From the NCBI RefSeq assembly GCF_027942865.1, contig NC_134514.1, forward strand, positions 15,733,965 through 15,797,964: DNA of 64,000 nucleotides. The letters are read 5' to 3'. The number at the start of each line of letters is the position of its first letter. Position 1 is the stretch's first letter. The DNA is from Odontesthes bonariensis (lineage: Eukaryota; Chordata; Actinopteri; Atheriniformes; Atherinopsidae). The notes under the pieces were generated by a model. That model worked only from the letters and a program-made list of their open reading frames with translations, was not told the origin of the DNA and made no database searches. This document shows, in pieces, positions 1 to 64,000 of the stretch. Made by a program: the position numbers and the translations under genes.

Positions 1-1241
1 CCTTACAGTCACTTATCACAGCAGGCGAAATCCTTCACCGCTGTACGAGGAAAACAAAGAGACTAAACACTTCTGTCAACCTCAGGTGAACAGTTTCTGT
101 TTCCTGGCAATCAAAAGACAACAAAGCTGTCATGAAAATGGCACATCTCAGAGGAAAAAAAACACAAAGTTTTCACGTGTTGTATCTTGCTCCACGTGTC
201 ATCTATAAACCGCTACCTAGCCCTAAAACGAAAAATAAAAGTAGTATTGTAAGTACTTTTTAAACTGTATTTTACAGTTTGTCATTTCATGGATCATTTC
301 TTGTCATTTCAAAAATGTATTACTTGTCCTGCATTTAGAGATGTATACAAATTTTGTTTCCACTAAACCAGCCCCAAATTTCCCCCCTGATTCAGTAGGG
401 GAAGGGGGCCTGATCAGACCACTGGACATGACCAATCAGAGCAGACTAGGCGTTTTGGGTTGAGGTAAGCCACCCTACCTTCTACTTTTACAGGAAACGT
501 GTAAATATTTGTAAATTATTAGTATTCTGCATACTTCATTCGACCTTTAGGAAGGCTAAATTTCAGATCTTTTACTTCTCTTTCTTTCTTTTTTTTTTTT
601 TTTGCTAATCTTTGCAGAGCAGCAATGCAACGCATCCTAAGTTGGAATCTTAAAAACTGGTTTGCTAAATTCACAGGGGAAGAAGGCGGCTCTGACAGAT
701 CTCCAAACAGTGTCTTTCACCAATTCATCCACCACACTTCACCATGAAAATGCTTTATTTCTGCAATTTGATCGTTTATTCACTAAAATATGACCATTTT
801 TCCACATGCATGTTTTTGTTTAGTTGCATAAAGGACCTGCTTCTGTAATTTCGACAATCTTAATGATAGTGAAAATTAAACTTGAATCTTCAACAAGATA
901 ACTTGAGATTCACGGCTCTCGTGGATCTATTTTACAAGTTTTCTCTGAACACAGCAAGTGCGAATTAAATCCCCTGTTGTCAAAGACGACACAGAAGTAG
1001 TAAGAGCTGCATTTACACTGTTCTATATGTCCAACACAGGACCCTCACTGAGGATGGACAGTACTAGGCCACTGTGACTCGGATATCATTAATAGGTACA
1101 TTATGACTTAAATGCATTGCTCTTTATTGGGTTTTATGTGTTTGTGTGCACATGAGAGAGTGTTTATGGAAATGGACTCAATGTTTCTTTCACAAGTTTT
1201 TTTTCAATTTGAAAGAAAAAAAAAAAAAAAAAGCTGTGTAC

Positions 1242-4200
1242 CTGTAAGACTTTAGCGCTGGGCTGTAGAGGCTTGATGATAAGCTGCCTTCCCGATGTGT
1301 AGAGTATCCTGTCTGAGTCTGGACCCCAGGCCACAGAATATACAGGAGACCCTAGAAATGCAGAGAAATACAGACATACAATCTCTGATTAATCAAAGTG
1401 TTGTAGAGCAATGGACTGGACTTTTGACGATTTCTGATGCAGCTGTACAAAGATGCTGTGCCCTCTGTCACTGACAAACTAGACGTTTGTGTGAACAGCA
1501 GCTACAGCAGAACTAATTCCTCTACTCAGAAGGTATCACATTCCCTCGGAGACCTCAGAATCAGCCTAACAGCACTTAGCTTACAGGGAAACCAGCTGAG
1601 AAAAATCGGTCTAACTTCTACATAAGCACACGTGTGTGCAGACATGCACATGTTAGAGGGAAAGTGTGTATGTGTCTGTATGCGCGAGCTTGTTTTTCTA
1701 TTGCTCTGAGGTTTGACTTCTTTATGGGGACCAAAATGTTGGATCCTAAAGAGTTAGCCACTTAAACGAGGGTGAGGACTTTTAGGGTTATAGTTAGAAT
1801 TTGGTCTGGGTAAGTGTTAGGATTACGGTATTCAAATGTGATTCTTAAGGTTAGAATAAGGGGCTGGGAAATGTATCATGTCAATGGTGTCCCCATGAAG
1901 ACAGTAATACATGAATGAATGTGTGTGTGTTTGAGTTGAGTTGTGGCTACACGCGTGTGCAGGGGAGGGGGCCTGACATTTAACCTCACTCCAGGTGCAT
2001 GTGGTTTCTCACAAATGCCAACTGGTCACATGATCTAAATCTGACGAAGGCGATGAGAGGGGTTGAGACAAGTTCCTCTTTCCTCCCTCTCGCTCGGTTC
2101 CAACCTCTTCCTAGAGCTCACTCTTAAAATGGGTCATAAGGTACCCAAAAAGAACAGCGTGATCCTGCAGCGTGTGTGTGTATACACGTGTGTGTGTGTG
2201 CGTGCATGTGTTAGGTTCTGAGGCGAAGCAACACCTGCAGTAACCTGGGTGCCATGTGGTAGTGGTGTTTATCTAAAAAGCAATGCTACTAAATCCGGGC
2301 ACAGAGCTACAGATCTTTAGAAGATCCCATGATCCAGCAGTTTATTCTGAAAACACTAACCAAAAGAAACCGCTGCTACATGTAGCCATGTATTCCTGTT
2401 TCCCTGCTAGGTTTTCTACAGCTACTTTCATTCATCAAAGGTTTTCTCCAGAAGCCAATTTTTATCCCCATTTTTTTTTTTTTTTCTGTTGCAGAACTGA
2501 AACAAAAAAAGTTTAATAAGTCAAACTGCACAATAAATCAATTAATAAATAAGCCATCTGTGAATGCTGGAGAGAGGAGCGTAGCATTAGGAGTAATTTC
2601 TTATGGCCTTTAATAAAACTTCACTATAAAGCTTTGAAAGTTTACGGCACTTCTAATGAAGGAAAACCATAGAACTGGAACACTCACTCTGCTTTTCTTC
2701 TACTGAACACAATCAGATCCTCATAAGCCAAAAATATACATATCCACACACCACACACAGCTTTATACAGCTGCGTAGCCACACAAGGAAAAAAACAAAA
2801 GCTTTCCTCTTTGATTACTCATTTGAAATAAAATGGAAACTGCAGATTGCTCAGTCAGTAGAATAAAAAGAAGCAAGAGCAACAACAGAGAACATGTAAA
2901 GTGTGACAATATGTCTGAAGGAGTGCTGCTCCACAGGCAGTTGCTGTTTGTCTGATGTCAAACAGAAGTAAGATGAGCTGGTCAGCTGGTGTCACGTCAC
3001 TAAAGCTGTTTTCATACATGAACGCGGGAGATCCTCCAGGGAATGAGTGAACGATTAGGTCCTGGCTTTCTCCACCGGCGCCATTCACACCCGCATTTCA
3101 CAACGGGAGATTCTCTGCTGGAGATGCACACTCACAACTGGAAATATCATGGAGTGGCACCTGAGCAGAGTACAGAGGACGCGGCACATGACAGCAAAGT
3201 ACAATGTGGAAAACTCTGTTGAGCGAGTCAAGAATGGCAGATAATGCTCATCGATGACAGATTTTGTGTTAGTAATATCAATAATACATTTATTCAAATG
3301 CATACGAAATGCGATAGACAGCGCACACAGTCACCCGCTGTAAATGTTTCAGGAGCGTTTACTGCAGCATTCACACATCGGCACATGCTGTATCGTGTAA
3401 GCTCTGCAAGGAGTCAGGAGCAAATGTTGCAGGCATTTGCAATCTACCATCTAGCCCTCATGGAACATCTCCAAGACAGTTCAGTGAATGTTTAATAATG
3501 CCTTAAGAGAAGGAAAGGGCTGTAACAATAGGTGTGAATGAAGCTGAGCCCGTATGGGTCTCGCATTTGTTTCCTTTTTTGTTTTTTTTCTTGACGTCAC
3601 AAGAGACACTCTTTGAGAAAACAAGGTCCAAAAGAAAAAGAAAATATCAGCCCCGTCTGAGCGTGAATTAGAGAGACAATGTAACGAGGAAAGAGAAATC
3701 TACTGCGGCCAACTTGAATATACAGGTGTTAGCTTGGTTGTGCACATGATTTCCAGATGTTACAAGACTTCCAAGCATAACTTTGTATATAAGAAAGCAT
3801 TTGTACAAAAATACAGTTTAAAGCAGAAAATGTACTGGATTTCAGAAGAAGTGGCTTCAAGGTGAGACATTTTTACAAATAATAAATTCTTTTTTTCTAG
3901 GTTTACTGTCCTCTAGTTATTCACGCTGCAATTTACACAGACAACTTGAAGGAAAATGACATAAAAAGAATCACCTTTTTGTTGGGTGGGGAGATGGGGG
4001 GGGGGGGGGGTGACATAATGTCAAACCATCATTGCATTAACTTTGTTCAAGAAATTTTTTTTTTTTTTGTCTAGTACCAATTAGCGTAAATAGAAAGGTC
4101 TAACATCTTGCACAATCAGAACTAGACTTTCTGGTTAAAACCAGCCTTTTTGGCAGTGAAATCACTGGAAACCGTCTGAAGTTTGACCTCCTAAATTTAA

Positions 4201-7200
4201 CACAGGCAATCAGCCTATTTCTAAATGCTATAGTACCAGAATAAAAAAGTGCTGACTGAGTGATCATCATCTAATGTGCAGCTTTACAAAAACACTAATA
4301 ATGGACAACTGGCTTTGTTTCAGTGAAACAAAACAAAAGTCTTATTTGTTTTTTTTCCTGACCTTGGCTGGCTAGTGTTGAGCGTAGCATCCCACTTTTT
4401 GACCAGATCTTGATCTGTCCATCTTCTCCGGCTAAGAGAAGAGAGAAACAATTTAAATGAGCATTAGGGACTACTGAATGTTTTAAATCCTCATTTTGAT
4501 GAAAATAAAAGAGAAGAAAATACAAAAGACTGTTTGAATGGAGATAAAAAAAAAAAAAAAAAATTTAAATGAAAACGTGTTCAGGTCATCTCAACCTGTG
4601 ATAAGAGCAGTCCCATCATAGTTCCATCTTCCGGCCAAAACCGCTCCTTTGTGTGCTTCGACGCTTTTCTCAATGCGTCCCATCTTGGAGGCAAGGTGGA
4701 ATTTTCCTGTAGTGAGAGAAAAAAACAAAAACATACGCTCTATTGTACAAAAACTTCGAGCTGATGTGAGTGTTTCCAGTCTTACATTTAAAACAGTTAT
4801 GTGTGCTGTAATACACTGGCTTTTAAATGGATGCATTCTTATTCCCAGATGATTCATATGTGCGTGTAATTTCAGTGGCTGCATAAAGCAAACGGACCGA
4901 ACTAATTTTTATGGCCAATCCAAAATATTAGTCAAGGGAAAATATCCACTAAGCTTAAAAAACACATTATAATACATGGACTGTATAAATAAATGCATCA
5001 CAACCACTCCCATTACACACAATTAGCATCAAAGCGATACTTCTCCAATAAACTAAATTACAAACTTGAAGCACGAAGCAGTTGAGTGAAACTAAACTGT
5101 TTCTGTTGGTTGAATTGGAGCAATTTTCTATTTGCTAGACATGAAAGGGTGATCAGGCATGGAGACAGTTATTGAAGACGCTAGCCTAACATATACTTTG
5201 TGGCAGTGTATATTAAAAATTCAGAATGTTCTATGTAATTTCTGGCAGCCTATAACTGCAAATCAGCACGCTGCCGCTCTCTCCCGTTTCTAAATTTGGA
5301 CGCCCCAACAAAAGTGCATGTTACTGATCCAGCAGGTAGTCAGCAAAACAGGCATGTACAGCTGCAGGAAAAAACAACCAAACTTTAAACTTAAAACAAT
5401 GTTTCTATTTCTATCACAACGCCGTTATCAGCAGTCCAAAGTGTGGGAAGTCCTTTAGTGTGATAGATTGTTTGTTTGCTTGTAATCTGGGAAATGTTTT
5501 CTTATGATGTCTCATAACATCATATATCTATTTCTTTTTTTTTTTTTTTAGCCCTATTCATATGTTGTTTAATAAGAAACAAACTAAAAAAAATAATAAA
5601 AAGAGAAAAGGGCCAAAGATATCCCTCATGGTTAACTTGTTTTACTCAGTGCCAAGTCTATTTCCATTGAACACAATATCCTCTTTGGTAGAATGGCACA
5701 TATTTCACTTAAGTCATGTTGCTATGCCCTTTAGCGATAAGGAAATAAGAATCTGAAGTAATGTAGTACAAGTATCATTTAGATGTTGTATGTTTGGATT
5801 TGAAAGGAAAGACAGAATATCACTGTTCATAAAATGTTTGCAAGTGTAAAAATTCAAAATACACAGAATAACCAACACACTTCCACGGGGATGGGAGGCT
5901 GAGTAATCACAAAAGGTTTAGAAAAGCCACAAAATGAATACAAAGTCCCACAAGCCTTACAAACCCTGGCTGTTAGACTGATTTCTTTTCAACTGGACCA
6001 AAAGTCACACAAAAGGTTATATGTGCAGTGCAGAATCTTCTTTGATTGGGATGTTTTGGGGCACACAATAACTAAAAGAATAAATCCACAACTATCGTGC
6101 TCACATTTCTCTTCTCCTATTTCAAGCCATATCAGTAGCGATTAATATTTGTGCAACTTGAATGAAACAAGAAGCCTGAAGAAAGTTGCTAAAGTGAATT
6201 CTAACAGAGTTTTCACAAGTCTCAAGTCTGCCAGAGAAAATTGCTGCTTCAGTTTGTGGGTGTGTTTATGCAACCCTACACTGCCATTACAGTTGTGACC
6301 ACACATTGCCTGCCATAGCTGTACATCCATACTCTGTGTTTATATCTAATATAGGATGAAGAACAGACATAAGAGACCATGTCACAGAGACTGTATCCCA
6401 GAGTTAACCAATTCAAATGCACAGCAAAGAATCCAACTTTAGTGATATTACACTGAATTCCTCCTAAGTATAAAAACAAGACTGAGAAATGAAAAGAATA
6501 CCAGTGAATGAACTAAAAAAGTGACGTTTTTGTCAAAATGTATTTTACTAATTTCCTTTTCTGTGTATACAGATAACGGGAAATTATTTCTGTCGAGTAG
6601 CTATGCAGTGAAATCTGTTGATAGAAACAAAGCTCTGTAGCCTGGAGGATTTCAGAGAACACATATAGACTTACCATCGGTGCTGGTGAGGACAAAAATC
6701 TCAGCCGGTGTCTGTTTTTTGCCACCAACAGTTTTGGGGAACCAATGTAGGTCAATAGGGTAAATGTCTTCTGGCAATCTGACAACCAGATTGGTTTCAT
6801 TGTTGAGCAGGTTCCACTTGAGGATCTGATGATCCTCACTACATGAGTACAGCTCATCTGCTGTAGTCCAACCCACACAACTCACAAGTTCCTTATGTGA
6901 TATGCTGTTAAGGACAATAATCAACTTTTTAGTATTTCAACTGACTGTATGAGTAGCTTATGCAATAAAACATCTTCTGACAAGTCTGAATTTGATACAG
7001 GTTACGTCTAACAGTGGAAAGAGCATTTAGTAAAGTGCTGCACATAAGTGGAGTTTCAAGGTGACTGTTACTTTGACTGATTTGTTTTCCCTTCTTATCT
7101 TAATAAATGAGCTGATGGCTCAATATTTAACAAAAAAAAAGTAGTTTTCTCTGCAATGGTTCGAGATTAAGTAAATAAATATACTGCTAAAAACATCTTT

Positions 7201-7692
7201 GTGTTTTACTACCTTCCTTTCACCTAATATATATGTAAATATACACACATTACTGTATATTAACTGGTATTTATAGATCACTTTTTTCAAACTAAATCTG
7301 ACTCAAATAGCTACAACACTAAGCACTGTTTTCAAAAGTACTTTCAATATCAATCATTTCATAAACTCATTCAGTCAGAGGAGCTAAACCAATAAATATG
7401 TTTACACTGTTTGTACTGTTGTATTCATAAATTTGGACAGACATATAATACAAATATATACATACATGCATACGGTACACAAAGTCTTCGGTTGCCATTG
7501 GTTACATTGCATAAGCCAAACAATCATTACAGTGCGATATTATCACTTAAAGTAACAATAAAGATGGAAGAAAAGGTTTTGAAGTTGTGTAAATATTTGA
7601 GCAAGAGAGTAACACGCATATTGTTGTTGAGCAAATTAAACCATAGAAAGGATATGTTTGGGTTCCTTCTGGAGCGATGTTTTTAGCCTCAT
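1242..7692 (-). CDS. ift80: IFT80, intraflagellar transport protein 80 (5' part of gene, first 183 codons)
   Basis: IFT80 is a WD40-repeat subunit of the IFT-B complex, which carries cargo along cilia. Coding exons in transcript order are 7692-7656, 6896-6675, 4706-4596, 4431-4363 and 1351-1242. They join in phase to 549 nt. The product starts [19 protein letters not shown] and runs through WD-repeat blades with [19 protein letters not shown] and [20 protein letters not shown], closely matching vertebrate IFT80 from residue 1. The family length is about 777 residues, so roughly three quarters of the protein lies left of position 1. Intron 1 is AT-AC; the other introns are GT-AG. The start is the conserved MRLK. 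A 5' UTR exon boundary with an acceptor just upstream (about 7709-7712) is plausible but inferred. The neighbour SMC4 is divergent. Introns at 1352-4362 and 4707-6674 show no recognised genes. Confidence 0.95.
1352..4362 (-). other. ift80: IFT80 intron 4, non-coding
   Basis: About 3 kb between the exon ending [10 protein letters not shown] and the exon starting SPVYSVAW. It contains the GGGGAC repeat, TG microsatellites near 2170, a G homopolymer near 3998-4010 and several A/T runs. Short open frames (for example 3244-3495 plus) match nothing I recognise and lack splice context. Confidence 0.6.
1705..1940. repeat. Dispersed fish-type repeat with TGGGGACC / GGTGTCCCCA ends
   Basis: This stretch lies in an IFT80 intron (downstream of exon 5). 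It starts with a TATGGGGACCAAAATG motif, carries several degenerate GGTTAG/TTAGGGTTA-like units, and ends with GGTGTCCCCATGAAGACAGT followed by a GT run. The inverted GGGGAC/GTCCCC ends with a TTAGGG-like interior resemble a dispersed repeat I recall from many teleost genomes. The class is uncertain. Confidence 0.45.
6897..7655 (-). other. ift80: U12-type AT-AC intron in IFT80
   Basis: On the minus strand the intron begins ATATCCTTT (from 7655), the U12 AT-AC donor consensus. It ends in AC (6898-6897), preceded by the branch-site-like GTCCTTAAC (6915-6907), whose branch A sits 11 nt from the intron end. Joining at these points gives codon CAT and the conserved KEPKHKELVSC. No GT-AG pairing nearby gives that protein. 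The intron is therefore predicted to need the minor spliceosome. Confidence 0.9.
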
Positions 7693-8400
7693 GGTTGCTT
7701 TGTTGTACTGTATCCTAAACGAACAACAACAAAAACAAAGTCATTTCTACAAAGTATTTAATCGCGGATTTACAAATTCATATATGACACTTAAGTCAAC
7801 CAAATACATAAAGAAAAACTTCGTAAGAGTCCAAAACCATAAACCTATTATGTTTACCCCGTAAAGGAAGCAAAGCAGTTGTTAGTTTACCCTGGTAGCT
7901 TGAACGGTAAATGAAACAAGCGTCTGCAGTTGCTACGGTACCTGTCATTGTTGCTAACGTGAATCCTCAGATGTATCCGTGTCGTGCCTGAAACTTGAAT
8001 GCTAACGGTCTTCTGATTAGCACGGGGATCATTCTGCCGTCACTGAGTTTACTGTGAGACAACCACTAACGCATACGTGTAATTTATTATAGATCGAATT
8101 GTCAATAATATAGAAAGAAACCATATCCCTCATCAGTCAGCATGTTTTACCTCACGTATAAAGGCTAACTTTTGGTAGCCATTTAATAGGGTTGAGAAGA
8201 GCTTGGAAAGTGAGTTATCGCGAGAGTTGCCAATCTCGCCCTCTTCACTGCAGATCTTTCTAAGTATTCGTAAACAAATACCATCAAGCGTGTAACATTA
8301 TCTATTAACATGTATTAAAATCAAAGTACATTTACATTAATCTATGATACAATTAATCTGAACAGTTTCCTGAAATATAAACTATATCATAGGGCGGGAC
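7693..8400 (-). promoter_or_regulatory. IFT80 5' UTR/promoter side of the divergent IFT80-SMC4 region
   Basis: No coding exon is seen here. Just upstream of the IFT80 ATG, the minus strand has a T-rich tract followed by TTTAG|GATACAG, a plausible acceptor for a 5' UTR exon. CAGG|GTAAAC near 7889 is a plausible matching donor, giving a first non-coding exon further right. TATCGCGAGA at 8216-8225 is one base from the TCTCGCGAGA promoter palindrome often seen in TATA-less divergent promoters. The TSS is not determined. Confidence 0.4.
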
Positions 8401-8411
8401 TCCTTTCTACT

Positions 8412-8424
8412 GTAACCAAGCAAC
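8412..8424. promoter_or_regulatory. RFX X-box (GTAACC-A-AGCAAC)
   Basis: The 13 bases fit the X-box consensus GTNRCC N0-3 RGYAAC without mismatch. RFX factors drive ciliary genes through this motif in promoters, and the site lies 720 bp upstream of the IFT80 start codon, between IFT80 and SMC4. Function is inferred. Confidence 0.55.
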
Positions 8425-8588
8425 CGTTTGAACGTAGATGAAACATTAGGTTTTGAGCCTTATAATAAACTAACATAAAAGTTAACATTGTAGAGGAAAG
8501 GTATTGTGACTGCCTTTATTTTTTGCCCAGTTTTCATTCTCTAAATGTCGTAGGTGTGGAGTTAGGCGGAGTTGGCTTCGTCCCCTTT

Positions 8589-8623
8589 TTTGAATTTCAT
8601 GTTTTTTTCCCTTGCCCTTTGAA
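8589..8623 (+). promoter_or_regulatory. Two CHR-like TTTGAA elements upstream of SMC4
   Basis: TTTGAA occurs at 8589-8594 and 8618-8623, shortly upstream of the probable SMC4 first exon. The CHR hexamer is the binding site of MuvB/DREAM complexes that time G2/M genes, and condensin subunits are expressed in that way. A hexamer is common by chance, and no paired CCAAT boxes were seen on the SMC4 side. Confidence 0.25.
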
Positions 8624-8649
8624 CGGTCCATGATGCCTTGCGTCAGTTT

Positions 8650-8951
8650 GTAACGAATTTGGTTTGACGGCACAGTTTAGGCGCCATTTACAAGATACAG
8701 TTTTCGAGCAGGAAAGCAACTCGGAATGACACTGGGCTGAATTTGGTGGATTATATTTTCCGATTTTTGGATTTTCTGACACTTTTTCTGAAATCACGAG
8801 TTGGATCAGCAAGGAAGACTTTTGACGGGCTGTGTGTATATTGTGCAAGGTACAGAGTTATTTTAAGCGGAGACTATTCACGGGGGTTCCGTCTATTTGC
8901 TGAAATTCATCGCTTTAGTTCCACACGCAACGTTTAAAACAACGTGTCAAA
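8650..8951 (+). other. smc4: Probable SMC4 non-coding first exon
   Basis: A consensus donor AAA|GTAAGT lies at 8951/8952, and the first coding exon has an acceptor (TTTAG) ending at 10082. A non-coding exon ending at 8951 therefore fits. GGCGCCATTT near 8680 is an E2F/YY1-like promoter-proximal motif. The left edge is a guess. Confidence 0.45.
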
Positions 8952-10082
8952 GTAAGTTTTAACACTAGCGAAGATAAGAAGCGAACAGACCAGCATTTCT
9001 TAAACCATTAAGTATAATGTGTTAGGTCTCTGTTTGGCCAAATATTATCTCCAGTGCAACATTTATGGACACATTTCGGACAAGAACGTATAACATTATA
9101 TCTAAGCTATCGTGAATACAGTTAGCTAAACAAAGTTGACCGTTGTAGCACCATGCGCGAGACAAAGTTAATTCTGTTAGCATACGCTATGCTGCGATAT
9201 TTGACATTAGATAGTTAGCTACTCCAGCTGTATCATTAACAATGGATAAAAAATATATATATATGCGTCACATGTAACGAAGGCAAGTACGACTAACTCA
9301 TTTTTGCATATGCGCGACTACACCAATGTTGAAGTAGAGTTTCCTTTGACTGTGCTTACCCAGCGACTTGGGTTACCCCGTTTATACCACCGCCCCCAAC
9401 TTAAAAGTTGTGGGGATTGTACGTTAATATTACTGTCAGTTTGAGACTTCGACTAGAGTCTGTGTAGCTGCGCTCCCGGTAGTGGTCATGCAATATAGGC
9501 AGTGCTAAAGGGGGGAGAATTCATATATTAGCATATTAACTGCATTGTGTTTTCCAGTTAGTGACGTTAAGCATATTTTCCTGTTTTCCCATCATTGCTA
9601 TGGTTAACGACCGTACAACTATTTGAGGTGCTACTCAAACGCATAATGTAGATGCGGATGGTTACCAAAATTGCTTTAGTCACGGGGTTAGGACAAACTT
9701 TGTACTGATCTTTGCATTTAATGTTAAAATAACATCTGGTTCCCCACAACCGTAACGGAGATCATTTGAACTGTTTTCAGGTTAAGTCTGCTTTGTAAAT
9801 TAATAATATTCAGGTCTCAAAATCAAACGCGTTTACTTTGTTTTAAACAACTATGTTAGCATATGAGGGGGGGTGGGGGGGAGAGAAAAAAAATACCGAT
9901 TAGGAGTTAGATGGGCGGCAGTGAGATCTGACTATGGTAATGATAAAAGCCTGATAGAGTAGCTGCGTGTGACCGACTGTAAGTGGACTTGAGAGATTGA
10001 CAGGCACAAAAACCACTCATGGATATTCCCTTTTTTTTTCTTTCTTTTTTTTTTTTTTTTTTTTTACCAATGACTCCTTTAG
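8952..10082 (+). other. smc4: SMC4 intron 1 (5' UTR intron)
   Basis: The sequence runs from the GTAAGT donor at 8952 to a long T-rich tract and TTTAG at 10082. It contains an AT dinucleotide run near 9250 and a G-rich stretch near 9868. No coding signal is seen. Confidence 0.45.
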
Positions 10083-10092
10083 ATTTCAAATC

Positions 10093-11155
10093 ATGCCATC
10101 TAAAACTACAAAGAGCTCAACTGCCTCCGCCAAGCCAAGAGTGAAGGGGTCGCAGCCTCGGGATGACTCCGAGGACGAGCTGGATGTACCCCCTCAAGAA
10201 ACCAACTCCAATGGCCAAGAGGAGGCACCGCCGACAACTGGCAAGTAACAAAGGGTGTTTTGGTGTCTGTGAATCTAAATAAGTTGTTCACTCAATGGCT
10301 TTGCGTGTATTGCTGCACTGGTAGAGACCATTTGGCACAGCTTTAAAGCTTTTTTTTTTTTTTTTTTTTTTTTTTTCTTGCTTAAATCCGAACACGTAGT
10401 TACAATGGCTGATAGGTTTTTTTTCTGAAGTGCCAGTCATCAGTAAAATCATTTTTGGGATGATTTTGATACCGTCGAAGGTACTTCTTCGCCAATCCTG
10501 TCGGCAAACAAGGTAATTTATTTCGAATAATGACCAGATTTGTGATTTGGATCTAAACGGTACATGACTTAATGCTTATAACTTGATATTAAATCATTTG
10601 CATGCTACTTCTGAGAAGCCCATAGGCAACGGTAGATGTTTGTAGTCATTTGGATATGTTGAAACGCTTCACTGGGTGTCCGGCTGCTACAATTTGATGT
10701 AGAAACATAGACTCTGCTTTGCTTGTTTATGCTTATGTGAGCACAATGGATTTTGAACAGGTCGTTGTGGCTTGGTGTGATGGCAACGTAGTCCTTTTAA
10801 CGTTATACATCACTACCACAAAACAAGATTTTGCTCGTGTGTGTGTTTTGATTGCAGTTAAGCATGAGTAAAAATGTGACGCTGGTGATAGCGATATACA
10901 CTTTAGTTATTTATCATCGACGTAGTGACTGTGGCGCATCTACTCTCGCGTATCGGCGCTTCTCGTGTAGAGCGTTTGTGTAATAATGTGGGTTCGTTCA
11001 AACGCTACCATGGTCTTTCTTTATTTGTTGTGCCCCCCCTCTCCTCTCTTTGGTTTGCTCTTGTTTATAGAACAAAGGAAAATAGCGCCTGACAACTTTC
11101 TCTAGAGTCGTTGTTTGACTGTGACTTGCTGCCTGTGTTTTGTTTGTTTGTTTTT

Positions 11156-11196
<41 letters not shown>

Positions 11197-14100
11197 CCTC
11201 CACCCCTCCCCCATGCACCACTGTCCCCCACCTGAAACGACTCGCACAGAAGAGTAAAAGTTGTACTTTTTGTGCCACAGATTCGTCTCAGGGGGAAGCT
11301 GCCGAGGCGGTTGATAATCGAAGTTTGGAGGAGATTCTCGGTAGCATCCCTCCACCCCCGCCCCCAGCAATGACCAATGAACCGGGCGCTCCTCGCCTGA
11401 TGATCACACATTTAGTTAATCGCAACTTTAAATCGTACGCAGGCGAGCAGATTCTGGGGCCTTTTCACAAGGTACGACCAAACAGGTTTAAATTTATTCT
11501 CTTGCTAGGAAATACTTCATAAATGTGCTGTGCTTAGACCAGGTTTACCACCACTGGCAGTTGTGTCTTAACCTTATTTTATTTGTGTAAATTTTCCACA
11601 TCTTCTAATTGCATATATGTTATCTTCTGTAGAGGAAAACATAAACAATTATCAGGGGGGAAAAAAATCATGGAGCTATATTAAAGCATTTGTTCAATTA
11701 AGAAAAAAAGAATCAAAGTGGAAAAAGTCATAATCCTCCATTTTGATTTGGTGAGTGTATTTCACAAGCAGTGGTGATGAGGTGGTGTAGACACATTTCC
11801 TTTAAATTATGACTTTCTTTAAGCTTTTATCTTTTGACATTTTTGTGGTCTCCTTATTTCTCTGAAAGTATATTTTTTATATATTAAATCTTAACTACAC
11901 TCACACAGAATTCATTCACTGTTCCACTCTCACTGTGCAGAAATGCTATCACAAACTTTTAAAGGCTTAGAAAATTTACTGTGTCTGTTTGCAGATGTTT
12001 TTTTGGTTTCTCGTAATTGATTTCTGTATTTTTGTGTGCTCTTACCTTCCTCTCAGCGCTTTTCCTGCATCATTGGACCAAATGGAAGTGGGAAGTCCAA
12101 TGTGATAGATTCAATGCTCTTTGTGTTTGGATACAGAGCTCAAAAGATCAGATCGAAAAAGCTCTCAGTGCTGATTCACAGCTCTGATAAACACAAAGAT
12201 GTGCAAAGCTGTACTGTGGAGGTGCATTTTCAAAAGATTATTGATAAGGTACATATATATATGTGTGTGTGTGTGTGTGTGTATTTACTTCTCTGTAGCA
12301 CAAATACAAACTACACTCACTTTGAATGAATCAATAAGCAGTTCAAACTGAGAAGCATGATGGGAAATATTTTTCTGTGGACAGAAATTATTGCAGGATT
12401 TTAGACATATTATTTTCTCAATCCTCATTTACAATATTGCAACTCATTTATCGCATCGGTGACTGAACACAGACTCAAATCAGTCATGAAAGTTGCAGCT
12501 CACTCCCACACATGCAACGATCACTTCATATTGTGCTAGAAGCGATCCCTCGATTTTTAATTATTTTTTAAAAAATTAACCATGTAGTGATTGGGCTCCA
12601 CTTTGACTGTACAGCAAAAAAATTAAAAATGGGGAGACAGTGGGTGTTTATATGAGGAGAAAAAATTAGTCAGATGCATTAAATGACAAACTACAAGTGG
12701 GACAAACTCACCTGTGTATTTAGCAGATAGATGTGATTATATTTTTAATCTGCCACAGGGGGGGTGGGTAAGTTTTGCCCTGACTGCTGATGAAGCTTCT
12801 CTGTTTGCTTCATCAGAGTAATGTAAATTAAAATGAATCAGTCGAACCTCCTGCACGGTGCTGTGTCGTCTGTCAGCTGTACAAGCGGATGTTTTTCAAA
12901 CCTAAAAATATTTTTTTCCAGAGCTGGTGTACTCAGCTCTGACTGATGGAATTGTTTCTAAAAGTAAAACATTTTTGGGCAGATTGCCTACCCTTTTTTA
13001 TGCATTGTATTTGTGATCTTAACACCTATAACAAGTTTCTTGAATTCTGTAAATTTGATAGAATACACTCCTGACAGCCACAGTATCATGTTTTTAAAAT
13101 CCATGGCTGGCCCAGTGCTTTGGTGTGTTTTTTAAACAAGCCTCGTTCTTAATTGCTTTTAATGTGGTGTGTGTGTTTTTTTTTTTTTAATTTTAATTAT
13201 TGTTATTATTTTGTTAGTTTTTTTTCCTCAAAGCACTCTCAGTGGATTTGTCAGCACTATGAGTATAAAAGTTTGATGTGTGGAGCTGTTTCAGTCTCTC
13301 CTGAACTGCTCTGTCTTCTGCCCCTCCCCCCTCTGAGTCAGGAAGGAGATGACTACGAAGTCATCCCCAGCAGCAAGTTCTATGTTTCCAGGACTGCCAA
13401 CAAAGACAATTCCTCAGCCTACTATATCAATGGCAAGAAAGCCACATTCAAAGAAGTGGGGACTTTGCTCCGAAGCCATGGCATTGACCTAGACCACAAC
13501 CGATTTCTGATCTTGCAGGTAATTGGCCTTTCTTTTTCTGTAATTTCCTCCACTTCTGCCATTTCTAACTCTGCCTTTTTTTGTTTTTAATTCCCCCCCC
13601 CCCCGGGACCATCCCATTCTGTCAGAGATTTCCTGCTTATCGTTTTCTGCCCATTTCCTATTCCTTTTTTAGTCAAACGTTTCATGTACCTACCAGCCAT
13701 GCCTTTAAATGGGAAATAACCTGTTGCACTGGACTTGGAAAGGAGAGGATGTGCTCTCTGACGGCCCTTAGATTGCTATAGCAGCGCATCATGGTTTGAA
13801 ACAATGTGGAAAAGGTGCGAACCATTATTTGCTGCTTTAGAATTATAAGGAAAAGCTGCAGTTTTTACCGCACATCGACCTGCATGCAAGCTGAGCTACT
13901 CCCTCAGATTTTGTAGTGGGGAAATCTTTGATAATGACCCACCAGTCCGGACAGGTTGGGCCTCCCTTCCCCTCCCTCCCGCCATGTACCTGCCACGCTT
14001 TAGCAGCACGTAAATATTGGCGTGTGAGAATAAACCCCAACCCCAATATTGGCAGTGCTGCTTCAGTGTGGCCGGATCAAACACCCTCCATTGCCATGGC

Positions 14101-17100
14101 TTTAATATTGCTTTGACTTTTTGTTTATTTATTTATTATGTATATATTTATTTGCCTTCATTGTGAATTTTACGCATTCTGAATGCTTTAAAATGATTTT
14201 TGCTGTTAGATTTTTTTAAATAATTTTTTCCCCACATTGTGTTGTGTTGCACTGAGTTTGAACCAGGTCACTTGTGACACTCTACCACCACTGCTGAGTG
14301 TATCACATCTGATCTACCCACTTTTACTGATTAACTCCAGCCATAAGGGAATAAAATGGCAGATTTAATTTTTACGACCCCAGTTTTGACTTTTTTTATT
14401 TTTTTATTTCCTGAATATTTTGTGGGTTTCAGATAAACTTGTGTCCTGTTTGACTTTTCTACATTTGTGTGTTCATGTCCATTTTCACTCCTCCTGGGTG
14501 TCCCAGGCTTTGAAACTGTTGCATGACTATGGGAAGAGGCTTGAGCTTGTTCTCCAAGGTCACTTTTCCAGCCCTTTGGCAAAGGGGAAGTGTCTATTTT
14601 GTGCACTGGTCAGAGCAGAGGATGACGTGGAACCCCCCTCCACCCCCACCCCCTTCTCTTAAAGTCTTATTTTGGCTAGTTAAATATAAAAGGGATATAC
14701 AAACAGGCCTCCCCATATAAATTAAAGTTTATTCAAGATCTACTTTGTTTTTAACTTTTTTTTTTTTTTTTTACCTTGGGTGTTGTTGCTAATTTCCAAC
14801 CGATTTTAGGTGAACAAATAAAAATGAACACATGTTCAGAGAAATACAAATAAGTTGGAAAGCTCTACTTCATTAGTACACATGCATAGTATTGGGTAAT
14901 TGTATAGTCAAAAGAAGTGAAAAGGTCAAGGAAGAAACAGACTTTGTTTTTAAAACATTTAGAATTGGTTGCTTACATTTTTTTTTTTTTTTTTTTTTTT
15001 TTAAACACGTGGGGAATAAAGCTGATGGAGCAGTGAGGTGGTGTTAAACTGTCTTTCATATTCTGTGTGTTGTGAGTGAGGTGTGTTTAAGATATGTCAC
15101 CATAATGAGCCCATTATTTTTTTTTATTAGTCCTTTATTTTTTCATTTGAAAAAAATATAAATTTTCCTCCCACTTTGTTGTTCTTAGTTTCACTGAGTG
15201 GAAAAAATCTCCTTCTCAGAGGGAAAACTCCCAGAACAAGTGCCTGTGTGTTGCAGTTTAGTTTGATTCACATGTCAGAGGTGTGGATGTAGTTGGTCGC
15301 TTATCTTAAAAGTTCAAAGGTGTATTTGTTTTGTTTTATTTCATTTATCCTTTTTTTAAAATTTTAAAATTTTATTTTTTTAATTAAATCAGTTTGGTGA
15401 CACCAAAGCCTAATTGTCACTGTAAATGTTTCCACTCTGGGATCGTGTGCCTTTTTGCCAACATGCTCTCTTGGACTGTATCCAGGGTGAGGTGGAGCAG
15501 ATTGCCATGATGAAGCCTAAAGGTCAGACGGAGCACGACGAGGGGATGCTGGAGTACCTCGAAGACATCATAGGTTCTTGTCGCCTCAAGGAGCCGATCC
15601 AAACCTTGGCTCGCCGCATTGAGCTGCTCAATGAGCAGAGAGGAGAGAAGGTGACGGGGTTTTTCACACTATCTGCTCAGACAGATCAGCTAACCGGCTT
15701 TCTTTCCTGTGTCTGTGCATTTATTGTGCATTTATATGGCTGTTCGAGGAGGAGTTGTTTGTTTTTGCATATTTTTGTGTGTTTTTTAGCCACTTGGCTG
15801 GACCATCTGCTCTGTTTATACAGTAGCAGTCAAAAGTTTGGAAATGCCATCCTTCTCTTTTAAAATGAGTCTTAATTCATGGATTTCCATATAAATCTTT
15901 ACATTCACTGACTCCTGGAGATTGCTTTGTTCATGCGTTTGTCTCTACAGCCTCTATTTTTTTTTCTTTTCACCCTATATTTTATTTTGTTTGATCACAC
16001 CATGAAGGAAACTTGGACAACTGATATTAAATACCATAATATTTTCACTGTCCTAGCTAAACCGAGTAAAGCTAGTGGAAAAGGAAAAGAATGCTTTGGA
16101 GGGAGAAAAGAACAAAGCTGTGGAGTTCCTCACTCTGGAGAATGATATCTTCAAACACAAGCGTCGGCTCTATCAGTATTATGTGTGAGTAGCACCTCTC
16201 AGTCCTTCATGTGAAAATGAAACGACACAAACTGAAATGTCAAGCCGGTAAAGGAAGACTAGCAGGAGCGAGTCAGGTGTCAAACCTTGAATTCTTTTCT
16301 TTTTTTTTTTTCTTCACCTGATTCCTCTTCATCGTTAGTCACGACCTACAGAAACGTGTGGTGGATAAAGAGCAGGAAAAGCAGACGATCCTGGAGGAAA
16401 ACAAGGAACTCGCTGAAAAAAATGCAAAGATATCACAGGAGATGGAGAAAATGAACGGAGAGCTAAAAAATGTAGAGAAGTAAGAAATCCACTTTTTTAT
16501 TTTCTGATGTAACAGCCTTAGTTATTTCAGTCATTTTCTGGCTGTTGTCTAGACATTGTTGTTTGGAGGGAAAAATTCAGCTCTGGAAATAAGTAAAATG
16601 ATTTAAATTTGTTCCGATCTAGTTACAATGTTTTTTTTGGGAGGGGTTCCTACCTCAGAAAATGTCTAAACTTCACATGAGATGTGTTAGTTTTATCATT
16701 TTCCAGCATTGATAACAATGAATCAAATTTTACAAGTGAGAGAAGAGTGAAGTTAAATTTAACTGAGCTTTAACATAAAGGATTTGCCCCTTTTATACAA
16801 ATTGAACTTTTAATTCTTCATCTCTGTATTGATTTGTTTATTTATTTATTTTTCAATTCTCGTACTTTACGTAATGTTTCAGAGAAGTTTTTCAAGAAGA
16901 TTGACTTGAATTCATCTTGTGAAATTGCTTTTTCCTCCACCAGGAAACAAAATAAGATCAACAAGTACATTGAGACCCAGAAGGAGAAGTTCACCCAGCT
17001 GGACCTGCAGGATGTTGAAGTGCGTGAGAAGATTAAACACTCCAAGAGCAAGAACAAGGCTTTTCAGAAGCAGCTGGAGAAGGACCAGAAAAAGGTGTGT

Positions 17101-20100
17101 TGGGCTTTAGGTTGCCGTTACTCACAGTTCAATGACTTCATTTAACATAGTTTTGCTGTTTGCTACTCTGCAGCAGATAACTTGTGTCACTCTGACATTA
17201 TCATTGTGAGCAGACTGTTCAAAGCACATAATCTGTCAGTGAGTAATTTTAGCAACTTCTTCTTCTTTTTTTTATAAATTCAGAGCAGACATCCGTGTAC
17301 AGATGAAACACTAAGACACCCTGGCTTTAGTGTTTATTTTGGCTATGTAGAGGAATTTTTTTTTTTAAATTCTGTTACTTATATAGAACACCAGATGTAC
17401 TATCTGCCTGCTTAAATGTGATTAAATGGTCAATTAAATGGTAAAATAAGGCATAAACTGCATGTTTTACTTTCTGTTATCTGTCTCTTCTCTTATGTTT
17501 AATTTGCAAACAGATTTACTAAAATCACAAAGTTTCAGGAGTTATTTTTTTTCCTATTTCCTTTTTTTAATCCTTCACCACTTCACAAGGTTTTAAAACT
17601 GTAAACTGAGCCTTAAAAAGAAGGGGGGGGTACACTTGTGCTGTTTAAATTGTTTTAATTACATGGGTTGTTTGCCTCAGTAATCGTGGATCCTGCTCTA
17701 TAAAAGGCTAAAGAATTAAAGGTATAATGTGTCTCGATTTTTCTTTTGTGAAAATTTCAGAACCCTTTAATACAAAGTTGTGTTGTTGAAATGAGCAGTT
17801 TAAAGAGGAAAGCCTGCCTGCAAAATAGTTTCAGAAGGCTGCAGTTGACATTATTCTTCAGCTCATCACCACACAAAGAAAATATGTGACGGACATTTCC
17901 TGTCTGCGTAGAACATTTTGTTAATATTACTATTGACCAATATTGATCTTAGACTTGATTCCCTCTGTTACTGAAAAATGATAATGTGTCAATATATAAA
18001 TGGATTTTTAAAATATATATATATTTATATGTTCTTTTTTTGTGGAAGGTGAGTTGCTGTATATCTTCTAAATGAACTGACATTATTCACAGAATAAAAT
18101 AAAGCTCAGTGTGGGTGTGTAAATCAACTTTTATAGCAGGAAGGTCCATCAGTCCTAAACCAGCCACTAGGGGGCTGTCAAGTAACGCACAAGTCGACTG
18201 TAGGAATTGTTACGTTTCCCTAGGAAGTCTTTTTTTCTTCTTCTTTTTTTTTTTGTTAGACTAACCTCTCTGTATCGCACACACTTACCGACAAACTGTC
18301 TCAGTCAAACCAAGAGCTCTCAGTAACTATAGGGATGTCTTCTCATTTCACTCACACTCTAAAACACTATCTGCTCCACCTACAATGGCTGCGCTCTGGA
18401 AACATCTTGGTCAGAGGGGGAGCTGGGCAGAGGCAGTCAGACCTCTGGGGAGCAGTGTTCTGCTGTGTGGTAGTCAACTATGGCCTGGCTTGTGTAACAC
18501 TCCCAGCAGCCACATTCACATTTCACCCGCAGTTAACCCTACAAAACATAGACTGCACACACACACACACACACCAATTCTTGCCTTGTTTCAGCCCTGC
18601 CAAGGAGCAGACTGTTGTGCCAGTCTTAACCAGGCTCGCTCAGAACTGAATGTGTGTTTATAGTTGATTACATTTGTGTGTTTGGCCTGCTTTAGAATGC
18701 ATGGCCCAGCAACTGTCACTGGCAACAAACTTATTTTACACATTTATGCACCTCTTATCTCCTGATCTCTTTCTCTTATCGAAATCTCTATTAATCTAAT
18801 TTAACCCCCTAAGATTTCAGGTGCCCTGTATACAGAGGCACACAGATATACTAGATACATGTGGAATCAGGTCTTAATGGGTTAAGAAGTAAAGAGATTT
18901 TGCACTGCGGTTGTTAGGATTGTGTATTAATGAGCTGTGTTTTCAAGTTGAGCAAAGACGACTGTAACCTGTTGTTCAGAATCCACGGTTGGACACGTCT
19001 CCTGTTTTCAGATTTTCTCTTCTCTGGCTCATTTTTCAGTTGGAGGAAGTGCGCAGTATACCAGCCAGCAGTGAAAAGGCCATCTCTGAGGCAACAGCCT
19101 GCAGGGAAGACCTGGAGAAACAGAAGGTGAAGGAAGAGGAAAAACTCAAGGAAGTGATGGAGAGTCTAAAGGAAGAGACCAGTGGCTTGCAGCAGGATAA
19201 AGAGGTCTGTCTGTGCTTTATGATTGATTTAACTGTATTGAGCACACTTTTTGCTTTTGTTCTGCAAAATCAAGTCTCAAGTTGTTCTCCAATAATCTTT
19301 CTCCTCTTGCACCTTCCAGAAAAAAGAGAAGGAGCTCATGGAACTCAGCAAGGCCGTAAATGAGACCCGTTCTCGAATGGACCTCGCTCAGTCGGAGCTC
19401 GACATTTACTTGAGCCGCCACAAAACGGCTCTGACACAGCTCAACACGGCCAAACAGACGCTTCAGACAACGTCGGACACTCTGCAGGAGCGCCGTGCTG
19501 CCATCAAAGACCTGGAAGTTCAAATACCCCAGAAAGAGCAGCAGCTCAAGAAGGTTAAAAAAAAAAACGTCACCTTTGTTGATGGTGCTGATGGTGTTGG
19601 TTGTTAGTTTCTGCTTTAACTGCTCTTCTTCGCTTTTATTCTGCAGGACCAGGGAGAGCTGGAGCAACTGATTAAGATGGATAATGAGGCCAGGGAAGTG
19701 GTGAGGGAATTGAGGCAGAAAGTAGATGAAGCCAAGAGCTCTCTGTCTTCAAATCGCAGTCGAGGAAAAGTGCTGGATGCCCTAATGCAGATGAAAAAGA
19801 GTGGCAGAATTCCTGGCATATATGGCAGATTGGTAAAAAGCTGAGCTAACACTATTATACAGACTACACTGTTTATTGTTTATTCCACTTAAATAAATTG
19901 GATTTGTCTATTAAGGTATTTCTGTGCATGTAGGGAGACCTTGGAGCCATAGATGAGAAGTATGATGTGGCCATTTCCTCTTGTTGCGGTGCTCTGGACA
20001 ACATCGTGGTGAATACCATTGACACGGCTCAGAAATGTGTCACATTCCTCAAAGAGCAGAACGTCGGGGTCGCCACTTTCATTGGTCTCGACAAGGTAAA

Positions 20101-23100
20101 GACGATGGCTTTTGAGAAACTCTGTGGAGAGGAAGTAAAGTGATGATCTTTGTAGTTTGAAATATTTCAAATAAACTGGTCTTCTCATCTTGCTGCTCAC
20201 TGACTTTTCTTCTCTCAGATGAAGGTGTGGGAGAAGAGCATGGCTCCCATCCGCACTCCAGAAGACAGCCCTCGCCTCTTCGACATGGTGCGAGTGAACG
20301 ACGAGAGTGTGCGTCCAGCTTTCTACTTTGCCCTAAGGGACACCTTAGTGGCCAAAGACATGGAGCAGGCCACAAGGATGGCGTTCCAGAGAGAAAAGCG
20401 CTGGAGAGTGGTCACCCTGAAGGGACAGATAATTGAGATGGCTGGTTGGTGACTTCCCTTTTCTTTGAGAGCTGCCTGTTGTTGTTTCTTTCCCTCAGTC
20501 TTAATTTTGGCTCTGATCGGTGAAGGTTGTTGTTTTTTTGCTTTGTCCCTACCATCGTTATTGATGTGGTTCCACGTGTATTTCCCAGGAACTATGACTG
20601 GAGGAGGAAGAGTATTGAAAGGCAGAATGGGCTCTTCTATTGGCACTGAAGTCTCACAGGTGGAGGTAAGTTCAAAATACACAAATCAGTGTTGGTGTTC
20701 ATTAGACTTCTTAAAAAGGCCAAACTGGCCCAATGTTCAAAGCAAGGGTGAGCATTTTCTATATTTAGGTAAATTATTGAAGTAAAATGTGTGCGGATTT
20801 AGAATTACAAGACACAAACTATAACACATTAGCATTTAGCTTTTAGCATCATGAAAGCCTGGATTTTAAAAAGTTCTTGCTTTGTGTGCATTTTCTCCAA
20901 GTGTTGATGCTGAGGCATCACAAGTCGTGTACAAAACGTGATTCCATCGTGTGTGTTTTTTTTGTGTTTTTTTTTCTCTGCAGCTTGACCGCATGGAGAG
21001 CAAGCTAAATGAGAAGGTGTCAAAGCTGCAGGGCTGCCAGGAGAGAAAGCTGCAGCTCGAGGAAAACATCCAGCGCCTTCAGCCACAGCTCCGAGAAATG
21101 AAGAACACGCTGGAGAAATACACCAAGAGCATGACTGTACATCATTTTCATTCACCGTGTTTCTGTCTCACTCCTTTAACGCGTTTGACATCAGAACGAT
21201 AACGTCCGCTACTGCACAACCATAAAATATCAGTTGCAACTGATTAAATAACTTTTGCTGCTTAAAGTCAGTGTGGCTGAGTGTTTTCCTCCCTCCCTCA
21301 GAGTCTAGCTGACCAGGAGACTCACTTGAAACTTCAGATGAAGGAGCTTGAAGCCAATGTGCTGGCAGCTGCCCCAGACAAGGCCAAACAGAAGCAGATG
21401 GAGAAGAGCCTGGAGGCCTTCAAAAAAGGTAGAGACTTCTGGTAACCGTAAAGACAAATGTTGTTAATTGAATTATATTTTAACACATTGACTACCAGCG
21501 GTTTTTACAGAATTATGTCGTAGAATCCCAGCGTTCTAAACCATTTTTTTGACGTTTTTTGTACAGTCACAGCATATTATGTGATAGGGCCACTGAAACA
21601 TGTTATGGCTCGTTTGAAAGCTGAGACTTTAAACTCTTTGTGGGTCAAAACTGCGTGTCTCTAGGTGCCGCCATTAGCGAGCTATCCTTAGCTAAACCAA
21701 GGCGGGTATCCACCAAAATCAACAACAAACTGAGATCGGGGCTTTTGTGAAAGGTGCGCTCTTTCAGCCTGTCGCACTTTAGATACTTACATATCCGGGT
21801 CAGAGGATTTGCTTCGTGTCGCATGTGGCAAAGCTAACCTGTTCATAAGACCGCCTCCTTAGACTTGTCGCGTGTCTTCTTCTCCTTCTTGTTGTTTGTT
21901 TATGTTACTTTACCGTCACCCTCTGGAAACCGACACGTGCGATTGGACAAAATGCAGAAATGCACAACAATCAATGCAGAGTTATCAAAATTGTTCTTGA
22001 GTTGACGCAAAGCCATTGGCATAATGATCAAAATGTCCAGATGATGACACCAGTTTTTGACTGCCATCTATGTCAGTTCATCACATAATTACAAAAATCA
22101 CACAGAATGTGCATTAGAATGTATAGATTCAGAATCCATAAAAAAAAACGTAAAAACGTAGTTTTACGTGACTTGGGAGTCAATGTGTTAATATCTGCTG
22201 CCGTGTTGCAGAGAATTGTAATTTATTAAAGAAAATATCTCAAAGGCTTCGAGTTAGGTTATTATTTAGCATTCTAATATCCGAGTGATTTTATACATTA
22301 GACTTGAGATTTGACCTCTGCGAATGTACATCATTAATATCGTTTTATTCCTTCGCTCTTTTGTCCTGCCGAACCTCGTCTCGGTCAACAGACTACGAGT
22401 CGGCATCCAGTAAGGCGGGGAAGGTGGAAAATGAGGTAAAAAGGCTTCACAACTTGATTGTAGACATCAACAGTCACAAACTAAAGGCTCAGCAGGACAA
22501 GCTCGACAAGGTCAACAAGGATCTCGATGACTGCTCCTCCACCATAACCAAAGCCAAAGTGGCCATAAAGACGGCTGATCGGTAAGGAAACGACTCTGAT
22601 TAAAGCTCTTTTAATACATGTTGTTCTTTCTTTACATAGAAAAGAGAAACTCCTCCGATACCAGTTGCTTCTTTAGGGGTGAAACCTTCTGCTGGAGCTT
22701 TAGGTGTAAGATGGTGGCTTATGTGCTGGATTTTATAGCTGCCGTACATAAAAGTGGAAGACGATGGCTGTGCTGTGACTTCAGAAACATTTACTTTTAA
22801 AAGGATTTTTTAGAGAATCTTGAAAATGGCCAAATGTCTTGTTGGCAGCCGGGGCGTTCCTTTTTCTTTCCTCCACTCACTGAACAGGAGGATATAGTGA
22901 TAAAGTCACTAAGATGGCAGCGATGACTTGGCATGGTAGAGGCAGAGATCCTTTTGCTTGAAGAGGAAGGAGCGACACTAACGGAAAGGGAAAAAAAAAA
23001 AAAAAAAAAAAGGAGAGAGGTTACTGGAACATGGAGTAAATTCCTCTCAGTTTTTCTCGTTGCTTTCTTTAGTGGTGATTAAAATAGGCCCTTAGTCTGT

Positions 23101-26100
23101 GGTATGTGTTACTCGAAGTCTAACAATAAGCATGTTAACGTGACACAACTTATTTTTAGTCGGACCAAAATCTGACTTTTTAAAATGCATGTAAACATTG
23201 AGCAAAATCCTACAGAACTGAGCTTCTGTGCAGGGGCCAACGCCCAGGTAACGCCACCGAATCGCTCCAAAGCAGAATGCTGTGAGCGGTTTCTCACACA
23301 GTCCACAATGTCATGGTGACAAACTTCACTCAGTAATTGATTCCGCTCCCATGCGTGGAAACTGGTACAGGGACCGCGGTCTAATTAAACGGCCGAGTAG
23401 AGCTGTAACCATAGCTCAAGTCAGCTGTGCGTGTAACCGTTCAGGGTGACTTTATAGGCTGGAAAGCTTCACAGTCCGTCTCTAACACTAGTGGCTGCAT
23501 GTGATGTGGTTTGTTTTGGCATAACTGGCCATGCAGCCAATCACCAACACACTGGAGCTTATCAGCTGCAACACTGAAACATCTCCGGAAGCTGAAACGC
23601 CATCAATTAGAGAGAGGAACCCACCTCCAGTGTTACAGCTGTGAACTTCTATGTCAGAACATGAGATCTGCATGTTGCTGAGCTGTGTTTCTGGTTATGC
23701 TGGATGACTTCAGATGTGCCATATTTAGGCGATTGGCGATCTCAGTGCGGCAGAGAAGAGATTACTGTTAAACGTCTGTGATAATGAGACCAAGTGTCTA
23801 AAGTGGCACACTGTTACCAAAGTACGTGTGCTCGTGTAGTTTTATGCTCGAAGTCCGTTATATTTCACTACAGTTAGCGTATCGATCCGCCAAAGTACAG
23901 CTGACAGACAGCCTAGTTGAGGTGCTGCTCACATGACTGTTACCTTACAGTGCAGACGGGAAAGTGTTTGACTGACTGAGCTGAAGTGACTCGTAACGAT
24001 TTGTTCGCATCCATGTGACGTTATTAATGGCCACCGTATTCACACGTCACGAGTACTCTGACTGAAGCTGATGAGTCTTCTTCTCTTTGTGTTTCCTCTG
24101 TAGCAACCTGAAAAAGTGCGAAGAGAGCCTGGCACGTGGGCAGAGTGAGCTGGAGGAAAACGAGAAGCTGATGGCCGAGCTCACCGAACATCTGAAGAAG
24201 CTGGAGGATGAGGCTGGGGAGATCATGAAAGCCTGTCAGGAGGCAGAGGTGTGGGCGCTTGTTGTTGGCTTTATTTAATATTCAGCCATGGTTTCTTGCT
24301 CCCAGGCAACATTGTTGACAGCAGTAGATGCTCTTCTAGTAATAGTTAGTTAAAAGATGAGGCTATGTGTCCTGTATTTCATCAAGGTGTTTCAAAGTAT
24401 TCTTGCTCTCCTTTGCACCCGGTTAGAAAACAATGAAAGTATCTATAGAATTTCTTTGTATGTCAGAATTGATATTTCCTTTATTTTTCTCCGTCCTTTA
24501 CGTTAAAGGTTGCATGTCCCTCGCTAAGGTGTGATGTACTGTGAGTCTGAATGAATTTTAAATGGATGGATGTGTGACTGATGTATCTCTCGTCCTCCAG
24601 GCTGCGCTGCCTGAGGTCCAGGAGCAGTATCAGGCCGTGTCCAAGGAGATAAAAGCTCTGCAGCAGCAGGAACACGCTCTGCAGGAACAGTCCCTCAACG
24701 TGCGGCTCTCCGTTGAGCAGCTCGACGCCACCATCACTAAACACAACGGCAAGATCAAATACTGGCAGGAAGAGGTGAGGGAAGAAGCACGTTTTAGTTT
24801 GTTCATGGCGGGGTTTATTCTTGTAATATTGGAATCTGTTGGGAATGATGTGCAGAGCAAACTAATTACAGGCTTAGAGCTCGCAGACATGAACAGCCCA
24901 GTGTGGTTAACTCGAACACTCCCTGAGCTTCGTCATTTCTAAGTTTCGAGCACAACTGTTTTGGATCTCTCCGGCTTTGTTTTGCATTAGTTTATATATC
25001 AGTCTGCGCTGATGATAAAGCGAATGAGTGGGCGGCGTCCGATTTGCACTTTGAATGAGAATTCTTGTTGTTCCTGTGCTTAAGGCCACCAAACTGCGCC
25101 TTCACGCGATCGATGGCCAGCCAGCCGAGGAGCTTCCTGTGCCGACTCCTGCTGAACTGGAAGCGATCTCAGATCCAAACGTCATTGTGAACAAGATGAG
25201 CACATTAGAGATCCAGTGTGGTCAGATGAAGCCCAACCTCGGAGCCATCGCTGAGTACAAGAAGAAGGTTTGTTTGGATGCGCTCTTTTAGCTCACGGAG
25301 TCACTGTTTCAGGATTAGAACATGCAGAAATCATCATTGTATGTGTCATTGTAACATTTAGTGCGTCCTCACACTATCAGACAAGTCGAGATGTTGTTGA
25401 ACTGAAGGACAAATAACACTGATCTCTATGTACTGAATGAGATGGACCATTAAGTACAACATGAAAAAAGATGCACCAAAAATAATAATGAATAATACTT
25501 GAAACATTGTAACCTCGCTGAGTATGTTCAATTTAAAGTCGTGTTTGTGTGTGTGTGTGTGTTCAGGAGGAGCTGTATCTGCAGAGAGTTGCCCAGCTGG
25601 ACGAGATCACTACAGAGAGGGACCGATTCAAACGTGGCTACGAGGACCTGCGCAAACAGCGGCTCAATGAGTTCATGACCGGCTTCAACATGATCACAAA
25701 CAAGCTGAAGGAAAACTACCAGATGCTCACACTGGGTGGAGACGCAGAGCTGGAGCTCGTGGACAGTTTGGACCCCTTCTCTGAAGGCATCATGTTCAGG
25801 TGAGGGACGAGAAAAAGAAAAGCAGCTTCTGAGGAGGCGTTGTGTTTGTTTAATTGTCGAACACTTGTTCTTTGTTGTGTTTTTAGTGTTCGTCCACCAA
25901 AGAAAAGCTGGAAAAAGATCTTCAACCTGTCAGGAGGAGAAAAGACCCTCAGCTCTCTGGCTCTGGTGTTCGCTCTGCACCACTATAAACCCACGCCGCT
26001 CTATTTTATGGACGAGATAGACGCTGCTCTTGATTTCAAGAACGTCTCCATCGTGGCCTGTTACATATATGTGAGTATGGACCTGTGTCTAGATGTGTGA

Positions 26101-26803
26101 ACATGTTACTGACAGATGATCGACGAGTTCAAACAGCACCAAAAGCTCTCTTTACGTAACAAAAGATTTGTTTCTGGACACATTTTGAGGGAAGAAGTCA
26201 AGCAGTTTTGCTTAATGTTTAAACTGATAACACGTCAACAAGACTTTCTAGAGGAGGCCTGTCTGCGCTAAACACTCCTCAGTTTGCTTTAATTGGCCCC
26301 AACTTTAACTTTAACCAAGTTAGGAGCAAACAAATGCTCTCCCAGAATGCAGTTTGGTACTTTTCAAAGACTATAAAGTAAAACGATGGTGATGGATCCT
26401 GTGGAGAAAGGCCACTAAAGTTAAAGGTTCCCATCTTTAATCATAATAGAAAGATGGGTTATATCCAAGTCATGTGAAGCATCCTTATTTTTATTCGACC
26501 TGGATCAAAAAAGCTCGGCCTTTAACTGTTGTCTGAGCTTTCAGATCCATTTTCAGCTGTTGGGCAGCGACGTGCTAATACTCCACAGGGAATCAAATCT
26601 ATGCAGACATGTCACGTGTTTCTTTCATCTCTGCGCAGGAGCAAACGAAGAACGCTCAGTTCATCATCATCTCCCTGAGGAACAACATGTTCGAGATCGC
26701 AGATCGTCTCATCGGCATCTACAAAACGCACAACACAACCAAGAGCGTGGGAATCAACCCCAAGACAATCGTCTTCAAAGAGCACGACGCCATCACCGCT
26801 TGA
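10093..26803 (+). CDS. smc4: SMC4, condensin ATPase subunit (complete, 23 coding exons)
   Basis: SMC4 pairs with SMC2 in condensins I and II to compact mitotic chromosomes. Coding exons: 10093-10240, 11281-11471, 12057-12248, 13342-13518, 15486-15650, 16057-16184, 16339-16479, 16944-17094, 19040-19204, 19320-19553, 19647-19832, 19934-20095, 20219-20444, 20589-20665, 20984-21136, 21302-21428, 22392-22581, 24104-24248, 24601-24774, 25085-25267, 25567-25799, 25887-26070, 26639-26803. They join in phase to 3897 nt, 1298 residues (human about 1288). Walker A GPNGSGKS is at residues 120-127, followed by a long coiled coil and a hinge at roughly 612-735 (GIYGRLGDLGAIDEKYDVAI). The return coil is followed by signature LSGGEK at 1197-1202 and Walker B LYFMDEID at 1221-1228. 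All catalytic motifs are intact. The donor of the first coding exon is GC. The fifth coding exon is followed by the intron holding miR-15b/16. Confidence 0.97.
10241..11280 (+). other. smc4: GC-AG intron in SMC4
   Basis: The first coding exon must end in phase 1 at 10240 (ACT G|GCAAGT) to join G|AT TCG at 11281 and read DSSQGEAAEAVDNRSLEEIL. The nearby GT at 10245 would end in phase 2 and hit TGA after ten more codons. GCAAGT matches the usual GC-donor context. A (TG)17 run lies at 11161-11194. Confidence 0.85.
11161..11194. repeat. (TG)17 microsatellite in the SMC4 GC-AG intron
   Basis: Uninterrupted TG run. It produces a spurious Cys-Val open frame. Confidence 0.97.
13765..13850 (+). ncRNA. 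mir15b: mir-15b precursor
   Basis: The 5p arm from 13779 reads TAGCAGCGCATCATGGTTTG, and the 3p arm near 13817-13840 includes AACCATTATTTGCTGCT. The arms pair into a hairpin with a short loop. It matches vertebrate miR-15b except that position 8 is G where human has A. It sits in the sense orientation in an SMC4 intron, 200 bp ahead of mir-16, as in other vertebrates. It probably depends on SMC4 transcription. The miR-15/16 family represses cell-cycle genes. Confidence 0.93.
13988..14076 (+). ncRNA. mir16: mir-16 precursor
   Basis: The 5p arm at 14001-14022 begins TAGCAGCACGTAAATATTGG, identical to vertebrate miR-16. The 3p arm near 14043-14064 is CCAATATTGGCAGTGCTGCT, and the two form a long hairpin. 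It is the second member of the SMC4-hosted miR-15b/16-2-type cluster. The seed AGCAGCA is unchanged. Confidence 0.97.
15819..15860. mobile_element. Tc1/mariner-type terminal fragment
   Basis: TACAGTAGCAGTCAAAAGTTTGG preceded by TA resembles the terminal repeat of common vertebrate Tc1-like MITEs (CAGT-N-GTCAAAAGTTTGGA). No matching opposite end is seen before the SMC4 exon at 16057, so this is probably a broken relic in the intron. Confidence 0.4.
17095..19039 (+). other. smc4: SMC4 intron, non-coding
   Basis: The flanking exons join directly (DQKK then LEEVRSIP), as in other SMC4 proteins, so no exon is missing. Contents are AT-rich sequence, a CA run near 18559-18575, and the small TTAA-bounded element at 18801-18885. 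Confidence 0.6.
18801..18885. mobile_element. Tiny TTAA-bounded inverted-repeat element (piggyBac-like MITE?)
   Basis: TTAA at 18801-18804 is followed by CCCCCTAAGA, and TCTTAATGGG precedes TTAA at 18882-18885. The ends are inverted with two mismatches in ten. A TTAA duplication is the piggyBac target signature. At 85 bp it could also be a chance palindrome. Confidence 0.4.
21480..22191. mobile_element. Non-autonomous piggyBac-like element in an SMC4 intron
   Basis: TTAA (21480-21483) plus CACATTGACT opens the element. AGTCAATGTG plus TTAA (22188-22191) closes it. That gives perfect 10-bp inverted ends inside a TTAA duplication, with further subterminal AAAACGT/ACGTTTT motifs. The roughly 700-bp interior has no transposase frame. 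TTAA duplication and the lack of coding sequence fit a piggyBac MITE. Confidence 0.75.
22582..24103 (+). other. smc4: SMC4 intron, non-coding
   Basis: About 1.5 kb between the exons ending AIKTADR and starting NLKKCEES. It contains an A-rich run near 22990-23012. A segment near 23120-23300 (AGTCGGACCAAAATCTGACT and following) has the look of a dispersed repeat, but I cannot assign it. Confidence 0.4.
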
Positions 26804-26882
26804 ACCAGTCTTTACCTTTTCCTCTCACACCTAATGTACATACTTTTTTTTTTTTTTTTTTTTTTTTTATGTCTCTCTGAAA

Positions 26883-26890
26883 TGCTGCTA
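26883..26890 (+). promoter_or_regulatory. miR-16 8-mer target site in the SMC4 3' UTR
   Basis: TGCTGCTA is complementary to miR-16 positions 2-8 with A opposite position 1. It lies 80 nt after the SMC4 stop and 15 nt before the poly(A) signal. miR-15b here has G at position 8, so it would match only as 7mer-A1. Targeting is inferred. Confidence 0.5.
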
Positions 26891-26904
26891 TTCTGCTCTG
26901 AACC

Positions 26905-26910
26905 AATAAA
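26905..26910 (+). terminator. SMC4 poly(A) signal
   Basis: AATAAA sits 102 nt after the stop codon and implies a very short 3' UTR. A second AATAAA at 27035-27040 would extend into the TRIM59 3' end. Confidence 0.7.
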
Positions 26911-27012
26911 AGTCTTTTATTCATGAATGTTGTGAAAGAAGCAGAAAACGTGATTTAAGCTCACTTTACCATGAAGCCACACGTGCCTTTAAAAATTACA
27001 AACACAAACGAG

Positions 27013-27018
27013 TTTATT
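27013..27018 (-). terminator. TRIM59 poly(A) signal
   Basis: TTTATT on plus is AATAAA on minus, about 945 nt after the TRIM59 stop. The intervening 27019-27961 is the probable 3' UTR. It includes a minus-strand GCTGCTA (27858-27852), a 7mer-A1 site for miR-15/16. Confidence 0.5.
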
Positions 27019-27961
27019 ACACTTTAAATATATGAATAAAGCAGTTTATAAAAAAATATTGGATTGCTACAACAGGTCATGCGTTAGAAATTTAACAATC
27101 GTTGAAAATACAGTTTTCTCTGGTTTCTGATGAACATAAAATTCCAGTCAGAGTATTTAGTGAAGCAGGTTGGTGTAAAAAAAGAGCTGCCACACTAAAC
27201 TCTGCAAAAATAAAACAAACGTGCACATTTCAAATGAACAGGACCTTTCTCAGTAACATATGGGTCCCGGTGGAAAGGCATGATGGTTAAAAGGCAACAA
27301 TCTGCGTCCGGCTCCGGCCATCGGGCTCCAAATTTCCCACACTGCTCCAGTTACTTTGAACACTACCTTGTAGAGGCGAGGCACGCAGCTGGAAAGCTGC
27401 TACAGATGATGGAGAAGGAGACTAAAGCCTCTGAACACCTGTTATTGAAGTGGAATATCTCCGAGCAGGCGCGTCACATGTCAGTTACAAAGCAGTACAT
27501 AAAAACACTTGGTGAATTGTAAAGAGTGTAACAGTATTTTATCCTATTTCTTCCTCAGGCCTGCTGTGTTTAACCCCGAAGTGTCTCTGAAATGAGGGAG
27601 AAAAAAAAATTCACTTAAAGGTGTTCGCTGTGATCAAACCGTTTCTACGCAGCCGAGGTTACGTACTTTTTTTAAAATGAGCATTTTCGTATGGCATTTT
27701 GCTTAGTTTTCAGAGGGCGGCCTGTTTAAGCATCCAGTGTTGACCTAAATCTGAATAAACCTGTTGCTGTGGAAGCAAAATCCAACTTTCACTGTTTTGG
27801 TTTCACAACAGTTTTAACACTGAAACAGACTTAGGGGTGTAAAATTAGAAATAGCAGCTGCTTATAAAGTATCAAAGAGTGGATTTTTTTTCCTTTACCA
27901 GCAGAAGAGGGAAGGGAGTCCGTCATTAGTTTAAGGTTTTTTGGTTGCAGTTTGGCTTCTT

Positions 27962-29644
27962 TCATTGAAACAGAGTTTTAAACGGGGCGGCCGCCTGCTG
28001 AAAGACTTTATCCCCCACCGTAGAGAGCTGGGAGCTCCATCCCTGCACAGCAGCCTCCAACACCACGTACGCCGACGCTGCAGCGTCCCACGCCGATGCG
28101 ACGAGTTCGCTGCTCAGACCGTGGACTAACTGACTGCAACGCGACAAGAGAGAGAAACCGAGCGACGCCCCTCCGACCGGGTTGACCCACAGCGCTGCGA
28201 GCAGCAGCAGCAGCAGCCCCAGCAGCACCACAGCGGCCGGAGGCTGCGGCTCGCGCCACACCTGCCGGGCCTCTCTGCCGGGTCCAACTGCCTCCACTTC
28301 CATTTCCGCCACTCCGCATCTGGCACAGCAGCACACCTTAGGAACGGGTGCGTCCTCCAGGCTACCGATGGTCACAGCGGGCCAGTGCTGCTGCAGGTAA
28401 GCGGCTGCTCGCGGCGTGACCGAGAGGCTGACCACAGAGGGCAGAGGGGTTTTAATAAACTTCTCCACCCTCTCCCTGAGTAAATGCACCTGCTCCAAGA
28501 AGACCAGGGGGGAGTCCTCCTCCTCCACAGACGAGCCCAAAGACACCAGGTCCAACTGTTCCTCCTACAGGAAACAAAGAGATATTGGTGCCATGGTATA
28601 CCAGCAGTGTCGTTATTTGCTGACATATAAAATCTCACTTGTAACCATAAACATCCTAAAAGCAGAAGTAGGTGGGTGTACATTCCAAGCGCACTCTTTT
28701 TCCTGTTGTAGCAGCTACACACCTGGAGCTCCTTGACTCTGAGGATGAGGGGGTCGTAGGCCTGCGACACCTCTGCCCCGGCTTTATCCAGAGCCTCCAG
28801 GTAGGCCTGCCTCTTCCTGGCCAACGCCACCTCCAGCGAAAGAAAAAACTGACCGACTTCCTGTCTGTCCTGCTTCACCAGAGCCTCGCAGCGGGCTTTC
28901 TCCTGCTCCAGCTGCTCCGCCAGCTCGCACACCTGACGCAGCAACAGACGGAGGCGGCTTACTTTAACGTGCAAAACTATTTCCACGCTGGAACTTGAGC
29001 AATGGTCGCTCCTCACCTGTGCCCATCTCCGCTCTGAGAGTTTGGCCAGCAGCTGCGACGGAGCCCGCTTTTCTCCGAGGAAAGCCGCCTGCAGGTCATC
29101 TATGGGGTGGCCCTGATGCTGCCCGACAGTCAGACACAGCCCGCAGATCAGCTGCCGATCCTGGACGCAGTACATGTTCAGAGGCTGCCGCTGGTGCTCC
29201 TGGCAGGACGGGGCCCGCGGCTCGCCGTCACCCTGGAACTGAGACCACACAAGTGAAAAGGAACAAAAGATGAATGAGCACAAACTTTAAAACAAAGAAG
29301 AGAAAAAAAAAAAGAAGAAGAGAGGATTCAAGACACACGCATGTAGCCGCAGAATGAATGTTTGACTGAAAAACAAGTGTCTCTCCTACTTTCTCGATGA
29401 TGGCTCGCAGTGAGACGTTGGTGGGCAGAGCGTCTACACCCGCGGGGGGCAGCTCCACCACGCTGCGACAGTTGGGACATTTTATAGGCAGGCGGAGAGG
29501 ACGCCAGATGGAATAGTTGGTGGACACCTGGAGCAAGTTGTCCAGGCAGGTCTTACAGAATGTGTGCGAACACGGCAGGACTCGGGGGTCAGAGAAGAGA
29601 GAGTAGCACACGGAGCACGTCAGGTCCTCCTCCAGGTTGTCCAT
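27962..29644 (-). CDS. trim59: TRIM59, membrane-anchored RING/B-box E3 ubiquitin ligase (complete, 4 coding exons)
   Basis: TRIM59 is a RING-type ubiquitin ligase anchored in internal membranes. Exons in order are 29644-29390, 29238-29017, 28932-28723 and 28564-27962. They join in phase to 429 residues (human about 403). RING zinc ligands are C10, C13, C25, H27, C30, C33, C56 and C59. B-box ligands are C97, H100, C109, D112, C117, C120, H126 and H129. A coiled coil spans about 160-265 (CELAEQLEQEKARCEALV). A hydrophobic helix at about 339-356 (AAVVLLGLLLLLLAALWV) is the TM anchor. Start MDNLEEDLTC aligns with human MNNFEEELTC. The last exon is GC-rich and its tail after the TM is poorly conserved. 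It is convergent with SMC4, as in mammals. Confidence 0.93.
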
Positions 29645-31320
29645 GACGGAGATTAGAGGCCTGGCTCAGGTCTGAGGGGTAGGGGGCTTTGAGGAGAACA
29701 ACAGCATCCGGCACGTCAGCGGGGCGGATGGAAAGCTACGCGCGCACCTGTTCAGCAAAACAAATTAACTCACTACAAGTGGAAAGTGTAAGAAATAAAA
29801 TGAAATAAATTAAAAACCACCTGAGTCTAATAGAGCCTGGCGTCAGTTAACAGAACGAGATCAGAAGATGGTTCCCCTTGTTTCTTATATTTTATCAACA
29901 AAATTGTTGAGGTTTGTAGATAGTGACGTTTACCTTGTTTCCAATAGAGAATACTTGGCCTGCTTGACCGCAGTGCTTAAAACACATCAGACTTAAAAAG
30001 GGAGATTAAAAAATAAAACCACAGCCAAATTTCAAACTGACTGACCGTCCTTGTCTGAAATGCCAGTTTCCCTGAAATTTGACGTCTGTTTTGCTGTTCT
30101 TAATCGTTGCATAGTCTTTGTGTTGTTCGGAGTCACTGTGTGGTTAAAGGCCAACTTTTAAAGATGTGTAGCATTTCCTGTTTGCTTGTTGTGGTCTTCA
30201 GTTTTTTTTCCCCCGACATCTCTACTGATGTCCAGAAATGACACAACGGGAATTTGGCTTCTTGTGTACGTTTCGTCCAGCGTTGTGATTGCGAAGCCAC
30301 AACACTTTGTCCCTCTATGAAAAATGAGAACAAAATCTGAACACCACCGGCCATGAAATCAGATCTTTATGGTGGAAAGATAAGTGTGTGTTGGATTATA
30401 ATATCATCTGAACAGTGAAATTTGGTGCTCACCTTAATCATTAGCGTGTTCAACAAGTTGTCAAAGTCTAACCATCGTGTTAAAGACCCGTAAAAGACAA
30501 CAGCCAAAGTGGATCAGCTCACGTCACACATAAGTTATGCTGTGTGTGTTGACGGGCTCTCTCCTCTTGTTACAGCCAGCACAGCAGCGACAATAGGAGG
30601 CCCAGAGCCAGCACCCACCCAGCCCCAACACTCAGTCTATCTGGACAGTCTGTACAACAAAACCTAATCCATGTGTGGGGGTCAAACAGGGGCCGAGTCG
30701 GCTCCTAGATTCAAGCAGGAGGCGGTTTGCAACCGCGACGACTTTTATTGTCGCTCAGTTAAAGCAAATTTAACCTTTACACGCTCTGTAAAATTTCAAG
30801 TTAATAAGTGACGAAAATACTTTTTACTAATAAAATGGGTTTGTTGTAGTTATTCCGAGCGATAACGGGTCAGGTAACCGGTACATCAGACTAACTAAAA
30901 TGTCATGTTTACTTTTTTTTTTTTTGGTTTTCTATTTAAAACAAACTTGAGACACGTCGCAAAAAAAAATTAAAAAATTAAAAAAAAAATAAAAAAAAAT
31001 ACTGCTTTATCAACAACTTTTGAGGATTATATCACCCATTGTTTGATCCATTAATCTTAATCGTGGTGACACTACGCAAACCCTTTGAAATATACACATT
31101 AGCCGAGAAATCTGCTTCAGACTCACCGTTTGTACGGAGCAAAGCGTCTGTGCTAAACGGCTCTCACTTCCGGTTCCTTATCGTGCTGCCTTCAGGTACA
31201 CTGTGCAAAGTCGTTTTTTAAAGGCCGCAGCAGGCAAAAACATGGAACTGACCTTCTATTAAAATAAATAAATAAATTTAATAACACGACAAAGATATTA
31301 ACGTGTTCATATACTTTAAG

Positions 31321-31351
<31 letters not shown>

Positions 31352-31589
31352 GGCTGGTTATAGCAGCCTTTCTTTGTACCATTAAACCTACGTGCATACT
31401 TACAATTCATCAGTAAGATGTTTCTTGTTTTGCATGTTCAAAATATATTAAGAATTTCCCCTCTATAGTCACTTTAAGTAATTCTTCATTTGAATCGAAG
31501 CAATTGTTTTACTTGTGTGGAAGTTACGCGTCATAAAAGGAGTTTAGACGTTTATTTCTCCGATAGTTTTCCCCAATATATTTTTTAAC
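29645..31589. other. TRIM59-KPNA4 intergenic, TRIM59 upstream region
   Basis: No established gene is seen. A TRIM59 promoter or 5' UTR exon should lie here; the GC-rich stretch at 29690-29760 is one candidate. Also present are an exon-like 30-codon frame at 30576-30667 (plus) and long A/T tracts at 30915-31005 and 31321-31346. Confidence 0.4.
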
Positions 31590-31685
31590 TCTTCACAGTG
31601 CGCATGCGGAAAAACGACCGTTCTGGCCAATCAGGTCGCGCCGCCTCCCGATTTGAACACAAGCTATCTTTTGAAGGAGAAAAAA
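31590..31685. promoter_or_regulatory. Promoter-like CpG-rich patch with CCAAT and CHR-like motifs
   Basis: In AT-rich surroundings, this patch has several CpGs, GGCCAATCAG (CCAAT box), GGTCGCGCCGCC, TTTGAA (CHR-like) and GCGCATGCGG (NRF1-like). It could be a distal TRIM59 promoter or serve an unannotated plus-strand transcript. No transcript evidence is available. Confidence 0.35.
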
Positions 31686-32110
31686 ATAAAGTCAGGAGTT
31701 TTAATCACACAACCTTTTCACAACAGAGCACACACACACGCAGTCTCTCGGTTTGGGTTTCACTATTTATTTTCTTGAAGACAACCTATGCTGTAGCCTA
31801 TCTTCCACAAGGTTTTTTTTGTTTTTTTTTTAGGCCAACCACCTTCCTCCCCCCCTTCCAGATCAATAATGTTATATTTGAAACCACGTTTGCTAACAAG
31901 GAATGCTGCAAAAACAGGGAAAAAAGAAGATACCCCTATGTTCAACAGAAGGTTTATGAGCACAATGTGTAATCATTACTACAGTGTTTGAAGTTAACAA
32001 AAAAAAAAAAAATGAAAGAGGGTAAGCTTGTACACCTAGCTGGTAGAGGAAAGGGAAATGGGGCTGAGGACTCTGCAAGGTACTAAAGTTACAGCAAACT
32101 TGTTCATGGG

Positions 32111-32398
32111 TTTATTCATTATTCAGGGTAAACCCATTTAACACAACTCCAGTCTGACGTGCAAGACACCTTTGACCGTGAGAGAAGGAAGGTTTAACCG
32201 CCCCTCTTTAATCAAGCTGAGATACATTAGCAGGTTAATTACTGCTGCTCCTGAAATAAAGTAATTATTTTCTCAAGTATCACTAAAAAGCATCATTGGA
32301 TCACTCTAGAAAGACAACAAAGACTGTGGTTGAGTGATGCATAATGTAGAGGCTTGCTGGCAGGTCAAAACCTATGAAACCCACCAGCACACCATCAG

Positions 32399-32429
<31 letters not shown>

Positions 32430-34133
32430 AAAAACTTCAGGCCTCACTTTGCAGTACATGTGCAAAACCATACAGATTATTTAGCAATTCGGACACTAGT
32501 GAGGAGCAAGGGAAGGGGGAACATGTAACATTTAAGCACAGTTTTACTTAAAATGAAAAATACACTGTATCCACAGCCTAAGGAAACTAAAATACCCTAA
32601 AAAAAATAACTGTGCTATAGTTTAGTACATGCAAAGGTTATGATTCACAATCCTACGCGACATGGCCGTTGTTCTCTTCTCCCTTGGTGATAATCAAAGC
32701 TATGGCAACGAAACTGCAAAGCAGTGATTCTGCTGTAAAATGAAGGAAATAAAATGTTGGAGTTAAGAAGAGGAACAGGTCATTTGGTTGATTATGGTGA
32801 TGGTGTCGGAATTTCACAGCATCAAAGCCCATGTCTGGTGTTCAGGTTAAGAGTTCTGGTGGAAGGATGGAATACGATCGTCATCTTTCGCCTTTACAGA
32901 AGCAGTGAAACTAAGAGCTGAAAATAAAATCTACAAATAAAAAATAAAATAAAAAAAGAAGAAGAAGAAGAAAGGAACACACTGGAGGCATAAAGAAAAG
33001 CCCAAAAGCATCTTAATTCAATGCACTTCTGTTCCACACCTGCCATTAACATTGTCCAGTGTCAATTAATACTAACTTAACAATAACTCAAAAAAGAAAA
33101 TAATCCTTGTGATGACGATTTTTTTTTCTTTTTTCTTGTTTTTTCCCACATCCAAAGTTCTTCCTTTCAGGTAGTCGAGGATCAGCCCCGTTTCAAAAAG
33201 GCCGAATTTCTCTCCTGAAGCCTTTTTCTAAACGTATTGTTGCGCTTCTCAATTTAGTTTCTCTTCAGATGTTGTTTTTGTATCTTTTCCCGTCTCTGCA
33301 TGCGTTCTCACCCAGCCTTGCACACTCCCAGTCACGCACGCACGCACGCACGCTGCCAAGCACACAACAACTCATCCGTCCATTCTCTCGCACATGCGAC
33401 ACGCGCAGTCGGACTCCTGGCCCTGCCCACCGTGGGGGGAGGGGAGGGGGATGGTGGGGGGGAGGATGGTGCCCCATTGGGACGTCTCGTTGGAGGAGAT
33501 GAACCTGGCTCCTCAGCACTGAGTCCAGACATTCATACACAATGGGTCCATTCACACACATGTCTGATAGCGTGGCCGATTGGGGGAGGGGCACAATGTG
33601 GGTGGCGCCCTCTCTAGTCGGAGGACCGCAGAATTGTGATGGTTTGTGGTTCATCTCAGTTCGTAATCAAAGTTCTATTTGTTTCTGCATTTTGTCGTTT
33701 TATTTCAAGATCTCTTGATTTGTTGTTTTTGAATGTCCTTGGTTCTCCCTGGGCAGACATCGAGTCTTTTTTTGTTTGTTGTCATTTGAAGTAGTTTTCC
33801 GAAGACGACAGCTCCGATAACGCAGAAGTTATGTCGGCATGTCTCTCAACGCATTCAATGTAGATGTTTTGCTTTTTTTTTTTGCAACATGTAGCCACTC
33901 ATTCTCACTCGCACCCACTCGCCATCTCAAACTTCATTTGGGCTGGTTCCCCTGGAATGCCAAATGAAATCCACATATTTTTCTCTCATAAGATGCAGCC
34001 ATGGATCCCACGAGCCAAGCACAATGGATCGAATTTCTCACACTCGCTCTCTCTCGCTCTTTCTCTCTTAATTTGTTTATGTTGAACAGAGTGCTGCATC
34101 ATGAACAAAACTCCAGAATACCCCAGATGACGT
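32111..34133 (-). other. Probable KPNA4 3' UTR
   Basis: The region follows the KPNA4 stop codon at 34134 and is AT-rich. AATAAA signals on minus occur at 32116-32111 and 31771-31766, either of which could end the mRNA. A C/G-rich segment at 33410-33480 and a CACGCACG tract near 33335 are present. The real 3' end cannot be fixed. Confidence 0.4.
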
Positions 34134-47715
<13,582 letters not shown>

Positions 47716-49658
47716 GTTAGCAGTTCTGGTTACGTTAAATACAGCTGAACTCGTGGATTTAGCTGGTGAGCTACCCTTTTCTGGTTCCCTTTTCTCAGCC
47801 TTTCGTTTGCGGACTATTTTTTGCTGCTCTGTCCGCGGTGCATACTGGGAATGCCGGTGGTGGAGGGCAGCCTCGCTCTGGCGTAGAGGAAGGGTGGGGA
47901 AATCCCCCTCACTCTCATTGGTTTTGCTGCTCGCGTCTATGTGCAGGGAACACCGCACGTTATAAACTCATAGTTTATCATTATATATTCATATACATGT
48001 ATATGAATTCATATATATTCCAATGAGCTTATAGCCAAAGTAATATTCACTTCGTACACTAAAAAAAACTACTCAAGTACTGCGGTCGGCATGAATATTG
48101 TTTTCTGTTACTTTATCACAATTTACTTTTTGAATTTTACAGCAGTTCATTTGATCATCTCAAAATTAGTGTGATATTTATTTAGTTATTCATATTTAAT
48201 ATGAAGTTATAGATTCATAAGGCCGCATAACTACTTGGTCAAAACAGTCACAGTTAGGCCAGATGTGTATAATGTCAGCTGTTTAGGGGCTCGAGCAGCA
48301 AATTCACTGTAGCCTTTATTCTGATCCGTGCGTCTCCCGTGAAGTGCAGAAATAAACCCTTAAGACCCGGAAATATTTAGCCTCGTGACATGGTACTAAA
48401 TCCCCCCCAGCTGCTTCCCAACCCCAGTCACACCATTGATAACCAATTGAAATTAACAATGATGAAAGTGCGTCTGACTTTTTAGCCTCCTGTACCCTCT
48501 TGTAGCCATATCTTTCAACAAAAGTGTATTTCCCATTTTTGTTGACTTAATCTTTCTCCTGAAAGTGTTAAAGCTTCACAGGTTACTCTGTTTTTATTTA
48601 CTCTGTATTTATTTTGATGGTGTTATTCAACATATCATCCTCTCTAAACAGGGCATCTTACTTTTTGTTCAGTCAGCCCCATGGTGGACATCATAACTTG
48701 AATATTTGTTTCTCTCTGATGCACGTAAAACAAACGGGGACTCAATCACTCTTGAAGATACATCAGCTGAACCCTCCAATCAGGTTTGGCCGAACTCTGA
48801 GCGATCACTGGAAATCTAGTCCCATGTATCCAAAAATTAAATCTGTGAGCATTCCGTGAAAACTGAATTGAAGAGTGTGAAGACATTCGAAATTTTAATC
48901 AAAGAACCAATGCCAGTTTCATTTCGTCATATTTTCACATTTCAACTTCTGCTTAAGAGTTTAAATATCTTTTCAGCTTTTCACTCGAACACAACCACCT
49001 CATTCAGTTCCATGTCCTTTAATTTCAGGGGAACAGACAGAGAAAACATAGCTGCGACTGCATTGTAGTCTTTGACACACATGTACACCCCCCCCCCCCA
49101 AAAAAAAAACTTCCTGTTCAAAGACAACGTTTGGTTGGATAGGCAGGATGAATAAAAATACATTAAAAAAAGTCTTAAAATTCATAGATGGTTAAACACG
49201 TTTTAGTTTCTGGACAAGATAACATGTTGTGAGACAATACTCTGAGTCTTGTTTCAAATAAATGTAAATCTCATGCAATTAGTTTTGTGACTTTTGACTA
49301 TAACATAAACAAATAATTGGAAACAATTGGAAAACATATGATTGAGCGATGGAGATTTATCCAAAGGCTTTCTGCTATAAACATGGAGGCTGCTCATAAC
49401 GGCTCGTGAGGGCTTTCACAAAACTACCCTGATGATTATCACAAAATCCTTGTGATGTCTCATCACCAGCCGAAGACACTCTGTCTTCTCGATGATTCCT
49501 GAGAAGTCGCACCACACAGGCTAACTTTAATCTCTGTGTTTGTTGTGCACTTTGACTTGACCGTACCAGGCCTAAGTTAGACTGCAGCAGATGAGCTATA
49601 CGTGAACTCGAGGAGGAGCCGTAGACATGGCACGGACAAAGCTAAACATAATCATCCA
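47716..49658. other. KPNA4 promoter/5' UTR and KPNA4-ARL14 intergenic
   Basis: 47716-47960 is the probable KPNA4 5' UTR and core promoter: CpG-rich, with an inverted CCAAT (ATTGG at about 47919). From 48000 to 49658 the DNA is AT-rich. Minus-strand AATAAA signals near 48593-48613 could end the ARL14-like mRNA. No gene is seen. Confidence 0.4.
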
Positions 49659-51001
49659 TTAACTGCCACAGAGCAAGGTTTGTTTCATTGCTGTGAAGCT
49701 GAAGCCTTTAGATCTCATCTTCACCTTAATGGCCTCTTGAGTCTGTCTCAATGGGGTCTTCATCATATAAACCATTCTCCTGAAACCCTCTTCAAGTCCC
49801 ATGCCGGTGGTGGCTGAACACGGCTGGATGAACCACGCCCTGCCCTCGCACACTCTTCTCAAGTCCAGTTTCAGGCAGAGCGCTTCGGGGCTTAAAGCAC
49901 CTGGAAGGTCCTGTTTGTTGGCCAGGATCACAAGAGGAACACCTTTGAGACTCTCGTATTTCAAGGCCTAGAAAGTGGAGGAAACAACACGGGGAACACT
50001 TGTAATTACTGCGGTGTAAAACAAACTCTCTTTATGAACTTGTTCATAGGTAGAAGGGTTTGGACTTTTACCTTCCAATTTTTTTTCACAGCTTACCAGC
50101 AGTATAAACCCTTAATGTATGGTTTATGACGCATTATGGGTAGTTTTCTTATTTCCTAAAAGAAATTAAGATTTTTTTTTGTGTTTGTTTCATCAGTTCT
50201 AATCACTACAATATCTGCTATCAGTGCATAAACAGCAAATTTATGGTATTTATCATATATTCATGATTACAATTATAGCATTAATATTTTGAAAAAGAAA
50301 TCTTTATACTACTTGATATTCGCATAAACTCCATCCCGATGAGGGCTTTGGTCCTCATAGCTCTCCTTTTGCTACTTTCAATTATGTTGATGATAATATG
50401 AACACATTAAAAGCAATTATAAACACTCATCAGCTTACATAGATTAAAGTTTTTGTCCTGCTTTGGGTAAATGTGTATATTCAACAGAATTTTCCCACCA
50501 AAAACCAATGATTCTGTCTTCATAATGTTACATCTTCTCTCCCATTTAACAGTGTCAAACTCTGCACAGGCGTCGCTCTGCATCATGAAGTCACAAACCA
50601 ATTTTTAAAGGGATATACTGCTCAGAAATACTGACAAAATAATCAGTCTCTCAAATCAAGACTCAAATATTCACTGATTGAACTACCCGATGGAGTTCCT
50701 TGCGGGCCTCGTTAAGTCGCTCCTCATCCCAACTGTCCACCACAAACACCAGTCCAGCTGTGTCAGAGTAGTGATATCTCCAGTGGGGCCTCATCTTTCT
50801 CTGGCCCCCGACGTCCCACACTGTCAGCTCTGGGCTTCTCCTGTCCGTCTCCAGCGTCTCCACGTTAAAACCCACAGTTGGCACCGTCACCACGCTCTCG
50901 TTGTACTTGAGTTTGTAGAGCAGGGTGGTCTTTCCTGAGCCGTCCAGGCCCAGCATCAGGACCTGCGCTTGTCTCTGAGACTTGGATCCATTCACACCCA
51001 T
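49659..51001 (-). CDS. arl14: ARL14-like ARF-family GTPase (complete, 2 coding exons)
   Basis: This is a small GTPase of the ARF-like ARL11/ARL14 group, involved in vesicle traffic. Exons are 51001-50687 and 49967-49659, joined in phase 0 to give 207 residues. G2 (MGVNGSKS) is a predicted N-myristoylation site. The P-loop GLDGSGKTT is at 18-26, switch 1 TVGFN at 42-46, and switch 2 [14 protein letters not shown] from 62 (catalytic Q67). NKQD is at 122-125 and the guanine-binding CSAT comes later in exon 2. Human ARL14 is 192 residues, and this copy has a longer basic C-terminal tail (about 15 residues). Its position between KPNA4 and PPM1L supports orthology to ARL14 rather than ARL11. I recall the mammalian gene as having no coding intron. 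Confidence 0.88.
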
Positions 51002-52509
51002 GTCCGACGCCTGCAGGGTTAGTTTCCGTACCCAGAGAAGTATGTGTTTTTTCCCCCCCCGTCCAACTGTGTAAACTATGTTGTCTGCACTCAGTGGCTA
51101 CGTCTGTGTGAGCCTAGTGTGTCTGGTCTCTTATGAGGAACATGCGATCCCTCCCCTCTGTTGTGACTCCTTATGTCTCTGCGTTGCTTCCAGTAATGCT
51201 ATTTATATCCAAAATGACTCTGCCAATAAGTGGGACAACATGAAGTTCTCTGGCCCCCACTGCAAGGTCAGTGGAGTCACGTCACACCTGCCCCAGATCA
51301 TCATACACACCAGCAGCCAGGAAGTCCATGTATGGAACGAGCAGAATATTGTAGGTCTTCCTGGCGGGATGTCCAATCGTGTGACATCACGGCTATATTT
51401 TGGTTGCGCCGGCTGATGGATAAATATGGTTTTGAGCCTGAGGGATTTGTTTTTAAAACTGAAAATGCATGCACATAAAACACATCTTGATTATCACAGA
51501 CTACAACACAACACAGTAATTACTGCATCATGCTTGAATTCACATACTAATAGATCATGGTCTTTGTAATAACTGAAAGGTAAGACCCTTATAAATCTTT
51601 ATAAGACACCTATTTACATATGTGTAAGACCAGTCTAAGATAAAGCCTATACTTCTACTTCGTATACTTATTGTTTATGAACATCAATATGAACTTGTAA
51701 TTGCTCCCAGGTGTTGCTCAGTTTACTTGATTAAACTTTTAAAATATCTTCAGCAGAATTAAAACCTTTGAATTAATTTACCAGCAGTTGTACAATGGAT
51801 TTACGCACATTTAAACTGCTGTGTTACTGTAAAGAGCCTCATTAGAGTGAACAAATCCTGTTTTATGCACTTATAAACAGTGAAGTGTTACCTGGAATGA
51901 GCACTGCAAGCTGTAAGAAATATGTACGTTGTATGTATGTAAATACATATTTTCTACAATACATCTGTAGAAGTAACCCTTTTTCTAAATTGTTTTCAAT
52001 GTGTTGCGGTTTCCAACACAAATCTTTTAGCCGCTCAGTTTAAGGTTGGGTCCTCAGGTTCCTTTATTTGTGACGTGCTACTGGTTTATAGCAAGAGATA
52101 CGCTGAGATCCAAAATATGCTTTTGTGTCATTTATTATAATCAAACCGCACAGTTATCACAGCGCAGCAAATATATGGATTAAGGTAAAGATGAAAACTA
52201 GCAGATTAAACAGATACAAAAGGTGATGAATGAATGAATGTGGCGTGGCAGTCAACAAAATTACGGCTACTCCCAACCCTGACTCTCTCACATCTGTGTC
52301 GCCGGTGAGTCCACACCTTTACGCACACACGCCTACTCCCATGTGAACCACCCCCTCTGCAACACACACACACACACACACAAACTCAAACTCACTGTGC
52401 TCCCTTACACAATGAAAGAAAAAACACACACAAAGTGACTTAATCACTTATGATTTTAATGTTACCTTTTTTGATTGACATTGTAAAATTTTCTTTATTT
52501 TTTTAGCAG
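51002..52509. other. ARL14-PPM1L intergenic
   Basis: The ARL14 5' flank occupies the left part. 51230-51480 has open frames on both strands that match nothing. 51998-52470 may be an unidentified repeat. A CA run lies near 52363-52382. No gene is supported. Confidence 0.35.
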
Positions 52510-53592
52510 TTTATTAAAGTCAACAAAAACAAGTACAAATGCCACAAACATTCTTTAAGGTACACTGGAAAAGGAAAAATTATGTGACAAAAAAAAACAA
52601 AAAAACCACGAAGCACAAACTCTTTATCTGGTTTACAAGTCTGAAGATAATTCATGAACAGGTGCAGCTCTGTATTAAACTGTATGTGTGTGTGTGTGTG
52701 TGTGGCGTAACAATATAACATGAGGACAGTATGTACATTCATCTTAAGGTTTCGTGTCTCTCCGAGACGCTCCTTCAACAATGCTCTTCTAATTTCAGTT
52801 AATGTACGACGCTGTGATCGACTGCGTTTCGTCAAAAATTAACGAGCAATTTTGGCAGCGAAGAAAAAAAGAATAAGGCAACAATAATTCGTCTCATTCA
52901 AAGGACTGTTATATTTGGACTTCCAGTCCCGTTGAAACGTAAATGTGATACAGATTAGGAATAACTTCTCTTTGCCTTAGGTGATGATACTCCAACGTGG
53001 TGATAAAAATGACCAATTTTACCTCCATTTGTCATGATCTCAATTACTTTGTGATATTTTTTTCCTTTAACAGGTCCTCACATATCAGACAAGTTAAACC
53101 TTATGAACAAACAATTAGCAGTCAATCATAATGAGATGTTATCACATTATATCCATTATATACTTACATGTGTAGTCGTTTAAAGGAACGCTTCATCACA
53201 CTCTGACAGTCTACAATCATCCAACGGTTATTATATTTTACATTAATATCAGTTGCACAGATCTAAATAAGTTGGGTCTGAACAGGTGAATCTCTCAGCT
53301 TTAAAAAACAAAACAAAAAAAAAAAAGTTACAAACATGGGAGACATGAGACTTCAGAGCAGAAACAGCTGAAGTTACAAGAAAATTAAAAGTGGGGAGGC
53401 TCAACACAAAACATGTATTCCATTCCTACATCCAGTTTTCCCACATGCAGCAAATGTGATGTAAAAATGGATTCGGTTCTACTGCTGTACAATATGAGCG
53501 CTAATATAAGAAGCATAGGCGTCGTCATCGTTAGTGTTGTTCACGATTGAAAGGAAAGTCGCGTTAACAGTCCACATATATGCAAGGAAAAT

Positions 53593-53816
53593 CAGGGATG
53601 TCTACAGTCGGTCCTCGAGAGCCGCTGTCCTGCAGGTTTTAGACGTTTCCCTGGCTCAACACACCTGGTTCAGATGAAATGGATCTCTTCAAAAGATTGT
53701 TAAGTTCTGCACAAGCCTGCTAATGATGCCTTGATCTGAATCCGGTGCGTTGAAGCAGGGAAACGTCTAAAAGCTGCAGGACAGCAGCCCTCGAGGACCG
53801 GATGTGGACATCCCTG
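53593..53816. mobile_element. Snapback hAT-like MITE in the PPM1L 3' flank
   Basis: The left arm starts CAGGGATGTC and continues with TCGGTCCTCGAG, TGTCCTGCAGGTTTTAGACG and TTTCCCTG. The right arm is its inverted copy, ending GTGGACATCCCTG. The arms are about 85 bp at near 87% match, leaving a short middle. I recall this as an abundant teleost hAT-type foldback element. No clean 8-bp duplication was seen. Confidence 0.7.
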
Positions 53817-54081
53817 CGTTAAACCAAAGCACTTTCTGTGCTTCACTTTGTCGATACCGTGAGACAGCCTGGACGCACAGTGTGAGAAACTAAAGATATG
53901 AATTAAATGGTCACATAGACAGCGAGTGACAGACGTAATTAAAATATACGGATATGAAATGCCAAACCATCTCATGTTCTTTTTAATCCGTCATCAATGG
54001 CGTTAAAAACAGTGACTTACTGATGTGAGACTCATGTGCAAGTTTATCACAAAGCGAAATCAGCTTTCATTCACTCTCTCA

Positions 54082-54082
<1 letters not shown>

Positions 54083-54152
<70 letters not shown>
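54083..54152. repeat. (AC)35 microsatellite
   Basis: Uninterrupted 70-bp dinucleotide run in the probable PPM1L 3' UTR, the longest in the window. Confidence 0.98.
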
Positions 54153-54156
<4 letters not shown>

Positions 54157-54483
54157 AGACTCATGGGCGCATCCACAGCTGCACAAAGCTAAATCAAAGC
54201 TAAATCTGTTTATTTGCATAACAGCGACCCATCTCACATTAAGCGTTTCAAAAGGTGAGGTCAAACCTAAATGAACGACATTTTCATTTCATCTCTTTTA
54301 ATGCAGTAAAAGTTAATAAAAGGAGGCCGAGGATCGCTTGTGCAGTTAGAAGCGCAACTTCAACTCCCGTAAACGTCTGCGATAGAAACAGTTCTCACCA
54401 ACAAAACAACAGAAATCTTTTCCCTCTGGGCTAATGTTATTTCCATTCAAACGTAATGCAGATGTTATGCGTGTGGGAGACTA

Positions 54484-57400
54484 CTACTTTTCGCTGGTTT
54501 TGCCTTTAAACTTGACCACCATGACGGTGATGTTGTCAGGGCAACCACGGTAGAAGGACTGGAGGACGATGCTCTTGGCGCCGAAGTGCGGCTCGTCCAG
54601 TCGCTCCCTGATGAAGCGAACCGCCTCCTCGTTGCTGAAGGTGTCCCACAGGCCGTCCGACGCCAGGATCATGAACTCGGGCTGCAGCTTGTTCAGGTCA
54701 AAGGTCATGATGTCGGGATCGGGAACGACCACGTTGAGGTTTTTCAGAGGGTAATCTCCCAGAGAACGGGACATGGCCAAGATGCCCTGGACACGCCACG
54801 AGCCATTGAAACTAATGAAACCGCCTGCGGAGGAAGCCCGGGGAGGGGAATAGGGTGGGCAGCGGGAAAACAGTGGACAACAACAGGGGAGGATCAGGTA
54901 TGAGAAAGAATGTGAAGGATGAGCACAAAGTTAAGAAAAATAAAAAAGTGGAAATGAAAGAAACGGTCTGGCAGCATGTTTAAATCAAACAGTTCACATC
55001 AAAGTCCAGATTATAATGTGGATCATTACCACTGACATGTTTTCACTCACTCTGTGCTTACTGTTGGGCTGAAGGAACTAACTGTTTTTGTTGGATATAT
55101 TTCAGTTCATGTCATATCCTGTAAGTACAGCTGTGTATCCTCTATGGCTTCAACAGCGAGCGGGGGAATTGTACTGGAAGTTGGTGGATAAGACGCAGAC
55201 TTCCATCTTTGGTCATAACATCCTCTCGAGAAGGGCCATTAACAGGATTTAGAAAAATACTGAAGTTGAGAGTTCAAGCCAAGATTGTAAATATTGATGT
55301 CAGCCTGAGAAAAACCCCATTATGTGCAACTTCCTACTATAAAAAGCACCAAGTTTGCTAAAAATCCCTTTGAGGCACATTATATGTTGCCTCGGTGTCT
55401 GCCCCGAACATCATGAGGTATTAAAACCTAGCAGTTAGCTGCGGCCGTGCGTCACTAGACCGTGTTTATTTGTGTTCACAGAAATCAATGAGCCATGTTT
55501 CTTCAGTTTCTTTCAGAATTTATGCGTTTTGCATTTTCACTAAGAGGATTGCAGCATCTCAGCCAAAGTTCGTCAGGAGGCACCAAACTCAAAACACTTA
55601 AAGTCTATCTTTGTACAGCAGCCACGGGCAGAAATGTACTGATGTTTGAAAAGATCTCAATGCAAAAATTAAGATTTAAAACAAACAAGATTCACGAAAA
55701 ACTAAGATTTTAGATAAAAAGTTGGGCAATGCAAAAAAATAAAAAAAGTGTAACAGCAGCAAAATAATTAGAAATGGGGAAGAAAGATTGCTGCGAGTCT
55801 TAAGCCCTTTTCACACTGCTAAAAAAACAAACACCAACACCCACTAAATGTGACTTTCGAGTGCAACAGTAAAGTGTTTAATCTACATTTAGTCGCGAGT
55901 CAAATGACTCTGCAGTAGTCATGGTTTTTTATGGGCTACAGCTCCATTCAACATTGATGGGATTTTCCTGGAGGGTGCTGTAAGCTGCAAGAATAGGCAC
56001 AGCTCACAGCCACTTTAAAGAAATACACTCTTACTGACTGTAATGTCTTACGTGGAGTCTCTGAAACCGACAGCAACAAACAACTCGCAGACAAAGAGAA
56101 ATGAGATTGGTGCATTTTACCCGATGGCGAGACATCTGGAAGCTCACTCCGAGCCCAGCTGTGTGGGGCTGACGTCTATGGTCCAGTCAAAAATAATAAA
56201 TGAGTCTAATTATCTCAGAAAGTCGCTTTTATTGAGAAAACGTAGTCCGACAGAGACTGTAGGGTATAGTGCAATGGCATGCCGTCCTACTGTTGCAGTT
56301 ACAGGCCTGTCCGGTGTAAGGTAGCCGTGGTTACCGGAGCGGTGCTGAATATGCTGTAGCCCTCAGAGTACTGAGGGAAAACACGCTACTACAAGCAAGT
56401 TTTGGGTGGTGCTTTCAGTGCGAAACACGACCATTAGATGGAGCTGTGGGGCTTCCCTGACTAACTAAGTTTGTCATCTCTCTTCAATCTGCTTTGAATC
56501 TCTCCTCAAGTATGCAGATGGGGTTGGAGAGAGAATTGTGCCTACAAGTGCACCTTAAAAAAATGTGCACTGTCTGGCTGCATTTGATAACACATTGCTT
56601 TAGAAGCAGATTGTGTTATCAGTGAGTAGGTTTTGATGTCAGCCTTAGACACAAGAAACATGATAATGGTTCTGAGCTTTGATCAAAAGAAAACTTATTT
56701 TACGCTTTCATGACAACAATCGGGGCTCTGATGTTCCTGATTTAACAAAAGCTTTGTTCTGATGCTCAGAAGAACTTAAAAAAAATAAATAAATGGCAGT
56801 TTTCTCACCAGCCTTCTTGATCCTCTTGCGTTCCTTGAGCTGGTACGGTTTGTGGTCATGGGATAGAGGGATGGCGTTGCCGTCTTTATCGCACAGAACT
56901 CCGCGAGAGTCTCCAACATTGGCCACAGTCAACTCCTTATCAGACAGCAGAGCCACCAGACATGTAGTGCCTGCAACAATGGGAAGAGAAGAAGGGCAGC
57001 GAGAGGGAAATTACATGGGAATCACAAGAATTTCATGGCATTCCACAGTTGAGACATCAAATGTTGTTAGTGAATATGTCAGCAGATAACCAGAGTCCTT
57101 AGAATTCGTCCTTGGGGAACCACAAGCGGCGGCAAAATTTCAAAGCTGTCCATCAAATGGTTGCTGAAACATTTCCCTCTGTTTCAAAGTGGTGGAGCAA
57201 CTGACAGACTGACATGAGAGACATGCCAGAGTGCGAATATGGTTAACGCCAATATAAAAATCCCTTTTTGAAAACCAAACCACACTTGTAAAACATTTCG
57301 TCTTATCGCCAGAACTTTTACGACGGGATGCTTCACTGGAAACAAATAAGTGATTAAAGAAAAACCACAAATACTTGACCATGGTCAGGAAAAGACATTA

Positions 57401-60400
57401 ATGTCATCCCCGGCATGACATAAAACATGAAACTTTGTGAAAACAATGCAGCACAAGAAAGCATGTGCAAAGAAGGCAAAAACTCTTTCAAGTAACTTCT
57501 CAAAAATGCTTTCATTTCTCCTTCCTCTCTATGTTTAGCTTCCCAGTCAGGCAGAACCGAGTGTAGACGAGGAATCTGAGGCCTATTGTGCGAGATCCAA
57601 AGTCCTGTAGAGAAAGAACAGATCTGCCGGTTTGGTCATCTGCTCACACAGAGTAAAGACAAAACTGACGAGTGGGAGCAGGGAGCAGAGGAGAATTAAA
57701 AAGAAGAAACAAAGAATGGGTCCTACCACCCGGGGCTGGACCACCTGGACAGAGAGGGGTGGCGTACAGGGAGTGAGAAGAGGACAATGGGCCACACAGC
57801 AGAGTTCAAAATAAATGCACCAGGAGGCAGAGAAAAGGCTGAAACAAAGCAGGTTCGGATGTTCTTCCAAAGACGGTGGATCACCTACAAACATGTCACA
57901 GTTGAGGGGTTAATACAGTTTGTCTTGGACATTTTTGCATTTGGCCCAGAGGATCAAATCCATCTCCTTCGAAGGGTCCTTTGAGTTCAGTTACAGTGCT
58001 GGACCTGATGCAGGCAGCGTATGAGCAAAGGGACGGGAGAGCAGGCTGCACAGGATCCAGATAAAATGAAAAGTGAGAGTTCAGGAAGGGCGGGGAGCTG
58101 AAAGAAGAGGGAATATTAACAGAAAGTAGCAGAACAATGATTTTATAATACACTGAAGCTTAAGAGTGACACAAATGTGATAAATTAGGTAAACAGCTAA
58201 AAGGAAGACTATCATGACTGAAGGCCGATGCCACTTAATAATGAAAGTCTAACTGAATCTTTTAGAAACACATTTCTTTTAGTTTCATCACTGTGTGCAT
58301 CCCCTAATCCTGCTGCTTGAGCTTATGGCTGCAGCAGCTCCATGCCACGCTGTCCAGCTAATTATCCTTATCTCGTTCCCATGGTGATTGAGATAATGGA
58401 CTGAGGTGCTTTCCGAGGACACCCTTCCCCAATTAGCCCGGTCATGCCAAGCATAGATTAAGTATTCCCTATTAAAATGGCACCGTGGCCCAAAAGCACT
58501 CCGTGCTCGTGCTAATTATCGGCTTCACTTGGCCAGACAGACCTTCAACAGTCCAGTAAGTTTAACACCTCCGCCCCAGTTCATCTTCCACTCCGATTTG
58601 TGTAGTTGTACCAATTTAGTCGGAGCTTGCAAAGCGAGAGGCCACGCCTGAGCTCTCACTACATCTCAGTTTATGTTCTAAAAAAAGCAGCATGGCATCG
58701 AGGTGTAAAGTGAAATATGGTGTCTTGACTAAAAAGCTTTCCTGAGAATTAGTATCATCTTACCTGCCCTTCTTGGACTTGCACTATTGACACGTTTACT
58801 CTTTGTACGAGCGTCCTTGAACTGCTACTTAAAGTCTGTGCCACCCTGAGGAAGTTAAATTCATATCTTATTTTGAGACAGATGTCCCTTTATGGAGTAT
58901 TATGTACTTTATTGTCAGCCTGCTTCTGCTTTCAACAGTAAGTACTGCACAGTCCACCTGGTTGTGGTTGCAAAGGCGCTGAGATCTGAGGTCATAAAGC
59001 CACATGAAGGTTAACAGAAGCAGAATACCACGCCGCATTAAGGAGACCGTTTCCATAACAGACTCTAAGCTCCTGGGCATTGCATCAAAGTCCCATCTCT
59101 GCCTTCCTCCTTTCAGCCGCTTACCTTTGCTGATAAATAGAGGGATGAATGAACAGGAGGATAAACCAGATATGCTGTTGTCCCGGGGACAGGGAGCTGA
59201 ATTGAGAGTGTATCTCCGTATTCTCCCTTCACTCTTCGCTCCTTGCCCCCCCCCTCCCCGGATTATAACAGAAAGCTGGGAGCCGTGCACTCTAAAAGAT
59301 GTGATTGTTGAATTAGATTCTGGGACAAGAATGCACAACTTTGACCACATCAGCAAATCCCCCTGAGACACTGGTAAGAGAGCTAGTACAAAACTGCAGC
59401 AAATTCAATCTCTGACTGTCTTAACGCTCAGAGGGGATAACACGGGAGCCTTTTCATTGTAAAGGTGTTGGACTTTAAGTTGATCGATAAGCTCAGTATT
59501 AGTCCTTTTTGTTGTGCTGTCCAAGTTAAGAATGGGAGAAGCAGAGTGGGGAAAGAAGGTAAAAAATAGTCGTGCCTTTGGAGACTGAATTCAATAGTTC
59601 ATGGAGTTCAGGAGCAGAGGGAAGAAGAATACGAAGGGCAGATTTACTTGCCGGCTGTTTAGAGAGCAACGCTGAGCAGAAAGATGTTTATCTGCAGTTG
59701 GGGTGGCAGGAAAGGAGAGAGAATTAGAGAAACAAAAAGGCAGTGCGCAGTAGGACCTTGTTTCAGGGAGGTAATTATCAGACTGGGCGCTCCGACTCTG
59801 CACGTTTTAATTGTCCTTCGGTGCATCACACGACCCGTCATTCTCAGGAGGATTCACAACTTTACGAGTCACATGTTGGAGTTTTAATTTAGGCCACAAC
59901 ACAGACTGTTGTTCGCATTTACATTCTAATTGTTTGCAGTCACTTTTCCACTCTTCTTATTTCTTCAGAAGCATTCGTTCAGTTAAATCTTTGGTCTAAT
60001 ATTCCATCATTTCAACATAATTTTTGTTGGTTAGGCTGTCAGTGAACTCACGAGAGTACAAGTAAAACAATGAAACTTGAATGAACTAGAATTCTGTGTC
60101 CTTCCAAAGTCGAAACTATATTCAGATCCCTAAAAACGCAGCGTTGGCATACTCAATCGCCCTGTAAATGTGCCCTCTTTGTCCCAAAGCCTTTCCTTTT
60201 TGCACTGAACCTCACTTGAGCTGGTGTTGCCAGATTTTGTGACGGCAACAAGCAACCCTATCTATGAAAACAAATCCAAAACAAGCAAGAGTGTTCTTAG
60301 AAAAACAAGCCCAAAGTCGCTCCTGCTCACTGAACCTAGAAACTGTAGAACTTAAAGAATTCCTTGCAAAAGCAGCAGCGATGCCACCAGATGCAGTGAA

Positions 60401-61545
60401 AACTCTAGCAGGATCTAAAGGTGAGATTAAGGTTTACAAATGTCTACGTAATGCCGTCAAGATCAGCGAGCTCCACACAACTCCATTTGATTATTGCTTG
60501 AGTGAACGTATTCAGAAAATGCTGTTTTCACAGCAGTGCCCCCCCCCCCCCCCTCATGCTCAATAACTTAATAATGTTGGCATAGAAAACAAGTTAACAT
60601 ACGTTCTTGGCCTGGGGACATTTCTTATGATGTGAACCTAGCAGAAAGTCCAGTTCGTTTATGAATGACGCCTCTGTTTCTCAACTCCACTGTACAACAC
60701 TGATGAGGGCCTTTTTGTTTCCCTCTGTACATTCACGGCGCCTTTAGTCATCGCTCCTTTGTACCCATGTTTTGTATTTATTGTTCTCCCTCATTCTGCA
60801 ATACTGGGCCCTCCTTCCTCTCCACTTTGTAGCTCTCACTGGAACAATGATTGCATCCCTCCATCTGCCCTTGCTCCTAACACTTTCCATCCATCACTAT
60901 CTCTATCGTATTTCCGTTCTCAGCCCCCTCCACAGATAATTACTACAGGCCTTGTGAGGATAAACTTGTATTTAAACAGCTGAGTAAGCAAGGCCTTGGG
61001 CTGCTGACAGTCACTCTTCAGCAACTGTCAAGTGGAACAGTAAAGGTAAAAAGACTTGGTAGGTTTGGTATGCAGCATTATAAGGGTGATTTTACACATT
61101 CATGGCTTTCTCAGGTCTCCAGTATTGAGAGGAGTGTACAGGTTAAATCCATATGCATGCCCCCTACTTTTATGGTTACTCACACAGGTTGACATACCAT
61201 ATGCAGACTGCCAATTAATGAACCATAGCATCTGTGCAGACAAAAACCACAGCACAAAATTGTAATACATGCAAAAACATGCATACTTTTAGTGTCACGG
61301 ACATTTGTCTTGCTAAATAGATACACACCGGCTTCGTTGTAATTGGCAGAAAGCTTGTCCAGTATTTCTCTGTCCAGCGTCAGGATTTGCTGCTCCAGGA
61401 TGGACGGATAGGAGAGGCTGACTCTCTCCTTTTTGTCGTCTTTCTCTTTGTCTTTTTCTCGGTCTCGCTCTTTCTCCCGTTCATAGGTCAGCAGCTGCTG
61501 GCGCAGAGCCTCTGGCAGGTGGGCTTTGGCAAAGTCAGCAGCAGC
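54484..61545 (-). CDS. ppm1l: PPM1L, PP2C-type protein phosphatase (3' part, last three exons)
   Basis: PPM1L is a membrane-bound Mg/Mn-dependent Ser/Thr phosphatase of the ER, linked to stress-kinase (TAK1/ASK1) and ceramide-transport signalling. Exons in order are 61545-61329, 56970-56809 and 54824-54484 (720 nt, 239 residues plus stop), phases agreeing. Seen are LEQQILTLDREILDKL, VANVGDSRGVLCDKDG, FISFNGSWRVQGILAMSRSLGDYPL, the metal-binding ASDGLWD and GCPDNITVMVV. The first exon, with the TM helix and the DGHGG metal site, lies beyond 64000. The first exon in the window carries a charged K/R/D/E insertion of about 14 residues relative to human PPM1L (between LTYE and VSLSY). It is the last gene of the block. 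Intron 56971-61328 holds no recognised gene. Confidence 0.93.
56971..61328 (-). other. ppm1l: PPM1L intron, mostly unannotated
   Basis: 4.4 kb. It contains the candidate enhancer at 58301-58600, a second ATTA-rich segment at 59750-59900, a C homopolymer near 60540-60553, and two-strand open frames at 58868-59371 that match no family I know. Confidence 0.5.
58301..58600. promoter_or_regulatory. Candidate conserved non-coding/enhancer segment in a PPM1L intron
   Basis: Within about 250 bp there are AGCTAATTATCCTTATCTC, CCCCAATTAGCC, GAGATAATGG and TGCTAATTATCGG. These are clustered homeodomain TAATTA/ATTA and GATA/TTATC cores in a balanced-composition stretch without simple repeats. This resembles vertebrate developmental enhancers, but conservation could not be tested. 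Confidence 0.3.
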
Positions 61546-64000
61546 CTGGCAGCAGAGGAAGACAGTAGACGAAAATGAGTTTGGTCGGTAACACCTTCAG
61601 AGGCAAAACACAAAGGATTTACATGCTCCACATGTTCAACTTAAAATGCTCATGCTCGAGCAGAGCCAGGATTCTTTAAAATCACTAAAAGGACGTCTTG
61701 AGACCATCTTTCTTTTGGCTTCAGAAACTTATAACAGCATTTTCCTGATATTTTTCGAACATTTCACCTACATGTAATAAAAACACACACCGTAGCCACT
61801 GAGAATGAAAACGCCGATAACACACATGACTTTTGGGGAATTATGCTCATTCATCATCTCGTGCCCAGTTAGATAAGCTTGTCAGGTTTGCTTGAACACT
61901 TGAAGCCAGGGGTGAAAAGTAAGCCGGGCTCTGTCCAAAAGTAAACAAAAAAATAAATTTTGCCTGGTCAGCACTTAAAAGTTCCCCTCGAGAAACCTTT
62001 TAAAGTACATAGAAATAATCTGTTCTGGCAGATATTTTCTTTAACTCTGTTGTGCTACATAAGAAAGGGCCCCGAGTAACTTCTAATCTTTTCCCTCATT
62101 GAAAAAAATAAAAAATAAAATCTGGATCCGAGTTGTGCCACACACACACACACTTATCCTTTGTTCTTGATATTTCCTACTGAAAATGATCACGTCTTTT
62201 TTGTTTTTAATAACACACACATACAGATCCTTATATAAACCATCGGACAGACATACACGTGTTTGCACAAGCACGCTCTTCGAGGCAAACATCGGGCTGC
62301 AATAACAGAAACCTTCGTGTCCTTTCAGCCTTGCTGAAGCAGATAAATCACAAATAAACAGAGATAAAGAAAGAAGTGGATCACCAGTCAAATACACACC
62401 AACTCATGCTGTGGGATGCAGCCGAGCTAGAGAAACCGTATTCTCACCTCTACCCGGTCTTTTCCAAGGATAACACCAAATAAACCTTTTTCTCACACAT
62501 TCCCTCCGCTGGTTCAGAGCACATGACGCCCATCTCCCCCGGCTCAGGGAGGACCAGCGGGCTCAAGGTCACGAAGTACTAAAGTCATAACATACTGTTG
62601 ACACACCGCTGATCTGTAACATCTCAGATTCACAAGGCTCATATTCTGTATCGTGTTTTTACTTGTGGAACACGTGCAGGAAATAAGAAGCCAAGGATAA
62701 AGTTAGCCAAACGAGCCATTCCAGATCACAGATGAGAAAAAGTTTGAAGTTTTTCGTCATTGAAGTTTTTTTTTTTTTATTTTAGGTCATTTGTCAAAGA
62801 TCTGCTGATGAACGCAATGTCTCACATGCTCATGCATTCTGCTCAGGGAAATTGCTTTCAAGGACTTAAATAACTCTGCCTCTGCTTCTGCTTCTTCTCT
62901 ACACATGCAAACAATTAATCTACTCCTCTCGTTCCATTTTATCAACGTTGTTGAGGCTTTCGTCAGTACGTGCTCGGTCAATCTACCTCCATCTCCTCCG
63001 ATAAAGCCCCAAAAAAGCCCCAGTGTTTTACAGTTAATGGATGTGTACATAACAGCCTTTCCGTCTCTCATTCTTCATTTCCAAGAGTATCTTCACTCTG
63101 TTGCCATGGTGAGGTTCAGTCCGAAATCACAATGGATCATTTCTGTATCCCCGTCTGAATCATTCCCTTCTTTTGTTTAAGAACAGAGTTGACACACTTT
63201 CATCCTGCAGTCTCCATGCAGGAAGCAGGAGTCAAAGTGAGTTTGAAGTTCATAAAAAGAGCAGGAAATGTTTTGTCTGCTGTTATACTGTCCCAATCAC
63301 CAAGGAGTTTGGCTGTCCGTCTCCCAGCCCTTAAAGCATTGGGCTCACATTTTCTTCAGCAACATTCCTTATAACTGTGTGACTGCACACACCCGTGTAA
63401 ATAAAGATCAGCAGGACGGGAAAGTCTTGAGTAACTGATGGTGTAACCTGCTGGCTAACCACACTGGCACATCAAACACCAGATTAGAGGAAAAATGAGT
63501 GATGGGCGGATGAGGGAGGGACGGCAGGGTTAGATGAGGATGAAAACTGAGCTAGAGATGAGGACAAGGATCAAGGATGATAAAAACATGAGGAAAATAA
63601 ATGGAGCATGAGATTAGTGGATGGCATAAGAGCACAATGAAGAAATGCAGCAGAGCCACATGATTACAAGTGGATGGTAGAGTACAAATATATGGAGTAA
63701 ACAGGGCAGGCTTGAGCAGATTATCGTGGGAAAGTTATGCCAACTTTGGGACGGGGGGGCAGCTGATATCAGCAGAGAAAGGAAGAACGTTCCAAAACAA
63801 GAAAATGAGGCAGAGGTGTATATCTGCATGAACAAACTGTTGGAGAGATGTAAAACTCCTTAAAAACAAAAAAGACCCTGTAATCATAGGATTATTTTAT
63901 ATTGTTTCACATGTATCCCAGTTTAGTGCTTGGTAGAGTTAGTCAAAATGTGAGTATTTTCCAACCAGCCACAGTCAGTCCAACAACCAGAATATCTTTC
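61546..64000 (-). other. ppm1l: PPM1L intron 1 (partial), non-coding
   Basis: Intron preceding the exon that starts AAADFAKAHLPEAL, running off the right edge. It holds short CA runs (62142-62155) and a T run near 62767-62778. No exon for the N-terminal half of PPM1L is found here. Confidence 0.5.

Follow-up and report, generated by a model that had tools for sequence, protein, structure and literature searches.

A probable minor-spliceosome AT-AC intron within codon 13 of IFT80 in Odontesthes bonariensis

Analysis of a 64,000-nucleotide stretch of Odontesthes bonariensis DNA (hereafter, the window) revealed an intron of IFT80, running from 7655 to 6897 on the minus strand, that we assign from its letters, with a probability of about 0.96, to the AT-AC subtype of vertebrate minor (U12-type) introns. 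It adds an unremarkable example to the minor-spliceosome AT-AC introns, which are a known class, and by analogy with the human gene it is most likely the orthologue of a minor intron that has been recognized before. We count the finding as already known because human IFT80 has been listed among the minor intron-containing genes, most likely on account of this intron.

The intron occupies positions 6897..7655 of the minus strand (759 nt, phase 1; the strand was read and the junction rebuilt), begins with ATATCCTTT, and ends with ...TTGTCCTTAACAGCATATCAC, the terminal AC being located at 6897..6898. The coding sequence of the first coding exon (7656..7692, minus strand; ATGAGG...CCCAAAC) extends from the ATG to the first base of codon 13, its last codons being ...CCC AAA C. 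The second coding exon (6675..6896, minus strand) starts with ATAAGGAACTTGTGAG, is read in the frame AT AAG GAA CTT GTG, and has its 3' end at a U2-type donor boundary (G|GTAAGT). Joining 7656 to 6896 reunites codon 13, which is split by the intron as C|AT, and restores His13-Lys14. The initial annotation had placed an intron at 6897..7655 in codon 13, and the rebuilt junction bears out both the coordinates and the codon. Owing to repeated bases at both intron ends, six equivalent cut positions produce an identical mRNA, with the ends AC-TC, CA-CA, AT-AC, TA-CA, AT-AT, and TC-TA. None of the six has GT-AG ends, and the U12 donor is in register only with AT-AC.

The identification of the host gene as IFT80, likewise proposed in the initial annotation, is upheld by protein comparison. 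Five exons in the window encode 183 residues of a partial gene, and residues 1-180 of this query align with residues 1-178 of the solved IFT80 chains 8bd7_I and 5n4a_A (E 1.5e-58), which rank second and third among the 69 sequences matched. The top-scoring entry, 2ymu_A, is a WD-40 repeat protein; its 13 matches all lie from residue 95 on, leaving the N-terminus uncovered. In a search with 87 residues, the alignment to solved IFT80 starts from residue 1 and passes ungapped across the junction. Both solved structures come from Chlamydomonas. The IFT80 gene extends past the window edge at position 1, and only the start of its fifth coding intron (GTACAC, at 1241) lies inside the window. GT-AG ends are found in each of the remaining three complete introns, whose donors are GTAAGT, GTTGAG, and GTCAGG.

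U12-type introns are characterized by the 5' splice site (A/G)TATCCTTT and the branch site TCCTTAAC, the motifs used in our scans. The donor ATATCCTTT at 7647..7655 fits the 5' splice site motif exactly, in line with the earlier claim of an exact U12 AT-AC donor in an intron ending with AC, and the branch TCCTTAAC at 6907..6914 is an exact fit to the branch motif. The second A of the branch is position 6908, 11 nt upstream of the final intron base, the same distance from the terminal AC that the initial annotation had given for a branch-like motif. This spacing falls inside the range of 11-13 nt described as optimal between the branch and the 3' splice site of U12-type introns (PMC3584512). 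The motifs, their spacing, the frame, the frame effect of retention, and the status of this junction as unique in the enumerated set were all read directly from the sequence.

Taken singly, the two motifs occur at the following frequencies on both strands of the window: one exact copy of ATATCCTTT versus 0.57 expected, and two exact copies of TCCTTAAC versus 2.08 expected, one of which is the IFT80 branch. The other exact TCCTTAAC is located at 43564..43557 on the minus strand, and no exact ATATCCTTT donor makes a module with it. An exact module was defined as the donor, the branch, and an AC located 9-15 nt past the second branch A, with a total length of 60-5000 nt. The window contains one such module, whereas 41 modules (mean 0.027) arose in 1500 first-order Markov resamplings, with at least one module in 36 of the 1500 resampled windows, and a separate set of 100 resamplings gave none; all these figures leave out the coincidence with the exon borders demanded by the protein. 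Scans of the window that tolerated mismatches were not counted as evidence because their yields were close to chance: the exact donor with at most one branch mismatch was found once versus 0.6 expected, which is no excess, and at most one mismatch in the donor and in the branch gave 22 hits versus 17.25 expected.

Two further properties of the intron were compared. U12-type introns lack a distinct polypyrimidine tract; the pyrimidine fraction before the 3' end is 0.60 in this intron versus 0.85, 0.80, and 0.80 in the three other complete introns, a comparison of four introns in which the branch motif of the AT-AC intron itself adds pyrimidines. Phase 0 is under-represented among U12 introns (PMC7367187), and phase 1 of the AT-AC intron agrees with this bias; phase is regarded as weak support for the U12 class because the other three complete coding introns share this phase. 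The donor ATATCCTTT is printed for SMYD2 of human, dog, and chimpanzee (PMC7367187). The human SMYD2 intron, a U12-type AT-AC intron in Table 1 of that paper, shares with the IFT80 intron the donor, the AC end, and phase 1, but it has the branch TCCTTGAC instead of TCCTTAAC and resides in a different host gene.

Because the motifs match the U12 type, the intron would be removed by the minor (U11/U12/U4atac/U6atac) spliceosome. By established knowledge of this machinery, ATATCCTTT would be recognized by U11 and then by U6atac, U12 would pair with TCCTTAAC leaving one A bulged, and the minor spliceosome would join 7656 to 6896. We infer, in addition to the spliceosome class, the use of the intron, its orthology with the human intron, and decay of transcripts that retain it.

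To ask whether the junction is unique, we enumerated introns with five classes of ends (GT-AG, GC-AG, AT-AC, AT-AG, and GT-AC). Donors were taken between codon 2 and a point 150 nt beyond the site, acceptors in the range reaching 150 nt upstream and 40 nt downstream of theirs, and introns of at least 60 nt were kept if they were in frame and retained a fixed stretch of 15 residues. The protein length is kept by only one of the 17 in-frame products, the AT-AC join 7656/6896; this product alone was aligned to the solved IFT80, and the other 16 were judged on length. The nearest other products, both with AT-AG ends, are one residue shorter and two residues longer, and the two in-frame GT-AG products are longer by 3 and 14 residues. 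The earlier claim that only one pairing restores KEPKHKELV is true across the 17 enumerated products. The possibility that a GT-AG junction yields the same protein, named in the initial annotation as counter-evidence, was considered and rejected: such a junction is absent from the six equivalent cuts and from the 17 products, and both in-frame GT-AG products are longer.

Among the enumerated products is one from a candidate cryptic GT-AG intron (6892..7641, minus strand; ATG|GTTTAA ... ATAAG|GAA), which has both of its ends near those of the AT-AC intron and would bring a net gain of three residues (PKHILSMELVS). The major spliceosome might use this pair, with the donor at 7641 and the acceptor ending at 6892, to produce the extended N-terminus. 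The pair is in frame, and in CENATAC-depleted human cells failing A-type minor introns are accompanied by activation of cryptic or annotated major sites (PMC8280824); however, the donor at 7641 deviates from GTAAGT-like sites, the product requires an insertion relative to the solved IFT80, and an exact U12 module adjoins the pair, and we consider this explanation highly unlikely. Still less probable is a U2-type AT-AC intron, that is, the same intron spliced out by the major spliceosome. The sodium channel introns of this type carry G at +5 (PMC2831892), whereas +5 of the IFT80 intron is C, and the donor and branch are exact U12 motifs. The class of an intron does not follow from AT-AC ends by themselves (PMC3584512), but this reading was rejected on the +5 position. 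The chance that the motifs coincide by accident and that real splicing occurs elsewhere, for instance at the in-frame AT-AG pair making a protein one residue shorter, seems negligible: exact modules do arise in 36 of 1500 resampled windows, but the module in IFT80 matches, to the base, the sole length-keeping join among 17, and AT-AG pairs are seemingly disfavoured (PMC3584512).

Under removal of the AT-AC intron by the minor spliceosome, the preferred reading, the coding consequences of retention are as follows. The retained frame reaches a stop after 18 residues, and the next Met in the IFT80 frame is residue 95, so that no nearby start would rescue the N-terminal part. Since retention stops translation at this point, IFT80 protein would depend on intron removal, as the initial annotation had proposed for IFT80 output. 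The gene would represent a clean case in which the protein of a cilium gene, beyond residue 18, hinges on the removal of one AT-AC minor intron. A-type (AT-AN) minor introns have the strongest CENATAC dependence and a lower splicing efficiency, and loss of CENATAC in human cells affected 92% of them versus 24% of G-type introns (PMC8280824). Weak minor splicing could conceivably lead to a fallback on the GT-AG pair 7641/6892, with three residues added to IFT80 just before the WD repeats; we find this unlikely, and if true, the pair would constitute a built-in minor-spliceosome bypass in IFT80.

Human IFT80 is named as a minor intron-containing gene together with IFT88 and IFT74 (PMC13216214). 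Taken with the non-canonical IFT80 intron described below (PMC7730772) and the CENATAC dependence of A-type introns (PMC8280824), this makes an orthologous AT-AC intron in human IFT80 likely. In ZCRB1-heterozygous human cells, six IFT-B genes are down-regulated: IFT88, IFT74, IFT80, IFT27, IFT57, and IFT172 (PMC13216214). IFT27, IFT57, and IFT172 are not labelled there as minor intron-containing, so that the fall alone is no proof of a direct splicing effect. The sensitivity of IFT80 to minor splicing, suggested in the initial annotation, has a parallel in these cells, which concerns the mRNA level and not the splicing of the AT-AC intron. An IFT80 intron without canonical splice sites has also been described, with putative intron sliding between human and naked mole-rat (PMC7730772). 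It resembles the AT-AC intron in its non-GT-AG ends; the six equivalent junctions found here suggest that an AT-AC intron with ambiguous annotation could account for such a slide. Pattern searches for relatives gave 9 matches in viral_contigs and 33 in genome_contigs, none of which was confirmed.

Upstream of the ATG, a candidate U2-type acceptor is observed on the minus strand at 7715/7714 (...GTTCGTTTAG|GATACAG), the preceding stretch ending with TTTAG at 7715. The segment 7693..7714 that follows it (minus strand) is the probable 5' UTR part of a 59-nt first coding exon. The letters around this acceptor suggest an intron in the 5' UTR, and the 59-nt exon with the ATG would then lie between a major and a minor intron. 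The repeats found in the region 6600-8000 comprised only one 14-nt direct pair and two 16-nt inverted pairs and were uninformative.

A plus-strand gene is arranged head to head with IFT80; its start codon was read at 10093, and its later exons encode SMC domains. Pfam matches were obtained for 7 of 10 open frames (RING, B-box, Arm, Arf, PP2C, and two SMC_N pieces); the three open frames without a match include an IFT80 piece (4594-4908), for which no family was found at E 0.001. The gene order past IFT80, in the region 12021-54930, looks conserved: an SMC domain gene on the plus strand is followed by RING/B-box, Arm repeat, Arf, and PP2C genes on the minus strand. Precursors of miR-15 and miR-16 (13766-13850 and 13992-14072, plus strand), both above the Rfam gathering score, are located between two SMC-domain pieces. 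The presence of miR-15/miR-16 within SMC4 is the usual arrangement in vertebrates. Together with this pair, the gene order recalls the vertebrate block IFT80-SMC4-TRIM59-KPNA4-ARL14-PPM1L, and the neighbours of IFT80 are putatively assigned these names.
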